Shown here piece by piece: positions 1-64,000 of a stretch of 64,000 nt of DNA. A program made the position numbers and the translations under genes. The stretch's first letter is position 1, and each line of letters opens with the position of its first letter. The notes under the pieces were generated by a model, which was given only the letters and a program-made list of their open reading frames with translations, ran no database searches and was not told where the DNA came from. Location of the stretch: the NCBI RefSeq assembly GCF_000327485.1, contig NC_019943.1, positions 1,054,001 through 1,118,000 on the forward strand, given 5' to 3'. Origin of the DNA: Methanoregula formicica SMSP (GTDB taxonomy: Archaea; Halobacteriota; Methanomicrobia; Methanomicrobiales; Methanospirillaceae).

Positions 1-320
1 CCAAGCAGGTTATTCCTCTCATCTACAACAGGAAGTTTCTGGATCCCACTGCGGAAGATGACCCGGGCAGCATCGTTGATATCCATATCCGGGTCGGCGA
101 CAATGAGGTTCTTGGACATAACCTGCTCAACGGGTGTATCTGCCTGGGTAAACAAAAGGTCTCGGGCTGATATATACCCGATGACCCGGGTACCGTCAAC
201 AACCGGAAAACCGTCATGGTTCGTCTTCTGGATCTTATCGATGACGTCTTGTGCGGCCCCTTTTGAGTCCACGCTGATGACGTCGTAGGTCATGTAGTCC
301 CTGACCTTTTTCTTGTCCAT
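1..320 (-). CDS. CBS-domain protein, 3' part cut off by window edge
   Basis: The reading frame starts with ATG at 320 on the minus strand (MDKKKVRDYMTYDVISVDSK) and runs off the left edge, so only about the first 106 residues are visible. They show a CBS pair: VRDYMTYDVISVDSKGAAQD followed by a beta segment with GFPVVD, then VEQVMSKNLIVADPDMDIND and KLPVVDERNNLLG. CBS pairs usually bind adenine nucleotides or SAM and act as regulatory sensors. Whether another domain follows cannot be seen. The family call is firm; the function is open. Confidence 0.85.
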   Translation of the reverse strand, partial: MDKKKVRDYMTYDVISVDSKGAAQDVIDKIQKTNHDGFPVVDGTRVIGYISARDLLFTQADTPVEQVMSKNLIVADPDMDINDAARVIFRSGIQKLPVVDERNNLL

Positions 321-407
321 CACTACAGCTTTACAGCGCCCGGCATTTTAACACATCGGTAAAAAAGGGCAAAGAATGAGAGGGGTGATGTTCCTTTCTT
401 TGTATGT

Positions 408-881
408 TCATTCGATTGCGATCCGGGATTTCTTTGCATCTTTTGTCTTTTTTAAGGTCACCTCAAGTACGCCGTTCCGGAAACTCGCCCGTGCGTCCTT
501 GTCCGTTACGTCCGTCGGCAGCGCGACAATCCTTCTCATCGAGCCGGACATCCGCTCCCGCATGTAGAAACCCTTGCCTTTCTCCTCGCGCTCATCGCTC
601 CTCTCGCAGGAGATCTCAATTGCCCGGGGATTAACCAGCTGCAGCGATACGGCTTCCTTGTCAACACCCGGGAGGTCTGCGACAACGATCACGTCATTGT
701 CATGTTCGCGGACGTCTACGCGGAACTCCCCGCGGATCGCGGGAAGCATCCGGTCGCTCATCCCTCCTGCGGGAAGGAGCCTGCCTCTTTCAGACATCTG
801 ACGGAACAGGCTGTCAATTTCCTCCCGCATCTCGTCCATCTCATGCCAGATGGAGTCGATTGGATACCTTCTCCATACCAT
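408..881 (-). CDS. hsp20: small heat shock protein, Hsp20/alpha-crystallin family
   Basis: This is an ATP-independent holdase chaperone of the cytoplasm, about 157 residues. The N-terminal arm (MVWRRYPIDSIWHEMDEMRE, DSLFRQMSER) is followed by the alpha-crystallin domain from about residue 50 (FRVDVREHDNDVIVVADLPG). Typical features are DLPGV, the stretch ending in GFYMRERMSGSMRRIVALP, the motif FRNGVLEVTLKK and the tail SRIAIE with an I-x-I type motif. The open frame extends to 944, but GGAGG lies 7 bases before the ATG at 881 and only 1 base before the ATG at 887, so 881 is preferred. Confidence 0.93.
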   Translation of the reverse strand: MVWRRYPIDSIWHEMDEMREEIDSLFRQMSERGRLLPAGGMSDRMLPAIRGEFRVDVREHDNDVIVVADLPGVDKEAVSLQLVNPRAIEISCERSDEREEKGKGFYMRERMSGSMRRIVALPTDVTDKDARASFRNGVLEVTLKKTKDAKKSRIAIE

Positions 882-928
882 GGTCATGCCTCCTTTGTTC
901 CCCTGCTTCTGGTTTGGGGATAACTCAA

Positions 929-960
929 AGTTATTATTTATCATTAATAAATATTGCTGT
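929..960 (-). promoter_or_regulatory. AT-rich promoter region of the hsp20 gene
   Basis: The stretch upstream of hsp20 is strongly AT-rich. On the minus strand it reads with ATATTTATTAATGATAAATA, which contains overlapping TATA-like boxes about 50-70 bases before the start codon. This is the only good basal promoter candidate for the gene. No heat-shock operator was recognised. Confidence 0.5.
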
Positions 961-1024
961 CATTCCAACCGGTTCGGAATAGTTTATACTGTGCAGTTGC
1001 GATGTAGTAAGGAGGATTAGTTTT

Positions 1025-1717
1025 ATGGGAGAAAAGAAACGGAAAGAGGCAACCGTGAAGACCTGGAAGAAGATGCTCTATGTCGCGGTTGCCATACTTT
1101 TTGTCGTTGTCATGGTGGTCTCCACCCTGGGAATGAACTGGATCTCCGGTATTGCGCCGGTCAAAGCAGGGGATGCGGTACAGGTCGATTACACCATCTA
1201 TGACTCCACCGGGAGGCCGTTCCTGACAACAGACCAGCAGGTATACAAGGAACAGGTAGCCAAGGGGGCCTCGCTCCTCTTTGCACAGCGGCTCACCCTG
1301 ACCGCCAACCAGTCCTACCGTCAGGCTCTCTTCCCGATACTGGTGTACTCCCCCATGAATGGCGGGAGTTACCAGGAGTTCGCCCTGTACAACCCCGAGT
1401 ATGCTGCCATCAGCAATGCGGTTGTCGGTATGAAGGCCAATGAGAAGAAGAAGGTCATTTTACCAACGTCCGGCACCATGACCACGCTCCTTTCCCCTGA
1501 AGACTTGGAGAAAACCCAGATCGACATAAAGTCCCTGGAAGCCGGTGACTCGCTGCTCCTTGGCGTATCGGAAAACCCTGAGTCAATGGCAGGAAACACT
1601 TCAGTAGTCTCGTACGTCCGGCTCGCCCAGGTTGTCCGGGTCTCCGATGCCGGGGTTGTCGTGGATTTCGGCTACCCGTCCGCCGATATCACCGTAGTCC
1701 AGTTCTCCCACCAGTAA
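1025..1717 (+). CDS. membrane-anchored FKBP-type peptidyl-prolyl isomerase-like protein
   Basis: This 230-residue protein has a lysine-rich cytoplasmic start (MGEKKRKEATVKTWKK), one transmembrane segment at about residues 17-38 (LYVAVAILFVVVMVVSTLG) and an extracytoplasmic domain. The beginning of that domain, KAGDAVQVDYTIYDSTGRPF, and the later AVVGMKANEKKKVILP match the opening strand and flap-adjacent part of SlyD/FKBP isomerases. Prolyl isomerase or chaperone activity outside the membrane is inferred, not proved, because several active-site aromatics cannot be placed by eye. GGAGG at 1011-1015 supports the start, and a TATA-like AGTTTATACT lies at 981-990. Confidence 0.75.
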   Translation: MGEKKRKEATVKTWKKMLYVAVAILFVVVMVVSTLGMNWISGIAPVKAGDAVQVDYTIYDSTGRPFLTTDQQVYKEQVAKGASLLFAQRLTLTANQSYRQALFPILVYSPMNGGSYQEFALYNPEYAAISNAVVGMKANEKKKVILPTSGTMTTLLSPEDLEKTQIDIKSLEAGDSLLLGVSENPESMAGNTSVVSYVRLAQVVRVSDAGVVVDFGYPSADITVVQFSHQ

Positions 1718-1735
1718 ATATCTCCCTTTTTTAGC
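1718..1735 (+). terminator. T-rich terminator after the FKBP-like gene
   Basis: Directly after the stop codon comes TATCTCCC and a run of six T at the end of the transcript. Archaeal RNA polymerase commonly terminates at such U-tracts without a hairpin. Confidence 0.4.
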
Positions 1736-1975
1736 GGTTAGTTCCCGCTATCGTGCATGCGGCATTTGCAGAGTGAGCAGGCGCGTTTTTCTATGGCGGA
1801 GGGATGCATCAGGATAATGGAAATACTTCTCCGGCAATTCCCTCAAGGGATAGAAGGGATTGGAAACCTCCCTGAATGCTATAAAATCAAAAAACAAAAG
1901 CAGTCCCTAGGGGATCCCAGGCAGTGGAACCATCCCCTTGTAGCGATGGAATCTGTCCGTTTCCTTGCGAAACGA

Positions 1976-2551
1976 TCAAACGCGGGTACCGTACATCCTC
2001 TTGATCCGGTGGGCCACAGTCTTCCATCCCTCTTTTCTCATGAGGGGGCCGTCGCGGAGCTTGATGTGCGAGACCCGGAACCGCTTTCCTGATGCCGTGT
2101 AGACCTCATTGACAACAAACGGTTGTTCGCCGTCGCATTCCATGTAGAGGGGGATCGTTTTCCAGCCGTCGTGGATGGAGACCTTGACAACCACATTCTC
2201 GATGGCACGGGTCCAGAGCGTGGTGATTTTTCCCGCCTTTGCCCGTTTCACCCGCTTCTCGCCACACTCGATTGCCGTCACCTCAACGCCAAACGCATCG
2301 TCCCCGCATTCGGCAACGAGATGGTCTTCGACACTGCACTCATCATCTTCTGCAAGCTCGATCCCGCAGTTCTTCGAGGTGCCTTCACGGGACACGATCG
2401 CCTTGACCAGCAGGACCTGCGGTTCTTTCTCCTTAGGGATCCTGTGGTGGTTTCCGCAGGCTGTGCACCGCACGAGCAGGTCGCGGGACTCTGATAAGAC
2501 CTCGTGCTCGGTCTCGTCCTTGCATTCAGGGCATTGAGCGGTGATAAACAT
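1976..2551 (-). CDS. HVO_0476-family zinc finger protein
   Basis: The 191-residue protein begins with a zinc ribbon, C7-P-E-C10 and C29-T-A-C32, followed by a conserved domain with a lysine-rich middle (GEKRVKRAKAGKITTLWTR) and a C-terminal part ending MYGTRV. Proteins of this architecture are annotated in many archaea as the HVO_0476 zinc finger family; their role is unknown, with nucleic-acid binding the usual guess. It is divergent from the DUF371 gene, with 33 bases between start codons. Confidence 0.8.
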   Translation of the reverse strand: MFITAQCPECKDETEHEVLSESRDLLVRCTACGNHHRIPKEKEPQVLLVKAIVSREGTSKNCGIELAEDDECSVEDHLVAECGDDAFGVEVTAIECGEKRVKRAKAGKITTLWTRAIENVVVKVSIHDGWKTIPLYMECDGEQPFVVNEVYTASGKRFRVSHIKLRDGPLMRKEGWKTVAHRIKRMYGTRV

Positions 2552-2584
2552 TGAATATCAATGGCAACCCTCACATGATAAAGC

Positions 2585-3022
2585 ATGGCGGCGCAGGAAC
2601 ATGTACAGTGCCGGGGACACCCCCTTGTCCTCTCCACCCACCCGACCACGTTCGAGGTCACGGCAGAGGACCACCTCACCGAGAACGGCAACTGCATCAT
2701 CGGCATTGCCGCGGACAAGGGGTGTGCCGGCCTCTCTTCGGCGTTCCGGCAGGCACTTGCCCGCGATGACGCGATCCTTCACACACGGCTCGAGTGCGGT
2801 GGTGTGGTCGCTGAGATAGTCTCGCGCGGGTCGGCGAAGATGACACTCGACCATCCCACGGACATGGTCTGGAGAAAGAGCACGTTTGTCTGCGGGAGGA
2901 CGATTGGCATCCTCTCCGACCGGGTGGCGCTCACGCTGCCACGGGACCTGGTGAAAAACCTTGCAGCGGGAAAAGAGATGACAGTCACCCTGAGGGTCAC
3001 GCGTCCCGGCCAAGGGTCGTGA
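2585..3022 (+). CDS. DUF371 domain protein
   Basis: The 145-residue product matches the DUF371 family along its length: an opening H-P-L-V-L-S-T-H-P-T-T-FEVT, then the hallmark GNCIIGIAADKGCAGLS, and a later HPTDMVWRKSTFVCGRTIG. The family is small, archaeal and uncharacterised, and its members are predicted soluble proteins. The 3' end overlaps the convergent xseB gene by 26 bases. Confidence 0.85.
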   Translation: MAAQEHVQCRGHPLVLSTHPTTFEVTAEDHLTENGNCIIGIAADKGCAGLSSAFRQALARDDAILHTRLECGGVVAEIVSRGSAKMTLDHPTDMVWRKSTFVCGRTIGILSDRVALTLPRDLVKNLAAGKEMTVTLRVTRPGQGS

Positions 3023-3182
3023 TCTTCACCTCGGCCTCGGCAAGCATCGTCTCGCACTGCTTGACGAGGGCTGCACCCTGCTCGTAGAGTTTCATGCTCT
3101 CGTCAAGGCTCGTGTTCCCGTCCTCTATCTTCTCGATGATCTTCTTCAGCTGCTCAATTTTCTTCTCATACGTTTCCGTCAT
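2997..3182 (-). CDS. xseB: exodeoxyribonuclease VII small subunit
   Basis: This 61-residue all-helical protein (TYEKKIEQLKKIIEKIEDGN, then SLDESMKLYEQGAALVKQCE) has the standard XseB pattern E-x-x-I-x-x-L-E-x-G and SLDESMKLYEQG. It forms the helical barrel of exonuclease VII with XseA, a nuclease that trims single-stranded DNA from both ends. The ATG at 3182 is used. A GTG at 3191 is the alternative and would lengthen the overlap with xseA from 17 to 26 bases. Confidence 0.92.
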   Translation of the reverse strand: MTETYEKKIEQLKKIIEKIEDGNTSLDESMKLYEQGAALVKQCETMLAEAEVKITTLGRDA

Positions 3183-4422
3183 GGTGTACACGCTCCACGA
3201 TCACCTGGCTGCTGCCGTCATAAAACCGGAGCCGGAGCCGGTCCTTCTCTGCAAGCCTTCCGGTGCTCTTTACAATAGTCCCGTCTTTCTCTGCAACACA
3301 ATACCCGCGGGAAAGCACGGCGGAAGGATTGTGGCTGTCGAGTGCCACCCGCATTCCTGCCAGGACGAGGCGTTCCCGTTCGAGCCGGGTGGAACATGCC
3401 CGTTCAAGCCGTTCCGCAAGGTCGGCGGCAAACTGCTGCCGTTCTTCGATCTTCTGTGCCAACCTACGAGGCCGGAGCCGGTCACGGAGACCGGATATCT
3501 CTTCCTTTGCCCATGCCAGCCTACCGATGAGGGCAGAGCCCATCAGGTCACGCAACTCAAAAAGCTGCAACCGTAAGGTGTTCCGGTCCGGGACAGCCAG
3601 TTCGGCAGCTGCTGAAGGCGTCGGCGCCCTGACGTCCGCGGCAAGGTCGGCGAGCGTGACATCCACCTCGTGGCCGATGGCGCTGACCACCGGGACCGGG
3701 CAGGAGGCGATTGCCCTGACAACATCCGGGTGATTGAAGGGAAAGAGGTCCTCAAAGCTTCCTCCTCCCCGTGCAACGATCACGACATCCGCGAGCCCGG
3801 AGAGCCGTCGGACTGCCGCGGCAATCTCCCCGTGTGCCTCCTCCCCCTGCACAGCGGTAGGGGAGATGATGATTTCGACCGGGTAACGCCGGGTGATGAC
3901 ATTGCGGATATCGTGGATCACGGCCCCGGTCTCGGAAGTGACCACCCCGATCCGCAACGGGAATGCGGGCAGATCCCGCTTGCGCTCTTGGGAGAAAAGT
4001 CCCTCTGCCGCGAGTTCCTTCTTCCACTTCTCAAGAAGCAGGTACTTCTCACCGAGCCCTGCCTTTTCCATGGACCGCACCCGGAGCTGGTACGCTCCAT
4101 GCGGGGCATACAGGGTGACCGATCCCGTTACAACGACTTCCATTCCCTCTTCCGGCCGGAAGGCAAGTCGGTCCGCATCCGAGCGCCACATCACGCACTT
4201 GATCACGGCTGCCGTGCTTCCACCTCCCTTCTCCGAGAGGGAGAAGTACCGGTGCCCGCTGCCATGGTGCTTGTAGTTGGTCACCTCGCCCCGGACCCGG
4301 ACATCCTGGAGCCGGGGGTCATCGAGCAGGTCGCTGATGATGGCCGAGAGCTCGGAGACGAGCAATGGGGCTGCCGGTGCAGCCTTCTTTTCCGGCTCAT
4401 CAGGGGTGTTGAACCAGTCCAT
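3166..4422 (-). CDS. xseA: exodeoxyribonuclease VII large subunit
   Basis: The 418-residue protein has an N-terminal OB-fold (LLVSELSAIISDLLDD, VRVRGEVTNYKHHGSGHRYF, then AAVIKCVMWRSDADRLAF). The catalytic core follows with RIGVVTSETGAVIHDIRNVI, DVVIVARGGGSFEDLFPFN and VVSAIGHEVDVTLADLAADV, then a long helical region. The pair xseA-xseB is bacterial in origin but present in several methanogens. TTG TTG precedes the ATG at 4422; ATG was chosen. No ribosome binding site is visible, so the mRNA may be leaderless. Confidence 0.95.
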   Translation of the reverse strand: MDWFNTPDEPEKKAAPAAPLLVSELSAIISDLLDDPRLQDVRVRGEVTNYKHHGSGHRYFSLSEKGGGSTAAVIKCVMWRSDADRLAFRPEEGMEVVVTGSVTLYAPHGAYQLRVRSMEKAGLGEKYLLLEKWKKELAAEGLFSQERKRDLPAFPLRIGVVTSETGAVIHDIRNVITRRYPVEIIISPTAVQGEEAHGEIAAAVRRLSGLADVVIVARGGGSFEDLFPFNHPDVVRAIASCPVPVVSAIGHEVDVTLADLAADVRAPTPSAAAELAVPDRNTLRLQLFELRDLMGSALIGRLAWAKEEISGLRDRLRPRRLAQKIEERQQFAADLAERLERACSTRLERERLVLAGMRVALDSHNPSAVLSRGYCVAEKDGTIVKSTGRLAEKDRLRLRFYDGSSQVIVERVHHDGNV

Positions 4423-4464
4423 CAACAACTATTAGGGTAAAACCGCATATCAAATAGTAGTGTT

Positions 4465-5286
4465 ATGGTGCCGCTCGGCGTATCCAGCATGGTCTTCCAC
4501 GAGTACACGACCCCGGAGATCTTCTCCTCTGTATCGCGGGCCGGGCTCGACGCGATCGAGTACTGGATCGAGACCCCGCATTTCTGGCTCCGGGACCTCC
4601 CTGTTCACGAAGTTGTTACCGAGCACACAAACCACCCGGAGATCGCGACGCTCACCGTCCATGCCCCGATCCTGGACCTGAACCCGTGCTCGATCAATCC
4701 CGATGTTGCCGAGGTTTCCCTGGAATATGCGGCACGATCCATAGAGATGGCCGGGCAGATGGGGTCCCGCGTCATAACCCTCCATCCCGGGCGGCGCACG
4801 GCAAAACGTCCACCCGGTGAAGCGGATTTTGCCCGCTTCGCCCGGTACATCGCGGTAGTCCGCGAGACCTCCCTGAAAGACACCATAAAGGTGAGCATGG
4901 AGAACATGGAACCCATCGTCAATTCGCTTCTCTGCACACCGGAACGGATGCGGAAACTGCTCGATGACGAGCCCTGGCTGTATTTCACCCTCGATGTTGC
5001 CCACGCGCTCTCGAAAGACGATGAGGAACCGCTGCGCTATATCGAGCTGTGCGGTGACCGGCTTGCAAACGTGCATATCAGCCGCAAAGAGGGAAAGACA
5101 CTCCATATGCCGCTGGACCGGAGCCCGGTCATGGCCGGGGTCATGAAAGCCCTCCTGGAGATCGGGTACCGGGGTCCGCTGACGCTCGAGATCGATGACC
5201 TGAACTTTGGGAGGCCCCTCTCAGCGGAGGAGAAGATCGCAATCCTCGCCCGCGACCGTGCCTTCATGCAGGAATGCATGGAGTAA
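4465..5286 (+). CDS. sugar phosphate isomerase/epimerase family TIM-barrel protein
   Basis: This 273-residue protein belongs to the xylose isomerase-like/AP endonuclease family 2 superfamily. Visible features are the opening strand VPLGVSSMVFHEYTTPEIF, the second strand LTVHAPILDLNP, the H-P-G in VITLHPGRRT, an E-N-M metal region (VSMENMEPI), LDVAHAL, NVHISRKEGKTLHMPLD and GPLTLEID. Many glutamate and histidine metal ligands of the superfamily are present. The substrate cannot be told, and it could be an endonuclease IV-like enzyme or a sugar isomerase. It is divergent from xseA, and its ATG also lacks a clear Shine-Dalgarno. Confidence 0.8.
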   Translation: MVPLGVSSMVFHEYTTPEIFSSVSRAGLDAIEYWIETPHFWLRDLPVHEVVTEHTNHPEIATLTVHAPILDLNPCSINPDVAEVSLEYAARSIEMAGQMGSRVITLHPGRRTAKRPPGEADFARFARYIAVVRETSLKDTIKVSMENMEPIVNSLLCTPERMRKLLDDEPWLYFTLDVAHALSKDDEEPLRYIELCGDRLANVHISRKEGKTLHMPLDRSPVMAGVMKALLEIGYRGPLTLEIDDLNFGRPLSAEEKIAILARDRAFMQECME

Positions 5287-5374
5287 TCGCTGGTTTTATT
5301 AAATTCGCTCCCGAATATACTGGTACACTTTAAGGCGAAGTCGTATATCGTGCACCCGCACGTTGTGAAATCCA

Positions 5375-6679
5375 ATGATAGAAAACGCACTTGAGATCTT
5401 CCTTTTCATCATCTGCGTCATCCTCTCTGCATTTTTTTCGAGTTCGGAAGTCGCGCTCATCTCGATGACCCGGGCAAAGGTACGGACCCTCGACAACGAG
5501 AACCGTGTCGGGTCTCATGCCCTCATGGCCTTGAAAGAGCACCCGGAGCACCTCCTGACAACGATCCTCATCGGCAATAATATCGTCAATATCTCCGCAG
5601 CATCCCTGGCAACCGCAATTGCCATCCGGTGGTTTGGCGATATCGGGGTCGGGATTGCAACCGGGGTTGTCGTTATCATCCTCCTTGTTTTCGGCGAGAT
5701 CGGCCCGAAGATCTATGCAACGCGGGCTCCCGATACGTTTGCCCTGACCGTGGCGCCGATCATCCTCTTCCTTTCCCGGGTGTTCTCTCCCATCATCTGG
5801 GTTGTCGAGCGGGTGACCCCGAAGCTGGGACTTGGCAAGGATACGGCAGAGCCTTCGGTAACGGAAGAGGAGATCAAGGAATGGATCGACGTAGGCAAGG
5901 AAGAGGGGACCATCGAGCAGGACGAGCAGGAGATGCTCTATTCGGTGCTCGAGTTCGGCGACACCACCGCCCGCGAGATCATGACGCCCCGGGTTGATGT
6001 CACGCTGATGGAGGACACGGTCTCGTTCGAGGACGCCATCCGGATCTTCAATGAGACGGGCTTCTCCCGGATACCGGTTTACCATGACCAGATTGATAAC
6101 ATCAAGGGTATCCTGAATGTCAAGGACGTCTTTGCCGCCATGGTCTCGCGGAGGAAGAACGCCACGATAAACGAAGTGATGTACGACCCCATCTTCGTTC
6201 CCGAGACCAAGAAGATCGATGACCTGTTAAAGGAGCTGCAGGTCCACCGCGTCCAGATGGCAGTCGTCATCGACGAGTACAGCAGTTTCGTCGGCATTGT
6301 CACGGTCGAGGACATCCTTGAGGAACTCGTCGGAGATATCATGGACGAGTACGACAAGGAGGACCCCGATGTCCAGGAGGTTGCCCCGGGCGTCTTTGTC
6401 GTTGACGCCCAGATGTGGATCGATGACGCCAATGAACGGATGGCGATCAGTCTCCCCAAAGACGAGTCCTATGAGACGATCGGGGGCCTGCTCATCGACC
6501 GGCTCGGGCACCTGCCGCTCCATCCCGGGGAGAAAGCCGAGTTCCCGGAACAGAATATCACGCTCTCGGTCATGCAGATGCACGGCCGCAGGATCGTGAA
6601 AGTGAAAGTCCTTGTTCACTCCGTGCACGGGAATGGCAAAAAACCGGCTGGCGATGAGCCATCCCCGGAGAAACCATGA
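5375..6679 (+). CDS. CNNM/CorC-type membrane protein (DUF21, CBS pair, CorC_HlyC)
   Basis: The 434-residue protein has an N-terminal DUF21 membrane domain (about residues 1-160) with FSSSEVALISMTRAKVRTLD and IGNNIVNISAASLATAIAI. A CBS pair follows (about 195-330: TAREIMTPRVDVTLMEDT, RIPVYHDQIDNIKGILNVKD, VHRVQMAVVIDEY), and the C-terminal domain has GVFVVDAQMWIDDANERM. Homologues are called hemolysin-related but act in magnesium, sodium or other cation transport. The start codon comes about 90 bases after the preceding gene. The ATGA at 6676-6679 couples it to purN. Confidence 0.9.
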   Translation: MIENALEIFLFIICVILSAFFSSSEVALISMTRAKVRTLDNENRVGSHALMALKEHPEHLLTTILIGNNIVNISAASLATAIAIRWFGDIGVGIATGVVVIILLVFGEIGPKIYATRAPDTFALTVAPIILFLSRVFSPIIWVVERVTPKLGLGKDTAEPSVTEEEIKEWIDVGKEEGTIEQDEQEMLYSVLEFGDTTAREIMTPRVDVTLMEDTVSFEDAIRIFNETGFSRIPVYHDQIDNIKGILNVKDVFAAMVSRRKNATINEVMYDPIFVPETKKIDDLLKELQVHRVQMAVVIDEYSSFVGIVTVEDILEELVGDIMDEYDKEDPDVQEVAPGVFVVDAQMWIDDANERMAISLPKDESYETIGGLLIDRLGHLPLHPGEKAEFPEQNITLSVMQMHGRRIVKVKVLVHSVHGNGKKPAGDEPSPEKP

Positions 6680-7284
6680 AGAAGCGCATTGCAGTCCTTG
6701 CATCTGGCCGGGGGTCGAACTTCCAGGCCGTGATTGATGCCATAGCCGCAGGAACGATACCGGCAACCTGCGTTGCGCTCATCACGGACAACCCGAAGGC
6801 TTATGCAATCGAGCGGGCAGGAGCAGCAGTGATCCCGGTAAAGATTGTCGACTATGCCTCCTTTCCCGCGCGGGAGGCATACGAGCGTGCCCTTCTTGCC
6901 GCGATGCAGGAGTGTCACGCCGACCTCTTCGTCCTTGCCGGCTACATGCGCATCGTGGGCCCGGAGATCGTACGGGCATTTCCCGGGAAGATGGTGAACA
7001 TCCACCCGGCGCTGCTCCCCAGCTTCCAGGGCCTTCACGCCCAGCGGCAGGCATGGCTCTATGGCGTGAAGGTCTCGGGCTGCACCGTCCATTTCGTGGA
7101 CGAGAGCCTGGATGGCGGCCCAATCATCCTCCAGCGGACCGTGCCGGTCCTCGATACCGATGATGAGGACTCCCTTGCCGAACGCATTCTCGAACAGGAG
7201 CATATCGCATTCCCAGAAGCGATCCGGCTCTTCTGCGAGGACAGGTTGGAGATTGTGGGACGAAAAGTCAGGACCCGGAATTAG
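6676..7284 (+). CDS. purN: phosphoribosylglycinamide formyltransferase
   Basis: This enzyme transfers the formyl group of 10-formyl-tetrahydrofolate (or a pterin analogue) to GAR in purine synthesis. The 202-residue sequence carries RIAVLASGRGSNFQAVIDAI at the N terminus, the catalytic NIHPALLPSFQGLHAQRQAW with its N, H and downstream D in FVDESLDGGPIILQ. The length equals that of PurN from bacteria. It overlaps the preceding CNNM-like gene by four bases, so they are probably cotranscribed, without a functional link that I know. Confidence 0.95.
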   Translation: MKKRIAVLASGRGSNFQAVIDAIAAGTIPATCVALITDNPKAYAIERAGAAVIPVKIVDYASFPAREAYERALLAAMQECHADLFVLAGYMRIVGPEIVRAFPGKMVNIHPALLPSFQGLHAQRQAWLYGVKVSGCTVHFVDESLDGGPIILQRTVPVLDTDDEDSLAERILEQEHIAFPEAIRLFCEDRLEIVGRKVRTRN

Positions 7285-7377
7285 GGCTAGTTTCTCGCCC
7301 TTGTTGCTTTTCTGACCCGGAAGGTTATTACCCGGAACACCGAAAGATTACCACAACCGGGAGCCGCACCAGGGACA

Positions 7378-7704
7378 ATGAAGCCTAAATCCAAGAACCC
7401 GGCGACAAAGAAGATCGCAAAAGAACGGATCAGCGAGTTGTTCGCGCAGGCAAAGCAGGCCTTTCCCGAACACCCGGAACGGAGCAACCGGTATGTGGAG
7501 CTCGCACGGAAGATCGCGATGCGCCAGCGGGTCCGGATCGACCGCGAACTCCGCCGGCAATATTGCCATCACTGCTACGCCTTCCTTGTCCCGGGCAGCA
7601 ACATGCGGGTACGGGTACACGACGGCAATGTTGTTGTCACCTGCGGCTCCTGCAACAAAAAGATGAGATACCGTGTGGTGAGACCAGATGCCGGAACCAA
7701 ATGA
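7378..7704 (+). CDS. rnp4: ribonuclease P protein component 4 (Rpp21 homologue)
   Basis: The 108-residue protein is a subunit of archaeal RNase P, which matures tRNA 5' ends. It has a basic helical N-terminal half (KKIAKERISELFAQAKQAF, RSNRYVELARKIAMRQRVRI) and a zinc ribbon with C-H-H-C (residues 63-66) and C-G-S-C near the C terminus. It overlaps the next gene by 17 bases, the start of the RNA and ribosome operon. Confidence 0.93.
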   Translation: MKPKSKNPATKKIAKERISELFAQAKQAFPEHPERSNRYVELARKIAMRQRVRIDRELRRQYCHHCYAFLVPGSNMRVRVHDGNVVVTCGSCNKKMRYRVVRPDAGTK

Positions 7705-8137
7705 CCGATCCATGCAGGACTTAAAGCCGACCGTATGGATCGGCAAACAGGGCTGTTCAGACACGATGATCGAGGAGATTGTCGCCCAGCTGAAGAAACG
7801 GAAGCTGATCAAGGTAAAGTGGCTCCAGAGTGCGGAGGTCGAACCGGAGGAGATCGCGGCCCGGGCAAAGGCCCGGCTCGTGGAGGTCCGGGGCAGGACG
7901 CTGGTGCTTGCCGAAAAGGGAAAGGGTGCCGCATCTCCCGTGCGCCCCGAAAAAGCCCCGGGAAACACCCTGGGAAAACCACCGGTGAAGCGGACCACCC
8001 GTACGACTGCCCGGAAAGAGGGCAGGTCAGTAGCGGTCCAGTCAAAGGGTCGGGCGCCGGCAGCCAGATCCCCGGCAACGGAAAGCCCTGCCGGAAAACC
8101 GCGCCAGACCGGGGCGCTGAAGGCAGGGAAGAAGTAA
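7688..8137 (+). CDS. CRM-domain (YhbY-like) RNA-binding protein with basic tail
   Basis: Residues 10-80 form a CRM domain with the family's GKxG loop (TVWIGKQGCSDTMIEEIVAQ), L-I-K-V-K and LVEVRGRTLVLAEKG. The family binds ribosomal or intron RNA, and bacterial YhbY associates with the pre-50S particle. The last 65 residues are a low-complexity Lys/Ala/Arg/Pro tail that probably adds non-specific RNA affinity. ATG at 7688 lies inside the rnp4 gene, and an alternative ATG exists at 7712. Confidence 0.85.
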   Translation: MPEPNDRSMQDLKPTVWIGKQGCSDTMIEEIVAQLKKRKLIKVKWLQSAEVEPEEIAARAKARLVEVRGRTLVLAEKGKGAASPVRPEKAPGNTLGKPPVKRTTRTTARKEGRSVAVQSKGRAPAARSPATESPAGKPRQTGALKAGKK

Positions 8138-8211
8138 TTCACGGTCCTGATAACGCCCTTTTTCATTCATCGTTTTCTTACCTGTATCTCCGTCGTTACT
8201 TCCGCCGGTGG

Positions 8212-8221
8212 AAATATATAA
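8212..8221 (+). promoter_or_regulatory. TATA box of the S19e operon
   Basis: AAATATATAA is a near-consensus archaeal TATA box about 60 bases before the S19e start codon, in an otherwise GC-rich context. A transcription start about 25 bases further down (near 8245) would give a short leader. It suggests a strong promoter for the ribosomal genes that follow. Confidence 0.65.
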
Positions 8222-8280
8222 GAACCCTCCTGCCCTATAAGTTAAGACTGTTATTTCATTATCAACAGTAGAGGTATCAC

Positions 8281-8871
8281 ATGACGACTGTATACGATGT
8301 TCCCGCTGACCACATCATCAGGAGGGTCGCCGAGGAGCTCAAGAAGCGGAAGGAGATCGTTCCCCCCGCATGGGCTGCCTTTGCCAAGACGGGTGTCCAC
8401 AAGGAGATGCCCCCTGAAGACCCCGACTGGTGGTTCACCCGGGCAGCAGCAGTACTGAGACGTGTCTATGTCGACGGCCCCCTGGGCGTTGAACGGATGC
8501 GGAGTTTCTACGGCGGAAAGAAGAACCGCGGTTCCAAGCCCAACGCGTTCCGCAAGGGCAGCGGCTCCATCCTCCGTAAGTCCCTCCAGCAGCTCGAGGC
8601 AGCCGGCCTCGTCATCCACGACAAGACCGGGCGCCGGGTTTCCCCTGAAGGCATGAAGTTCATGGACAATCTCTCCGCAGATGTCTTAAAGAACCCGCCT
8701 GCACCGGTACCGAAGCGTGTCAAGCCCGTTGCCGAGGAGCCCAAGAAGGCTGAAGGCAAGAAGGGCAAGCCAAAGGGCGAGAAGGCAGCAGCTGCTGACG
8801 GTGCCGAAGGTGGCAAGGCCGAGAAGAAGCCTGCCAAGAAGAAGGCAGATAAAGCAGAAGCACCCCAGTGA
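8281..8871 (+). CDS. rps19e: 30S ribosomal protein S19e with Lys/Ala-rich C-terminal extension
   Basis: Residues 1-145 match archaeal S19e: TTVYDVPADHIIRRVAEELK, then W-F-x-x-R-A-A-A-V-L-R-R-V-Y, GVERMRSFYGGKKNRG and SGSILRKSLQQLEAAGLV. The family is normally about 150 residues. Here a further 50-residue tail of Lys, Ala, Glu and Gly is added, which looks disordered. S19e sits in the small-subunit head and assists 18S/16S-type maturation. The stop codon is followed by GAGGTG, the ribosome binding site of the PDCD5 gene. Confidence 0.95.
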   Translation: MTTVYDVPADHIIRRVAEELKKRKEIVPPAWAAFAKTGVHKEMPPEDPDWWFTRAAAVLRRVYVDGPLGVERMRSFYGGKKNRGSKPNAFRKGSGSILRKSLQQLEAAGLVIHDKTGRRVSPEGMKFMDNLSADVLKNPPAPVPKRVKPVAEEPKKAEGKKGKPKGEKAAAADGAEGGKAEKKPAKKKADKAEAPQ

Positions 8872-8879
8872 GGTGTATT

Positions 8880-9218
8880 ATGGGAGACGACGAGCTGGCA
8901 GAACTCCGCAGACGCAGAATGGCCCAACTCCAGCAGCAGGCTGGCGACCAGCAGGCAATGCAGGAAGAGCTCGAGCGGCAGCAGCGCATGAAATCCCAGA
9001 TCCAGATGATACTCATGCAGGTTCTCGAGCCTGATGCGCGGGAACGGCTGAATACCATCAAGCTGACCAAACCTGAGTTTGCCGGGGCGGTCGAGCAGCA
9101 GCTTGTGGCGCTTGCCCAGAGCGGCAGGCTCCAGAAGAAGATTACCGATGCACAGCTTAAGGAGCTGCTCCGGCAGCTCGCGCCTGCAAAGCGGGATTAC
9201 TCCATCACCAGACGATAA
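8880..9218 (+). CDS. PDCD5-family DNA-binding protein
   Basis: This 112-residue protein is the archaeal homologue of human PDCD5. The helical N terminus (MGDDELAELRRRRMAQLQQQ) is followed by the conserved core ILMQVLEPDARERLNTIKLT and the end segment LKELLRQLAPAKRDYSITRR. Members bind DNA and may help chaperonin-dependent folding. The frame is open from 8868, but GAGGTG at 8870-8875 sets the ATG at 8880. The stop codon shares a base with the next ATG. Confidence 0.93.
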   Translation: MGDDELAELRRRRMAQLQQQAGDQQAMQEELERQQRMKSQIQMILMQVLEPDARERLNTIKLTKPEFAGAVEQQLVALAQSGRLQKKITDAQLKELLRQLAPAKRDYSITRR

Positions 9219-9808
9219 TGAAAGCTGGAGTGCTGTACAGCGGCGGAAAGGACAGTTCCCTTGCAGCGATCCTGCTGGGTACGTATTACGAGGTCGAACT
9301 CAACACGTTCGTGTTCGACCCGCTCCGCCAGATCCCGTCCGTGGAGGCTGCGGCAGGTGCACTCGGTTACCCCCTGAAAAAGAGGGTATTCAGACAAGGA
9401 ATGATTGAAGAAATGGCTAACCTGGTGATAACAAAGGGGTATCCGAACGATGCCATCAATGCTATCCACCGGGCCGCCGTGGAATCGCTCGCAGCGGAGT
9501 ATGACGTGGTCGGGGACGGCACACGGTTTGATGACCGGGTCCCGATGCTCCCGCGTGATGCGGTCCAGAGCCTGATGAGCAGGACAGGGTGTTCGTACGT
9601 GCGGCCCCTGCTCGGCATCCCCAGGCGCGAAGTCGACCGGCTGGCGGACCAGCTCCTCGTGGTGAACTACGGGGAGACCGGCACGATCACAAACGGCGAC
9701 TATGAAGCAGAGTTGAGGGACGCGATCCGGGCCCGCGGGCTCGATCCGGCACCCCTCTTCCCGTCCCACCACGAGCAGTCGCTCGTTGTCGGCAGGAAAA
9801 ACAATTAA
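9218..9808 (+). CDS. PP-loop ATP pyrophosphatase family protein
   Basis: The 196-residue product starts with the PP-loop KAGVLYSGGKDSSLAAILLG, which binds the ATP pyrophosphate in enzymes that adenylate a substrate. It lacks tRNA-thiolase cysteine motifs and is shorter than diphthine-ammonia ligase. A second conserved block is RPLLGIPRREVDRLA. Its constant place between PDCD5 and L39e in methanogens suggests a link to translation, but no substrate can be assigned from sequence. Confidence 0.75.
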   Translation: MKAGVLYSGGKDSSLAAILLGTYYEVELNTFVFDPLRQIPSVEAAAGALGYPLKKRVFRQGMIEEMANLVITKGYPNDAINAIHRAAVESLAAEYDVVGDGTRFDDRVPMLPRDAVQSLMSRTGCSYVRPLLGIPRREVDRLADQLLVVNYGETGTITNGDYEAELRDAIRARGLDPAPLFPSHHEQSLVVGRKNN

Positions 9809-9820
9809 AGGTGAACAACG

Positions 9821-9973
9821 ATGAGCAAGGTAAGCAAGGGTAGGAAAATCCGGCTCGCGAAGGCATGCGACCAGAACCGGCGCGTGCCCCAGTGGGTCAT
9901 GGTCAGGACAAAGCGGGGAGTTGTGAACCACCCAAGAAGGCGCAACTGGCGCAAGAGCACGCTGAAGGTGTAG
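9821..9973 (+). CDS. rpl39e: 50S ribosomal protein L39e
   Basis: This 50-residue, very basic protein ([20 protein letters not shown], then [14 protein letters not shown] and [13 protein letters not shown]) is the complete archaeal L39e, which lines the ribosomal exit tunnel. AGGTGA sits just upstream of ATG, and its TAG stop is three bases before the L31e start. It is easily missed because of its size. Confidence 0.96.
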
Positions 9974-9976
9974 ACA

Positions 9977-10243
9977 ATGGCAGAGAAGATGGAAGAGCAC
10001 GTCTACGTCATCCCCCTCCGGGATGCACGCCGCATGCCCCGCTGGAAGCGCTCGAACGGCGCTATCAAGGACATCCGGAAGTACCTGGCCAAGCACATGA
10101 AGAGCGAGGATGTAAAACTCGACCAGGGTATTAACGAGAAGGTATGGTCGCGGGGCAGCTCGAAGCCGCCGTCAAAGATCCGTGTCCGTGCCATGAAGAT
10201 GGAGGACGGGCAGGTTCAGGCAGAACTTGCACCGGAATCATAA
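9977..10243 (+). CDS. rpl31e: 50S ribosomal protein L31e
   Basis: The 88-residue protein matches archaeal L31e: [40 protein letters not shown], then [20 protein letters not shown]. It binds 23S rRNA near the exit tunnel and neighbours L39e in structure as well as in the operon. The end lies two bases before the aIF6 start. Confidence 0.96.
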
Positions 10244-10244
10244 G

Positions 10245-10907
10245 ATGGAAAGGACGATCACGTTCGACGGCGATCCGAACATCGGGGTCTTTGCCCGGGT
10301 GCTCGGCGACATCGCCATCATCCCCCCCGAAGCACCGGAGGATTTCAAGGCAGCCCTCAGGGCCGCGCTCGGCGTGACACTTGTCGAGACAACTGTCCAG
10401 GGGAGCTCGATCATCGGCTCGCTTGTTGCCGGCAACAGCCGGGGCCTGGTTGTCTCGGGGCTTGCCACCGAGGAGGAGATCGATATCCTCTCGCAGCACC
10501 GCGAGGTCCTGCTTTTGACGGAGTCGATGAACGCGGCGGGAAACGTGATCATGGCAAACGACAGTTTTGCCGCAGTCCACCCGGACATGCCGTCCGACCT
10601 GAGGGAAGCCATCGGCGAGTTCCTCGGCGTCGAGACCATTGCACTCGTTCTTGGCGGCGTCAAGACCGTGGGAATGGCAGGGGTTGCGACCAACAAGGGC
10701 GTGATCGTGCACCCGCGGGCAACCGACCGGCAGATCGAGCAGCTGGAAAAGATTGCACAGGTCCCGGTGGGCACCGGGTCCGTTAACATGGGCAGCGGAC
10801 TTGTCTGCACCGGCCTCCTTGTCAACGAACAGGGCTACATCGCGGGCAATGCCACGAGCGGGTTTGAACTGGGCAGGATTGAAGACGTATTTGGTTTTCT
10901 GGAGTGA
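10245..10907 (+). CDS. eif6: translation initiation factor aIF6
   Basis: aIF6 binds the 50S subunit and prevents premature joining with 30S. The 220-residue sequence has the pseudo-fivefold repeats of the family: [56 protein letters not shown] and [20 protein letters not shown]. The frame is open from 10227, but ATG at 10245, right after the L31e stop, gives the family N terminus [18 protein letters not shown]. Confidence 0.96.
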
Positions 10908-10913
10908 TTCAAC

Positions 10914-11102
10914 ATGGCAGATCAGAAGTTTGAAGTGAAAGGCTCGTTTTTGATGGGCGAGGACTGGATGCCCTACACGAAAGTTGTCGAGGCACCCAAC
11001 GAGAAGCAGGCCGAGGAACGCACCTTTGCGACGATCGGCAGCAAGCACAAGCTGAAACGCCGCTACATCAAGGTCGACGGCGTCAAGCCGGTCAAGGCAT
11101 AA
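10914..11102 (+). CDS. rpl18a: 50S ribosomal protein L18Ae/LX
   Basis: The 62-residue LX protein (FEVKGSFLMGEDWMPYTKVV, then AEERTFATIGSKHKLKRRYI) is the archaeal version of eukaryotic L18A. It is the last gene of this operon block. In related methanogens prefoldin alpha and ftsY usually come next, but here they appear only at 22.7 kb. Confidence 0.95.
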   Translation: MADQKFEVKGSFLMGEDWMPYTKVVEAPNEKQAEERTFATIGSKHKLKRRYIKVDGVKPVKA

Positions 11103-11108
11103 CATCCA

Positions 11109-11127
11109 TCACATTTTCTCTCCTTTT
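11109..11127 (+). terminator. T-rich terminator after L18Ae
   Basis: After the stop codon the plus strand is pyrimidine-rich, with CATTTTCTCTCCTTTTATCC. This is a plausible poly-U type terminator for the ribosomal operon. The TTTTAT could equally serve as a TATA box for the next gene. Confidence 0.4.
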
Positions 11128-11208
11128 ATCCGGTCTTTTCCTGTGGCCCTGACCGGACGGTCACCGGTACCGGATTCATTATCACGTATCGTGCCGGATA
11201 TCTCCGGC

Positions 11209-11955
11209 ATGAAGGAAGACACCCGCTGGAAGGTGCTCGTGGGGCTTGCGCTTGTCACCCTGACGCTGTTCCTGATGACCGTCCACTACCTGGTATTCCA
11301 AGACCTGCACCACCTTGGCATCTTCTTTGTCGGCGACCTGGTCTTCATACCGGTCGAGGTCCTCTGCGTTACCCTGATCATTGACCAGCTCCTTGAATCC
11401 CGGGAGAAGCAGCAGCGCATGGAGAAGCTGAACATGGTGATCGGGATCTTCTTCTCCCGCGTCGGTACCCCACTCCTCTCCCGTCTCTCGAAAGCGGATC
11501 CCTGTAATCTGCCTCTACAGAGGGAACTGGAGGTCAGCCCCGCGGACTGGACCGCCGACCGGTTCCGCCAGGCGCGGGCTTCCCTTGACGTGTGGAAGTG
11601 CAAAGTTGATCCGGCAGGGATTGACCGGGAATCGCTCCGCACGCTCCTTGACGGCAACGAGGACTTCCTCCTGCGCATCATCGAGAATCCGACAGTCTTC
11701 GAGCACGAGACCTTCACGGAGCTGATCCTTGCCGTAACCCACCTGACCGAGGAACTGAAGGCCCGGGACGACCTCTCGATCCTTCCCCCGGCCGATATTG
11801 CCCATCTTGAGGGAGACATGGAGCGGGTGTATTCCCGGCTCGTGCCCGAGTGGCTGAAATATATGGAATACTTAAAGAACCATTACCCGTACCTCTTCAG
11901 CCTCGCGATGCGGCAGAACCCGTTTGACGCAAAAGCAAGCGTAGTGGTACAGTAG
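11209..11955 (+). CDS. two-pass membrane protein with cytoplasmic helical domain, unknown function
   Basis: From ATG at 11209 the protein has 248 residues. An in-frame GTG at 11143 could add 22. Two transmembrane helices lie at about residues 10-30 (VLVGLALVTLTLFLMTVHYL) and 36-58 (LGIFFVGDLVFIPVEVLCVT). A Gln/Glu/Arg-rich helix (SREKQQRMEKLNMVIG) and a helical soluble domain ending HYPYLFSLAMRQNPF follow. I do not recognise a family with known activity. It opens the accessory block between L18Ae and prefoldin. Confidence 0.7.
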   Translation: MKEDTRWKVLVGLALVTLTLFLMTVHYLVFQDLHHLGIFFVGDLVFIPVEVLCVTLIIDQLLESREKQQRMEKLNMVIGIFFSRVGTPLLSRLSKADPCNLPLQRELEVSPADWTADRFRQARASLDVWKCKVDPAGIDRESLRTLLDGNEDFLLRIIENPTVFEHETFTELILAVTHLTEELKARDDLSILPPADIAHLEGDMERVYSRLVPEWLKYMEYLKNHYPYLFSLAMRQNPFDAKASVVVQ

Positions 11956-12012
11956 GGGGTATCCCCCTCTTAAAAACAAGGGGTAGGGGGGTTCCTGCGT
12001 ACCCCCCTACCC
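11955..12012. repeat. G-rich inverted repeats after the membrane protein gene
   Basis: Two inverted repeats lie here. A short GGGGGTATCCCCC is at 11955-11967. A perfect 12-base-pair hairpin follows, with arm GGGTAGGGGGGT (11981-11992), an 8-base loop, and the complementary arm 12001-12012. A T-run follows at 12034-12039, so the pair could end transcription from the upstream gene, or belong to the palindrome family at 12116-12433. Confidence 0.7.
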
Positions 12013-12115
12013 GCGGGTACCTGCCCCGGCCCTCTTTTTTACCCTGTTGCCAGACGTGACCGTGCATACAGCAGATCTCCCGTTCACCTGTTTTTCCTGC
12101 TATTTCTCATCGTTA

Positions 12116-12433
12116 CAGGGGGGTATCCGGTATACCCCCCTCCCCTCATGGCGGGAGGTCTGATCGATTTTCACCACATGCCGATGGGGGGGTATGCCGG
12201 ACACCCCCCACTCAAAACCAGGATGTATGCAGTAGTGCACACAGGATCGTTCACGGTTTTCCATGACCTCTCCGTCAGATAATGCGTGTCCTATCATACC
12301 CGAAAATGGTAGTGGCGAGTCTGTTCCGGCCAAAGGGGGGAGGGGTCTTTCGGATACCCCCCCTCCCTGTGGTTGGGGTGGTTTGCACGGATTTTTTCCG
12401 GAACGGGTGGGGGGTATACCGGATACCCCCCTG
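12116..12433. repeat. 318-base block bounded by perfect 25-base inverted repeats, G-rich palindromes inside
   Basis: The outer copies 12116-12140 and 12409-12433 are exact reverse complements of each other. Each is itself a hairpin with arms GGGGGGTAT and ATACCCCCC around a 5-base loop. Two degenerate relatives lie inside, at 12186-12209 and 12335-12366. The flanking bases CATCGTTA (left) and CATCGCAA (right) agree at six of eight positions, which is weak for a target duplication. No gene is visible, so the block resembles a small non-autonomous element or an array of regulatory hairpins. Confidence 0.75.
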
Positions 12434-12529
12434 CATCGCAATGCAGACAGATATATTTCCAGACCCCCGTACTGTAGCTAATCATCACATCCGGAGAGGG
12501 TCACCCTGAATACCGTCCACAAGAAACTG

Positions 12530-12991
12530 ATGCTGCTTGTCCTGATCTTTGCGTGCGGGGTTCTGCTCGGAGCCTTGTATATGAATTCCCTTTCGCCCGG
12601 AGCAGCACATCCGGAAAAACAGTCCGTGTATTCACGGCAGGCACCGGAGCCGATCGGCTCCTACAGCCAGGGGGTCCGGTCCGGGGGCTTTGTCTGGCTC
12701 TCGGGACAGATAGGTATCGATCCTGCAACGGGGAACCTGACCGGAGGAATCGAAGAACAGACAACCCGTGCCATGGAGAACCAGAAAGCGGTCCTCACCG
12801 CGTCCGGTCTCACCTTCGCTGATGTGGTCCAGACACGGATCTATCTTACCAGCATGAGCGATTTTACTGCGGTCAACCGGATCTATAGTACGTATTTCAC
12901 CGATACCTTCCCGGCCCGATCCACGGTGCAGGTTGCCGGCCTGCCCAAAGATGCGCTCGTGGAAATCGAGATGATTGCAGAGAAGCGGTAA
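12530..12991 (+). CDS. RidA-family reactive intermediate deaminase with N-terminal membrane/secretion segment
   Basis: The first 20 residues (LLVLIFACGVLLGALYM) are a signal or anchor segment. From about residue 30 the protein is a typical RidA: EPIGSYSQGVRSGGFVWLSG, QIGIDPATGNLTGGIEEQT, AVLTASGLTFADVVQTRIYL and PARSTVQVAGLPKDALVEIE. The conserved arginine of the PARSTV motif that binds the substrate carboxylate is present. RidA proteins hydrolyse enamine/imine intermediates in the cytoplasm, so an exported copy is odd. The initiation codon is uncertain: no ATG or GTG lies closely upstream, although HKK codons precede the ATG. Confidence 0.85.
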   Translation: MLLVLIFACGVLLGALYMNSLSPGAAHPEKQSVYSRQAPEPIGSYSQGVRSGGFVWLSGQIGIDPATGNLTGGIEEQTTRAMENQKAVLTASGLTFADVVQTRIYLTSMSDFTAVNRIYSTYFTDTFPARSTVQVAGLPKDALVEIEMIAEKR

Positions 12992-13062
12992 CGTTGTTCT
13001 CTTTTTTGCTCTGTAGAAAACCTCCATCCAGTCATTGTTCCCCCCCCCCTTGCGCCAGCCCT

Positions 13063-13134
13063 GCCCCCGAGGGGGCGCCCTTCGGGGTGGCGACCGTTCA
13101 TCACAACCGGGGGTATGGGGGCATCAGCCCCCAT
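13063..13134. repeat. G/C-rich hairpins in an intergenic region
   Basis: The 224-base gap between the RidA gene and the next gene holds two clear hairpins: GCCCCCGAGGGGGC at 13063-13076, and ATGGGGGC with its complement GCCCCCAT at 13115-13134 around a four-base loop. The second one is preceded by GGGGGTAT, as in the 12.1-12.4 kb palindromes. They may end the transcripts of the two converging genes. Confidence 0.6.
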
Positions 13135-13215
13135 CATCACTTCAACGGAGTTCAACAGAGTATTTTTTTCTGTTTTCTACAGTCAACCCTGTATTATTAA
13201 AAAAGTGAGGGGCAG

Positions 13216-13464
13216 TCAGTACTCGCGGTACACCAGATCGCCCTCGTGGACCCGCTCGCTGACCCGGATGCCGATGTCCTGCCCCGGGTCAGCCTCCACG
13301 ATGGGGCTGTGGTCGAACTCCATCGACGTCACGGTCTGGTGGATGTCGTCATGCGGTCCCAGGATGTGGATATGGTCCCCCCGCGCAAGGTGATCCGAGA
13401 GGACGATAGCGGCCACACCCACTCTCGGGTAGTAGTGGGTCACTTTCCCAATTACGGTCTCCAT
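13216..13464 (-). CDS. translation elongation factor-like small beta-barrel protein
   Basis: The 82-residue protein (METVIGKVTHYYPRVGVAAI, then ARGDHIHILGPHDDIHQTV, EADPGQDIGIRVSERVHEGD and LVYREY) resembles domain 2 of EF-Tu-like GTPases standing alone, without a GTPase domain. Such short proteins are frequent in methanogens, and their role is unknown. It is transcribed from a promoter upstream of 13465. Confidence 0.8.
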   Translation of the reverse strand: METVIGKVTHYYPRVGVAAIVLSDHLARGDHIHILGPHDDIHQTVTSMEFDHSPIVEADPGQDIGIRVSERVHEGDLVYREY

Positions 13465-13614
13465 TGTCGGTTCCCTCCCGACATGAGACTACTATCCGGG
13501 CCGGGAAATAAAGGTTCTCCAAAAACGGGCATTGCATACCCGGCCCGGGTTACCGGTTTCCGGCCAGTGAACCGGATAATGGTGGCGCACTTCTCCGTAC
13601 AATCCGGCTGGATT

Positions 13615-13631
13615 TTTTAATGGTGTTGTAA
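13615..13631 (+). promoter_or_regulatory. candidate operator upstream of the UbiA gene, shared with 15557
   Basis: The 14 bases TTTTAATGGTGTTG at 13615-13628, continued by TAAT, recur at 15557-15570 followed by AAAT. Those are the only two places where I see them. They lie on the two sides of the FilR1-type regulator gene, ahead of the genes at 13677 and 15730. This suggests a binding site or shared promoter part. Confidence 0.45.
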
Positions 13632-13676
13632 TTTTTCATGGGTTTGTAATAAAAAAATCCGGTTAAATTTTTTTTC

Positions 13677-14528
13677 ATGCTGATTGTCAATACACCCACG
13701 CTGAAACTCCTGAATTCCTCGACAGTGGTAGCGATCTCGGCCGCGTTCCGGCTCCATATTGCGTTCCTGCTTGCCGGCATTGCCACACGGTTCCTGCCGT
13801 ATATCGCCTTCGGCCTGATCATGTATGCGACTTATACGCTTGACCGGGCCCTTGAATGCAAAGAAGATGCCATCAACAAGAGCGAACTCTGCGGGGCGAA
13901 CCGGAAGATCGGGCTGGCTGCCTGCATACTCGCGTTCCTGGCCGGTACCGTCCTGCTTTTTCTCGACGGTATCTATCTGGCACCGTTCGTTCCGTTTGTC
14001 ATCGGGTATTTCTACTCCAGAGGGTTCCGCCTGGGGCCGGTCCAGCTCAAGCTGAAAGGAAGCCTCGGCGGGAAGAATATCATTGTCGGGATAACCTGGG
14101 CTGCAACCATCGCACTCATCGTCGGCCAGTGGTGCAGCAACCTGATGACCATCGGGATCATCCTCCTGTTCTTCAGCCTGAAGGTCTTCATCACGTCGTG
14201 CGTGAATGACTTCAAGGATGTAAAGGGAGATATCATTGCCGGTGTCAGGACGCTTCCGGCCTATCTTGGGGAGAAGACGACAAAGAAAATCCTCCTCGCA
14301 GTCCTTGCCGCCATGTATACGGTCATGGGATTTGCAGTTTTCTTCGGTGTGATTCGTGACGAATGGGTGATCCTGCTCTTCAGCCTTGCGGTCACGATCG
14401 CATTCCTGGTGGTCTATTCGCCGGCATTCGAGAACAGCCCTTCAGTCTTTTACCGGAAAATGAGGGAACTGGCAATCTCCTGGGAGTCGATCCTGTCTGT
14501 CGGTGTCAGGGCCTGTCTCCCGGGATAA
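13677..14528 (+). CDS. UbiA-family prenyltransferase
   Basis: This 283-residue protein is an integral membrane prenyltransferase with about eight hydrophobic helices. It keeps both aspartate-rich motifs in modified form: YTLDRALECKEDAINKSEL near residue 50, and NDFKDVKGDIIAGVRTLPAY near residue 180. It is not the DGGGP synthase, which is at 41980. Substrate may be a quinone-, heme- or isoprenoid-type aromatic, and cannot be assigned. ATG follows a run of T with no clear Shine-Dalgarno, so the mRNA may be leaderless. Confidence 0.85.
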   Translation: MLIVNTPTLKLLNSSTVVAISAAFRLHIAFLLAGIATRFLPYIAFGLIMYATYTLDRALECKEDAINKSELCGANRKIGLAACILAFLAGTVLLFLDGIYLAPFVPFVIGYFYSRGFRLGPVQLKLKGSLGGKNIIVGITWAATIALIVGQWCSNLMTIGIILLFFSLKVFITSCVNDFKDVKGDIIAGVRTLPAYLGEKTTKKILLAVLAAMYTVMGFAVFFGVIRDEWVILLFSLAVTIAFLVVYSPAFENSPSVFYRKMRELAISWESILSVGVRACLPG

Positions 14529-14529
14529 T

Positions 14530-15306
14530 TCAGTTTTTCAGTTTTTCGGAGTTTTTCACGAGGTACCGGTATATCCGCTCTCCCCATTCGAGCGCGGACG
14601 GATCCCGGCTGGTGACGTCGTTCTTGGAATCAAAGAAACCGGTAGTATAGAACAGGGATATGGAGAAGTAGGTATCGGTAACGGTGTAAGAGAACTTGAA
14701 GTCCTTTTTTGTCTCGTAAATGCTGGTATTGTCAAGTTCCAGGTACTCCTGTATCCACCCGGGATATTTCTCGTTAAGGGTCTTGATGACCCCCGGCGTG
14801 AAGATCAGGGATGAATCAACCCCGTTTCTGGCAATGTCCATGAAGAACGCGGGCCATGTCGGGTGAACGGTATGTGCCAGTCCCCTCACCTTTTTTGCAG
14901 GGGAGATATTCTTCAGAAAGGTACTGACGTCGAATATCTCCTCGTCGGAATTCTCGATGATCTCATAGTTTCCGAGCAACCGGATATCAGAAAGGATATC
15001 GAAGGGCAGGACATCGATAGTATGCTCGGACCAGAACTTGCGGTCCCGTTCAAAAACCTCCAGGGTCCTGATGAGGGGCTCCATGTGGGTTGCCAGCACT
15101 TTTCCCATCGGTGTCAGGGAGAACCGCCTTCCGTTGCGCTCGATCAGGTGCTCCTCCTCCAGAATCTTGATCTGGGGGAGCATTCCCGTCGAGGTTACCT
15201 TCAGGATTCGCTTGATATCGTCCCATTCGCAGGGCCCGTTGTTGAGAAGGATCAGGAGGTTCCTTCGCTTGTCCGATGCAGAGACGACGTTCAGAAGTTC
15301 GTTCAT
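14530..15306 (-). CDS. FilR1/DUF1724-type winged-helix transcriptional regulator
   Basis: The N-terminal 80 residues form a winged helix (NELLNVVSASDKRRNLLILL, EWDDIKRILKVTSTGMLPQI and ERNGRRFSLTPMGKVLATHM). The remainder matches the FilR1 middle domain (DUF1724): VLPFDILSDIRLLGNYEIIE, HPTWPAFFMDIARNGVDSSL, then FSYTVTDTYFSISLFYTTGF. In other methanogens FilR proteins affect methanogenesis or filament formation through signal molecules. Here the target genes are unknown. It ends head-on two bases after the UbiA gene, suggesting a functional pair. Confidence 0.88.
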   Translation of the reverse strand: MNELLNVVSASDKRRNLLILLNNGPCEWDDIKRILKVTSTGMLPQIKILEEEHLIERNGRRFSLTPMGKVLATHMEPLIRTLEVFERDRKFWSEHTIDVLPFDILSDIRLLGNYEIIENSDEEIFDVSTFLKNISPAKKVRGLAHTVHPTWPAFFMDIARNGVDSSLIFTPGVIKTLNEKYPGWIQEYLELDNTSIYETKKDFKFSYTVTDTYFSISLFYTTGFFDSKNDVTSRDPSALEWGERIYRYLVKNSEKLKN

Positions 15307-15729
15307 AAACCACCCGGTTCTCCTGTACTATCCAGTACTATGATCAACAGCCCATGAGAAAAAACCTCCAATGTATGAATATTATAATTGTTCCGGATAC
15401 TCGTGGGATGCCCTGAAAGAAGAACCGGATGGAGTCCGGTTGCGATTCCGGCGCGATTCCTGTACAGCTTGGTCCGGGGCCGGCGGTCGCCACCTGCCCG
15501 GTTCCTCCCTCATTTCCGGGAAATGCCGTTCTGCCGGATTATCGTGGTGTTAAAAATTTTAATGGTGTTGAAATCTCCAGACGGATAGTAATAAACTCAC
15601 TCTGCCTGATATTATGCCGGGGCGTCCAACCTCACGTAACGCATCACATCACCTTGAGGTTTGGAACGAACCCTTCCGGTTTTTGCCGGTGGAATCAGCA
15701 CACGAATATCCATCCCATTGATATCCATC
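15307..15729. other. intergenic region between regulator and response-regulator genes
   Basis: This 423-base region has no convincing ORF. It contains the GTACTAT direct repeats near 15325, an AT-rich segment with ATTATAATTG around 15380, and a second copy of TTTTAATGGTGTTG at 15557-15570 next to a TAAAAATTTTAA palindrome (15551-15562). It reads like two diverging promoter regions. Confidence 0.5.
15325..15341 (-). promoter_or_regulatory. direct repeats ahead of the FilR1-type regulator gene
   Basis: GTACTAT occurs at 15325-15331 and again at 15335-15341, exactly 10 bases (one helical turn) apart, about 20-35 bases before the regulator start codon. A TATA-like ATTATAAT lies further out near 15380. 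The position fits an autoregulatory operator for a winged-helix dimer. Confidence 0.45.
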
Positions 15730-16563
15730 ATGAATCCTGATGGCAGTGCCCCGGCACCCCCGGAAGACCCCGGACGTTTGAGGTTCCTCTCTGTCCTCTA
15801 TGTCGATGACGAGCCTGTGCTCCCTGATATCTGCCGGATCTATCTCTTGAAGTATGGTATCACGGTGACCCCGGCTCCGTCGGTCAGGGAAGCCCTCCGG
15901 CTCATGGAGTCCAAACACTTCGATCTCATTCTGTCGGATTACGAGATGCCCGGGATCGATGGCGCCGGTTTTCTGAACATACTCCGTGAGAAACACATTT
16001 CCCTGCCGGTTGTCATCTTCTCCGGTCAGGCTCCCGATACCATGCGCGGCGGGGTCTTCAGCAGAGGATCCGTGTACTATGTCCGGAAGGGTGGCGAACC
16101 GCGGAAAATGTTCAACGAGCTGGCAGGCAGGATACGCGATGCCTTCCGGAAAGACCAGGAAAAAGCGATCCTCCAAAAGATTGCGCTGCAGTACAGGACA
16201 CTGTTCGAGCAGTCCGGTGCCGCAGTCGTGACGCTGGACGACAGCCTGCTGATCACCACAGCCAACGCCGGTTTTGAGCAGCTGACCGGGTATGGAAAGG
16301 ACGAGATCGAGAGGGTCCTGCGGTAGGGCGACGTTGTCCATGACCGGGATGCCGGCCAGATGATGGAGTATATCCGGTACCTCCGCCGGGGAGCGACTCC
16401 CGCGGGAAAGGAGCTCTCGTTCTGTCTCAGGACAAAAAATAACCAGATCCGGCCCGTCCTTGCAACCATCTCTCCGGTGCCTGCTGCCCAGTGGAGTGTG
16501 GCCTCCCTGATCGAGATATGGCAGTCTCCCCTTAACCGGGACAGCCCGGGCACAAAAACCTGA
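15730..16563 (+). pseudogene. response regulator with PAS domain, interrupted by an in-frame TAG
   Basis: The frame begins at ATG 15730 and encodes a receiver domain: FLSVLYVDDEPVLPDICRIY with the acidic pair, HFDLILSDYEMPGIDGAGFL with the phosphorylated Asp, VVIFSGQ, and VYYVRKGG with the conserved Lys. A PAS domain follows (IALQYRTLFEQSGAAVVTLD, NAGFEQLTGYGKDEIERVLR). TAG at 16324-16326 then stops it. The same frame continues without break for 79 codons to 16563 with the missing PAS part (DVVHDRDAGQMMEYIRYLRR). In the family a tryptophan is common at this place, so TGG to TAG is likely. TAG is an ordinary stop elsewhere in this window. Confidence 0.8.
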
Positions 16564-16654
16564 AGCCGGAAAAACAGGAAGGCAGACCCTCATCGTCCCT
16601 GATCCGTACCCCGGGCTGCGGGCCTGACATCAATTCAGCCTCTGCGCACTCTTG

Positions 16655-17308
16655 TTATTCCGGGGTACCCTGTGCCGGTCCGGTGCCTGCCCGGGACTGC
16701 ATGAGGGCGTAAAAATACTCCGGCTTCCGGGTAAGGCAGAGCTTATGCCAGGCGTCGAGCGTGGCAGGTGTCATCACACCCAGCTGCCGGAAGATATGGC
16801 ATGCGAACTCCACCGGTGCAAGCCCGCTTGCCGTAACAAGGTTCCCATCCGTCACCGCAGGCTCGTTCACATAGAATTGCCCGCCCCGATAAGCCGGGCA
16901 GAACATTTTGAGGGCTTCCAGGTCGTTGCTGGTGTGCGGCCGGTTGTCCAGCAGCCCTGCATTCGCAAGACCGAACGTTGCGCCGCAGACAGCCCCTACG
17001 GTTGCCCCGCTCTCCAGCACCTCGCGGACCTTTGCGATGACCGGTGCCTGTTCCGGGTTCAGCCAGGTATCGGCTCCCGGCAGGAGGAGCAGGTCGCCCT
17101 CGTCCGGCTGGATCTCCCCAATCAGGACATCCGGTTTCAGGTGCAGCCCGCCCATGGTTGTTATCGTATCCCGGGTCCGCCCGCACAGGACAACGTCATA
17201 CCAAAGTGACGGGTCTTTCAGGAACCGTCCCGAGTGAAGTTCGGCAAGGACATGGCCTGTCTCCCAATCAGAGAGCGTATCGAGAACCGCAAAATAGATC
17301 GAACTCAT
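16655..17308 (-). CDS. DJ-1/PfpI-family (type 1 glutamine amidotransferase-like) protein
   Basis: The 217-residue protein starts SSIYFAVLDTLSDWETGHVL and carries the nucleophile elbow GATVGAVCGATFGLANAGLL with its cysteine at about residue 108, and an upstream GDLLLLPGADTW. A downstream HTSND could contribute the catalytic histidine. This subfamily, related to glutamine amidotransferase-like proteins of the ThiJ/PfpI group, contains chaperones, proteases and glyoxalases, so activity cannot be named. Confidence 0.87.
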   Translation of the reverse strand: MSSIYFAVLDTLSDWETGHVLAELHSGRFLKDPSLWYDVVLCGRTRDTITTMGGLHLKPDVLIGEIQPDEGDLLLLPGADTWLNPEQAPVIAKVREVLESGATVGAVCGATFGLANAGLLDNRPHTSNDLEALKMFCPAYRGGQFYVNEPAVTDGNLVTASGLAPVEFACHIFRQLGVMTPATLDAWHKLCLTRKPEYFYALMQSRAGTGPAQGTPE

Positions 17309-17368
17309 GGATATCCCGTTGATCAGCGGGAGGAAAAAAAGTTCGTGAGGGAAATTTTGAGGATTCCC

Positions 17369-18469
17369 TTACTCCATGGGCATGATGCCTGCTGCTCTCA
17401 GATCAGAAAGCGAGTAATCGCGGGAGGCGCCGGACTTGAAGTTCCCGTTTGTCATCTCTTCCTGGTACTGTTCCTCTCCGGCAGAAACAGCCTCCTCGAA
17501 TGAAGCGGAGCCGGTCATCGTGGTCTCAAGGCAGGTGATCGCCTTCTCCCCGGGCATCGTGTCATAGCAGACAAATGCATGGGTCGGCAGGATGATGAGG
17601 TGGGGGTTCATGCCGATGGATTCCAGTGCGGAGGCGTACAGGACTGTACCGTCAACACAGTTGGCCGAATTTGCGGCAATGGCGTCTTTTGGCAGCCGGA
17701 CACGCTGGGGATTGTCGCCCCCGGTCCCAAAGGCAATCGGCGAGTTGATGTAGGTGATCCGGTAATCGTTCTTGAGCGCGTTGAACACGGCCTTCACCTG
17801 GGCGTTCGAGTAATCGGCCCATTCCTGCTCCGAGCAGCTCTCCCCGCACTGGTATCCCGCAATCGACTTATCCGGGTGGTATTCAGCCGCCTTGCGCATC
17901 AGCGGATCGATCACGGCAGCATGCGGGGTCACCCATGCGGCAATGTATTCCGACATGTCGTACTCTTCATCCCCGTCTTTCACTTCCCAGACCATCGTAT
18001 CTTTCGGGAAGACCTTCACGGGATATGTCTGTTCATCGATGCGTGTTCCGTCTGCAAGGCTGACCTTGTAATGGAGCGAGGCTGTTCTTACCTCTGCAGG
18101 GATCGCGCCGGTGCGGAGTGTCGGTGTCTGGCCGACCGTGATGTTCCCGTACGCCGGGACTTCCACGGTGTTGACTGCCTTGTCGGTGAACCCCGGGACC
18201 TCCGATTCCACGACCACCGTCCGTGCAGTGCCCGTGGGGTTGATGAGATCGAAATCGATGTAGGTAACGCCACGGTTGGCGAACTGGAGATAGGTCGAGG
18301 GCAGGATGGAATCCATTGCTGCGATATCGACACTGATGCCGGCATGACCGGCTCCTGCGGCACTCCCGGTGCCCGGCGATACGGTGTCCGTTGTGTCTTC
18401 TGTGCAGCCGGCAAGCAGGATGAGGATTGCGATGAACCCTGAAAACAGGAGTGAAGTTCGAATTCGCAT
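17369..18469 (-). CDS. lipoprotein with transglutaminase-like domain
   Basis: From ATG at 18469 the 366-residue protein has a signal peptide with lipobox (FIAILILLAGCTED; Cys about 22), a Thr/Ala/Gly-rich linker, and a beta-rich N-terminal domain (about 40-170). A transglutaminase-like core follows: Cys in SANCVDGTVLYASALESIGM, His in HLIILPTHAFVCYD with the Asp of FVCYD. The triad suggests a cysteine protease/transglutaminase acting on the cell surface. The frame is open up to 18574, but the upstream residues are not signal-like. Confidence 0.85.
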   Translation of the reverse strand: MRIRTSLLFSGFIAILILLAGCTEDTTDTVSPGTGSAAGAGHAGISVDIAAMDSILPSTYLQFANRGVTYIDFDLINPTGTARTVVVESEVPGFTDKAVNTVEVPAYGNITVGQTPTLRTGAIPAEVRTASLHYKVSLADGTRIDEQTYPVKVFPKDTMVWEVKDGDEEYDMSEYIAAWVTPHAAVIDPLMRKAAEYHPDKSIAGYQCGESCSEQEWADYSNAQVKAVFNALKNDYRITYINSPIAFGTGGDNPQRVRLPKDAIAANSANCVDGTVLYASALESIGMNPHLIILPTHAFVCYDTMPGEKAITCLETTMTGSASFEEAVSAGEEQYQEEMTNGNFKSGASRDYSLSDLRAAGIMPME

Positions 18470-18570
18470 AGGTTTTTTTGTTGTAACGGGATTCGATAAA
18501 AAGGTTCGCGCAGGCAGGGAAAAAAGGGAGGAACTATCCGGAGGAGGGGATGCCCCCGGCAACGGGAGCG

Positions 18571-19794
18571 TCACTTATTGATGTGCACGACTTTTGCGGG
18601 CGGGAACCCGTTGAAGTACGTGGACGAAGCATGCGAGTATGCCCCGATATTCTCGGAATAGACAAAGTCACCGATGTCGAGGTCCGGCAGTTCCGCGGAG
18701 AGCGTGATGGTGTCAAAGGCATCGCAGGTGGGCCCGAACACCGCGGAGATTTGCGTCTCGCCTTTCCTGAAGGCCAGCACCGGGTAATTGATGTGGTCGA
18801 AGACCTGCCCCGAATAGGTGTGGTACACCCCGTCGTTGATGTAATAGCAGGGCTTGCCGTCCCGGACCGCTTTCCCGACCACTTTTGCCACGACCGTGCA
18901 GGCATTAGCAACCAAAAACCTTCCCGGCTCGGCCAGGATCTGCATGTCTTTTGGGAAGAGCCGCTTTATCTCGGCATTCAGTTTCCGGGCAAGCGTCCGG
19001 ATCGACCGGATACCCGGATGGTACTTTACCGGGAAACCGCCACCGATATCGAGGATGCGGATCTTTCTTTCGGTCCGGTCCTCGACTTCCCTTATGATGC
19101 TTGCCGCAATCTGGAGCGCCTGCATGTAGTTCTCGAAGTTCGTGCACTGGCTCCCGACATGGAAACTCAGTCCTTCCACGACAAGACCGTTATCGAATGC
19201 CTCGATGATCAGGTCCACCGCTTCGCCCGGGTGGGCCCCGAACTTGCTGGAGAGTTCCACCATGGAGCCGGTATTCGGCACACGGATGCGCAGGACAAGC
19301 CCGGCATGCGGAGCATGGTCGCGGATCTTCAGGATCTCGTGGTGGTTGTCGAACGTGACAAGGGGCTTGTACTTGTCAAGCGCCTTTAATGTCTCGATGG
19401 GCTTGATGGTGTTTGCGTAGATGATCTTGTCCCAGATAAACTCCTGCTGCTCTTTTTTTGGCAGGTGTTTGAAGTTTTCGTACACGATCATGAACTCGGG
19501 CATTGAGGCCACGTCGAAACTGCACCCGATATCGTACAGGGTTTTCACGATCTCGGGATTGGAGTTGGCCTTGACAGCAAAATAGACCTGCACATCGGGA
19601 AGGTGCTTTCGGAATTCCCGGTAATTTTCCCGGAGTTTCTCATGGTCAATCACAAAAATGGGGGATCCGTGCTGAGCCGCAAGGTCCAGCAGGAATTTCT
19701 TTTTCACATGACCGATATGAGGAACCGGAAGGGGAGCATCGCCTTCCGGTTTTTTCTTCCGCTTCTTCTTGGTATCAACCGCGACTTTTGTCAT
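18571..19794 (-). CDS. PLP-dependent ornithine/lysine-type decarboxylase
   Basis: This 407-residue enzyme of the alanine-racemase-fold decarboxylases probably decarboxylates ornithine (or lysine) to a diamine. It has VQVYFAVKANSNPEIVKTLY with the PLP lysine, HVGSQCTNFENYMQAL, the glycine-rich ILDIGGGFPVKYHPGI that binds phosphate, ILAEPGRFLVANACT, and VFGPTCDAFDTITLSAELPD with the catalytic cysteine of GPTCD. A Lys-rich stretch opens the protein. It lies 12 bases after the homospermidine synthase gene in one operon, which points to putrescine as product. Confidence 0.9.
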   Translation of the reverse strand: MTKVAVDTKKKRKKKPEGDAPLPVPHIGHVKKKFLLDLAAQHGSPIFVIDHEKLRENYREFRKHLPDVQVYFAVKANSNPEIVKTLYDIGCSFDVASMPEFMIVYENFKHLPKKEQQEFIWDKIIYANTIKPIETLKALDKYKPLVTFDNHHEILKIRDHAPHAGLVLRIRVPNTGSMVELSSKFGAHPGEAVDLIIEAFDNGLVVEGLSFHVGSQCTNFENYMQALQIAASIIREVEDRTERKIRILDIGGGFPVKYHPGIRSIRTLARKLNAEIKRLFPKDMQILAEPGRFLVANACTVVAKVVGKAVRDGKPCYYINDGVYHTYSGQVFDHINYPVLAFRKGETQISAVFGPTCDAFDTITLSAELPDLDIGDFVYSENIGAYSHASSTYFNGFPPAKVVHINK

Positions 19795-19806
19795 TATATG
19801 ATTGAT

Positions 19807-21249
19807 TTACTGTACAAATAAGAAGTTTTTGAATTGCCAGATATCTTCGCGGTCGTAATCGTTCTCCGGGTTCTCCTTGAAGAAGACCACGCGGTTCTTG
19901 AGCGGGGTCCAGTCGGAAGGCATGGACCGGAACTCGCCAAGGTACGGCTTTGCGATCTCCAGTACGAAATCGTGCGGGAGATCGTCCGGGAGGCAGAACC
20001 CTTCCCGCGGGTGCTTGATCATCCACATGACAGCGCTGACAACCCCGAGCGCGACCTGGATGGTTGTCGCGTTCTGCCCGGGAGCGAGTTTCTTTGCTTC
20101 ATTGATCGGGAGGATACTCCCCGTCCACCAGGACTTGTAGGGATGGCCCATCAAAAGGGCGCCCAGGATATCGGCACCAGTGACGATCTCGCGGTCGCTC
20201 ATGATCCGGAGCTTGGGCTGGAGAACGTAGTTCCGGGCGCGGAGCTCGTGGATGGATGCGATGGTGGCGTCGCAGGGCATGTACGCGTAATGGACCGTTG
20301 GGCGGTAGATTGCCTTGCCGTCCTTCCAGACCGTCCAGCGGTCAGAGATACCGAATGCTTCCCCATGCCGGATCACCATGCCGATGATCTCCTGGTTCGG
20401 GATCCAGGACCGTACCCACGTATTGAGCCCCATCTTCGGGATGAGGATACCGTTCTTGGGGCCGACAGGCGGCACGATGGCAAGCGGGGGCAGGGTCTTC
20501 TCGTGCGTGCCCCAGCCGATCTCTGCCGGGGCAACACCTTCCTCGCGGAGTCCCTCGATGCACCAGGTGCCGACAAACTCCCCCACTTTCTTGGGGGTCC
20601 GGGAGATCTGGGTGTCGTGCTCGGAGCAGTGGATCACTTTCACGCCGACTTCCATCGCCAGTTCCCCGAACTTCTGCTCCGTTATCAGCTGCTGGATCCT
20701 TGTCGGGTCCTCGGCGATCTTATCAGCAATCATCCGGTGGGCAATATCGACAAGTCCCTGTTTCGCGAAGTGGGAGATGAGCCCGGGATTTGCGCCATGG
20801 TCGACAACGCAGGTGGGGGCGTCATCCCAGTCCTTGGTCAGTTCCATGAGCCGCATCTGCCGGAAGTACAGTGTCTTCTCATAGGGGCTTGCGGTTTCAA
20901 TACCTGAGTCCGGGTCCCACGCCTCGACCGAGGTGTTGACGTACAGGACCTCGTGGTCATGGCACCATTGGGCAAGATCGCAGCTGTCGATGTTCCAGGC
21001 CTCGTCGATCAGGAGCCCGCCGGGGGAGAGGTATTCTCCGAGGATCCCGGCAAGGTTATCCTGTGTGACCTTCTTCTTTACAAAGCGCAGCCCGCCGGCC
21101 GTCCATGCCTTGAGGTCGGCGGACTTGTCCTTGAAATCCATGATGGTGATCTGCTCAAGTGGGATGGTTACATGCCGGAGCAGGATCGGGAGCATACATT
21201 TGCAGACAGCGCCATATCCGATGATCAAGACCTTGTTTTTGAATTCCAT
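19807..21249 (-). CDS. hss: homospermidine synthase
   Basis: Homospermidine synthase joins two putrescines (or putrescine with an aminobutyl donor) in an NAD-dependent reaction. The 480-residue sequence has a Rossmann start (MEFKNKVLIIGYGAVCKCML), the segment ATIASIHELRARNYVLQPKL and characteristic family parts such as VVDHGANPGLISHFAKQGLV, WGTHEKTLPPLAIVPPVGPK and GHPYKSWWTGSILPINEAKK. The start is fixed by GGAGGAGA five bases upstream of ATG 21249. An extended frame reaches 21282. It is the first gene of the polyamine operon and is divergent from the sensor kinase. Confidence 0.92.
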   Translation of the reverse strand: MEFKNKVLIIGYGAVCKCMLPILLRHVTIPLEQITIMDFKDKSADLKAWTAGGLRFVKKKVTQDNLAGILGEYLSPGGLLIDEAWNIDSCDLAQWCHDHEVLYVNTSVEAWDPDSGIETASPYEKTLYFRQMRLMELTKDWDDAPTCVVDHGANPGLISHFAKQGLVDIAHRMIADKIAEDPTRIQQLITEQKFGELAMEVGVKVIHCSEHDTQISRTPKKVGEFVGTWCIEGLREEGVAPAEIGWGTHEKTLPPLAIVPPVGPKNGILIPKMGLNTWVRSWIPNQEIIGMVIRHGEAFGISDRWTVWKDGKAIYRPTVHYAYMPCDATIASIHELRARNYVLQPKLRIMSDREIVTGADILGALLMGHPYKSWWTGSILPINEAKKLAPGQNATTIQVALGVVSAVMWMIKHPREGFCLPDDLPHDFVLEIAKPYLGEFRSMPSDWTPLKNRVVFFKENPENDYDREDIWQFKNFLFVQ

Positions 21250-21449
21250 TCTCTCCTCCTGCAGATCCCGTAAGGCCTGCACAAGTCTATAGGGCGTGAG
21301 TTGTATTAAACACGACGAAAATCTGTGATTTTCTGGTGGTGCGGGCAGGGCCGGCGGCCTTTCCAGGCAGATCTCCCGATCTTGGCCCCCCCGCCCGGAA
21401 CGAAATCCTCTTATCCTGCCCGGCCAACTGTTCCGTCAGGAAGTGCGGC

Positions 21450-22544
21450 ATGGGTGCAAAAGAGGAGATGGACCTGCTCCTGTCCCGGGAGGCCCTGGTG
21501 ACAACGGTGGGGACGATCAAACCATATGCTCTTGCCCTTCTTGTTTTCACCGGGCTCCTCCTTGAGCTGGTGGTCCATTACCAGCTGAAGATCTCCATTG
21601 CATACACGCATTTCTTCTACCTGATCATCGCCATTGCCGGCCTGTGGTACGGGAAAAAAGCGATCCCGCTCGCCCTCTTTTTTGGCGGGCTCCAGATTGC
21701 AGTCAGCTGGATGATCACCGGATCGGTCACGCCCGATTCCCTTGTCCGTGCCGCGATGTTCTTTATTGTCGCGTACATCATCGGGTACATTGCCGATACC
21801 CTGAACAATTTCTACGCCATGGTCAGGGCGCAGAACCAGAACCTCCTGGACGTGAACGAACGGCTGGCTGCGTCCGAGCACGCCTTCCAGACAGCTAACC
21901 GGAAACTGAACCTCCTCTCCAGTGTCACGCGGCACGACATCCGGAATCAGCTCTCCGCTCTCCTCTCGTACCTGGAACTCTCCCGCATGCAGGTTACCGA
22001 TCCTGCCGCAATAGCGCGGATCGAGAAGGAACAGACAGCGGCCCATGCAATCGAACGGCAGCTCGATTTCATGAAGACCTACGAGGAGATCGGCGTAGTT
22101 GCCCCGCAATGGCAGGATATCCGCACTGTCGGGGAGCGCCTCCGGGCCCGCCTACCGCAGAATGAGGTGAGTCTTTCCCTTCCTGCCATGGGGATCGAGG
22201 TGTATGCCGATCCTCTGCTGGAGAAGGTCTTCGAGAACCTTCTCGACAACTCGCTCCGTCACGGCGAGCGGGTGAAGCAGATAACGATCTCCACCCGGCC
22301 GGGCAAAGATGGCGGGCTTTTTCTGGTGTACGTGGATGACGGCGTGGGAATCCGGAACGAGGACAAGGAACGGGTCTTTGTGAAAGGATTTGGGAAGAAC
22401 ACCGGCCTTGGCATGTTCCTCTCCCGGGAGATCCTTGCCATCACCGATCTCGCGATCATCGAGAACGGGGTCTTTGGAAATGGAGTCCGGTTCGAGATCC
22501 GTGTCCCTGAAGGAAAACACCGGACCGCTGCCACGGGTGCGTGA
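21450..22544 (+). CDS. membrane sensor histidine kinase
   Basis: The 364-residue protein has an N-terminal membrane part (about residues 15-125, roughly five hydrophobic segments such as YALALLVFTGLLLELVVHYQ and FYLIIAIAGLWYGKKAIPLA). A linker is followed by the H-box LSSVTRHDIRNQLSALLSYL, N-box VFENLLDNSLRHGERVKQIT, and G-boxes YVDDGVGIRNEDKERVFVKG and GLGMFLSREILAIT. The phospho-acceptor is the His of RHDIRNQ. No response regulator adjoins it, but the broken one at 15730 is in the same accessory block. The frame is open from 21336. Confidence 0.88.
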   Translation: MGAKEEMDLLLSREALVTTVGTIKPYALALLVFTGLLLELVVHYQLKISIAYTHFFYLIIAIAGLWYGKKAIPLALFFGGLQIAVSWMITGSVTPDSLVRAAMFFIVAYIIGYIADTLNNFYAMVRAQNQNLLDVNERLAASEHAFQTANRKLNLLSSVTRHDIRNQLSALLSYLELSRMQVTDPAAIARIEKEQTAAHAIERQLDFMKTYEEIGVVAPQWQDIRTVGERLRARLPQNEVSLSLPAMGIEVYADPLLEKVFENLLDNSLRHGERVKQITISTRPGKDGGLFLVYVDDGVGIRNEDKERVFVKGFGKNTGLGMFLSREILAITDLAIIENGVFGNGVRFEIRVPEGKHRTAATGA

Positions 22545-22649
22545 AGACAGATCATTGGGATGCCGGCAGAGTGTCTGCTCACCACGGGATTCCTGCGCCG
22601 GATTCCTGATCTGTTGTCCGCCTTCCCGAACCGGCATCCGGTCACAATG

Positions 22650-22728
22650 ATGTATTTATTGTGGTGGAGAACATACATATCAGGAGTCACAATCACCACA
22701 TTAGTGGTTTTTTACGGGGTGGCGTATC
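22650..22728 (+). promoter_or_regulatory. promoter and inverted repeat upstream of prefoldin alpha
   Basis: A TATA-like TGTATTTATTG lies near 22651-22661. Closer to the gene, ACCACATTAGTGGT (about 22695-22708) is an inverted repeat with 5-base arms around four bases. A G-rich ribosome binding site (GGGGTGG, 22715-22721) precedes the start. The prefoldin-SRP gene block therefore has its own promoter. Confidence 0.45.
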
Positions 22729-23181
22729 TTGGCAGACAAAAATGCACCAATGGACCAGCGCGAACTGATGACCCTCCAGAATTATCTGCAGGAGTACGGG
22801 CAGCAGGCTGAACTTTTTGTCCAGCAGCTGCAGATGCTGGAGAACGGGAGGATGGAGGCGCATGCTGCCATCGAAGCACTCGAAGGAATGCTCGCCTCGG
22901 AAGACGGAACTGTCCTCCTCCAGATTGGCGGCGGGGCAAGTGTCCGCGCAAAAGTCGTGGAACCCGAGAAGGTCCTCCTCGCAATCGGGTCCGAGGTTGT
23001 CGTGGAACGCTCCAACAAGGATGCTGTTGAGTTCTTAAAAGAGCGGATCATGGAGATGGAAGCCTCGCAGAAGAAGGTTGCCGAGACGCTCGACCGGCTC
23101 CGGGCCCAGATGAACGAGATCAACAAACGGATCGAGGCCGGCTACCAGCAGGCCATGGCTGCGGGCCAGACCCCGGGCTGA
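22729..23181 (+). CDS. pfdA: prefoldin alpha subunit
   Basis: This 150-residue subunit of the hexameric prefoldin chaperone has the expected two coiled coils around a beta hairpin: MDQRELMTLQNYLQEYGQQA, LLQIGGGASVRAKVVEPEKV (hairpin), and KDAVEFLKERIMEMEASQKK onward. The initiation codon is TTG at 22729, supported by GGGGTGG seven to thirteen bases upstream. An in-frame ATG at 22750 is the alternative. Confidence 0.94.
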   Translation: MADKNAPMDQRELMTLQNYLQEYGQQAELFVQQLQMLENGRMEAHAAIEALEGMLASEDGTVLLQIGGGASVRAKVVEPEKVLLAIGSEVVVERSNKDAVEFLKERIMEMEASQKKVAETLDRLRAQMNEINKRIEAGYQQAMAAGQTPG

Positions 23182-23200
23182 TAGCGGAGAATATCCACCC

Positions 23201-24283
23201 ATGTTCGGCGGACTGCGGGAGAAGCTGAAAGCGGCACGCGAACGGCTTGGTGGCAGTATCAACGCCGCCGCAGCCCGGGCTGAACCCGGGGGAGAGATAA
23301 CCCCCGCCGATACAGCGAAACCTCCCATACCCGCACCAAAACCGGATGCAGTGCCCGGCACAGCCGCTGCACCTGCGTCGGAACCTTCTGTCCCGACCTT
23401 TGTCCAGAAGATGAAGACGCTTATCATCGACCGCGAACTGATAGTCTCGGAAAAAGATCTCGACGATGCGCTCTCCGAGCTGGAACTCACCCTCCTTGAA
23501 AGCGACGTGGCCCTCCCGGCAACCGATGCTATCATCAGCAGCGTTGAGAAGAACCTTGTCGGCAGGCACCGCAAGATCGGTGAATCGGTCGACCACCTCG
23601 TTGTCCATGCGCTGAAAGCCGCCTTACTGGACGTGCTCGGGCAGGGGTTCGATCTCAAGGCGTATATCGCGAAGCACGAGCGCCCCGTGAAAATCCTGTT
23701 CACCGGCGTGAACGGCACCGGTAAGACCACGACCGTGGCAAAGATCGGGTCCTGGCTCCGGAAGGAGGGCTTCACGGTGGTCATCGGCGCAGGCGACACC
23801 TACCGTGCCGGGGCAATCGAGCAGATCGCCGTCCATGCCGAGCGCCTCGGCATCCGGGTCATTCAGCACCAGGAAGGCGCCGACCCTTCCGCGGTGCTGT
23901 TCGATACCGTGGAGTATGCAAAAGCGCACAAGATCGATGTGGTCCTTGCGGACACCGCCGGGCGCTTCCACAACAAGGCAAACCTGATGAGTCAGCTCGA
24001 GAAGATCAAACGCGTCATGAAACCCGATCTTGTCGTGTACGTTGACGAAGCGGTGGCCGGCAATGATGCCGTGACCCGTGCCTTCGAGTTCGACCGGACG
24101 GTCGGGGCAGATGCCGTTGTCCTCACCAAGGCAGACATGGACTCCCGGGGCGGGGCGGCGATCTCCATTGCCCACACCATCGGCAAGCCGCTGATGTTCC
24201 TCGGGGTCGGGCAGGCCTATGACGACATCATGCCCTTCGAGCCGGCAACGGTTGTTGAAGAGCTGCTGGAAGGGGGTGCGTGA
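23201..24283 (+). CDS. ftsY: signal recognition particle receptor FtsY
   Basis: FtsY is the membrane-side GTPase of the SRP pathway. The 360-residue protein begins with a charged helix ([20 protein letters not shown]), an Ala/Pro-rich linker to about residue 65, the N domain ([20 protein letters not shown]) and the G domain. Motifs are [20 protein letters not shown] (P-loop), [20 protein letters not shown], and [20 protein letters not shown]. The stop codon shares one base with the ATG of srp54, so the two SRP GTPases are translationally coupled. Confidence 0.97.
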
Positions 24284-25611
24284 TGCTCGACAACCTCTCC
24301 TCTTCGTTAAAGGATGCCCTCAAGAAACTGGCCGGCAAGACCGTTGTCGACCGGGCAGCAGTCGACGATTTGGTAAAAGACCTCCAGCGGGCGCTCATCT
24401 CCTCTGATGTCAACGTCAAGCTCGTCATGGAGCTCAGCAAGGCGATCCGCACCCGGTCCCTTGAAGAGGAGCCACCCAAGGGCATGAACGTCCGCGAGCA
24501 TGTGCTCCGCATCGTGTACCAGGAGCTGGTCCGCCTTGTCTGGGCTTCGACCGAGGTCAAACTCGAACCCCAGACCATCCTGATGGCCGGCCTGCAGGGG
24601 AGCGGCAAGACCACGACCACGGCGAAGCTCGCCCGCTACTTCCAGAAGAAGGGGATGAAAGTCGGGGTCATCTGCGCCGACACGTTCCGGCCCGGCGCCT
24701 TCGACCAGATCTCCACGCTCTGTACCAAGATCAATGTGCCCTGCTTCGGCAACCCGCAGGAGAAGGACGCCCTGAAGATCACCCGCGAGGGCCTTGCAGC
24801 CTTGAAAGAGCAGGAACTGATCATCGTCGATACCCAGGGCCGGCATGCCCTTGAGGCAGAATTGATCAAGGAGATCATCGACCTCAATGTGCTGACCAAG
24901 GCAACCCACCGCTGGCTCGTCATCGATGCGGCGCTCGGCCAGCAGGCCAGCGAACAGGCGAAGCGGTTCCACGAGGCGATCGGGATCGACGGCGTCATCA
25001 TCACCAAGATGGACGGCACCGCAAAAGGCGGTGGCGCCATGTCGGCCGTTGCCGAGACCAAGAGCGGGATTGCGTTCATCGGTTCGGGGGAGACCATCGA
25101 GGATCTCGAACGGTTCGATCCCGACGGGTTCATCTCCCGCCTGCTCGGCATGGGGGACTTAAAGGCTCTCGTGGAGCGGGCGAATGAGGCGATCAACCCC
25201 GAGGACGTTGACGTCAACGCGATGATGAAGGGGAAGTTCACCCTCCGCGACATGTACAAACAGCTTGAGGCCCTCAACAAGATGGGCCCCTTAAAGCAGA
25301 TCATGGGGATGCTCCCGCTCGGGAACATGCAGCTGCCCGAGGGCGTGTACGATGTCACGAGCACCAAGATGGTCCGGTACCGCATCATCATGGACTCGAT
25401 GACTGCTGCTGAACTCGACGAACCCTCGCTCATCAACAGTTCCCGCATGCAGCGGATCGCCCACGGGGCCGGTGCAACGCCTGACGAGGTCCGGGAACTG
25501 ATCAAGTACTACAAGATGATGCAGCGGACCTTAAAGGGCCTGCGGGGCGGGCAGGGCGGCGGCAAGTTCAACATGCAGCGCCTGATGAAACGCTTCTCCG
25601 GGATGCAGTGA
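24283..25611 (+). CDS. srp54: signal recognition particle protein Srp54
   Basis: The 443-residue SRP GTPase carries the N domain, then the G domain P-loop [40 protein letters not shown], and [20 protein letters not shown]. The Met-rich M domain follows from about residue 310 ([32 protein letters not shown]), which binds signal sequences and [14 protein letters not shown] is intact. The glycine/Met-rich tail [20 protein letters not shown] is normal for the family. Confidence 0.97.
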
Positions 25612-25622
25612 GATACCAACCG

Positions 25623-26201
25623 ATGACTGCGTTTGCAATTCTCGGGCATCTTGCCCGTACGGACGGGAGTTTTTCAATCAACGACCTGCCGGGCAGCGGG
25701 GGCCGGATGGACGTGCTCTGCCGGTGCGTGAACGCATCGCTTTTCCTCTCCCATGACCTGCGGCGGGATGTGGACTGCTATCTTGTCCTGCTGGGACCGC
25801 CATCGGGACCTAAGACGATAAAATTCTCGGGATCCGCCGTGCGGTCGCTCTCGCCGGATGAGCGGAGTGCTGCCGCCCTGATCAAGAAGGTGATCGATGT
25901 CCCTTGCGGCAGCGAATTCCGCGAGGTGGCGGACGGGGTCTCTATCCGGAAAAGGGGCCTCGAACGCCTTCTTTCGGAGATGCCGTTTGCCGTGCTCGAT
26001 GAGACCGGGGAGGATGTCCGGAAGGCAAAGGACCTGCCGGGAGCGTTCCTCCTCTCCGATCACCTGAACTTCACGGACGCGGAGAATGCTCTCCTCGGTA
26101 GCAACCCGCGATATTCCGTGGGGCCGAAGTGCCTGCATGCCGATCATACGATAACCGTATTGCACAACGAACTGGACAGGAGGATGAGCGGATGGGAATG
26201 A
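25623..26201 (+). CDS. trmY: tRNA (pseudouridine(54)-N(1))-methyltransferase TrmY
   Basis: TrmY, a SPOUT-class methyltransferase, converts pseudouridine 54 in the T loop to N1-methylpseudouridine. The 192-residue sequence opens TAFAILGHLARTDGSFSIND and has GRMDVLCRCVNASLFLSHDL and the knot region with FLLSDHLNFTDAENALLGSN. The ATG at 25623 gives the family start. A frame-open GTG at 25608 overlaps the srp54 stop. The end overlaps the pus10 start by ten bases, next to the enzyme that makes its substrate. Confidence 0.92.
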   Translation: MTAFAILGHLARTDGSFSINDLPGSGGRMDVLCRCVNASLFLSHDLRRDVDCYLVLLGPPSGPKTIKFSGSAVRSLSPDERSAAALIKKVIDVPCGSEFREVADGVSIRKRGLERLLSEMPFAVLDETGEDVRKAKDLPGAFLLSDHLNFTDAENALLGSNPRYSVGPKCLHADHTITVLHNELDRRMSGWE

Positions 26202-27424
26202 ACGAACAGGTGAAAGCGATCCTCGCGTACGGGGAGACGTGCGACCACTGCCTCGGGCGGTTCTTCGGGAAACGCTCGCACGGGCTCTCGAACGATGAAC
26301 GGGGACGGGGCCTGAAGATCGCCCTTGCCCTTGAGGAGAACCAGCCGTACAAAAAGTTTGCCGGTACCTGCTGGGTCTGCGGGAACTTCTTCGATGATGT
26401 GCCGCTCTGGGCGGACCGCGTTATCTACGCAACGAAGGACATCGAGTTCTCGACGTTCCTTGCCGGTTGCCGGGTCCCGCCCATGATTGCCGAGAACGAG
26501 GAGATGGTCTGGAGCGATCTCTCGCTTGCGGAGCCCGAACCCTTCAAGTCCGAGGTGAACCGGGAGGTCGGGAAGGCCGTATCGGCACGGACCGGCAAGG
26601 TCGTTGACTTCAAAAAGCCCGAGGTTGTCACCATTCTCGATCCTGCAACCGGTGGCGTGGAGGTCCAGATCAACTCAGTCTTTTTCTATGGGAGATACCA
26701 GAAGTTCGAGCGGGGCATCCCCCAGACGCACTGGGACTGCCGTGCCTGCAAGGGGGCAGGCTGCGAGAAGTGTAACTTTACCGGTGCCCAGTATCTCGAC
26801 TCGGTCGAGGAACTGATCGGGCGGCCCGTGATCGAGATGTTCAACGCGGAGAATGCGATCCTCCACGGCGCGGGTCGCGAGGACATCGATGCCCGCATGG
26901 TCGGGACAGGGCGGCCCTTCATCCTTGAAGTAGTATCGCCAAGGAAGCGTTCCATCGACCTTGCGGAACTGGAAAAAACCATCAACAGCACTGCGGGCGG
27001 CAGGATCTCCGTTGCGATCAGGCGCTGGGCTGACCGTGCGGAGGTGGAAACCCTTAAATCAAACAAAGCGCATAAAAAATACAGGATCCTGGTCGAGGTT
27101 GACGGCGAAATAGCGGCGGATGAGTTCGCAAAAGCCGTAAAAACCCTGGAGGGCGTCACAATATACCAGCGCACGCCTGAACGGGTTGCTCACCGCCGGG
27201 CCGACAAGGTCCGCGAGAGAACAGTCCTCGGAATCGAGTGTGTAGGGGAGCAGGACGGCAAGTTTATTGTCGAAGTCCTGGGCGAAGCCGGCCTCTACAT
27301 AAAAGAACTCGTGTCCGGGGACTCCGGGCGAACCCGTCCGAGTCTTGCCGAGATCCTGAAACGAAGCGCTCGCGTCACCAGCCTCGACGTTACGCAGGTG
27401 GAAGGAGCACAGGAGGGAGAATAA
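26192..27424 (+). CDS. pus10: tRNA pseudouridine synthase Pus10
   Basis: Pus10 makes pseudouridine 54 and 55 in archaeal tRNA. The 410-residue protein has an N-terminal zinc/THUMP part (CDHCLGRFFGKRSHGLSNDE, CWVCGNF), and a catalytic domain with PQTHWDCRACKGAGCEKCNF, REDIDARMVGTGRPFILEVV (catalytic Asp in DARMVGTGRPF) and GLYIKELVSGDSGRTRPSLA. Start at 26192 because GGAGG lies eight bases upstream; the frame is open from 26129. It follows trmY, which methylates its product. Confidence 0.95.
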   Translation: MGMNEQVKAILAYGETCDHCLGRFFGKRSHGLSNDERGRGLKIALALEENQPYKKFAGTCWVCGNFFDDVPLWADRVIYATKDIEFSTFLAGCRVPPMIAENEEMVWSDLSLAEPEPFKSEVNREVGKAVSARTGKVVDFKKPEVVTILDPATGGVEVQINSVFFYGRYQKFERGIPQTHWDCRACKGAGCEKCNFTGAQYLDSVEELIGRPVIEMFNAENAILHGAGREDIDARMVGTGRPFILEVVSPRKRSIDLAELEKTINSTAGGRISVAIRRWADRAEVETLKSNKAHKKYRILVEVDGEIAADEFAKAVKTLEGVTIYQRTPERVAHRRADKVRERTVLGIECVGEQDGKFIVEVLGEAGLYIKELVSGDSGRTRPSLAEILKRSARVTSLDVTQVEGAQEGE

Positions 27425-27427
27425 ACC

Positions 27428-27718
27428 ATGGCACATCACAATGGTCCAAGGAAGAAGACACGGTATAAGTACAAGAAAGAGTTAAGAAAGCGCGGACTGC
27501 CGCCGGTAACCTCGGTTATCCAGCGGTTCGAGATCGGCGACCGTGTCCACGTTGTTGTCGAGCCGAGCGTCCAGAAGGGGATGCCCCACCGCCGCTTCCA
27601 CGGAAAGACCGGCACCGTCATCGGCCAGCGCGGCCGTGCATGGATGCTTACCATCCGCGATGGCGACGCCGAAAAGACCGTCATTGCAAGACCACAACAT
27701 CTAAAAGCGCAGAAGTAA
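27428..27718 (+). CDS. rpl21e: 50S ribosomal protein L21e
   Basis: The 96-residue protein (HHNGPRKKTRYKYKKELRKR, then VIQRFEIGDRVHVVVEPSVQ and KGMPHRRFHGKTGTVIGQRG) is archaeal L21e, an SH3-like fold of the large subunit. Its start is three bases after the pus10 stop, placing tRNA and ribosome functions in one transcript. Confidence 0.96.
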   Translation: MAHHNGPRKKTRYKYKKELRKRGLPPVTSVIQRFEIGDRVHVVVEPSVQKGMPHRRFHGKTGTVIGQRGRAWMLTIRDGDAEKTVIARPQHLKAQK

Positions 27719-27739
27719 ATTCACTGTCAGGTGATTGGC

Positions 27740-28090
27740 ATGAAAGTAAAGGGTATTATTAGCGAAGAGAAGGTCACGCTCCCCGAGATGCGCAGCGTCC
27801 TCTTACGGGTAGAGTCCGAGAGGCTGGCCGCCGAGAAGGAGATGTCCTACGAGTTCAGGCGCAGTATCGAGCATGCCAATCAGCTCTCCAAGACGGATCC
27901 CGAGAAATCCCGCGATCTGGTCTCTGAACTCATCAAGATGGAGAAGATGAAGCCCGAGATCGCGTACCGGATTGCCAATATCATGCCCAAGACCCGTGAT
28001 GAGGTCCGGGCGATCTTCGCGAAAGAGCGGTTCACCTTATCTCCCGAAGAGATCGATTCCATCATCGAACTGGTCATCACACATTACTGA
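27740..28090 (+). CDS. rpoF: RNA polymerase subunit Rpo4 (Rpb4/RpoF)
   Basis: This 116-residue subunit forms the stalk of archaeal RNA polymerase with Rpo7. Family parts are VKGIISEEKVTLPEMRSVLL, RVESERLAAEKEMSYEFRRS, and the HRDC-like end IAYRIANIMPKTRDEVRAIF with FTLSPEEIDSIIELVI. ATG at 27740 with AGGTGAT upstream is preferred to the GTG at 27731. Confidence 0.94.
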   Translation: MKVKGIISEEKVTLPEMRSVLLRVESERLAAEKEMSYEFRRSIEHANQLSKTDPEKSRDLVSELIKMEKMKPEIAYRIANIMPKTRDEVRAIFAKERFTLSPEEIDSIIELVITHY

Positions 28091-28100
28091 GGTGTTGATC

Positions 28101-28664
28101 ATGAAGGCGGAGAAGAAAGAGGTCAACGCGATAGTGCTGGATGTCCTGCTAAAAGGCCACCCGGATGACCCGCGTCCCCCGTTCAAGCGGGAACCGATCG
28201 TCCAGGCCATGGGCCTTGAGCAGTTCAAGCTGCTAGAGCTTGTGCCAAAGCCGGGTGTCCGGATCGAACTGCACGACAAAGTCTACATAGGCGATGCCGA
28301 GCGCGACAAGGTCGAACGCGTCAAGCGCCGGATCGGGTACGAGGAGCTGACCCAGACGGCAAAGGGCGAGCTCCCGTTCATCATCGAGAAGATCGTAAAG
28401 GAGCGTGAGCCCGATTTTGTCACGTTTTTTAACAAGGCAATCTCGATAACGCCCAAACTCCACATGCTCCACCTCCTCCCGGGCATCGGCAAGAAGCTGA
28501 TGTGGGAGATTCTGGAGTCCCGGAACCGGAAGCCGTTCGAGAGTTTCGCCGACATCTCCGCACGGATCAAGGCGATCCCCCACCCGGCAAAAATGGTCCA
28601 GGCACGGATCCTTGAGGAACTCCAGGACAAGGATACCAAGTACCACCTGTTCACCACGAAATGA
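28101..28664 (+). CDS. DUF655 protein with helix-hairpin-helix fold
   Basis: The 187-residue protein has an N-terminal OB-like part (VNAIVLDVLLKGHPDDPRPP, RIELHDKVYIGDAERDKVER) and a C-terminal helix-hairpin-helix region (LHMLHLLPGIGKKLMWEILE) typical of nucleic-acid binding. In methanogens it is regularly found between rpoF and ksgA, so a role in RNA or ribosome maturation is likely but unproved. GAGGTG precedes the ATG, and it overlaps ksgA by four bases. Confidence 0.88.
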   Translation: MKAEKKEVNAIVLDVLLKGHPDDPRPPFKREPIVQAMGLEQFKLLELVPKPGVRIELHDKVYIGDAERDKVERVKRRIGYEELTQTAKGELPFIIEKIVKEREPDFVTFFNKAISITPKLHMLHLLPGIGKKLMWEILESRNRKPFESFADISARIKAIPHPAKMVQARILEELQDKDTKYHLFTTK

Positions 28665-29428
28665 AAGCGCAGCACGACCAGCACTTCCTCATCGACCCGA
28701 ATGCGGTGAACCGCATCGCGGACCTGACAGAGGTGCAGGACAAAAAGGTGCTCGAGATCGGGCCGGGCAACGGGGCGCTGACCCGTGCCCTGCTCGACCG
28801 GGAAGCCTTCGTGCATGCGATCGAGCTGGACACCCGTCTCGTGGAACAGCTTACCGATACGTTTTCTCGCGAGATCGCATCCGGCCAGCTCGTGCTCCAG
28901 CACGGCGATGCCACCCGGTGCACCTTCCCCCCATTCGAGATCACGGTCTCAAACCTTCCCTACTCCGCCTCATCCAAGATCACGTTCCGGCTGCTGGAAC
29001 AGAACTTCGAGGTCGGCGTCCTGATGTACCAGGCAGAGTTTGCAGACCGGATGGTGGCAAAGGCGGGGACAAAGGACTGCGGGCGGCTCTCGATCATGGT
29101 CCAGACCTACGCCGCAGTACAGCAGTGTTTCCGGCTCCCGCCGCAATGCTTCTCACCCCGGCCCCAGGTACATTCCGCGGTCGTGAAGATCTTCCCCCGC
29201 GAGCCGATCTTTTTCATCAATGACCGGCGCCTGTACGCCGATGTTGTCCGGGCGCTCTTCTCGCACCGGAGAAAGACCGTGAGAAACTGCCTGAAGGGAT
29301 CGGCCGGCACCATGCTGGGCGCCGGGTGGGTGAAGCGTGTGCTCTCGACCCTGCCGGAAGAGATCCTGGCAAGCCGCCCTGAGGCATTGTATCTCGAGGA
29401 CTTTGCCACCATCGCAAACATCCCGTGA
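28661..29428 (+). CDS. ksgA: rRNA dimethyladenosine transferase KsgA/RsmA
   Basis: This SAM-dependent enzyme dimethylates two adjacent adenosines in the 3' terminal helix of 16S rRNA. The 255-residue sequence has HFLIDPNAVNRIADLTEVQD, motif I LEIGPGNGALTRALLD, the acidic AIELDTRLV and motif IV TVSNLPYSASSKITFRLLEQ with the NLPY site. The end segment LPEEILASRPEALYLEDF is the family's substrate-side domain. ATGA overlap couples it to the DUF655 gene; it closes the operon. Confidence 0.95.
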   Translation: MKAQHDQHFLIDPNAVNRIADLTEVQDKKVLEIGPGNGALTRALLDREAFVHAIELDTRLVEQLTDTFSREIASGQLVLQHGDATRCTFPPFEITVSNLPYSASSKITFRLLEQNFEVGVLMYQAEFADRMVAKAGTKDCGRLSIMVQTYAAVQQCFRLPPQCFSPRPQVHSAVVKIFPREPIFFINDRRLYADVVRALFSHRRKTVRNCLKGSAGTMLGAGWVKRVLSTLPEEILASRPEALYLEDFATIANIP

Positions 29429-29483
29429 CGCTGGCCGAACGGTTTTTGCCCATGCCCCGCTGAATACTTCTTTTGGGATTGCC

Positions 29484-30533
29484 ATGAAATGGAGAGGCTG
29501 GGAGATGGTATCGCTCGAAGCTGCTGACCCGGCGGTCCCTTACGGCAAACTGGCAGTTGAAGCGATCGCCCCTGTCATCGTCTCGGCAAGCCGCTCCACG
29601 GATATCCCGGCATTCTATGGCGACTGGTTCCTGAACCGGCTGAAGGATGGATACGTTCGGTGGAAGAGCCCGTTTGGCGGAAAACCGGTCTTTGTATCGT
29701 TTGCCCGGGCACGGCTCTTTGTGTTCTGGTCCAAGAACCCCGCGCCCTTCTTTCCCTACTTGGATACGCTCGACCGCCTCGGGTACGGGTACTATTTTCT
29801 CTACAGCTTAAACGACTACGATAAGGAACACCTTGAGCCGAACGTGCCGCCGCTCGTTGAGCGGATTGAAACGTTCATCCGCCTCTCCCGCCGGATCGGG
29901 CCGGGGAAGGTCGTGTGGCGGTTCGACCCCCTCATCCTTACGGAAACCATCACGGTAAGCGATCTGCTGGACCGGGTGGAATGCATTGGCGACCAGATCG
30001 CCCCGTTCACGAAACGGCTGGTCTTCAGTTTCGTGGACATTGAGAAATATACGAAAGTCCGGCGGAACCTGGATGCAGCCGGGTGCCGGGGCGCCCGCGA
30101 GTTCACGGACGCGGAAGTTGCCGAGTTCTGCGAGGGTCTCCGGCGCCTAAACGAGCGGTGGGGGCTTTCCCTTTCCGCCTGTGCCGAGGGGCGCGATCTC
30201 TCGCAGTACGGCATTGGCCGGGGGCAGTGCATCAGCTGCGACCTGATGACAACGGAGTTTGCTCACGACAAGGAACTGACGGCGTTCCTCAGGCCGGAAG
30301 ACCAGCAGACACTTGAGGGGTCCTCACCCGATCCCTCGCGACGGCTGAAGGATCCCGGCCAGCGGAACACCTGCCGTTGTGTTGTCTCGAAGGATATCGG
30401 GCAGTACTCCACCTGCATGCATCTCTGTGGATACTGTTATGCCAATACGTCTGCCGCGGCCGTTCGCCGGCATTACTCACGGTATCTTGCAGACCGCGAA
30501 CACGGGATGTTCCACGATACGATTGTCGGGTAA
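29484..30533 (+). CDS. DUF1848 family protein
   Basis: The 349-residue protein matches DUF1848: VIVSASRSTDIPAFYGDWFL, GYVRWKSPFGGKPVFVSFAR, VFWSKNPAPFFPYLDTLDRL, and the cysteine pattern near the C terminus (QCISCDLM, CRCVVSKDIGQYSTCMHLCG, YCYANTSAAAV) that looks like a metal or Fe-S site. The C-x-x-C-x-x-C-like arrangement HLCGYCY resembles radical-SAM type sites, but the family has no demonstrated activity. The frame is open from 29337; the ATG at 29484 is preferred. Confidence 0.85.
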   Translation: MKWRGWEMVSLEAADPAVPYGKLAVEAIAPVIVSASRSTDIPAFYGDWFLNRLKDGYVRWKSPFGGKPVFVSFARARLFVFWSKNPAPFFPYLDTLDRLGYGYYFLYSLNDYDKEHLEPNVPPLVERIETFIRLSRRIGPGKVVWRFDPLILTETITVSDLLDRVECIGDQIAPFTKRLVFSFVDIEKYTKVRRNLDAAGCRGAREFTDAEVAEFCEGLRRLNERWGLSLSACAEGRDLSQYGIGRGQCISCDLMTTEFAHDKELTAFLRPEDQQTLEGSSPDPSRRLKDPGQRNTCRCVVSKDIGQYSTCMHLCGYCYANTSAAAVRRHYSRYLADREHGMFHDTIVG

Positions 30534-30545
30534 TGTAACGGGCCG

Positions 30546-31772
30546 TTAGAAATTCCGCATTACCTTTATCGCACAGAACTTCCCGCACATCGTGCACTCC
30601 GTCTCCTCCCCGCAGAACTGCCGTGCCCTCTCCGGGTCCATAGCACACCGGATCTGTGCTTCCCGGTCGAGTGCGGCCCGGAGGACCGCTACTTCCGCAT
30701 CCTCATTCTCCCTCCCCTGCTTGACGGTATCACCGACATGGGCGGCTATCCTGAATGCGATGAGCCCCTCTTTTACCGCTTGCGGGTCCGGAAGACCGAG
30801 GTGTTCTGCCGGGGTGATGTAACAGAGATAATCCGCCCCCGCCGCACTCGCGGTGCTGGCCCCGATGGCACCGGCAATATGGTCGTATCCTGCTGCAATA
30901 TCCGTTGGCAGGGGCCCGGCAACAAAGAGCGGGAACGGGGAACGCTTCTTATACGAGCGGATGATGGGAGCAATCCTGTCGTTGCGGATATGTCCGCCTG
31001 CGCCCTCGATGATCACCTGGACTCCTGCGGCAAGGGCCCGGTGGGCAAGTGCACAATTCTGACGGATCTCGGCCTGCTGGAATGCGTCCGGGCGATCGTG
31101 GATACAGCCGCTCCGTGCCGTGTTGCCAAGCGACAGGACAATGTCATGCTTCCGGCAGATTGAGAGGACTTCATCGAAGTGCTCGACAAACGGGTTTTCG
31201 CAGTCGTGAGTGAGCATGAAGGCGCTCGTGATCGACCCGCCTTTGGAGACCATCCCGAGAACCCGTTTCTTTTTCTTGAAAACCCCGAGCATTTTCCGTG
31301 TCACGCAGTGGACGACAACCGAGCTGATCCCCTGTCCTGCCTGTCGTTTGAGGGTGGTAAGGATATCTTCTGCCGTCATGTTCTCGAGGCCGCATTCGAC
31401 AACTGCCTGGTAGACCGGCACGGTAGTTACCGGGAGCGTGGTACACGCAAGGATCTCTTGGCGGATGGCGTCGATATCGCCTCCCATCGAGAGGTCGCTG
31501 ATGGTGTCAGCACCGAACGTTTCGGCGATCTCCGCTTTCCTGAGCTCATCGCTGACGGAAACCTTTCCTGAGGATGTTCCCAGGTTGACATTGATCTTCG
31601 TGCGCAGACCGGTTCCAATGCCCGTGCAGCGATTTTTGCGCTGCATGATAACCACACTCCCCGCGGCTATCCGCCGGAGGAGTTCGTTTGGATCGACACC
31701 CCCCTCTGTGGCAACGGTCTTCATCGGGGGGGTCAGTCTCTCTTCGCGGGCAGAATCAACCAGGGTCTTCAT
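30546..31772 (-). CDS. thiC: ThiC-family radical SAM enzyme (phosphomethylpyrimidine synthase or paralogue)
   Basis: The family rearranges aminoimidazole ribotide with SAM. The 408-residue sequence has GSVVIMQRKNRCTGIGTGLR, DTISDLSMGGDIDAIRQEIL, PVTTVPVYQAVVECGLENMT, GKSFMLTHD-like SAFMLTHDCENPFVEHFDEV and GADYLCYITPAEHLGLPDPQ. The C-terminal cluster motif is C-T-M-C-G-K-F-C, that is CX2CX3C, one residue shorter than the CX2CX4C of standard bacterial ThiC. The gene could therefore be a paralogue such as a 5-hydroxybenzimidazole synthase (BzaF), since methanogens use that cobamide base, or an ordinary archaeal ThiC. Several upstream ATG codons make the start uncertain. Confidence 0.85.
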   Translation of the reverse strand: MKTLVDSAREERLTPPMKTVATEGGVDPNELLRRIAAGSVVIMQRKNRCTGIGTGLRTKINVNLGTSSGKVSVSDELRKAEIAETFGADTISDLSMGGDIDAIRQEILACTTLPVTTVPVYQAVVECGLENMTAEDILTTLKRQAGQGISSVVVHCVTRKMLGVFKKKKRVLGMVSKGGSITSAFMLTHDCENPFVEHFDEVLSICRKHDIVLSLGNTARSGCIHDRPDAFQQAEIRQNCALAHRALAAGVQVIIEGAGGHIRNDRIAPIIRSYKKRSPFPLFVAGPLPTDIAAGYDHIAGAIGASTASAAGADYLCYITPAEHLGLPDPQAVKEGLIAFRIAAHVGDTVKQGRENEDAEVAVLRAALDREAQIRCAMDPERARQFCGEETECTMCGKFCAIKVMRNF

Positions 31773-32065
31773 TCCTTTTACAGCGCTCCGTGCAGGTATC
31801 CTTGGCGCTCCCGCCATATGGATAGTTACCATCCGCATCCGGTCTGGTGCACTGTAATCCACCGGCATGAAAAGCCATTTTACCGACCAATAAACTACCG
31901 GCAGGTTTATGAAAGCCGGATCGCGCAGCATATCGTGTCAGGCGTCAATCCGGCAATGTATCGGGGCCGGATTTCGTTGTGCGATCCGGATTGCGATCCT
32001 TTTTCCCTCTTCCGGTCTCCATCCCATCCCTTTTTTTCAGATACCGGCCAACCATTCCTTACTGT

Positions 32066-32614
32066 ATGGACTACGACTCCTCGCAAGTGTACCAGCCCGA
32101 AGCCGACACGTATCTCCTGCTCGATGCCGCACGGGGCGAAGTGAGGCCCGGCGACCGGGTGCTGGAGGTCGGGACCGGATCGGGACTGATCGCAGCCGCG
32201 ATGCGGAAGGGTGCCCGCACCATTGCCACCGACATCAATCCCCACGCGGCAATCGCTGCGCAGAAGGCCGGCGTGGATGTCATCCGCTGCAACCTCCTCG
32301 ACCCGATCCGGGGAAAATTCGATCTCGTTCTTTTCAATCCCCCGTACCTTCCCACCGAACCCCATGAGCGGATCGATGACTGGCTGGAGTATGCCCTTGA
32401 CGGAGGGAAGACCGGGAGGGCGACCCTTGAGCGGTTTGCCGCGGACGTCAAGCGGGTGCTGGCGCCCGGTGGCAGGATCCTTATCCTCATCTCGTCGCTT
32501 ACCGGGCCAGGGGAAGTGAAGGAACTCTTTGCTACGCACGGGTTACAAGCGGAGCTTATCCGCGAGGAACGGGTGGAGGACGAGATCCTCCTTGTCCTCC
32601 GGTTTACACGATGA
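32066..32614 (+). CDS. HemK2/Mtq2-like class I methyltransferase
   Basis: The 182-residue enzyme is the archaeal relative of eukaryotic Mtq2/HemK2, which methylates the glutamine of release factor. It opens DYDSSQVYQPEADTYLLLDA, has the SAM motif RVLEVGTGSGLIAAAM, and the hallmark LVLFNPPYLPTEPHERIDDW with NPPY for glutamine amide methylation. The target here is presumably aRF1. The frame is open from 31979; ATG 32066 gives the family N terminus. Confidence 0.9.
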   Translation: MDYDSSQVYQPEADTYLLLDAARGEVRPGDRVLEVGTGSGLIAAAMRKGARTIATDINPHAAIAAQKAGVDVIRCNLLDPIRGKFDLVLFNPPYLPTEPHERIDDWLEYALDGGKTGRATLERFAADVKRVLAPGGRILILISSLTGPGEVKELFATHGLQAELIREERVEDEILLVLRFTR

Positions 32615-32622
32615 GGTGTGCT

Positions 32623-33408
32623 TCACACGATCAGCCGCTTCCGCATCAGGTTTATCGAGATGAGGCAGGTGATGGCAGTGATAACTGCGATCCATGCAAG
32701 GTGAAGAAAGAGCATCCACGAGAGTGATGGCAGCGTCAGCATCCGCATGATGGCGACAAGGTGCGTGAGCGGCAGCACGGCAAGCGCGAAGTACTGGAGG
32801 AACGCCGGCATCAGCGTGAGCGGGAAGAACGTGCCCGAGAAGAGCGCCATGGGCGTGATGAAGAGGAACGACGGGTAATTGAGCGTGTCGATACCGGGTG
32901 TCACGGACGTGAAGCACATCGCGATACCGGCAAACATCAGGCCTCCGAGGAACGCAAGCGGAATGGTGAGCACGGCGAGGGGCAGGGAGACGACACCGAA
33001 CACCGCGAGCACCGGCAGCATGATGAGCACATAGATGACGCTCCGGGTCGCCCCCCACAACAGTTCGCCCGCGATCACGTCCTCGATCGAGAGCGGGGTC
33101 GCGATCATGGCATCGAACGTCTTCTGGTAGTACATGCGGACAAAGGAGCCGAAGGTGCATTCGAAGAACGCCGAGTTCATCACCGCGATAGCAAGGATGG
33201 CCGGGGCAATGAAGTTGATGTACGGGATGCCGTCGATCTGCTGGACGTAGGTGCCGATGCCGATCCCGATGGCAAAGAGGTAGAGGAGCGCCTCGACAAG
33301 CGGGGGAAAGAAGTTCACCTGCAAGGTCCGGATAAAGACCACGAGGTTCCGGTACCAGACGATTCCGGCACGGCGGGTTACGTTTGGGATCGAGAAGATG
33401 TGCGGCAT
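32623..33408 (-). CDS. ABC-2 type transporter permease
   Basis: This 261-residue membrane protein has about six hydrophobic segments (for example LLYLFAIGIGIGTYV, INFIAPAILAIAVMNSAFFE and VIYVLIMLPVLAVFGVVSLP) and the ABC-2 loop around NSAFFECTFGSFVRMYYQKT. It pairs with the ATPase whose gene overlaps: GGGAG sits five bases before ATG 33408, and a GTG at 33414 is the alternative. Drug-, lipid- or polysaccharide-type export are all possible. Confidence 0.92.
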   Translation of the reverse strand: MPHIFSIPNVTRRAGIVWYRNLVVFIRTLQVNFFPPLVEALLYLFAIGIGIGTYVQQIDGIPYINFIAPAILAIAVMNSAFFECTFGSFVRMYYQKTFDAMIATPLSIEDVIAGELLWGATRSVIYVLIMLPVLAVFGVVSLPLAVLTIPLAFLGGLMFAGIAMCFTSVTPGIDTLNYPSFLFITPMALFSGTFFPLTLMPAFLQYFALAVLPLTHLVAIMRMLTLPSLSWMLFLHLAWIAVITAITCLISINLMRKRLIV

Positions 33409-33410
33409 GA

Positions 33411-34325
33411 TCACTCCCGCAAGTTCCTCCCGGTCAGTTTCAGGAACACGTCTTCGAGCGTTGCCGGCCTTGTGATCATCCGCTCCGGCCGGCAGCGTTC
33501 GAGAATGGTCCTCGCGACTTCGCGTGCGGTCTCAGATGTCGCAGCCACCTGGACCATGTCGCCGGTCTTCTCGAAGGGGACCCCGAGTTCGCTGAGGCAG
33601 GTGACGACATCGTCGCTTCCCTCCACTTCCACGATCTCGTGGCCGGCATGGTCACGGACAAGGTCCGCGGGCGCCCCTTCCACCAGGATCTTTCCGTTGT
33701 CCATGATGACCAGCCGGTCGCAGAGCCGTGCGGCTTCGTCAAGGTAATGCGTGGTCATCACGATGGTGTTTCCTTTCGCCTGCAGGCTCCGGAGTTTCTC
33801 CCAGATCAGGTGACGGGCCTGCGGGTCAAGGCCGATGGTCGGCTCGTCCAGGACGAGCAGGTCGGGACGGTTCACGAGTGCCCGGGCAAGGATGAGCCGG
33901 CGCTTCATCCCCCCGGACAATTTGTCCACCGAAACGTCCCGCTTCTCGGTGAGCTGGACGAACTCCAGCAGTTCCTCAGCCCGTTGTGTTGCCTCGTCTT
34001 TCGTGATGTCAAAGTACAGTGCATAGTAATAGAGATTCCCAAAGCAGGTGAAGTCCGGGTCGAGGTTGGTCTCCTGTGGGACAACGCCGAGGCTCTGCTT
34101 GATCTCCGCGGGTTTGTCATCGGGATCCATTCCGAGGATCGTGAGGGATCCGGAAGAACGGGGCGAGACACAGGTGATCATCTTCATGGTCGTGGTCTTA
34201 CCCGCCCCGTTCGGGCCCAGGAACCCGAAGATCTCCCCTTGTTTTACGGTGAACCGGATGCCGTCGACTGCAACCGTGCCGTTATAGTTCTTCTTCAGGT
34301 CATGGGCCTCGATGATTGCCGTCAT
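33411..34325 (-). CDS. ABC transporter ATP-binding protein, DrrA-like
   Basis: The 304-residue ATPase starts MTAIIEAHDLKKNYNGTVAV. It has Walker A FLGPNGAGKTTTMKMITCVS, signature VDKLSGGMKRRLILARALVN, Walker B LLVLDEPTIGLDP, and a His switch in TIVMTTHYLDEAARL. The C-terminal domain (ADLVRDHAGHEIVEVEGSDD on) is as in daunorubicin-type exporters. The preceding frame is open to 34403, but the upstream residues are not conserved. Partner of the permease that follows in the operon. Confidence 0.95.
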   Translation of the reverse strand: MTAIIEAHDLKKNYNGTVAVDGIRFTVKQGEIFGFLGPNGAGKTTTMKMITCVSPRSSGSLTILGMDPDDKPAEIKQSLGVVPQETNLDPDFTCFGNLYYYALYFDITKDEATQRAEELLEFVQLTEKRDVSVDKLSGGMKRRLILARALVNRPDLLVLDEPTIGLDPQARHLIWEKLRSLQAKGNTIVMTTHYLDEAARLCDRLVIMDNGKILVEGAPADLVRDHAGHEIVEVEGSDDVVTCLSELGVPFEKTGDMVQVAATSETAREVARTILERCRPERMITRPATLEDVFLKLTGRNLRE

Positions 34326-34432
34326 CAGCGATCTTCCGTGCTGTGGATCTCTGTTCCGCGTACTACAAAATGCTCGTGTTTGGGACAAAGAGACCAGAAG
34401 CAAAAAAGAAGATGAAAGGGATTGGATGAGCG

Positions 34433-34855
34433 TTACGGGAGTGGCTCCGGCTTAACAAAGACAATGCCAACGATCAGCACCGCAAGGAGGGCCACGGTCC
34501 CCATCAGGGTGAAGGGATCCACGGTGTCGACATTGTAGATCAGTACGTGCCGGACAACCCCGGTCAGGCCTGCGATGAGGAGGGCCCTAACCTCGACATG
34601 CTTGGTTTTGAAATAGACCGTCACGGTCTCGAAGAGGACGATGATGGTGATGGTCAGGAGGAGTGCATAGATGACGCTGACAAGCCCGTTGGCAAAGTCG
34701 CGGGATACCACCATCTGCAGGATCAACTGGACTGCATCCCAGACCGAGAAGACGGCAATGATCGTTAAGAGGATTGCCACGATCATGTACAGGATCATGG
34801 GCACGAGCGAGAAGAAGTTGATCAGGTATTCCATTACCGGCGAGTTCTTTTCCAT
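34433..34855 (-). CDS. PsiE-family membrane protein
   Basis: The 140-residue protein has four predicted transmembrane helices (LVPMILYMIVAILLTIIAVF, LVSVIYALLLTITIIVLFET, LIAGLTGVVRHVLIYNVDTV and LMGTVALLAVLIVGIVFVKP) and the PsiE motif around YFKTKHVEVRALLIAGLTG. PsiE is phosphate-starvation-inducible in E. coli; its biochemical function is unknown. Confidence 0.88.
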   Translation of the reverse strand: MEKNSPVMEYLINFFSLVPMILYMIVAILLTIIAVFSVWDAVQLILQMVVSRDFANGLVSVIYALLLTITIIVLFETVTVYFKTKHVEVRALLIAGLTGVVRHVLIYNVDTVDPFTLMGTVALLAVLIVGIVFVKPEPLP

Positions 34856-34925
34856 GCAGTAACCCCGATTAAGTCGTTAACCTAGTGTGGCATGGCGAAG
34901 ATAAAAAAGGTGCGGGGAGGAGGAT

Positions 34926-35393
34926 TTACCTGCGGAGGCGGCGGAGTGCGTCTTCTGCTGCTTCGCGGACTTCGGAGAACGGGTCGTCTTTCAATGCGGT
35001 GAGCGTTGCAACGGCCTGCCGGTTGCCCAGCTTCCCGAGGATCATGGCAGCGCCGATCCGTATCTCCCGTTCAGGGTCCCGGAGAAGGGGGATGACGAGC
35101 GGTGCTGACCCGGGATCGCGGATCCTTCCCAGTGCCTCAAGGATAGCGGCCCGGACTGCCGGTTCATCGTCCTGAAGGGCCCGTGCAAGCGGGGGGACCG
35201 CAGCCGCATCACCCCTTCGGCCGAGCGCGAGAGCAGCCTCAGTGCGGACTTCCGGGTGAGGATCGTCAAGGGCGGCGGCAAGGGCTGTGAGAGCCCGGTC
35301 GTCACCGGAGCTTCCAAGGGCCTTTGCCGAAGCCTTCCGCTTTGCAATGCTGCCGTTCTGCAGGTCGGAGAGAAGCGTGATGATCTCGGCCAT
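34926..35393 (-). CDS. HEAT-repeat protein
   Basis: The 155-residue protein consists almost wholly of PBS-lyase/HEAT repeats of about 31 residues (ALAAALDDPHPEVRTEAALA, LARALQDDEPAVRAAILEAL, VIPLLRDPEREIRIGAAMIL, LTALKDDPFSEVREAAEDAL), each ending in a regular Ala/Leu-rich helix. It is a protein-binding scaffold with no catalytic domain. It heads towards the PsiE gene in a run of small minus-strand genes. Confidence 0.87.
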   Translation of the reverse strand: MAEIITLLSDLQNGSIAKRKASAKALGSSGDDRALTALAAALDDPHPEVRTEAALALGRRGDAAAVPPLARALQDDEPAVRAAILEALGRIRDPGSAPLVIPLLRDPEREIRIGAAMILGKLGNRQAVATLTALKDDPFSEVREAAEDALRRLRR

Positions 35394-35406
35394 GGAAGTG
35401 GGAGGG

Positions 35407-35754
35407 TCAGTGTTCGCAGGAGCCGCCGGATTCGTACACGGAGATTACGTTCTGTGCCACATCGGGAGAGATGGTGTCGCGGATATAGTGGACAAGCGCC
35501 TCGACATCCTCTACCGGCATGCAGCCGAGGCTCTCTTCGCCGTTCCGGATCAGGTCCGTGAGGTAGGTGAGCTCCTCTTTGTCGAGCCGGCTGATGCGCC
35601 GGAGAAAATCCTCAGTGTCCTCGGCGAAATGGTTGGAGATCGGGGGGAGGATGGAGTGGAACATGTGGCCGGATCCCGAGCAGGTCAGGTCGCCGCATTC
35701 GGGTGCGAGTTTCTTTAAGATCGCGATGTCCTTGTCGTCAAGTTCGCGTGGCAT
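35407..35754 (-). CDS. conserved hypothetical helical protein with C-terminal cysteine
   Basis: The 115-residue protein (PRELDDKDIAILKKLAPECG, DLTCSGSGHMFHSILPPISN, HFAEDTEDFLRRISRLDKEE, and VYESGGSCEH) has five cysteines and a helical middle. I do not recognise the family. Tight spacing (13 bases to the HEAT gene, 15 to the small gene upstream) suggests one transcript with its neighbours. Confidence 0.7.
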   Translation of the reverse strand: MPRELDDKDIAILKKLAPECGDLTCSGSGHMFHSILPPISNHFAEDTEDFLRRISRLDKEELTYLTDLIRNGEESLGCMPVEDVEALVHYIRDTISPDVAQNVISVYESGGSCEH

Positions 35755-35769
35755 GATGGTTGTACCCGA

Positions 35770-35913
35770 TCAGTGTTTTACGGGCTTTGGAATAAACGTG
35801 CGGGAAGGGCACCGGTCGCTGTCGCGGTCAGGGGGGACCGGGCCGTTGATGCGGCACTCGCCCGCGTCTTTTACCTTCGGGAGATAACTGATGCAGTCGG
35901 CACAGGTTGGCAT
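35770..35913 (-). CDS. 47-residue cysteine-rich protein
   Basis: The small protein (MPTCADCISYLPKVKDAGEC, then R-I-N-G-P-V-P-P-D-R-D-S-D-R-C-P) has the cysteine pattern C-x2-C-x12-C-x14-C, consistent with a zinc site. The ATG at 35913 has GGAGAG six bases before it. It is under 60 residues and easily overlooked. Function unknown. Confidence 0.72.
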   Translation of the reverse strand: MPTCADCISYLPKVKDAGECRINGPVPPDRDSDRCPSRTFIPKPVKH

Positions 35914-35960
35914 ATGCTCTCCTATGGACTTCCTGTGCAATGATTCTTGCGAAAAAGGTT

Positions 35961-36338
35961 TTAGAAATATTTGCCCAGCCACTTTTTGATACCGGCAAAG
36001 AAGCCACCGGAACTCTTGGAGCCGGACCCCTTCTTCTGCGACCGGGGTTCCATGGTCTGCATGGGTTTTGCAATGGTGCGCTTGACCGGGGGCGAGCGGG
36101 GTTCCGGGATATCCTGGAGCATGCCCTGCGGCTCATCGGCAACGGGCTCAAAACCCCACGCGAACCCGATCTTGTATGCCCGCTCGTTCTGGCGGATCCA
36201 GTTTGCTGCCGCCATGTAACCGCGGTCTTCCGCCTTCTTGATGGTGTCCTCGTGGTCTGATGTAAAGTGGATCTCGCGCTGGAGTGCAATGATCTCCTCA
36301 TAGGCTTTTCCGGGAACCTGGATCTTCTCCCTGCTCAT
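35961..36338 (-). CDS. conserved hypothetical protein with Pro/Ser/Lys-rich linker
   Basis: The 125-residue protein has a helical N-terminal half (SREKIQVPGKAYEEIIALQR, AEDRGYMAAANWIRQNERAY, KIGFAWGFEPVADEPQG), a Pro/Ser/Lys-rich linker and a short amphipathic end (GGFFAGIKKWLGKYF) that could touch the membrane. I do not recognise it. The segment KAEDRGYMAAANWIRQ suggests a helical repeat. Confidence 0.65.
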   Translation of the reverse strand: MSREKIQVPGKAYEEIIALQREIHFTSDHEDTIKKAEDRGYMAAANWIRQNERAYKIGFAWGFEPVADEPQGMLQDIPEPRSPPVKRTIAKPMQTMEPRSQKKGSGSKSSGGFFAGIKKWLGKYF

Positions 36339-36520
36339 AACTTCTCGTATAGGGATATGCCGGGACGCGCTATTTAATGGTTCCTCTGTAAACCGGGGAA
36401 TTTACAGGTATTCTGCGCGTTAATTGTAATCCGGATTGTACGGAGATGCCGGAATCGCCATCGCACAATGTTGATATGTCCGCTGGTCTATTGTAGAGCA
36501 TAGCGTTGGAGGGAAAACTT

Positions 36521-36709
36521 TTGGGAAAAGTGATCTATGAAGGGGACGATTTCAAGCGGATGCCCCGTGCAGACCTGCTTGCGGTCGAGCGGCTGGTGAA
36601 GAGCGGCAAGCTGGGGATCTTTGAAGTGAAATACAAGGAGACGAAGTTCAAGATCGAGATCAAGAAGAAGGGCATGGATACGGTGGTGAAACGGTTCCGG
36701 GCGATGTGA
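36521..36709 (+). CDS. short basic protein starting with TTG, unknown
   Basis: TTG at 36521 is placed 8 bases behind GGAGG (36508-36512), giving 62 residues: GKVIYEGDDFKRMPRADLLA, VERLVKSGKLGIFEVKYKET and KFKIEIKKKGMDTVVKRFRA. The TTG at 36506 would overlap the ribosome binding site. It is a small lysine-rich protein, perhaps a nucleic-acid-binding adaptor, of a type I do not recognise. It lies at the left border of the gene-poor region. Confidence 0.65.
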   Translation: MGKVIYEGDDFKRMPRADLLAVERLVKSGKLGIFEVKYKETKFKIEIKKKGMDTVVKRFRAM

Positions 36710-36995
36710 TCGGGATCAATCAGACCTTGACGAAAATTTTTCATGCAGGCTTTGATTGAAAACCCTGTATAAGGTTTCTTCGACTTAAAAAATGCCAGTT
36801 CAGCGCCGCTTCCGTCGGTACCGTCGATCCCCTGCCAGAGGGGGACTGGTGTCTCCCGGCGTTCTCCGGATGCCTGTCCGCAGGCTAAAACCCGTTATGC
36901 CCTCTTTTCGGCCAAAAGAATGTGGCAAAAATTTACCTCTCCTCTCCGGCGTAAAAACGGGTTCTGTGCCCGGATTATTCCCTCATTTTCCGGAA

Positions 36996-37038
36996 TGTCG
37001 AATGCTGAAAGCATGAGACATGAGAAGACGAAGTCTTC
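36996..37038 (+). ncRNA. two-hairpin structured module, copy D
   Basis: TGTCGA (36996-37001), hairpin ATGCT-GAA-AGCAT (37002-37014), linker GAGACATGA (37015-37023), hairpin GAAGAC-GAA-GTCTTC (37024-37038). The same order with the same linker but other stem sequences is found at 37361-37412 and 57672-57720, both on the minus strand. Whether it is transcribed is unknown. Confidence 0.6.
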
Positions 37039-37217
37039 GAATTATTCCCTCCTGGTCCGGAAAAGGAGGGAATCGGAGCCCGTAACAGGCCCGGATTGGC
37101 GCATGTCTGAAATGGGGGTGTGCTATGATGTGCGACAGGTCATTGGGCCTGGTGGTGGAGAAGAAATCCTCAGTCTTTGGGGAAAATTTTCCATCGGACC
37201 CTGCTTCAAAAACAATA

Positions 37218-37237
37218 ATCGCGATCGTGATCGCGAT
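37218..37237. repeat. perfect ATCGCGATC palindrome
   Basis: ATCGCGATC (37218-37226), two bases GT, then GATCGCGAT (37229-37237) form a 20-base palindrome with no mismatch. It could be a protein-binding site or a DNA-methylation target; no neighbour explains it. Confidence 0.7.
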
Positions 37238-37323
37238 GGAAAACCTGATCCGGATCAACCCGACCCTGCATGAAAAAAAATGAGCAGACTTTGGCTGCGA
37301 AAAGCGAAGCTCATGCAACTGAT

Positions 37324-37433
37324 ACGATGCCAGACGCGCAAAACGCCTCGCGGGCTCTTCGAAGAATTGTTCTGCAATTCTTCTCGTGTCTCGACTCTGA
37401 TGAGTCTCGACATTGCGCTACGCACTTACCTGT
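37324..37433 (-). repeat. composite dispersed repeat, copy A
   Basis: Plus-strand view: ACGATGC then ACGCGCAAAACGCCTCG (37334-37350), the two-hairpin module reversed (GAAGAATTG-TTCTG-CAATTCTTC 37361-37383, TCGTGTCTC 37384-37392, GACTC-TGAT-GAGTC 37393-37406, TCGACA 37407-37412), and then GCGCTACGCACTTACCTGT (37415-37433), which is 19 of 19 identical to the minus strand at 57759-57777. Relatives lie at 57633-57812 and 63874-64000. Confidence 0.75.
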
Positions 37434-38027
37434 ACGCGAACATGCGTACGGGCCGTTGCCCAGCGTGGGATCGGCAGACCCCCAAGCGACTCCCCGCATT
37501 GCGGGGTGGGGGAGGAATCACATCTACTGGTGCACGTGCTCCTGCCAGAAAAATTCACAAAAGGAGTGCTGCTATGGAGCTACCTTTTAGCTGGTTAGAA
37601 TCCGCTTCATTCCAGCTTTTTTTCATGAAATCAACCCCAAATTGGGATGATCTCTCTTTACGCGCGATACCCTGATAAGACTTTTGAAAGGGCGGAAATT
37701 TCTGGAAATTTTGAAGTTGGGTTATAGATGATAAATGACCGTATTTCGTCGCATCTCAAGTAAATTTTCTGAGTTAGTTTTTTGCATATCTTGTGAATTT
37801 CTAAATTTTTTCTGCAATAACAATTTACTTGGGATCGGGGTAGACAACGAATTAGTCTATACTAGACTAAATTGCTAAAATTTTGACGTTTTTTTGTATC
37901 ATACATTCCGACGTGAGAAATACGGAGAGATACGGACAACTATCCAATGCAAAAACAAATGCAGTTTTCTCTTGATTTATCCTTTTTTGGAGTGTCTGGA
38001 AATTGCTCATATACTATCTGGGAAATC

Positions 38028-38110
38028 TTGTGTCTCACAAAAACAGAAAAATGAGACACAACAGCATCTTGTGTATCACTGGTGAGACACAAGACTTCTT
38101 TGTGTCTCAC
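38028..38110. repeat. cluster of TTGTGTCTCAC sites in inverted pairs
   Basis: Five copies in 83 bases: TTGTGTCTCAC at 38028-38038, its complement TGAGACACAA at 38052-38061, TTGTGTATCAC (one change) at 38069-38079, GTGAGACACAA at 38082-38092 and TTGTGTCTCAC at 38100-38110. The last two form a perfect 11-base-pair hairpin. It lies 37 bases from the end of the Fic gene. It could be an operator array, or a terminal structure of the Fic transcript. Confidence 0.75.
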
Positions 38111-38146
38111 GCTGGTATGATTCTGATACGCAACGGTCCCGGGAAA

Positions 38147-39253
38147 TTACCAGCTGCTGCTCTCGGTGATCGCGATCAGCCGCGAGAAGCGGTAAATCGT
38201 CGGGCTCTTCCCCTTCCCTTCCCGGCTTACCGTGAGAATATCCGCTTCGGTCAGTCCCTTCAGGACCCGGTGGGCGCTCGGTTTGGGAATTTTTGATTCC
38301 GCGATAAAATCAGCGCTCTTGAAGATCGGGCGCGAGAAGAGCGTATCGATTGCCTGGACCGTATATTGGGAGTGCGTTGCCTCAGGAACCTCTTTTTTCA
38401 TCTTCTCGTAGAGTTCGATGATCGCCGTTGCCTTCTGGTTATTCTCGGTGGCCTGCTCGATAAGCGCCTGTAGAAAGAATCCTATCCAGCCGTTCCAGTT
38501 GTTGTCACGGGAGACTGAAAGCAGATGGTCGTAGTATTCATCCCGGTGGGCCTCAAGGTACGCGCTGATGTAGAACATCGGCGTTGACAGGATCTTTTTA
38601 TTGTAGAGGATGATGGGTACCAGCATCCGCCCGATTCTTCCGTTCCCGTCGCGGAACGGGTGGATGAGCTCGAACTGCGCTTTCAGTACCGCAAGCTGCA
38701 CCAGCGGATCCCGCTCTTCGCTGTGCAGATAGTTCTCCCAGTTCGTGAGGGCATCCGGCACAAGGTTCGGCGGCGGGGGGATGAACGTGGCCCGTTCGAT
38801 GGGGGTACCGTAGGGAGCGATATAATTCTGGATGCGGCGAATCTCTCCGGGTTCCCGGTCCCGTCCGCGGACGCTGGCTAGAAGGATACGGTGAAGGTCG
38901 CGGATCATGTTCGTGCAGATCGGCCGCCTTCCCAAATCCTCGACAGCGGCCCGCATCGCCGTCCGGTAATTGATGATCTCCTGAATGTCCAGCCGCTTCT
39001 CCGGTGTGATCTTGTGCGCTTGGTCCGCTTCGAACTGTAGTACCTCTTCGAGGGATGCCTGAGTACCTTCTATCCGTGACGAGAGGACCGCTTCACGTAT
39101 TGTGAGCGGGGATAGAAGGATCTCGGGATTGATAATGCCTTGGAGCAAGCCATCATATCGGGCAAGGGCCGCGTTCGCTTTCCCGATGCGGGGGATGTGT
39201 GCCATCCAGTCAATGTCATCAAGCGGGAGGATTCGGGGCGTGTACGGCTCCAT
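38147..39253 (-). CDS. Fic-family protein (AMP/nucleotidyl transferase), class II
   Basis: Fic enzymes attach AMP or other nucleotide parts to protein hydroxyls. The 368-residue protein has an N-terminal inhibitory helix with S58-S-R-I-E62-G63 (SxxxEG, class II), the Fic core with the active site HPFRDGNGRIGR at about residues 203-214 and flanking FELIHPF, and a C-terminal winged-helix part (FKSADFIAESKIPKPSAHRV, LKGLTEADILTVSREGKGKS). All catalytic residues are present. It is a stand-alone copy with no antitoxin gene next to it. It lies between an AT-rich island and tRNA-Glu. Confidence 0.93.
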   Translation of the reverse strand: MEPYTPRILPLDDIDWMAHIPRIGKANAALARYDGLLQGIINPEILLSPLTIREAVLSSRIEGTQASLEEVLQFEADQAHKITPEKRLDIQEIINYRTAMRAAVEDLGRRPICTNMIRDLHRILLASVRGRDREPGEIRRIQNYIAPYGTPIERATFIPPPPNLVPDALTNWENYLHSEERDPLVQLAVLKAQFELIHPFRDGNGRIGRMLVPIILYNKKILSTPMFYISAYLEAHRDEYYDHLLSVSRDNNWNGWIGFFLQALIEQATENNQKATAIIELYEKMKKEVPEATHSQYTVQAIDTLFSRPIFKSADFIAESKIPKPSAHRVLKGLTEADILTVSREGKGKSPTIYRFSRLIAITESSSW

Positions 39254-39320
39254 TTCTGGTTCAGTATAGTGTCCCGGAGAATATTAGGTTTGGCAGGGGG
39301 ATTCTAACCAGAATAGAAGA

Positions 39321-39395
39321 TGCTGCTATGGGGATTCGAACCCCAGTCGCGAGCGTGAGAGGCTCGCATGATTGGCCGGACTACACTATAGCAGC
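39321..39395 (-). tRNA. trnE: tRNA-Glu (anticodon CTC)
   Basis: The 75-base minus-strand gene folds with acceptor GCTGCTA paired to TAGCAGC, T arm GGGG-TTCGAAT-CCCC, and an anticodon loop CTCTCAC with anticodon CTC on a GCGAGC/GCTCGC stem. The discriminator is A. No CCA is encoded. On the minus strand an upstream TATA box (AATAAAGTATAAG, 39428-39440) supports transcription. No intron is visible. Confidence 0.93.
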
Positions 39396-39486
39396 AAGTT
39401 GCCCTCTAGTGTGGGCGATGAGGCTACTTATACTTTATTCCCCTGCACGCACGGTGCGCTTCGGCGAGGGTTTTCATATCCCGATA

Positions 39487-39499
39487 TGGCCGGACTACA
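39487..39499 (-). repeat. partial copy of the tRNA-Glu D-arm sequence
   Basis: TGGCCGGACTACA at 39487-39499 is identical to 39373-39385 inside tRNA-Glu and is followed by a similar AATCAACTATA in place of CTATAG. The fragment lies in the 143 bases between the tRNA and the DRG gene. Such fragments can mark past integration or recombination at a tRNA gene. Confidence 0.5.
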
Positions 39500-39538
39500 A
39501 TCAACTATATCTCCGTCCTGCAGCGATTACTATAGGCA

Positions 39539-40651
39539 ATGAGTAGTCTTGAGGATGAGATCAAACAGCTCGAAGACGAGTTAATCAAGACGCCCTACAA
39601 CAAGGCTACTTCCAAGCATATCGGGCGGGTCAAGGCCAAGATAGCCAAGCTCAAGGACGAGGCCGTGAACCGGGCCATGAAGGCCGGCGGTGGCGGGGAA
39701 GGCTACCAGGTCAAGAAGTCCGGCGATGCAACGGCAGTCCTTGTGGGGTTTCCGTCAACCGGTAAAAGTACACTCCTCAACAAGCTGACCGGCACGGAGA
39801 GTGCGGTCGGGGCGTATGCGTTCACCACGCTCACGGTCGTGCCCGGGGCTCTCGAATACAAAGGGGCGAAGATCCAGCTCCTCGATATCCCGGGGCTTAT
39901 CGCGGGCGCAGCAATGGGCAAAGGCCGGGGTAAGGAGGTCATCGCGGTCGTCAGGAACGCGGACATCATCATCATTCTTGTGGATGTCTTCAACGAGGCG
40001 CACTTCGATGTCCTGCTCCGGGAACTCTACGATGCCGGCATCCGGATCAATGTCCCGAAGCCTGACATTACGATCAAGAAATCTGCCCATGGCGGTATCC
40101 GGCTCAATGCGGTCGGGACGCTCGACCTCGACATTGAGGAGGTCCGGTCCATTCTTGCCGAGTCCAAGATGATGAACGCCGACATCCTGATCCGCGGGAA
40201 TGCCACGCAGGACGACCTCATCGACGCCGTGCAGGGCAACCGCGTATACATCCCCGCATTCATCGCCGTCAACAAGGTCGACCTCGTGGACAAGGAACGG
40301 TACCTGGAGATCGAGCACGATATCGGGGAGCGGTTCGGCAGCCCGCCCATCATGATCTCCGCGTACGGCGGTTACCACCTGGAAGAACTCAAGGACGCGA
40401 TCTACGACTGCCTCGGGTTCATCCGCCTGTATCTCAAGCCGCATGGCGGGGAAGCGGACATGGAAGAGCCGCTCATCATCCGCAAGGGAAGCACGGTCGA
40501 GGACGTCTGCAACAAGCTCCACCGGGAGTTCGTCCAGAAGTTCCGGTATGCCCGGATCTGGGGCAAGTCGGTCAAGCATCCCGGGCAGCGGGTCGGCCTC
40601 ACCCACAGGCTCCTGGACAGCGACCTGCTCAGCATCATCGTCGAGCACTGA
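39539..40651 (+). CDS. DRG-family GTPase with TGS domain
   Basis: The 370-residue protein of the Obg/DRG superfamily has helices at the N terminus (SSLEDEIKQLEDELIKTPYN), the P-loop VGFPSTGKSTLLNKLTGTES, the G3 region ILLDIPGLIAGAAMGKGRG, the NKVD of AVNKVDLVDKERYLEIEHDI, SAYGG, and the TGS domain at the C terminus. DRG proteins interact with ribosomes in eukaryotes and archaea. It is a likely translation factor. Confidence 0.95.
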   Translation: MSSLEDEIKQLEDELIKTPYNKATSKHIGRVKAKIAKLKDEAVNRAMKAGGGGEGYQVKKSGDATAVLVGFPSTGKSTLLNKLTGTESAVGAYAFTTLTVVPGALEYKGAKIQLLDIPGLIAGAAMGKGRGKEVIAVVRNADIIIILVDVFNEAHFDVLLRELYDAGIRINVPKPDITIKKSAHGGIRLNAVGTLDLDIEEVRSILAESKMMNADILIRGNATQDDLIDAVQGNRVYIPAFIAVNKVDLVDKERYLEIEHDIGERFGSPPIMISAYGGYHLEELKDAIYDCLGFIRLYLKPHGGEADMEEPLIIRKGSTVEDVCNKLHREFVQKFRYARIWGKSVKHPGQRVGLTHRLLDSDLLSIIVEH

Positions 40652-40657
40652 CTTTTT

Positions 40658-41791
40658 TTACACCGTTTTGTTTGTGTGGTCTCCCCGTACCGCATCATAG
40701 ATCACGGAGAGCGGGGCCGTGGTCTTGATCCCGTACCCGCAGAAGTGCGTACGGCTGGCCGGGTAACCTGCATCAGTAAGGCGCCCGAGGACAACGTTGA
40801 TATCCGGCGGGGAGCAGCGCAGCCGTTTTGCAATCTCGTGGTAATCGTAAAAGCTCGAGGTCGGCAGTTCCTCACGGCTGGTAGCCAGGAGTTTCTGGAT
40901 ATCTTTTTTTGTCCCCAGGTCAGCGGTACCCGCCGCATCGATTAGCCGGGACACGATCTCATCCTTCGCGATCTTCCCGAGCCAGAGCGGCCCGATAGGA
41001 TGGAGTGGCTCCCCGCAGTGCGGGCAGGTACGGGACACGGAATGGAGTCCCGGCTGCTCTTCGCGGTACGGGCATTTTTTGCACTGGTGGATGAACCCGA
41101 TATGCGAGAGAGTCGCGTCCGCTGCCTTCGGCCCGCGGAGGATCCGGAGGTGGAGACGGGTGAAGTGCTCGCGGGCATAGCAGAAGAGCGGCTCGATCCC
41201 CCGGTCGTACTTCACGGTCTCCCGCACGACAAACCCGAGGAGGATCCGGAGCCCCACCTCGCTGTGGTACTCCGTGTTCATCGGCTCGGCCCCGTACCGG
41301 CGGATCCCGGCCTTCAGGTGGGCCCCGCAGAGCGGTGCGGTATCCGTTGCGGTCACAAAGAGGAACCTCCGGCAGCCCCGGATCGCTGCATCGATCACCC
41401 AGGCCGGCGTGCCGAACGGGTCGAGGTCCACGGCATCGAATGACCGTTCCGAGAGCAGCGCATTCATGTCCCGCTCTATGACCTCGATGGGAGTCCCGGA
41501 TCGTTCAGTGTTCCGGCGGATCAGTTCGATCGCCTTCGGGTCCCGGTCTGCGATGGCAACGGGAATCCCGCATTCGGTTGCCACCCGGAGGCCCCGGATG
41601 CCGGTGGCTCCCATGGCATCGAGGTATTCGTCAGGTTCGAGGAGCAGGAGGAGGAGCACAGTGATATCCCGGTTCAGTTCCATCCGGCGGTTGAAGAAGA
41701 TCGGGGCGGAGCCGGGTGGAAACTGGGTTGTGTCGTCCTGGACCGGGATCAAAATCGTTGTTTTTCCTTCCGTCGCCTCCGTCAGATCCAT
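40658..41791 (-). CDS. trm1: tRNA (guanine(26)-N(2))-dimethyltransferase Trm1
   Basis: Trm1 methylates G26 in most archaeal tRNAs. The 377-residue enzyme has the N-terminal FFNRRMELNRDITVLLLLLL, the SAM region LDAMGATGIRGLRVATECGI, the catalytic VDLDPFGTPAWVIDAAIRGC, and a Zn ribbon (KKCPYREEQ, CPHCGEPL) plus a C-terminal domain with AKRLRCSPPDINVVLGRL. It converges with the DRG gene, separated by six bases. Confidence 0.95.
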   Translation of the reverse strand: MDLTEATEGKTTILIPVQDDTTQFPPGSAPIFFNRRMELNRDITVLLLLLLEPDEYLDAMGATGIRGLRVATECGIPVAIADRDPKAIELIRRNTERSGTPIEVIERDMNALLSERSFDAVDLDPFGTPAWVIDAAIRGCRRFLFVTATDTAPLCGAHLKAGIRRYGAEPMNTEYHSEVGLRILLGFVVRETVKYDRGIEPLFCYAREHFTRLHLRILRGPKAADATLSHIGFIHQCKKCPYREEQPGLHSVSRTCPHCGEPLHPIGPLWLGKIAKDEIVSRLIDAAGTADLGTKKDIQKLLATSREELPTSSFYDYHEIAKRLRCSPPDINVVLGRLTDAGYPASRTHFCGYGIKTTAPLSVIYDAVRGDHTNKTV

Positions 41792-41851
41792 GTGCCGGAG
41801 ATGTTACAGCGCGCAAAACTTATACATATTCCCCCGCAATGGATATGGGCA

Positions 41852-41926
41852 GGGCGAGTGGCTTAGCCCGGACATAGCGTCAGCCTCCTAAGCTGAACGC
41901 CGGGGGTTCAAATCCCCCCTCGCCCG
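41852..41926 (+). tRNA. trnR: tRNA-Arg (anticodon CCT)
   Basis: The 75-base gene has acceptor GGGCGAG paired with CTCGCCC, T arm GGGGG-TTCAAAT-CCCCC, and an anticodon stem TCAGC/GCTGA around the loop CTCCTAA with anticodon CCT. The discriminator is G. A TATA-like CTTATACAT lies 27 bases upstream. No CCA and no intron. Confidence 0.93.
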
Positions 41927-41979
41927 TATTCGATCCTTTTCGCGCACTTTTTAGTCCGGGACGACCAGAGAATGATCCA

Positions 41980-42822
41980 ATGAGCGCTGCCGGTTTCCTG
42001 AACATTATCCGCCCGGCAAATGCCGTGATGGCCGGCGTTGCAGCGGTTGTCGCGTATTTCATCGCTGCCGGCGCCCTCGTCCCCGCAGCACTCCTCCTGC
42101 CTGTTGTTGTCACGCTCATCACGGCGGCCGGTAACGTGATCAACGATTACTTTGATGCAGAGATTGACGCGGTCAACCGGGCTGACCGCCCCATTCCCTC
42201 GGGACAGGTCTCGCGGAACGCAGCGCTCTGGTACGCGGTTGCGCTCTTCCTTTCCGGGATCGCAGTCTGCCTCTTCACAAACTGGATCTGCATCGCATTT
42301 GCCGTCTTCAACTCCCTCCTCCTCGCTCTCTACGCGGCCCGGCTCAAGAGCATGCCGCTTGTCGGGAACATCGCGGTCTCCTATCTCTCGGGGAGCATGT
42401 TCCTCTTTGGCGGGGCATTCGCGGGAATGGACGGGCTCATCCATCTCGTCCCCATTGCAGTGATGACCTTCCTTGCGATGATGGCCCGCGAGCTCATAAA
42501 AGACGCAGAGGATGTCGAGGGGGACAAGGCCGGGGGGGCAGTCACGCTCCCGATCATGATCGGCGTGAAGAAGACCGCCCTTGCCGCCTTTGTCTTTGTC
42601 CTGCTCTCTGCCATCGCAAGCGCAGTCCCCTTCCTGTGGTGGGGCATCCCGTACCTTGTCCTCATCGGACTTGTTGACGTTATCCTCCTCGCGGCAGCCA
42701 TAAAGGCCCTTTCCTGCGACACACCGGCCTGTGTCCGGCAGTCGAAGGCATCAGCCGCGCTCAAGTACGGCATGTTCGCCTCGCTCCTCGTCTTCGTGAT
42801 CTCGGCCCTCTTCTTCGGATAA
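41980..42822 (+). CDS. digeranylgeranylglyceryl phosphate synthase
   Basis: This UbiA-family membrane enzyme adds the second geranylgeranyl chain to geranylgeranylglyceryl phosphate in archaeal lipid synthesis. The 280-residue sequence has the two Asp motifs: NVINDYFDAEIDAVNRADRP near residue 53 and MARELIKDAEDVEGDKAGGA near residue 167, with PSGQVSR and seven or more hydrophobic helices. Its nearest paralogue in the window (13677) lacks this fit. tRNA-Arg ends 53 bases upstream. Confidence 0.92.
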   Translation: MSAAGFLNIIRPANAVMAGVAAVVAYFIAAGALVPAALLLPVVVTLITAAGNVINDYFDAEIDAVNRADRPIPSGQVSRNAALWYAVALFLSGIAVCLFTNWICIAFAVFNSLLLALYAARLKSMPLVGNIAVSYLSGSMFLFGGAFAGMDGLIHLVPIAVMTFLAMMARELIKDAEDVEGDKAGGAVTLPIMIGVKKTALAAFVFVLLSAIASAVPFLWWGIPYLVLIGLVDVILLAAAIKALSCDTPACVRQSKASAALKYGMFASLLVFVISALFFG

Positions 42823-42904
42823 TACCTCCCTCGCGGCTCCCTGCCGGAAGGCGCCGAGCAACAAGTTTATCCCCGCACTGGCACCACAGGTAAAAGTGAG
42901 AACA

Positions 42905-43318
42905 ATGCCCACGGTGATCCAGAAAGGAACTACCTATTTTGCGCAGAAAGGCTCGTATTTCGAAGGGAACGTCCGGATTGACGGCGACTTCGTGGTGCCG
43001 CCCCGCACCCATTTCTGGGGCAGGCTCAATGTTTCCGGCACGCTCGAACTCGGCCCGCGTTCCAGTGTCTCCCTGGACATTGCCTGCGGCGGTGCGGTCA
43101 TCGGAGGCCAGTGCCGGGTCAAGGGGCCGATCGTTGCGCAGGGAGACGTGGTCATCCTCGATCATGCCAGCGTCCATTCGGTCACCGCGGGCGGAAGGGT
43201 CATCCTGCGTCCCAACGTCACGGTCGGGGATGTGACAAGCCAGGACGCGATCATCGTCCACGGCAGGATAAAGAGCGGGAACCTAATCGGAAAGAGTATG
43301 AAGGTCCTTGGGGATTAA
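42905..43318 (+). CDS. bactofilin-like polymer-forming protein
   Basis: The 137-residue protein is a beta-helix: YFEGNVRIDGDFVVPPRTHF, LNVSGTLELGPRSSVSLDIA, VIGGQCRVKGPIVAQGDVVI, VTAGGRVILRPNVTVGDVTS and IIVHGRIKSGNLIGKSMKVL form repeated turns of about six residues per strand, as in bactofilins or their relatives. Such proteins assemble into filaments at the membrane in bacteria. The GTG at 42896 and ATG at 42905 are both possible; ATG is chosen. Its end overlaps the DUF116 gene on the other strand by 36 bases. Confidence 0.78.
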   Translation: MPTVIQKGTTYFAQKGSYFEGNVRIDGDFVVPPRTHFWGRLNVSGTLELGPRSSVSLDIACGGAVIGGQCRVKGPIVAQGDVVILDHASVHSVTAGGRVILRPNVTVGDVTSQDAIIVHGRIKSGNLIGKSMKVLGD

Positions 43319-43987
43319 CGCCGGGTCGATCCCCAGTGTTGCGACCTCGTACACGTCGGCCCAGTTGACGATGGTCTCGACGCACCCTTCTTTTAAGGTC
43401 ACTACGCCCATCACGACAAGCCCCATCTTGTCGGCCATATCGATGCCTTCCTTGACTTCGCTGAGGCACCCGACCCCGATGATCGCCTTCGGGTGGTATT
43501 TTTTCACCATCCGCTTGATGAACGACGAGCCGGGCACGATGAAGATCCGGTAACCCAGCCGTTCGAGGAGAACCCGGGCCTCGCCCACCGTGCACTGGCC
43601 GCAGGTCCTGCATTTGAGGCCTTCCGGGGTGAGATTGGCGGGGCACTGGGACGATCGCAGGCACTGGGGCATGAAGATCGCCCGCTCTGTAACCGGGATG
43701 GCCGCAAAATCAGCGGCGTTCATGGTGTTGTGGAGTTTGATGAAGAACGAGAGCATCTCCCGGTCCTCGAGGCCGAGGAGCCGGAACATGGCCTTCATCA
43801 TGCCTTCGAGAAAGACGAGGCCGGCCTTGATGAGTTCCGGGAAATAGAGTTTCTTCTGCCGTATCGAGTAGAGCGAGATGACGACAAGGATGAAGGAGAC
43901 GATGAGTGCCGAGAGGGTGACGATGACCGTGACCTGGCCGATGAAGAGCATCACGTGGTTCCAGGGGGTGAGGTCAACAAATGCCAT
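43283..43987 (-). CDS. DUF116 membrane protein
   Basis: The 234-residue protein has two N-terminal hydrophobic helices (VMLFIGQVTVIVTLSALIVS and FILVVISLYSIRQKKLYFPE) and a soluble DUF116 domain with eight or so cysteines (QCLRSSQCPANLTPEGLKCR, TCGQCTVGEARVLLERLGYR, IIGVGCLSEVKEGIDMADKM, LKEGCVETIVNWADVYEVAT). The cysteines C-x-S-S-Q-C and C-R-T-C-x-x-C suggest metal binding. The frame is open far upstream (to 44647), but that part overlaps mtnA in another frame and is spurious. Confidence 0.85.
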   Translation of the reverse strand: MAFVDLTPWNHVMLFIGQVTVIVTLSALIVSFILVVISLYSIRQKKLYFPELIKAGLVFLEGMMKAMFRLLGLEDREMLSFFIKLHNTMNAADFAAIPVTERAIFMPQCLRSSQCPANLTPEGLKCRTCGQCTVGEARVLLERLGYRIFIVPGSSFIKRMVKKYHPKAIIGVGCLSEVKEGIDMADKMGLVVMGVVTLKEGCVETIVNWADVYEVATLGIDPALIPKDLHTLSD

Positions 43988-44007
43988 CGGGCACTTCCGG
44001 TTGTGGT

Positions 44008-45051
44008 CTAATGGGATGTAGTACGAGATAAGTGTGACCGGGTATTGATCGGCTGGCGGAGCACCCCGGTCTCGGTGATGATGGCGGTGACAAGGTCCAT
44101 GGGCGTTGCATCGAAAGCCGGGTTCTTCACCTTCGCGCCGTCCGGAATATACACCCTGGTGCCCATGGTCGTGACCTCGTCGCGTCCCCGTTCCTCGATC
44201 TCGACATTGTGTTCGCTCTTCTCCGGATCGAATGTCGATAAGGGGGCGGCCACATAGAACGGGATCCTGTGGTGGCGGGCGCAGACCGCGTGCATGTACG
44301 TGCCGATCTTGTTGAAGACTGCGTCGTGGGTGATCCGGTCCGCCCCGACAACGACAGCGTCTATCGCGCCGGACCGCATGAAGTGGGCAGCCATCGAGTC
44401 CGTGATCACGGTCACGTCGATCCCGTCGCGGGCAAGCTCCCATGCCGTGAGGCGCGCCCCCTGCAGGAGCGGCCGGGTCTCGCAGGCGATCACCTTCACG
44501 TCTTTTCCGGCCTCTGCGGCAGAACGGATCACGCCAAGCGCCGTCCCCCATGAGGAACAGGCGAGCGCCCCGGCATTGCAGTGGGTCAGGACCGTGCACC
44601 GGTCCGGGAGCAGGGCGCCGCCGTTCCTGCCGATGGCGTGGCAGCACGCGGTGTCTTCGCGGGCGATTGCACCTGCCTCGCGGAACGCTATCGACTGCGC
44701 ATCCTCGCGGGAACGGGCCTCTTCCAGCGACGCAAGGACCCGGTCGATCCCCCAGCCGAGGTTAATCGCCGTTGGCCGTGTTGAACGAATCCGTTCAGCA
44801 TCCTGCTTTACGCGTTCTGTAAATCCGGAGAAAGGACCTTCCGGTGCCGTAAGCGTGGCAATGGCGACGCCATAGGCCCCGGCAACGCCGAGCGCGGGTG
44901 CGCCCCGGATCTCCAGGCGCCGGATGGCGGTTGCGAGCCGGTCGATACTCCGGCACTCGATTATCCTGTATTCTCCCGGCAGGAGCGTCTGCTCGATATA
45001 GCAGAGGCAGTCTTTCCCGCTGTCCCACCAGAGTGTTGGAGAGGTGTCCAC
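44008..45051 (-). CDS. mtnA: S-methyl-5-thioribose-1-phosphate isomerase family protein
   Basis: The 347-residue member of the eIF2B-like fold has IIECRSIDRLATAIRRLEIR, GAPALGVAGAYGVAIATL, RPTAINLGWGIDRVLASLEE, VLTHCNAGALACSSWGTALG with the catalytic Cys of HCNAGALA, and IDAVVVGADRITHDAVFNKI with its Asp. The product could be methylthioribose-1-phosphate isomerase (methionine salvage) or ribose-1,5-bisphosphate isomerase; the former is favoured by the Cys and GAD motifs. GTG start at 45051 directly after the HdrA-like stop. Confidence 0.9.
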   Translation of the reverse strand: MDTSPTLWWDSGKDCLCYIEQTLLPGEYRIIECRSIDRLATAIRRLEIRGAPALGVAGAYGVAIATLTAPEGPFSGFTERVKQDAERIRSTRPTAINLGWGIDRVLASLEEARSREDAQSIAFREAGAIAREDTACCHAIGRNGGALLPDRCTVLTHCNAGALACSSWGTALGVIRSAAEAGKDVKVIACETRPLLQGARLTAWELARDGIDVTVITDSMAAHFMRSGAIDAVVVGADRITHDAVFNKIGTYMHAVCARHHRIPFYVAAPLSTFDPEKSEHNVEIEERGRDEVTTMGTRVYIPDGAKVKNPAFDATPMDLVTAIITETGVLRQPINTRSHLSRTTSH

Positions 45052-46335
45052 TTACTGTCCCACCCTGATCGCGTTGATCCATGCCTGCATTGCTGCCGCC
45101 TGCCCGGAAGCCACGCTGTCCGGGATATCGCGGGGGGCCGTTGCCGTTCCGGCTACGTAAATCCCCGGCCGGAGCGTTGTTATCGTATCAACGGCATCGT
45201 TCACCGGCCGGATAAACCCGTTCTCTTCGCAGGCGATCCCCAGTTTCTCCGCAAGGGACGGTCCCACCTCGGCAGGGCGGATGCCAACCGAGAGGACCAC
45301 GAGGTCCGGGTGGAGGACCTGGACTTCTCCGGTCTCGGAGTTCTCGACCTGCAGGATCATGCCGCTCTCTTTTGCGTCAGGGATCACATCGGAGGGCATG
45401 CCCCGGAGGAACCGGATGCCCAGCGATTTCGCCCGCTCGAAGTACTCCTCATACCCCTTGCCGTACGCCCGGATATCCATGTAACAGATGGTGACGTCTG
45501 TCTCCCTGTGCTTCTCCTTGATCAGGATCGCGTTCTTCAGGGCCTGCATGCAGCAGACACACGAGCAGGAAGGGCACCCGATGGTCATGTCCCGGGAACC
45601 CACGCACTGGATGAAGACAATGGACTGCGGCTCCCTTCCGTCGCTCAAACGGCGGATCTTCCCTCCGGTCGGGCCGCCGGCATTGATCATCCGTTCGAGT
45701 TCGAGGCTGGTGATGACATCGGGGAGCCGGAGGTAATTGAAGGGCGTCTTCTTCCTTGCATCGAAGACATCGTAGCCGGTCGTGACGATGATGCTTGCTG
45801 CATCAACGGTGATGGTAGTCTCCTCGTCCTTTTTCTTGATCGAGCCCGGGCCGCAGACATCGTAACAGAGTCCGCACTCGATACAGTGTTCCTGGTCCTT
45901 GACCACGATATCCGGCACTGCCTGGGCGTGCGGTTTGTAGATCGCTTTCCGTACGCCAACGCCGGCATCGAACCGGTTGTACACCTCGACCGGGCAGATC
46001 TGGATGCAGTCCCCGCAGCCGGTGCAGGTGACCTCATCGACATACCGCGGGTGTTTCTTTATCGTGACCCTGAAATGACCGGTGTCCCCGTCGATCCGCT
46101 CGACCTCGGCACAGGTATGGATGCTGATATTCCTGTGCCGTGACACGTCTACCATCTTGGGCGAGAGGATGCACATGGAGCAGTCGTTTGTCGGGAAGGT
46201 CTTGTCCAGCTGCGCCATGTGGCCGCCAATGGAGGGCTCGCGCTCGACAAGGTCGACATGGATGCCATGACCGGCGATATCGAGGGATGCCTGGATGCCG
46301 GCAACCCCGGCGCCAATGACAACAATGTTAGCCAT
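45052..46335 (-). CDS. HdrA-like iron-sulfur flavoprotein
   Basis: HdrA is the flavin subunit of heterodisulfide reductase complexes. This 427-residue homologue has the FAD-binding start ANIVVIGAGVAGIQASLDIA, the cysteine patch FPTNDCSMCILSPKMVDVSR, an inserted ferredoxin with two clusters (CTGCGDCIQICPVE and CIECGLCYDVCGPGSI), and SCSCVCCMQALKNAILIKEK. It ends TTLRPGIYVAGTATAPRDIP with the second flavin motif. No HdrB, HdrC or MvhD genes adjoin it, so it likely works with other electron partners. Chosen start ATG 46335. Confidence 0.88.
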   Translation of the reverse strand: MANIVVIGAGVAGIQASLDIAGHGIHVDLVEREPSIGGHMAQLDKTFPTNDCSMCILSPKMVDVSRHRNISIHTCAEVERIDGDTGHFRVTIKKHPRYVDEVTCTGCGDCIQICPVEVYNRFDAGVGVRKAIYKPHAQAVPDIVVKDQEHCIECGLCYDVCGPGSIKKKDEETTITVDAASIIVTTGYDVFDARKKTPFNYLRLPDVITSLELERMINAGGPTGGKIRRLSDGREPQSIVFIQCVGSRDMTIGCPSCSCVCCMQALKNAILIKEKHRETDVTICYMDIRAYGKGYEEYFERAKSLGIRFLRGMPSDVIPDAKESGMILQVENSETGEVQVLHPDLVVLSVGIRPAEVGPSLAEKLGIACEENGFIRPVNDAVDTITTLRPGIYVAGTATAPRDIPDSVASGQAAAMQAWINAIRVGQ

Positions 46336-46825
46336 GGCGGGCATACTCTCCGGCAAGTTCGGCATAGGATGCGGCGTTTTTCAGGATATGCTGCTGCTGC
46401 TCGTCGCTGGCCTGCTTGACGACTTTCCCGGGAACTCCGACAACAACCGACCGCTCAGGGACTTCCATTCCCTCCTTTACTACCGCACCGGCGCCGATGA
46501 CCGAGCCCTCCCCTATCATCGCCCCGTTCAGGACGATCGCGCCCATGCCGACAAGCACGCGGTTGCCGATGGTGCAGCCGTGGAGGATGGCCCCGTGGCC
46601 GACAGAGACATCAGTGCCGATACGGACCGGGAACCCCTTGCTGGTGTGGACAACGCAGTTGTCCTGGATATTGGAACGGTCGCCGATCACGATCCGGTCC
46701 TTGTCGGCACGGATTACGGCGCCAAACCAGATCCCGACGTCCTTTCCCAGCGTGACATCCCCCGTCACGGTTGCATTCCCTGCCTGGAACAGGGCAACGC
46801 CGGAGATTTTCGCATCCATAGCCAT
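46328..46825 (-). CDS. gamma-class carbonic anhydrase family protein
   Basis: The 165-residue left-handed beta-helix protein has the repeat GDVTLGKDVGIWFGAVIRAD, NIQDNCVVHTSKGFPVRIGT, VSVGHGAILHGCTIGNRVLV and MGAIVLNGAMIGEGSVIGAG. The three zinc histidines of the family are visible in VVHTS, GHGAI and LHGCT. Activity is carbonic anhydrase or a related acyltransferase. It overlaps the HdrA-like gene by eight bases. Starts at 46825 or 46819. Confidence 0.92.
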   Translation of the reverse strand: MAMDAKISGVALFQAGNATVTGDVTLGKDVGIWFGAVIRADKDRIVIGDRSNIQDNCVVHTSKGFPVRIGTDVSVGHGAILHGCTIGNRVLVGMGAIVLNGAMIGEGSVIGAGAVVKEGMEVPERSVVVGVPGKVVKQASDEQQQHILKNAASYAELAGEYARHG

Positions 46826-46855
46826 AATAACATAGGAAATTAAGAATGGAGGAAC

Positions 46856-47314
46856 ATGAAGGTTATGGTAGGGGGTACGTTCGATCCCCTTCATGACGGC
46901 CACAAGCGCCTTCTGGACCGCTCGTTCGATCTTGCCGGGCAAGGGGGCCATGTGGTGATCGGTCTCACCACGGACACCTTCGCGAGCCGGAAAGTCCACC
47001 CGATCCGATCCTTTGCCGACCGGAAATCCGACCTTGAGGCGTATATTGCATCAAAGGAGCATGCCGCCCGCTGGAACATCGAGCCGTTAAACGACCGGTT
47101 CGGGTCGGCCGTTGACTCCGATTTTGACGCCATCGTGGTCTCCGAAGAGACGCTGCCGGTTGCTGTCGAGATCAACAAGGAACGCCGCGGGAAGGGCAGG
47201 CAGAAGGTCGATATCCACCAGATTACCTGCGTCCTTGCCGAGGATGGACGCTGGATCTCGAGCACCCGGATCTACCGTGGCGAGATCGATATCCACGGGC
47301 ACGTCCTGCATTAA
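46856..47314 (+). CDS. coaD: phosphopantetheine adenylyltransferase, archaeal type
   Basis: This 152-residue nucleotidyltransferase of coenzyme A synthesis has the HxGH-like signature MVGGTFDPLHDGHKRLLDRS and the ending VLAEDGRWISSTRIYRGEID with the ISSTRI (ISSSxxR) motif. It carries FASRKVHPIRSFADRKSDLE. The start has a good GGAGG (46848-46852), and it is divergent from the carbonic anhydrase gene with 30 bases in between. Confidence 0.93.
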   Translation: MKVMVGGTFDPLHDGHKRLLDRSFDLAGQGGHVVIGLTTDTFASRKVHPIRSFADRKSDLEAYIASKEHAARWNIEPLNDRFGSAVDSDFDAIVVSEETLPVAVEINKERRGKGRQKVDIHQITCVLAEDGRWISSTRIYRGEIDIHGHVLH

Positions 47315-47379
47315 ATCAGGATAGAGAACAGGATTTTCGTTTTTCTTAATGCTCGCCGTCAGGCTGGCAAAAAAAGGTA

Positions 47380-49647
47380 TTATTTCCTTGACACAAACAC
47401 AGCACCGATCAGCGCGATAACCGTTGCAAGGAGCGGGACTGCTGCTGAAAGGGGTGCCTGGGTGGTCGGCTTGGCTGCAGCAGGTGCTTCTGCTGTCGCC
47501 ACTGCTGCAGGCTGCTCCGTGGCTGCTGCGGCAGGTGCCTCAGTGGTCACAACTGCGCTTGCCGGTGCGGAAGTTCCCGTCTTGTAGATGGAGTCAGCCC
47601 CGTACTGGTTGGCTACGGTGAGGCTGACATCGTAGGAACCCTCGTAGAGGTAGATGTGGCGGGGGTTCTGCTCCGTGGATGAGGTCCCGTCGCCGAAGTC
47701 CCAGCTCCAGGAGGTCGGGTTGTTGGATGAGAGGTCAGTGAACTCGACAATGAACGGGGCCTTGCCTACCTGGCGGTTGGCCTTGAACTCGGCTACCGGG
47801 GCAAGGGTGGTGGAGATGTAGTTGACCTTCGTGATCGTGTCCGATCCGTCCTTGTTGGATGCTGTCAGGGTCACACTGTAGACGCCAAGGGTCGTATAGG
47901 TGTGGGTCGGGTTCTGCTCGGTTGAGCTTGCGCCATCGCCAAAGTCCCACTTCCATGCAGTCGGTGCATTCGAGGACTTGTCCGTGAATGCTACTGCCAT
48001 GGGGGCTCCGCCCTTGGTCCGGTCAGCAACGAAGTCTGCCCTGGGGATGGAGAGGACGGTGATGTACTGGTTCTTCGTGCGCGTGTTGGTCAGGTAGGGG
48101 TTGGATGCCGTCAGGGTAACATCATAGACACCGGTTGCACGGTAGACATGGTCGGGGTTCGGGCCGGTGCCGGTCGTACCGTCGCCAAAGTCCCATACCC
48201 AGTTGGTGGGGTTGCTGGTCGAGAGGTCCGTGAAGCTGACAACCCGTCCTACGCCGACCGTTGTCTTGTCTGCAACGAAGTCAACGGCTGCACCGCCGCC
48301 GACCGTGATCAGGTCCTGCTTGATCGCGGTGTCAGATCCGAAGTTGTTCTTGACCGTGAGCGTGACAGTGTAGGTGCCTTCCTTCATGTATACGTGGGTT
48401 GGCATCTGTTCCGTGGAGGTTGCACCGTCGCCGAAGTCCCAGGCCCAGGAGGTGGGCATGTTCGTAGACTGGTCAACAAACTGCACGGTCTTGGGGACAG
48501 CGTACTGCGCGTAGGGCGTGGTCACCGGGCGGAAGTCTGCCTTCGGGGGCATCCCGACATTGACATACCCAGTCTTTGTCTCGGTGTCCTTGCCGTTCTC
48601 GTTCCGTGCGGTGAGCGCAACCGTGTAAATGCCCTTCACCTGGTAGGAGTGGGAGGGATTCTGTACCGTTGATGTTGCCGTGTCGCCAAAGTCCCAGGAC
48701 CAGGCTGTCGGGGCATGGCCGGACTTGTCCGTGAACTGGACGTTCTCGTTCGGGTTCACCTGGAGGGGTGAGCCGACGAAATCAGCGTCAGGAACGCCGC
48801 CGACATTGATGATCTGTGTCGTAGACGCAGTCTCGGTGCCACGGGTGATCGTGAGTTTCACGTTATAGGAACCGGCGGTCATGAACGTGTGGGACGGGTG
48901 TTGCTGGTTCGAGGTCATCCCATCGCCGAAGTCCCAGGACCAGGCAGTCGGGCTGCCGGTCGAGCGGTCCGTGAACCGGGTGGCAAGGGGTGCCTTTCCG
49001 GAGGAGGGGAATGCATCGAACTTTGCTGCAAGATCACCGGAAACGGTGATGTACTCGTTCCGCATGGCGTCCGATATTCCGAATTCATTGGAGACGGTCA
49101 GGATGACATTGTAGTTCCCGGCTGCCCAGTAGGTGTGCACCGGGTTCTGCTCGTTGGATCCCTGGCCATCGCCAAAGTCCCAGGTCCACTTGTTTACCTG
49201 GCCGGTTGACTGGTCGGTGAATGCAACGGTCATCGGTGCGCCACCGGAGGTCGGGCTGCCGACAAATGCAGCCTTCGGGGGCATGCCGACGGAGATATAG
49301 TCCGTCTTGATGGCAGTGCTGGTACCGTAGGCATTCTTCACGGTCAGCTTGACCGTGTAGGTGCCGCGCCTGAGGTAGGTGTGGCTCGGGTTCTGTTCCG
49401 TTGACGTGACCCCGTCACCAAAGTCCCATTCCCAGGTCATCGGTTTCGAGCCCAGTGACGTATCGACAAACTCGACTTTTGTGGGGATTGTCGTGAAAGC
49501 ATAGTGGGCATCAAACTGTGCCACCGGGGCTATCCCGACAGTGATGTACCCCGCTTTCGCGGTATCCGCTGCGGATGCCCCGGGGATTGCCAGGGCCAGG
49601 AACAGGACAACCAGTCCTGCATACAACAAAAACGTCTTGGATCTCAT
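47380..49647 (-). CDS. surface protein with eight PKD domains
   Basis: The 755-residue protein has a signal peptide (SKTFLLYAGLVVLFLALAIP), eight tandem PKD domains of about 80 residues each with the WDFGD motif (E-x-x-P-x-H-x-Y after it), then an Ala/Pro/Thr/Glu-rich linker and a C-terminal membrane anchor (LLATVIALIGAVFVSRK). PKD domains occur in S-layer and cell-surface proteins of methanogens, so a surface structural or adhesive role is likely. The frame is open from GTG 49656; ATG at 49647 follows a GTGAT-type Shine-Dalgarno. Confidence 0.93.
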   Translation of the reverse strand: MRSKTFLLYAGLVVLFLALAIPGASAADTAKAGYITVGIAPVAQFDAHYAFTTIPTKVEFVDTSLGSKPMTWEWDFGDGVTSTEQNPSHTYLRRGTYTVKLTVKNAYGTSTAIKTDYISVGMPPKAAFVGSPTSGGAPMTVAFTDQSTGQVNKWTWDFGDGQGSNEQNPVHTYWAAGNYNVILTVSNEFGISDAMRNEYITVSGDLAAKFDAFPSSGKAPLATRFTDRSTGSPTAWSWDFGDGMTSNQQHPSHTFMTAGSYNVKLTITRGTETASTTQIINVGGVPDADFVGSPLQVNPNENVQFTDKSGHAPTAWSWDFGDTATSTVQNPSHSYQVKGIYTVALTARNENGKDTETKTGYVNVGMPPKADFRPVTTPYAQYAVPKTVQFVDQSTNMPTSWAWDFGDGATSTEQMPTHVYMKEGTYTVTLTVKNNFGSDTAIKQDLITVGGGAAVDFVADKTTVGVGRVVSFTDLSTSNPTNWVWDFGDGTTGTGPNPDHVYRATGVYDVTLTASNPYLTNTRTKNQYITVLSIPRADFVADRTKGGAPMAVAFTDKSSNAPTAWKWDFGDGASSTEQNPTHTYTTLGVYSVTLTASNKDGSDTITKVNYISTTLAPVAEFKANRQVGKAPFIVEFTDLSSNNPTSWSWDFGDGTSSTEQNPRHIYLYEGSYDVSLTVANQYGADSIYKTGTSAPASAVVTTEAPAAAATEQPAAVATAEAPAAAKPTTQAPLSAAVPLLATVIALIGAVFVSRK

Positions 49648-49843
49648 CGTGATCACTAACCTGAATTTATCAATGAACAGATATTTAATTCCATCAGTTG
49701 GTACAGGTCCAAAAAACTAATGGTTATCTGACTACGCAGCCAGAAGGAAAATATCTTTCTGTTATTTTTCACTGGAACCGGGTGATTATGGCGAACGGGG
49801 CTGTCGAAAATGAAGGCCCGGGGCGCGAGGAAAAAAGGGAATC

Positions 49844-50317
49844 TCAGATGATGTGGCTGGGAATGTCGCCGGTTATAACCCAGTCGCAATAAACGCAGTG
49901 GAGCCCCTTCCCCTTCACTGAAAACCTGCTCCTGATCGGCTCGTGCGTGTTGGAGATGCACCCGGGGTTCGGACAGCGGACAACTCCTTCGATCAGGATC
50001 GGCGTCTCAACACCTTTCTTCTCAAAGACTTTGAAGTTCCGGATGATGTTGATGGTGGCCTTCGGCGAGATGAGGGCAATTCGGTCAACCTCTTCCTTGG
50101 AGAGTTCGCGGTTATTCAGCTTGACGATGTCTTTTTTTCCCATGTTCCTGCTCGGGACATTGGTAGCGATGGAAAGTGCTTCCTGGGTCGTGCCGGTAAT
50201 CCCGAGGATCTTGACGACATTGAGCGCTTCACCGGGACTGATATGGTCGATCACAGTCCCGTTCTTGATCCGGCGGACAAGGAGCCCTTCGTTCTCCACG
50301 GATTCATTGTTCCTCAT
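49844..50317 (-). CDS. pyrI: aspartate carbamoyltransferase regulatory subunit
   Basis: The 157-residue regulatory chain senses CTP/ATP in archaeal ATCase. It has LLVRRIKNGTVIDHISPGEA, VKILGITGTTQEALSIATNV and the zinc cysteines of CPNPGCISNTHEPIRSRFSV and CVYCDW. Its ATGA overlap with pyrB is the typical pyrBI arrangement. Confidence 0.95.
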   Translation of the reverse strand: MRNNESVENEGLLVRRIKNGTVIDHISPGEALNVVKILGITGTTQEALSIATNVPSRNMGKKDIVKLNNRELSKEEVDRIALISPKATINIIRNFKVFEKKGVETPILIEGVVRCPNPGCISNTHEPIRSRFSVKGKGLHCVYCDWVITGDIPSHII

Positions 50318-51210
50318 TGCATCACCTGCATCAGCATCGCCATCCGTACCGGGACGCCGTTTCGTGACTGTTCGAAATACTTTGCGTGCGGCATCTCGTC
50401 GACCCGGGGATCGATCTCGTCAACCCTTGGGAGGGGGTGGAGGACGATCAGGTGCTTCTTTGCATCAGCGAGGAGCTCAGGAGTGATGCGGTAGCTTGAT
50501 GCAACATTGAAGTAGGATGCCGAATCGGGGAACCGCTCGCGCTGGACCCGCGTCACGTAGAGGGCATCCACTTCGGGGATGATATCAGTGATATTCTCAT
50601 GGGCGATGATCTCCATCCCCTGCTCCTCCAGTCGCGCGGAGAGCGTCTCGGGAAGTTCGAGTCCCCGAGGGCAGAGCGTGTGCAGCCGTGCATTGTAAAG
50701 CGAGAGGGCGGAGGCAAGCGAATGGGCGGTCCTGCCGTAGCGCAGGTCCCCGATGAGCGCGATGTTGATGCCGTCGATGGGCATGGACTGGCGGATGGTG
50801 TACAAGTCAAGGAGGGTCTGGGACGGGTGCTGGCCGGCACCGTCTCCTGCGTTGATGACCGGGACGGTGGAGAATTCAGAGGCCAGGCGCGCTGCGCCTT
50901 CTTTCGGGTGCCGGATAACAATTGCGTCTGCATACCCGCTCACAACACGGATGGTGTCGGCAAGGGTTTCGCCTTTTGCAATGGAGCAGGCCTCGACACT
51001 TCCCACCGTCAGGGATGTGCCGCCGAGGCGGGCGATGGCAGATTCAAACGAGAGCCGTGTCCGCGTGCTGGGCTCAAAGAAGAGGACGGCAAGGATTTTA
51101 CCGTCAAGGGCCTGTGCATCGTACTTCTTCCTGTCGATCTGCCCTGCATGGTCCAGCAGGCGGTTGATCCCGTCACGGTCAAAGTCCCCGATCGATATGA
51201 TGTGGCGCAC
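50314..51210 (-). CDS. pyrB: aspartate carbamoyltransferase catalytic subunit
   Basis: The 298-residue catalytic chain makes carbamoyl aspartate in pyrimidine synthesis. It has the carbamoyl phosphate site FFEPSTRTRLSFESAIARLG, INAGDGAGQHPSQTLLDLYT, IALIGDLRYGRTAHSLASAL, and the aspartate site HPLPRVDEIDPRVDEMPHAK. Start GTG at 51210. A promoter is expected in the 238 bases upstream of it. Confidence 0.96.
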   Translation of the reverse strand: MRHIISIGDFDRDGINRLLDHAGQIDRKKYDAQALDGKILAVLFFEPSTRTRLSFESAIARLGGTSLTVGSVEACSIAKGETLADTIRVVSGYADAIVIRHPKEGAARLASEFSTVPVINAGDGAGQHPSQTLLDLYTIRQSMPIDGINIALIGDLRYGRTAHSLASALSLYNARLHTLCPRGLELPETLSARLEEQGMEIIAHENITDIIPEVDALYVTRVQRERFPDSASYFNVASSYRITPELLADAKKHLIVLHPLPRVDEIDPRVDEMPHAKYFEQSRNGVPVRMAMLMQVMQ

Positions 51211-51448
51211 AGGTCACTCTCCCCATTGATTATAGTAGTATTTTACTCATGACCTAAATTTCCTCTCATGCCGGGGAAGCAGACCCATTGGCCGGGTTGC
51301 GGTATCTTCCGCATCCCTGATGAAAAGATCCTTCGCGGGGGCCCCGTGGCAGGAAAAACGTGGAAACAACGTCGTGGTGATGCGGGTGTTTCATGAGTAG
51401 AAATAAATAAAACGGTATTTCATTACTAGTATACAGTTTGGCGACACG

Positions 51449-52276
51449 GTGAAGACGTGCCTGGTTATTCTTATCGCTGTCATCGTCGCCGTGGCTGCCT
51501 ATTTCTGTGTCATCTCCCTCTTCGTCGATCCCTATCTCCAGCACGGGACATGGAAACTGATCTCAAACAATTTTGCTGTGTACAAGAACGAGAGCATCGG
51601 TGAGACCCCGCGGATATATTTCATCGGCAACAGCCTGGTATTGGCTGCCATTGAGCCGGTAGTCATCGCTGCGGGAGCTGGAAAAGGACAACAGGATCTA
51701 TTCCGTGCACAACTGGGTGTCAGCTTTGATACGCCGCTCCAACGGACCATCGAATTGTCGGATATCATCGGGTCACGCCCGGCCCTTGTCATTTACGGCG
51801 ACAGTTCCTGCTCATTCTCGAGCAGGTACCGGTACGTTCCGGACGACAACCTTGCGCTGGTCTCGGCCGTCCCGGTACCGTCCCGGGCAGGTACGGCGTT
51901 CAGGATCCTTATCACGCAGTACTTCATCTTCATGGGGTGGATCCTCTTTCGCGTATCGGACCTCGGTGACATCCGTTACTGCATCACCAAGTGGATCTTT
52001 CTTGATTTCAGTACCCTTGTTGCCGGGTTCTCGAAATATTCGGATATCCTCAAGCTGAACGCGGTCCTGTTGGGCGTACCGGTGATCATCCTGCTCATCG
52101 TATACCGCAGGCGCCTGAGTATCTCTTCCGTGAAGGCTGCGGTACGGTTCGATGCCGTGGAGTATATCCGCCGGCTGCCGTACCGGTACTGGGCGGTATT
52201 CCTGGCGCTCGTCCTGCTGATAGTCTTCTGCCTTGCACCGAGCCTGAGTCCGGAGTTTATCTATTTCCAGTTCTGA
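51449..52276 (+). CDS. chimeric protein: SGNH-like N-terminal half, MBOAT-like C-terminal tail
   Basis: The 275-residue protein (GTG start) begins with a signal anchor (VILIAVIVAVAAYFCVISLF). Its N-terminal half then resembles the SGNH/AlgJ type: IYFIGNSLVLAAIEPVVIAA with the block I serine, LVIYGDSSCSF. From about residue 150 it changes to a typical tail of MBOAT O-acyltransferases (ILITQYFIFMGWILFRVSDL, AVLLGVPVIILLIVYRR, and the ending LSPEFIYFQF). The catalytic MBOAT histidine and most membrane segments are missing. It looks like an in-frame deletion fusing two neighbouring polysaccharide O-acetylation genes. Confidence 0.7.
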   Translation: MKTCLVILIAVIVAVAAYFCVISLFVDPYLQHGTWKLISNNFAVYKNESIGETPRIYFIGNSLVLAAIEPVVIAAGAGKGQQDLFRAQLGVSFDTPLQRTIELSDIIGSRPALVIYGDSSCSFSSRYRYVPDDNLALVSAVPVPSRAGTAFRILITQYFIFMGWILFRVSDLGDIRYCITKWIFLDFSTLVAGFSKYSDILKLNAVLLGVPVIILLIVYRRRLSISSVKAAVRFDAVEYIRRLPYRYWAVFLALVLLIVFCLAPSLSPEFIYFQF

Positions 52277-52433
52277 TGCCGGGACCAGTATACCGGAGGA
52301 CTTAAGCAGTCCGAAAGGATAGGTGGCAGTTTCCCAGTCCCGGGAAGGGTAAAATGGCCTTATATAACTGCAGAACCAACAGCTATACCGTAAAATCTTC
52401 ATTCTTTAACAGATAGCAGCAGGGAGATACCAC

Positions 52434-53681
52434 GTGGCAGAACCATCCATAACCAATAAAACTGTCTGTATTGTCGGCCTGGGGTATGTCGGTCTTCCCC
52501 TTGCCGAGGCATTCTCCCGTCATGTCAGGACGATGGGATACGACATCGATGAGCGGAAGGTAAAAGGGCTGCAGAAAACGGCTCCCGGGATCAATGCCAC
52601 GTCTGATCCGGCGCGGATCCGCGACGCCGATTTCATCATGATCTGCGTCCCCACACTGCTGACACCGGAGAATGACCCCGATTTATCGTATATCCGGGGC
52701 GCTGCAAAAACCGTCGGTGCCAACCTGAAGAAAGGCGCCGTGGTAATCCTTGAATCAACCGTCTATCCCGGAGTGACCGAAGAGGTCCTCCTTCCCGTAC
52801 TTGAGGACGCCTCAGGGTTTGCTGCCGGTAAGGATTTTGCGGTCGGCTATTCCCCGGAACGGATCAATCCGGGTGACGACGAACATGCCCTTTCCCGAAC
52901 CACCAAGATCGTGGCGGGGATGGATCCTGCGACGACATCCCGGATGGCCGGGATCTACGGTCTGATAACAAAAGTCTACTGCGCCCCGGATATCCGGACA
53001 GCCGAAGCGGCAAAGGTTGTCGAGAATATCCAGCGGGACATCAACATCGCCCTCACCAACGAGTTCTCCCAGATGTTTCCGAAGCTGGGTCTCAATACCA
53101 AGAACGTACTCGAGGCGGCAGGCACCAAGTGGAATTTCCATCATTACACTCCGGGAATCGTCGGAGGCCACTGCATCCCCACGGTACCCCATTTCCTTGC
53201 GTATGCGGCACGGCGCCAGGGTTTTCACCCCCGGATGATCCTCGCAGGCCGGGCCACCAATGACCAGATGATCCCTTTCATTGCCGACCTCGTCACCGGC
53301 AACCTGGCCGCCGTGAAAAAAGGGACTGCCGGGCCCGCGGTTGCAGTCCTTGGGCTTACCTACAAGGAGAACGTCCCGGACTACCGGGATAACCCGGTCT
53401 TCGACCTGATCGGGGTGCTCACGGAACGCGGTATCCGGGTCTTCGGGTACGATCCCCTGCTCACGAAGGACGAGATAACCCGCCTCGGAGTTACCCCTCT
53501 TGATGATATCGGGCAACAGATGGACGGTTATATTCTGGCTGCCCCGCATAACCAGTTCATTGCCATGGCAGACCGGGAATTCGCCGCGGTTGCGGGCCCC
53601 GGCATCCTGTTCGTGGATATCAAGGGTGTCTTCCACAGGAACGCCCGGATGAGGTCGCAGTTCCGGTATATCACCCTCTGA
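52434..53681 (+). CDS. UDP-N-acetyl-hexosamine (nucleotide sugar) dehydrogenase
   Basis: The 415-residue enzyme oxidises a UDP-N-acetylhexosamine to the uronate. It shows the Rossmann start VCIVGLGYVGLPLAEAFSRH, VVILESTVYPGVTEEVLLPV, VGYSPERINPGDDEHALSRT, WNFHHYTPGIVGGHCIPTVP with the catalytic Cys, and AVLGLTYKENVPDYRDNPVF. The shape fits WecC/TviB-type enzymes (mannosamine or glucosamine). GTG start at 52434 has GGGAG seven bases upstream. It begins the surface-sugar neighbourhood. Confidence 0.93.
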   Translation: MAEPSITNKTVCIVGLGYVGLPLAEAFSRHVRTMGYDIDERKVKGLQKTAPGINATSDPARIRDADFIMICVPTLLTPENDPDLSYIRGAAKTVGANLKKGAVVILESTVYPGVTEEVLLPVLEDASGFAAGKDFAVGYSPERINPGDDEHALSRTTKIVAGMDPATTSRMAGIYGLITKVYCAPDIRTAEAAKVVENIQRDINIALTNEFSQMFPKLGLNTKNVLEAAGTKWNFHHYTPGIVGGHCIPTVPHFLAYAARRQGFHPRMILAGRATNDQMIPFIADLVTGNLAAVKKGTAGPAVAVLGLTYKENVPDYRDNPVFDLIGVLTERGIRVFGYDPLLTKDEITRLGVTPLDDIGQQMDGYILAAPHNQFIAMADREFAAVAGPGILFVDIKGVFHRNARMRSQFRYITL

Positions 53682-53700
53682 CGCGGGCGGGACAATTCAC

Positions 53701-55404
53701 TCACGTTTCTTTTCTGATAACATAGTCCCCCATGACGAGGATATCCAGATCGCTCTTTGTCAGCGTTTCCAGTGCCTCGCGGGGATGGTAGACCATGGGA
53801 GAGCCGTGGAGGTTGAATGAGGTGTTCAGGACACAGCCGGTCCCGGTCATGCGGGAGAATTCGCTGATGATCGCATGGTAATCGGGATTCTGCTCTCTAG
53901 GGAGTATCTGGGGCCGGATCGTGCGATCCCTCGGGTGGGTCGCAGCCCGGATAGATTCGCGCTCCCGGGTCGTGTCGAACGCGAGCATCATGTACGGTGA
54001 CGGGATCTTCCTGGGGTTGACCAGGTACCGGCCCGCTGCCTCTTCCATGACAGAACCTGCAAACGGCATCCAGAAATCCCGCATTTTGATGGCATCGTTG
54101 ATCTTCGAGACGGTCTCAAAGGATTTCGGGTTCGCGAGGATTGAGCGGTTGCCCAGCGCCCGGGCACCCCATTCCGATCGGCCTGAACACCGGGCAACAA
54201 TACGGTTCTGGTTCAGCATCTCGGCAACAAAACGGTTGATGTTCCCATCCTTTTCAAATGTATACCCGGCGTTCCGGCATTCGCTCCTGATGGTCTCGTC
54301 GCCAAAGGCCTCCCCGAGATACAGGTGGGAAAGCGGATGGATTACCGGGTCTGTGCCGAGTGCTGCGCAATGCTCCTTATATGCGAGGAATGCCGCCCCC
54401 ATGGCATTGCTTTCGTCACCACAGGACGGCATGACAAAGAGTTCCTCGACCCCGGGAAGCGATGCGATGAGCTTGTTCAGCTTCACGTTCATGAAGACTC
54501 CTCCGGAGAGACAGATGCGGTGGAGGCCCGTGGCTGCAATGGCGTTCTGCACCCAGCGGGTGACGCTCCGCTCGGTGAAGTCCTGCAGCGCTGCGCAGAC
54601 GGCATCAAACCGTTGGCGGCGGTAGATGGCCTCAAGGGCCCGGAAGGAATTGGAAGTGGTGGCAACAGTTGAGCGCCGGAAGGTGAGTCCATCAACAGAA
54701 AGGATATGGTCAAGGGCGCGTGACATCCCCTCATAGTATTTCGGCTGGGAATAGGGGGCCATTCCCATGAGCTTGTATTCGTGTTCGAGTGGCATCATGC
54801 CCATGTAAAAGGTCGAGACTGCGTACAGGTTGCCGACAGAGTTGCCCTCTTTCGTCACTGCAACCTTTGCGAGATCTCCATCCCTGCTCGTGTAGACTCC
54901 TGCACAATTCCCATCCCCTCCTCCGTCAAGTGCAAGAATGAGGGCCGGCGTGCCGTAAAACCCGCTGCAGCAGAGCGCGGTGGCAGCGTGGGTAAGGTTG
55001 TGATCGTAAAACCGTGTCCTGTCCGCCGGAATCCCCTGCGTGGCAAGGAACTTCTGCCGCTGTCGTGCCCGTTTTGCAGTGTACAGGGAGAAGAAGGGGG
55101 ATGCTTTGAACCCGTCGGCGAGATATTTCTTCCATGTCGGTGCGGAGTACTGCCGGATTTGGGCCGCTGTGTCCTTCCATGCAGGATTGTGCACCGTCCC
55201 GAAAGCAAAGAGGTCGATGTCGTCGAGAGTGATCTGTGCAAAGTCGAGCGCCCGGTGCACTGCCCGGGATGGGAAGCCGTTGAAGTTCTTGATCCCGTTC
55301 AGGCGCTCCTCCTGAAGGCTGAACACGATCGCACCGTCTTCCAGCAGGGAGACGGAGGCGTTATGGTTGTCGTGAATCCCAAGGACCCGGAAATGATCAC
55401 TCAT
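53701..55404 (-). CDS. NodU/CmcH-type carbamoyltransferase
   Basis: The 567-residue enzyme transfers the carbamoyl group of carbamoyl phosphate to a hydroxyl. It has the N-terminal LGIHDNHNASVSLLEDGAIV, FYDHNLTHAATALCCSGFYG with the conserved His pair, ALDGGGDGNCAGVYTSRDG, RICLSGGVFMNVKLNKLIAS, and the C-terminal domain with CSGRSEWGARALGNRSILAN. Targets in bacteria are antibiotics or Nod factors. Here it may decorate a surface glycan. It converges with the nucleotide-sugar dehydrogenase. Confidence 0.93.
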   Translation of the reverse strand: MSDHFRVLGIHDNHNASVSLLEDGAIVFSLQEERLNGIKNFNGFPSRAVHRALDFAQITLDDIDLFAFGTVHNPAWKDTAAQIRQYSAPTWKKYLADGFKASPFFSLYTAKRARQRQKFLATQGIPADRTRFYDHNLTHAATALCCSGFYGTPALILALDGGGDGNCAGVYTSRDGDLAKVAVTKEGNSVGNLYAVSTFYMGMMPLEHEYKLMGMAPYSQPKYYEGMSRALDHILSVDGLTFRRSTVATTSNSFRALEAIYRRQRFDAVCAALQDFTERSVTRWVQNAIAATGLHRICLSGGVFMNVKLNKLIASLPGVEELFVMPSCGDESNAMGAAFLAYKEHCAALGTDPVIHPLSHLYLGEAFGDETIRSECRNAGYTFEKDGNINRFVAEMLNQNRIVARCSGRSEWGARALGNRSILANPKSFETVSKINDAIKMRDFWMPFAGSVMEEAAGRYLVNPRKIPSPYMMLAFDTTRERESIRAATHPRDRTIRPQILPREQNPDYHAIISEFSRMTGTGCVLNTSFNLHGSPMVYHPREALETLTKSDLDILVMGDYVIRKET

Positions 55405-55547
55405 AGGTGGTCATCTATTACCTGTAAAAATCAATAAACATTGGCTTTGAGTGCCTTTTTTTCCTGTTATGGCCTGGTTTGTTCCGGGAAAAACCGGGCC
55501 CCCCTCATATAAACGTATAAATCCGTTCCGAAATAAAGGGTACTGGA

Positions 55548-56660
55548 ATGCTGCTCCTCGTCATTGCGCTCGCAGTTCTCCTCCTCTCCGTCATCCCGCA
55601 TATTGTCTATCTTCTCGGGATTATGTTCGGCAAAAAATCTGTTGCCACCGGCAGCCCGGAAACATATCCCGGCATCACCATCATCCTGTCGGCATATAAT
55701 GAGGAACGTGTGGTCGCGGATCGCATCGCAAACCTGGAGCAGTGCCGGTATCCGAAGGAAAAATATGAGGTCATCTTTATTGATGATTGCTCGTCCGATG
55801 CCACCCTTGCCCGCGCCACCGCGAGCCTGGAGAAGTCCGGCATCACGTACAGCATCATTGCCAACAGGGAACGTCTGGGGACGAACCGTTCGTACAACCA
55901 GGCCATGAAGCTGGCACGCTATCCTGTCATCGTCACAACGGATGCAGATGTCTTTTTCGAACCGGATGCGCTGGATATCCTGATCGGCCGCCTCATGAGC
56001 GAAGCGAAGATCGCCGCGGTAACCGGTGATCTGCGGCCAAGGATGAACGGATGCGGGACAACAAGGCTGGAAGGAGAGTACCGCTCGTTTTACGGGAGGA
56101 TGTGTGACTGGGAAAGTGCGGTGGATTCGACATACAATTTCAATGGTGCCCTTGTTGCATTCAGGACCGACCTGATCCGGCGGATTGACGATAAACGGGG
56201 ATCGGACGATGCCAACACGGCATTCGAGGCGATCCGCCGCGGGTACCGGACGGTGTACGAGCGGAGGGCAGTCGTGTACGAGGATATCCCGACCAGTTTC
56301 GCCGTCCAGTACCGCCAGAAGATCCGGCGGGCAAAGCGGTTGATCGAAGCCACACTCGCAAATCTCGACCTTCTTGGGAAGGATCGTCCGTTCACCCGGT
56401 TCTTCTATCCTCTCCGGATCTTCATGTTTGTCATCACCCCGACGCTGTTCTTCATCGCGCTGGCCCTGCTTGCGATCGGCCTGTTCTTCACATACCCTCT
56501 TGTCCTGCTGGCGCTCGTATGTATTACAGCGATAGTTGCGACAGTGTGGCGGGAGAACCTCTTCAACGCATTTGCCGTCAACCAGTTCTACCTTGTCATG
56601 GGCCTGCTGAACATGGGGAAGGACACACGGACGTGGGAAAGCACGTCGAAGAAGAAATAA
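55548..56660 (+). CDS. family 2 glycosyltransferase, membrane-bound
   Basis: The 370-residue enzyme has an N-terminal transmembrane helix (LLLVIALAVLLLSVIPHIVY), the GT2 domain (TIILSAYNEERVVADRIANL, EVIFIDDCSSDATL, VIVTTDADVFFEPDALDILI with D-x-D, and the later QxxRW-like QYRQKIRRAKRLIEA), and three C-terminal helices (FMFVITPTLFFIALALLAIG, FFTYPLVLLALVCITAIVAT, LFNAFAVNQFYLVMGLL). Members make polysaccharides or lipid-linked sugars. The position next to the dehydrogenase and carbamoyltransferase supports a surface glycan. Confidence 0.92.
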   Translation: MLLLVIALAVLLLSVIPHIVYLLGIMFGKKSVATGSPETYPGITIILSAYNEERVVADRIANLEQCRYPKEKYEVIFIDDCSSDATLARATASLEKSGITYSIIANRERLGTNRSYNQAMKLARYPVIVTTDADVFFEPDALDILIGRLMSEAKIAAVTGDLRPRMNGCGTTRLEGEYRSFYGRMCDWESAVDSTYNFNGALVAFRTDLIRRIDDKRGSDDANTAFEAIRRGYRTVYERRAVVYEDIPTSFAVQYRQKIRRAKRLIEATLANLDLLGKDRPFTRFFYPLRIFMFVITPTLFFIALALLAIGLFFTYPLVLLALVCITAIVATVWRENLFNAFAVNQFYLVMGLLNMGKDTRTWESTSKKK

Positions 56661-56691
56661 AGGTTCATGCATCCCCCTCCGTTTTGTATCG

Positions 56692-57210
56692 TCACCTGAG
56701 TTCCGGCACGGTGCCCGCCCATTTCTCCACCGTTTTCAAGATCACATCGGACTCATAGGATGAGACCGTGATCCGGTCCCGCGCAAGGCTCACGAAATAA
56801 AGTTCGCCCGATGGGTCGTGACATTTCAGGATGGCTGAGAAGAGATCTGACTCCTGAAGATGTGTCACCTTGCCGCGGTGGGCGGTGATATTGGCCATGT
56901 TCGTGATCATGGAGGCGTTTCCGATCTCGTAGCCTTCCGCGGAATTGTAGACCTCGGAGCTGCTCCCTACCTGCTTCCCTTTTGCATTGAGATATACGAA
57001 CTTGGCCGTGTAACGCTCCCGCACGGGCATGACCGGCGGGTAGTTTCTCCAGTGGGTAAAGTACGAGGTGCACCCGAGCGGATTTTTCATAATGAGTGCC
57101 CGGACGACTGCGGAGAATGCCGCGATATCGGGGAACGGATGTTTCAGGCGCTTTGATGCGCTCCTTGAACCGGGTTTCTGGCGGAAGTGGGTCATGGTGG
57201 TTCTGTCCAT
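56692..57210 (-). CDS. hypothetical protein, unknown
   Basis: The 172-residue protein (DRTTMTHFRQKPGSRSASKR, AVVRALIMKNPLGCTSYFTH, RERYTAKFVYLNAKGKQVGS and EGYEIGNASMITNMANITAH) has a basic start and a beta-rich body. I do not recognise a family. Start codon could be 57210 or 57195. A TATA-like AT-rich stretch lies just upstream of 57210 and no Shine-Dalgarno is visible, so the mRNA may be leaderless. Confidence 0.65.
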   Translation of the reverse strand: MDRTTMTHFRQKPGSRSASKRLKHPFPDIAAFSAVVRALIMKNPLGCTSYFTHWRNYPPVMPVRERYTAKFVYLNAKGKQVGSSSEVYNSAEGYEIGNASMITNMANITAHRGKVTHLQESDLFSAILKCHDPSGELYFVSLARDRITVSSYESDVILKTVEKWAGTVPELR

Positions 57211-57283
57211 TCTGTAGTATGTATATTACTAGTAAAATGATCCCGATTGATAAAATCCTGGTGGTCTTTGGTACGGGAGAGAT

Positions 57284-57553
57284 GGGGGGTCGTGTGGGTA
57301 CACAATGGGGGCGCGGGGCGGAGTCTGGTGCTGGCGGGTTTTTCTTTGGAGGTTCGGAATTAGCGTCTGGGATTGGGTTACTTTTTGTGATGGGATAATT
57401 CCTCGGGATGGTGTGTTTCCGTGCTGGGAAGCTGATATGTACCCATGCGACCCCCCTCAGTCCCATCCGGGATTTGTGGAAAAATGGGGGGATTTTACTT
57501 CAGTGATTTGGGTGAGGGTTCACAATTGAGGGAAGGGGGGGTCGTGTGGGTAC
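57284..57553. repeat. three copies of a GGGGGGTCGTGTGGGTAC site
   Basis: GGGGGGTCGTGTGGGTAC occurs at 57284-57301 and 57535-57553 (the latter with one more G) in direct orientation. An inverted copy with two changes, GTACCCATGCGACCCCCC, is at 57439-57456. The spacing is about 150 and 100 bases. The G-run resembles those at 11.9-12.4 kb, but the rest is different. No gene explains them. Confidence 0.6.
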
Positions 57554-57632
57554 AGAATTTTGACAGGAGATTCTCACGATGTTATGATGCCTGCCGTCGC
57601 AGTCGAAGGCTGAAGCCATCTTCAGGCAATCC

Positions 57633-57812
57633 TCGCTGATGCGACGATTGCCTATCAGCAGTGGCGCAATTGAAGAATCTTTCGGATTCTTCTCTTGTCT
57701 CATTCCTACGGAATTCGACAGCCCGCGGCGGCCTCACGGACGTTTTTCTGTCGCACGAACAGGTAAGTGCGTAGCGCAAAACCCGACAGGCGTTTTGCGC
57801 GTAGAGAATCGC
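57633..57812 (-). repeat. composite dispersed repeat, copy B
   Basis: On the minus strand it starts GCGATTCTCTACGCG and continues AAAACGCC (57789-57812), makes the 9-pair hairpin GCGCAAAAC/GTTTTGCGC (57774-57800) and GCGCTACGCACTTACCTGT (57759-57777). The two-hairpin module follows (57672-57720), and it ends TCGTCGCATCAGCGA (57633-57647). Copy C at 63874-63998 keeps both ends. Confidence 0.75.
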
Positions 57813-57942
57813 AAATTGTATGTGAAGAATATACTTTCACACTGCATGATAAAGGACTATAATATGCCCTGAAATATATCATATTTAATTTCAAAATTAA
57901 TCTCAAAATTGAGATCCAGTAAGTCAGGGAGAATTTGTTTGT

Positions 57943-58341
57943 ATGACTACTATAATACCAGAAGGCGGAGATTCAATTAAGGAATTTATTGATCCGGCAC
58001 TTGTTCAAATTCGCGAGGCAGTTTCTACAAACGCGATAGTAGGTGGAACAATAGTCTTCGAAATGTCCACATACATTCAGAAAGATAAATCAGGTAAACT
58101 TGATATCAAAGTTTTGAACATTGGACAAGATGTTTCGTCACATCAAATTCAAAAAATTACGATTCCGATAAAAATACTAACGGAATCTGAAAAAGCGGTT
58201 GAAGCCGTTAAAAAGGCAAAAGCGGAAGCCGCAATATCGCACGGGCATGATGAAAAGAGTGCAAGATATGCAGTGAAGGATCCCTTATTATATCTTCACT
58301 CATTTCCTCGCAATCGTCACATACCCCGAGTGACACACTGA
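57943..58341 (+). CDS. trypco2-like protein, tail runs into the neighbour gene
   Basis: This AT-rich gene encodes 132 residues. Residues 11-80 (SIKEFIDPALVQIREAVSTN, GGTIVFEMSTYIQKDKSGKL, KVLNIGQDVSSHQIQKITIP) match the pattern of the trypsin-co-occurring domain 2 (trypco2): a helix, then strands with polar Ser-rich end. Trypco2 is found next to trypsin-like proteases in defence contexts, but no protease is near. After about residue 115 the frame reads into the antisense of trmI, so the C-terminal tail is probably not original, and truncation is likely. Confidence 0.55.
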   Translation: MTTIIPEGGDSIKEFIDPALVQIREAVSTNAIVGGTIVFEMSTYIQKDKSGKLDIKVLNIGQDVSSHQIQKITIPIKILTESEKAVEAVKKAKAEAAISHGHDEKSARYAVKDPLLYLHSFPRNRHIPRVTH

Positions 58342-59025
58342 CGTCGAAGGCCGCGTCCCCCGCTTGGACCGGGTCATCTCCCGCTCGATCAGCTCGTGGG
58401 TGTGGACTTCCGCAAACTTCTCCGAAGCAGCATCGACAACGATCGCCATCTGCTCTAAAAATGGCGTGTAGCACGCGAGGTATCCCCCGGGCCGGAGCAG
58501 AGAGTAGGCGTGGGCCACGTGCTCCGGCTGGATCTGCATGTCGAGATGCACGATATCGAACGTGCCTTCCGATGCAAGGAAATCTGCGGCAATGGCTTCG
58601 ACATTGGGGAGCTTTGCGTCCGTGATATTCTTCAGCGCCAGTTTGGAGAACTCCGGGCGGACCTCGTAGGTCTTCACGCTCTTTGCAACGCCGCCGAAGT
58701 AGATCGCGGCGATCCCGCTGCCGGTGCCGGCATCGAGCACGTCATCGTTATGGTTCATACCCGTGTACGCGATGACAAGACCGATGTCCTTCGGGAGCAT
58801 CGGGGCTCCTGAGCGCTTGCCGTACGTGAAGAAGTCGGTTGGCCGGGGGATGCGGATCGTGAACTCTGCGCCGGAGTGGGTGGTGATGATATCGCCTGCC
58901 TTCTTTCCGACAATCTGCCCAAGGTCAAGCTGGCCCTTATCGGTCCCGAGCGTCCCCGGTGCCGCTTTCACGAAAAATTCCCGTCCCGCCCCGGAGAGCA
59001 GGATTCGATCGCCAGTCTCGATCAT
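58300..59025 (-). CDS. trmI: tRNA (adenine-N1)-methyltransferase TrmI
   Basis: TrmI methylates A57/A58 in the T loop of archaeal tRNA. The 241-residue sequence has RILLSGAGREFFVKAAPGTL, DIITTHSGAEFTIRIPRPTD, motif I DVLDAGTGSGIAAIYFG, and DIVHLDMQIQPEHVAHAYSL. ATG at 59025 shares a base with the stop codon of the NAC gene. It is a third T-loop modification enzyme besides Pus10 and TrmY. Confidence 0.93.
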   Translation of the reverse strand: MIETGDRILLSGAGREFFVKAAPGTLGTDKGQLDLGQIVGKKAGDIITTHSGAEFTIRIPRPTDFFTYGKRSGAPMLPKDIGLVIAYTGMNHNDDVLDAGTGSGIAAIYFGGVAKSVKTYEVRPEFSKLALKNITDAKLPNVEAIAADFLASEGTFDIVHLDMQIQPEHVAHAYSLLRPGGYLACYTPFLEQMAIVVDAASEKFAEVHTHELIEREMTRSKRGTRPSTSVCHSGYVTIARK

Positions 59026-59363
59026 CACGATGCGAGCTTCATGATGGCTTCGGCAATGTCGCCCTTTGACGCAATGAGGGCTTCCTTTGCCTTCTCTTCA
59101 GAGACGTTTGCCTGCGCGGCGACCATCGTGACATCCTCTTTCGGGATCTCGATTGCCGCAGCCTCAAACCGGGGCGTGCCGGCGATCTGGTAGGTTGTCG
59201 CACCCTGCATGGTCATCGCGGTGACCTCGGCAGAGTCGAAGACCCAGTTGCCCTTCGGCGTTTTGATCACGATACTCTGAACGTCTTCAATCTGCTCGAC
59301 ATTCATGCCGAGCTTCTTCATCATCGCCTTCATCTGGCGCGGATTGATGTTTCCCGGAAGCAT
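59025..59363 (-). CDS. nac: nascent polypeptide-associated complex protein (NAC)
   Basis: The 112-residue archaeal NAC homodimer binds the ribosome and nascent chains. It opens MLPGNINPRQMKAMMKKLGM, has the NAC domain IQDVQSIVIKTP-like EDVQSIVIKTPKGNWVFDSA, and the UBA end DVTMVAAQANVSEEKAKEAL. A frame-open GTG at 59372 is less likely than ATG 59363. The first 77 bases overlap the PUA gene. Confidence 0.93.
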   Translation of the reverse strand: MLPGNINPRQMKAMMKKLGMNVEQIEDVQSIVIKTPKGNWVFDSAEVTAMTMQGATTYQIAGTPRFEAAAIEIPKEDVTMVAAQANVSEEKAKEALIASKGDIAEAIMKLAS

Positions 59364-59841
59364 CCTTCTCACTACCCTGCCGTACTTTTACCGCTACTCC
59401 ATAATTAAATGCAAGCATCTCGGGGCCCGAAACGACCGCAGCGCCGCAGGCTACCAGCCGATCGTCCCCCGCCACAACGAGAACGTCGTCCCCCGCGCGG
59501 ATCTGCGGGTCGGCTCCGGTAACGTGTTTTGCAAAGGCGTTCTTCCCTTTTGCCACGAACTCCGCCACGTCATCGCGGATCGTGACGCGGTATCCCGGCG
59601 CAGGGAGTGCAGCCATGAGCCTGCGGGCGCCTTCGATCCCGAGGGTCAGCCGGCCGTCCGATGCACGGACCGTCGCAAGCCGGGTCCCTTCATAAAGCAC
59701 CTGCCGGACCCGTCCCGTGGTGGAATGGATGAAGGTGCAGCCCTCCGGAAAGAGGGACGGGCCCACATTCCCGCCGAACTGGAAGTCAGCGATTACCTGG
59801 ATCCTTCGCAGCAAACTGTTCTCCGAGTATCCGGTTGACAC
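59287..59841 (-). CDS. PUA-domain RNA-binding protein
   Basis: The 184-residue protein has an N-terminal part (GYSENSLLRRIQVIADFQFG, GNVGPSLFPEGCTFIHSTTG) and a PUA domain (VTIRDDVAEFVAKGKNAFAK, HVTGADPQIRAGDDVLVVAG, DDRLVACGAAVVSGPEMLAF). PUA domains bind tRNA or rRNA, and this type is related to the C-terminal part of archaeosine tRNA-guanine transglycosylase or pseudouridine synthase. A GTG at 59841 is chosen over the longer frame. The last 26 residues are coded across the NAC start and may be non-conserved. Confidence 0.8.
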   Translation of the reverse strand: MSTGYSENSLLRRIQVIADFQFGGNVGPSLFPEGCTFIHSTTGRVRQVLYEGTRLATVRASDGRLTLGIEGARRLMAALPAPGYRVTIRDDVAEFVAKGKNAFAKHVTGADPQIRAGDDVLVVAGDDRLVACGAAVVSGPEMLAFNYGVAVKVRQGSEKDASGKHQSAPDEGDDEEARHECRAD

Positions 59842-61192
59842 GAATAACAAACTCCTCTTCCGCGGGTTTGGGGATATATGCGCCCGCTGCAATCTTATGC
59901 CCTCCGCCCCCGCCGCCGTACTCCGCTGAGGCTTCCGAGAGCGCTTTCTGGAGGTCGATACCCTTCTCGACAATCCGTTCCGTTGTCCGCATCGAGACCT
60001 TGGTGAGGTTCCGGTCCTCCGGCACCTCGCACATGATCAGGATGGGCTTCTTTGCATTCAGTTTCGAGAGCGCCATACCCGCACCGATCCCGACAATCGT
60101 GTCCGGATATTTCCCGCCCACGTGCAGCCACTGGAGGTATTCCAGTTCCTTCACGCCCCGGTCCACGATATACTGGAGGAGCTCGCGGAGGATGGCCCGG
60201 TGATTGTTGAGCATATGCTCGGCATCGCGGTACGCGGTGCCCCGGTCTCCCCGGAGGATTGCCCCACCCACCTGCGGCTTCGACCACCGGCCGCAGGCGT
60301 TCAGGAGAGTCGCGTATTCCTGGGCGTTCCGCAACGGGGTCCTCGGGATCTCGCCCGGGAACCGGTAGGTCTCGGCAAGGAGCCGGTCGGTCTTCTCCCC
60401 GTTTGCCATCAGCTGCTGGGCGAGCGCAGAGATGATGGTCCTGCGGTCATCATCAGATAGTTCCTCCCACACGTACCAGCGGCCATCGGGCGCCTGCTGG
60501 CGGATGCCGAGCTTTTTCAAAAACTGCCGGGCCGCCTCGGGGTTGTTGCTGATGCCCCTGACGAACGGGTCGTCGTTGTAGGCGAGCGAGAGGTGGACCG
60601 GGCGGGTCGCAGTCCCGTAACAGTTGAGGTCCTTTTTCCGGACGTCAACGGAACCGTGCCGCACGCCGTCTTCGACAATGATGTCTCGTGCAGGGCCGAC
60701 GAGCCCGCACTTCTCCCGCGCCATCATGTCGCCGACATTTCCGATAACCGCGAGCTGGGCGAGATCGATGTTTGCATCGTCCAGTTCCTTTGCCACAAGA
60801 TAGGAGACGCCGGCTGCGCTCATCCGCGTGTGGCCGTAGGGGTGGCAGTTGACCTGCGTGTATTCTCGCTCGCAGGGCTGGCTGACGTGGTGGTCGATGA
60901 TGAGCACATCCTTCTCGGAAAAACCCCGTTCGTGCATCAGGTTCTGCTGGCCGGCACCAAGGTCGGCAAAGACCTTGAGCGAGGGGTCGTCAGGCACCTG
61001 AGGCATGGTCAGCGGTTCGAGCTGGCGCACGAAGACGGACTTGACCGGTATTTCAAGACGGGATACCGCCTGCGAGAGGATCGCCTCGCAGCTGATGCCG
61101 TCCGCATCGATGTGGGAGATGATGGTGATCTCCGGGGCTGCCGCGATCTGCTCCGCGGCCGCCTTTACATCATCGCAAAAACCCATTGCCAT
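59786..61192 (-). CDS. DHH-family phosphoesterase (RecJ-like)
   Basis: The 468-residue protein has a DHH domain with SHIDADGISCEAILSQAVSR (motif I), LKVFADLGAGQQNLMHERGF, VLIIDHHVSQPCEREYTQVN (the DHH), and the DHHA1 end AEYGGGGGGHKIAAGAYIPK. Archaeal relatives (GAN/RecJ-like) act as nucleases with the replicative GINS complex or hydrolyse oligonucleotides. The frame extends to 61426, but the part before 61192 is out of register with the family. Confidence 0.93.
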   Translation of the reverse strand: MAMGFCDDVKAAAEQIAAAPEITIISHIDADGISCEAILSQAVSRLEIPVKSVFVRQLEPLTMPQVPDDPSLKVFADLGAGQQNLMHERGFSEKDVLIIDHHVSQPCEREYTQVNCHPYGHTRMSAAGVSYLVAKELDDANIDLAQLAVIGNVGDMMAREKCGLVGPARDIIVEDGVRHGSVDVRKKDLNCYGTATRPVHLSLAYNDDPFVRGISNNPEAARQFLKKLGIRQQAPDGRWYVWEELSDDDRRTIISALAQQLMANGEKTDRLLAETYRFPGEIPRTPLRNAQEYATLLNACGRWSKPQVGGAILRGDRGTAYRDAEHMLNNHRAILRELLQYIVDRGVKELEYLQWLHVGGKYPDTIVGIGAGMALSKLNAKKPILIMCEVPEDRNLTKVSMRTTERIVEKGIDLQKALSEASAEYGGGGGGHKIAAGAYIPKPAEEEFVIRVNRILGEQFAAKDPGNR

Positions 61193-61229
61193 ATATTTAG
61201 GGAGTTCAAACAGATGAATTGTACCAGCT

Positions 61230-62630
61230 ATGCCTGCGAAACGCCTTCCTGAGTTCGTGGACACGGGGCTCATCACCCCTGCCCGGATGCGCGTTGTCGA
61301 TGCCAATGCCATCGCGCTTGGCGTCACCGAGTTCCAGCTGATGGAGAGCGCAGGACGGGGGCTTGCCGAGCAGGTGCTCACGTTTGGCCCGACACGGGTG
61401 CTCATTCTTTGCGGGAAAGGCAACAACGGGGGGGACGGGATGGTTGCGGCCCGCCACCTCCGGCGCCACGCGGAGACGGAGGTCTGTTATCTTGAAGCCG
61501 GCTCACGGAGCAGCGCCTGCGAGCACCAGCTCCGCGCCCTGAAGCATGCCCATGTGGGCATGCACCCGTTTGCGTCCCGAGACGACCTCGAAGCCCTCCG
61601 CCCGCTCTTTGAGAAGGCGGAAGTCATTGTCGATGCGCTGCTCGGGACCGGGGTGAGCGGGAGCCTTAAGGAACCGCTGAAAACCTGCGTTGCTCTGGCG
61701 AATGCATCGCCCGCGAAGATTGTTGCTGCCGACATCCCGACGTCGGGGATGCGGGCAGACCGGATCTGCGCCTTCCACCGGCCCAAAGTCGAAGGGTCGA
61801 CAGTCATCGACATCGGCATTCCTGTCGAGGCCGAGTGCTTCACCGGCCCCGGCGACCTGACCCTTATCCCCCCCCGGATCCGGAAGGCACACAAGGGCCA
61901 TAGCGGTACGGTGCTGATTGTCGGCGGCGGCCCGTACCAGGGAGCGCCGTGGCTCGCAGGGCTCGGGGCACTCCGGGCCGGGGCGGATATCGTGCGGATC
62001 GCATCCCCTGTCTTCGAGCCGGTCCCCGACCTGATCTACGAGCGGCTGGAGGGAAAGGCGATCGGCGCTGAACATACGGAACGGCTCATCGCGCTTGCGG
62101 AGAAGGCGGATGTGGTTGTCTGCGGGAACGGCCTCGGCATGGAGAGCCATAAGGTCGTGACTGCCATCGCCCCGCACTGCAGAAAGGCTGTCTTCGACGC
62201 CGATGCCCTCCGGCTTCCCCTGCCCGTTGCCGCAGGGGAGACGATCTATACTCCCCATGCCGGCGAGTTTGCGAGAATCACCGATAAGTCCCTGCCGGAG
62301 GATACCCGGGGCCGGGCACGGGCACTCAGGAGTTCGGGGCTGCCGGGCACCGTTATCCTCAAGGGGCACATCGACATAATTTCCGACGGGAACCAGGTCC
62401 GGTTCAACCGGACGGGTGACCCCGCGATGACGGTCGGGGGCACGGGCGACGTACTGGCCGGGATCGCCGGAGCCCTCCTCTGCCGGCTCCCCGCGTTCGA
62501 TGCAGCCTGTATCGCCGCATACGTGAGCGGGAAGGCCGGGGAAGCGGTGGTTGCCGAGCGGGGCGGGGGTATCCTCCCCTCGGACCTAGTGGACAAGATC
62601 CCGTCAATACTTTTCAGGAAAGGTGCATGA
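61230..62630 (+). CDS. nnr: bifunctional NAD(P)H-hydrate epimerase/dehydratase
   Basis: The enzyme repairs damaged NADH and NADPH. The 466-residue sequence has the epimerase part (residues 1-210: GLITPARMRVVDANAIALGV, CGKGNNGGDGMVAARHLRRH, IVAADIPTSGMRADRIC) and the ADP-dependent dehydratase (230-466: GHSGTVLIVGGGPYQGAPWL, TPHAGEFARITDKSL, TGDPAMTVGGTGDVLAGIAG). The first ATG, at 61230, gives the family's leading helix. It overlaps moaC by four bases. Confidence 0.95.
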   Translation: MPAKRLPEFVDTGLITPARMRVVDANAIALGVTEFQLMESAGRGLAEQVLTFGPTRVLILCGKGNNGGDGMVAARHLRRHAETEVCYLEAGSRSSACEHQLRALKHAHVGMHPFASRDDLEALRPLFEKAEVIVDALLGTGVSGSLKEPLKTCVALANASPAKIVAADIPTSGMRADRICAFHRPKVEGSTVIDIGIPVEAECFTGPGDLTLIPPRIRKAHKGHSGTVLIVGGGPYQGAPWLAGLGALRAGADIVRIASPVFEPVPDLIYERLEGKAIGAEHTERLIALAEKADVVVCGNGLGMESHKVVTAIAPHCRKAVFDADALRLPLPVAAGETIYTPHAGEFARITDKSLPEDTRGRARALRSSGLPGTVILKGHIDIISDGNQVRFNRTGDPAMTVGGTGDVLAGIAGALLCRLPAFDAACIAAYVSGKAGEAVVAERGGGILPSDLVDKIPSILFRKGA

Positions 62631-63097
62631 TGCCGAAATTCACGCATATCGAGAACGACAGGGCAAAGATGGTGGATATCAGCGGCAAGGGCGAGGTTGT
62701 CCGTGAGGCTACTGCAGCGGGAAAGATCTTCCTCCGGCCGGAAACCCTGAAGGCCATACGGGAGGGGACGGTCATGAAGGGCAACGTGCTTGCTACTGCC
62801 CGGGTCGCGGCTACCCTCGCGGTCAAGAACACGGCATCCATCATCCCCATGTGCCACCCCATACCCATCAGCTCGATCTCGGTTGATTTCACGGATTGCG
62901 AGGGGTATATCGAAGCGGTTGTTGTCGTGAAGATGACGGGCCGGACCGGCGTGGAGATGGAGGCGCTGACGGGGGTATCTGTCGCTCTGCTGACCGTGTG
63001 GGACATGGTGAAGTCAGCGGAGAAGGATGCTGCCGGACAGTACCCAGTTACTGCTATTACCGATATCCGTGTGGTGGAGAAGAAGAAGGGGAAGTAG
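62627..63097 (+). CDS. moaC: cyclic pyranopterin monophosphate synthase
   Basis: MoaC acts in molybdopterin (tungstopterin) synthesis. The 156-residue sequence has TAGKIFLRPETLKAIREGTV, AKNTASIIPMCHPIPISSIS with the catalytic Cys-His, and KMTGRTGVEMEALTGVSVAL with GVEMEAL. Double ATG at 62627 and 62630. Cofactor for formylmethanofuran dehydrogenase in methanogens. The stop codon is followed by a T-rich stretch. Confidence 0.95.
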   Translation: MMPKFTHIENDRAKMVDISGKGEVVREATAAGKIFLRPETLKAIREGTVMKGNVLATARVAATLAVKNTASIIPMCHPIPISSISVDFTDCEGYIEAVVVVKMTGRTGVEMEALTGVSVALLTVWDMVKSAEKDAAGQYPVTAITDIRVVEKKKGK

Positions 63098-63201
63098 CAG
63101 TTATTTGGATTCTTCCAATTGACGAACAAAAGAATCATGATGTAAAGGCACAGGTATATTTTTTATGGGACAAATGGTATAATCAGACTAAAAGGGAGAA
63201 T

Positions 63202-63483
63202 ATGGCCATGACAAAGAACAGCACTCCTCTTACCGAGAAAGTACTCGTTTCGATGGATACCAAACAGGCCCTGATGTCCATCAGAGAGCCCGGGGAACGT
63301 TACGGGGATGTGATCGGACGGGTACTCCAGGAACGGAAGCGTCACGATTTCATTGCACACCTAGACCGGATTGCGAAAGAAGAAGATTTCGTCCCGCTCG
63401 ACAGCGATCCTGAATACGCAGCCCTGAAAAAAGAGATGCACCGTGAAAGTAAACATCGACAGACGAGCGCTGCAGTACGTTAA
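63202..63483 (+). CDS. antitoxin of a type II toxin-antitoxin pair
   Basis: The 93-residue protein (PLTEKVLVSMDTKQALMSIR, EPGERYGDVIGRVLQERKRH, DFIAHLDRIAKEEDFVPLDS, DPEYAALKKEMHRESKHRQT) has the short beta strand and helix layout of archaeal ribbon-helix-helix antitoxins, and a C-terminal helix that covers the toxin. ATG at 63202 and ATG at 63208 are possible (GGGAG lies four or ten bases away). A TATA-like GTATATTTTTTA lies at 63151-63162. Its end overlaps the toxin start by 41 bases. Confidence 0.82.
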   Translation: MAMTKNSTPLTEKVLVSMDTKQALMSIREPGERYGDVIGRVLQERKRHDFIAHLDRIAKEEDFVPLDSDPEYAALKKEMHRESKHRQTSAAVR

Positions 63484-63709
63484 CGATCTGCCGGAGAAGG
63501 ATCGCAGGATCGTCAAGCAGCATCTGCTGAAACTGGAAGACCCCTATACAGCCCCGGATGTGGAGCTGCTGCAGAATGGTCACTGCCGGATGCATATCGC
63601 TCATAGCTATACTGCGTTTTTCGATGTTATGCCCGGTGGTATCGTCAACATTCTTGAAGTGATGACGATTGAGGAAGCGCATAAGCGGTATAAACGGTTC
63701 GGGAAGTAA
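63443..63709 (+). CDS. RelE/ParE-family toxin
   Basis: The 88-residue protein (MKVNIDRRALQYVNDLPEKD, RRIVKQHLLKLEDPYTAPDV, HCRMHIAHSYTAFFDVMPGG, IVNILEVMTIEEAHKRYKRF) fits the RelE fold with helices first and strands last. RelE toxins cleave mRNA on the ribosome; the conserved Arg and Tyr residues are present in general form. GTG start at 63443, inside the antitoxin gene. Confidence 0.82.
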   Translation: MKVNIDRRALQYVNDLPEKDRRIVKQHLLKLEDPYTAPDVELLQNGHCRMHIAHSYTAFFDVMPGGIVNILEVMTIEEAHKRYKRFGK

Positions 63710-63873
63710 CCCTGACGGGCATGGTTATTCTCTCTCTTTTTCAACGCAATCACGTTTCCCGGCAATCGTAACGCTCCCGGGGAGTCTGCTGTTCCCAAAG
63801 GAAAGAGCAGGCTGGAGAAGAACCAAATAGCTCTTCGACGTTTCAGCCCCCCGCCGCCTTTGCATCCCCCTCT

Positions 63874-64000
63874 GCGATGCTCTACGCGCAAAACGCCTCG
63901 TCGGGTTTCGCGCTGGCCATTACCTGTTCTCATGATTTGATTGGCAATTGGGCTGCCGCGGGGGCATTCCGTTGGGGAATCAGTCGTCGCATCAGCGAAG
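63874..64000 (+). repeat. composite dispersed repeat, copy C, cut by window edge
   Basis: GCGATGCTCTACGCGC and AAAACGCC (63874-63897) match the first part of copy B at 23 of 24 bases. TTACCTGT follows after a hairpin (to 63927). CTGCCGCGGGGG and a hairpin ATTCC-GTTGG-GGAAT (63966-63980) follow, and TCGTCGCATCAGCGA (63984-63998) equals the other end of copy B. It lies 165 bases after the toxin stop and continues past the window. Confidence 0.7.

Follow-up and report, generated by a model that had tools for sequence, protein, structure and literature searches.

A mobile-like, insertion-polymorphic double-hairpin repeat in Methanoregula formicica and its relatives

INTRODUCTION

Tiny mobile hairpins are known in bacteria and in mitochondria, and how they move has been solved in few cases. 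MITEs, which include the palindrome-associated elements of haloarchaea, are small, noncoding, and dispersed, and the small dispersed repeats (SDRs) of cyanobacteria are tiny repeats that occur within other repeats. Two like REPs in inverted orientation make up a REPIN, which is accompanied by a Y1-type RAYT; the same paper names the cyanobacterial SDRs (PMC3116915). The double-hairpin elements (DHEs) of Allomyces mitochondria, as summarized in PMC2800124, occur in many intergenic copies, and their numbers vary between related species. That summary reports no flanking duplication, gives the mechanism of mobility as unknown, and describes larger motifs that were duplicated together.

Here, we describe a two-hairpin repeat from the archaeon Methanoregula formicica SMSP. 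The window that we analyzed is a stretch of 64,000 nucleotides, bases 1054001 to 1118000 of a single-contig genome of 2,820,858 bp. A literature search of partial coverage returned no description of the repeat.

RESULTS

The repeat unit and its copies in the window

An initial annotation of the window pointed to three sites with two hairpins each, and on rereading the sequence we found all three, with the stems it quoted. The first, copy D, is a complete unit of 46 bp on the forward strand (positions 36996 to 37041; covariance-model match E=6.8e-12) with the layout TGTC-GA-ATGCT-GAA-AGCAT-GA-GACA, a linker T, and GA-GAAGAC-GAA-GTCTTC-GA-A. Folding and covariation both support its hairpin 1 (36996 to 37020, forward), in which GA at 37000-37001 lies opposite GA at 37015-37016. 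Hairpin 2 (37022 to 37041, forward), flanked by GA...GA-A, is supported by folding and by covariation of the bases outside this bracket. Copy A is a complete unit of about 55 bp on the reverse strand (37358 to 37412), identified from its sequence, the covariance model, and empty hosts elsewhere. The third copy, also complete and on the reverse strand, spans about 53 bp (57668 to 57720) and was delimited by its sequence and by its absence from a relative, described below. A Fic/DOC family protein (window 38147-39253, reverse strand) adjoins the region that holds copies D and A.

Across the family, units measure 46 to 56 bp, and the two hairpins are joined by a one-base linker. Hairpin 1 consists of a 4-bp outer stem, a near-invariant tandem GA/GA mismatch, an inner stem of 4 to 7 bp, and a small loop, mostly ATCA, TTCA, GTCA, or GAA. 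The outer stem varies as TGTC/GACA, TGCT/AGCA, TGCC/GGCA, and CATC/GATG. Hairpin 2 is GAAGA...TCTTC bracketed by GA...GA. Hairpin 1 had been read as a five-pair stem, which is right for the inner stem and too short for the whole, since the flanking TGTC and GACA also pair. This pairing, which lengthens hairpin 1 and places GA opposite GA in mid-stem, was overlooked in the first reading, as were the covariation of the outer stem, the GA...GA around hairpin 2 with partial covariation just beyond it, and a far higher copy number.

The stems covary

We searched with a sequence-only pattern that fixes TGTCGA, GAGACANGAGAAGA, and the spacing range and leaves N at all inner-stem positions. It found 14 copies here and 2 more in the genome of a sister species. 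Reversed controls gave 0 for this pattern and for the hairpin scan described below, and chance was rejected on this result. The inner stems were complementary in all 16 pattern copies, although the pattern leaves those positions free. A covariance model built from these 16 copies gathered 111 matches (93 distinct) at E<=0.1 in the 2.82-Mb genome. In the model alignment, 98.2% of the cells were paired, double-change cells numbered 214 versus 56 after shuffling, and 11 of the 14 stem pairs contained double changes. The covariation score was 0.466, versus 0.140 for shuffled alignments and 0.045 to 0.065 for register-slid controls. Among 29 sequences of less than 75% identity, 6 of 14 pairs reached a permutation P value of <0.001, and among 15 sequences four pairs did. 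Thus, the stem covariation that the initial annotation claimed from three sites is strong and persists after redundancy is reduced to 15 to 29 sequences. The covariance model itself favors paired sequences, and the less biased evidence is the pattern result together with the unanchored scan described below. For hairpin 2, the bases just outside the bracket were Watson-Crick pairs in 41 of 70 units, whereas 20,000 shuffles gave a mean of 19.7 and a maximum of 34.

The GA/GA mismatch lies in a Y-GA-R context in all 70 parsed units. This context is the known setting of sheared tandem G.A pairs, and sheared geometry is therefore expected here. The fold is predicted to be stable both as DNA and as RNA. 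Among stem mismatches, G-T outnumbered A-C (31 versus 12), with 11 of the 31 G-T mismatches coming from one position; this excess leans toward RNA.

The mismatch is kept rather than repaired

Polymerase template switching can perfect palindromes without selection. We therefore considered whether the fold is unselected, its palindromes being perfected by template switching at the fork (quasipalindrome correction) and spread through gene conversion of larger repeats. Such correction is established, larger composites of these repeats do spread together, and a fully paired variant exists (L093:4192-4237). However, correction should erase the GA/GA mismatch. Among 49 hairpins anchored only on GAGAAG, 42 carried GA/GA and one was fully paired. 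In an unanchored scan of 70 distinct hairpins, from sequence enriched for element neighborhoods, GA/GA (19) and its complement TC/TC (19) were by far the commonest 2x2 loops, and 6 hairpins were perfect. Since GA/GA is far commoner than the repaired stem, selection on the fold is indicated, and not palindrome correction. In addition, for copy D and the third copy, the breakpoints between relatives fall at the ends of the unit. We regard the correction account as highly improbable. The stems are conserved as structure while the stem sequence drifts.

Copies are mostly intergenic, numerous, and nearly restricted to one family

The repeat reaches at least 17 to 26 matches in each of nine further genomes of the Methanoregulaceae (G170, G174, G002, G180, G183, G188, G146, G152, and G153), and many sister species hold 0 to 3. 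In a search of the whole order, 48 of 232 genomes had a match; strong and numerous matches occurred only in the Methanoregulaceae, and the other families gave weak matches alone (best E, 6e-5). The strict pattern found 36 stretches over GTDB, 30 in Methanoregula or Methanomicrobiales and 6 single ones in unrelated bacteria; by our own estimate, the latter are about what chance would give. It had 0 matches in the viral sequences of IMG/VR, and viral carriage was rejected on this result.

By our own count with a simple hexamer gene finder, whose calls are crude, 86 of 94 copies lie outside genes. With the same crude calls, distinct intergenic regions that contain copies comprised 26 convergent, 26 tandem, and 6 divergent ones, versus 4, 20, and 10, respectively, among all intergenic regions of the window. 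Copies occur in both orientations and nested in other palindromic repeats. In tandem-gene regions, 16 lie on the same strand as the genes and 20 on the opposite strand, and an mRNA-sense element was rejected for this absence of strand bias. Binning copies at 200 kb gave no clear pattern of replication-strand bias, the skew from partial sequence being too weak to place the origin. Head-to-tail arrays of about 5 to 11 copies with a period of 48 to 54 bp occur at L079 (G188:C34), L085 (G152:C1), and L058 (M. formicica 1882270-1882506). At L022 (2007953-2007988), hairpin 1 is deleted between two GA repeats (TGTCGAGACACGAGA...), and this unit is likely a decay product.

These data bear on whether the copies are multiplied structured noncoding RNAs or a cis-regulatory RNA, such as a 3'-UTR stabilizer, a terminator, or a protein-binding site, with the fold kept for an RNA function at each locus. 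Strong stem covariation, G-U pairs outnumbering A-C, a fold that is stable as RNA, and enrichment in convergent regions, i.e., at 3' ends, all fit such a role. It fits poorly with the 16-to-20 split in gene-relative strand, the 0 to 3 copies in many sister species, and the absence of the window copies from matching loci of a relative. Nor does Rfam offer a match: searches returned zero families at the gathering cutoff and nothing plausible at E<=10, and a known RNA family was rejected on this result, in keeping with the initial annotation, whose author knew no family with this pattern. A tRNA was likewise rejected, as both tRNAs of the window are located elsewhere. We therefore consider an RNA function unlikely as the explanation. 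The claim of a selected RNA or DNA fold nevertheless held through the refuting checks on copies, covariation, Rfam, and genes. What the first reading missed is the insertion polymorphism: the unit behaves as a mobile-like repeat and not as a fixed RNA gene.

Matching loci of a relative are empty

Methanoregula STB_131 (G188) lacks all three window copies at the corresponding loci. Around copy D, the alignment has 84% identity and a single large gap, which reads GAA(46 bp)TTATTCCC. At the third copy, the two G188 matches adjoin each other and skip window 57669-57721; the junction is CGGGT/GCGCC in G188 versus CGGGC(unit)GCGCC here. At the copy A locus, where the alignment is looser than for the other two, G188 has the host hairpin intact and empty. 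The gap edges coincide with the fold ends for copies D and the third copy, and these boundaries define the insertion unit there as two hairpins with a short linker. Any target duplication at the third copy is at most one base; the copy D junction can be read either as a unit ending in CTTCGAA or as a 2-bp AA duplication. Deletion in G188 rather than insertion here may have occurred, and we counted this against our best explanation.

Further loci were compared among relatives. The copy at 596779 is flanked by convergent genes; in species such as G183 and G176, these genes are contiguous or separated by about 13 bp. Here, the interval is well over 100 bp and holds one unit plus a diverged hairpin pair that resembles a second one; in other relatives, the filler is different. 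At 2634674, the left gene alone was matched in most species. At the loci examined, such repeats also explain lineage-specific filling of intergenic regions in Methanoregula.

Units sit inside other repeats

Copy D is carried close to the tip of the long stem (TTATTCCCTCATTTTCCGGAA ... TCCGGAAAAGGAGGGAA) of a host repeat that we call type I (window 36873-37117, forward strand), recognized from related copies that are occupied or empty. Type I is a dispersed structured repeat that measures about 200 bp, has a long outer stem, and contains the block TTTTCGGCCAAAAGAATGTGGCAAAAATTTACCTC. Besides the window site, it occurs in this genome at 294504, 2215530, 2488544, 2731201, and 1802980. Four hosts here are occupied; those at 2731201 and 1802980, and the hosts in G188 and G174, are empty. 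The G174 host, which may be orthologous or paralogous, has a clean 46-bp gap where the unit would sit. The units in the four occupied hosts are nearly identical and sit at one position, so that some copies may have arisen by gene conversion or composite spread and not by fresh insertion.

Copy A lies in the GCGCAA ... TTGCGC stem of a type II host (37334 to 37519, reverse strand), which we delimited by BLAST matches: those at 1147250 and 1207800 are occupied, and that at 1434395 is empty. An empty type II hairpin within the window (ACAGGTAAGTGCGTAGCGCAAAACCCGACAGGCGTTTTGCGCGTAGAG; 57758 to 57812, forward strand) aligns across the copy A junction without the insert. The type II core hairpin (CAGGTAAGTGCGTAGCGCAA ... 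TTGCGC) has many matches in other Methanoregula genomes, with identity reaching 98% across some 45 bp. Even species that have few units or none carry many type II hairpins; the unit therefore probably arrived after this host.

Two further repeats were observed. In a type III host (GGTAATGCAGAGGCATC...GCGCCCCC...GGCTGGCGCAAGGGGGG; L016, L017, L139, and L118), the unit lies just 3' of the host's CCCC/GGGG hairpin in some copies and is missing in others. The other, built around GATCCGGATCAACCSGACCCTG with CGATCGTGATCGCGAT (window 37180-37295 and about 36700-36765), has dozens of matches genus-wide.

The search for a mover

We asked whether copy-rich genomes encode a known type of mover. The Y1 transposase profile (PF01797) was detected in 2 of the 90 genomes of the family and was undetected in this genome and in the copy-rich genomes included. 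Within the genus, a search for reverse transcriptase gave no detection in this genome or in any copy-rich genome tested; the enzyme was present in sister species with 0 to 3 matches to the repeat. A RAYT/IS200 mover and a reverse transcriptase mover were each rejected on these results.

A variant of the first idea is that the repeat is a REP/REPIN-type element moved by a RAYT or an IS200/IS605-type Y1 transposase that has since been lost or has diverged too far for the profile to detect. The lifestyle is alike, in that REPINs are short, lie outside genes, and form hairpin doublets that show compensatory changes (PMC3116915). However, both positive genomes lie outside the copy-rich genomes included, hairpins 1 and 2 differ and stand in direct order instead of forming an inverted REP pair, and no common flanking tetranucleotide was seen. 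The left flanks GGAA, GCAA, GGGG, CTCT, AGAA, and GATT differ from one another, unlike the fixed short target at the left end of an IS200/IS605-derived element. We judge this origin very unlikely.

DISCUSSION

We consider it likely that the family is a very short, noncoding mobile repeat whose replicating unit is a single two-hairpin fold of 46 to 56 bases. A trans-acting enzyme would recognize the folded single strand, probably through the tandem G.A pairs and the GAAGA stem. It would excise or copy the folded unit and join it to DNA that is mostly intergenic, in many cases at or within another hairpin and with no obvious target-site duplication. The intermediate is slightly more likely to be single-stranded DNA than RNA, with the balance near even, because the gene-relative orientation is random, GNA triloops recur, and a reverse transcriptase was undetected. 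GNA triloops (GAA/GCA) are very stable in DNA. It is also possible, if doubtful as yet, that the family represents a new class of minimal archaeal mobile element, in which the double hairpin with its tandem sheared G.A signature is both recognition site and cargo and the enzyme acting in trans belongs to a type other than the Y1 transposases and reverse transcriptases.

In this family, archaea offer a system in which one genome holds about a hundred copies, with a sharp structural signature and sites that are present or absent between relatives. A complete genome exists for a host that is probably culturable, and the contrast between copy-rich and copy-poor Methanoregula species allows a direct test for the mover.

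The nearest kinds of element are REPINs and repetitive hairpin-forming elements, including the Allomyces double hairpins as they are summarized. Like MITEs, the unit is small, noncoding, and dispersed; unlike in MITEs, its ends, TGTCGA and CTTCGA(N), do not form a terminal inverted repeat, target duplication is not clear, and a Y1 transposase was undetected. The cyanobacterial SDR is similarly tiny and nested in other repeats. With REPs and REPINs (PMC3116915), the unit shares short, mobile-like extragenic hairpins, compensatory stem changes, and clusters, whereas it lacks their RAYT gene and inverted REP pair: it is made of two dissimilar hairpins in direct order, and a Y1 protein was undetected. 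Compared by description only, it behaves like the Allomyces DHE as summarized in PMC2800124, but it resides in an archaeal chromosome and has the tandem GA/GA and the GA-bracketed second hairpin. The best reading is thus a mobile double-hairpin element, close in kind to REPINs and to the double-hairpin elements of fungal mitochondria.
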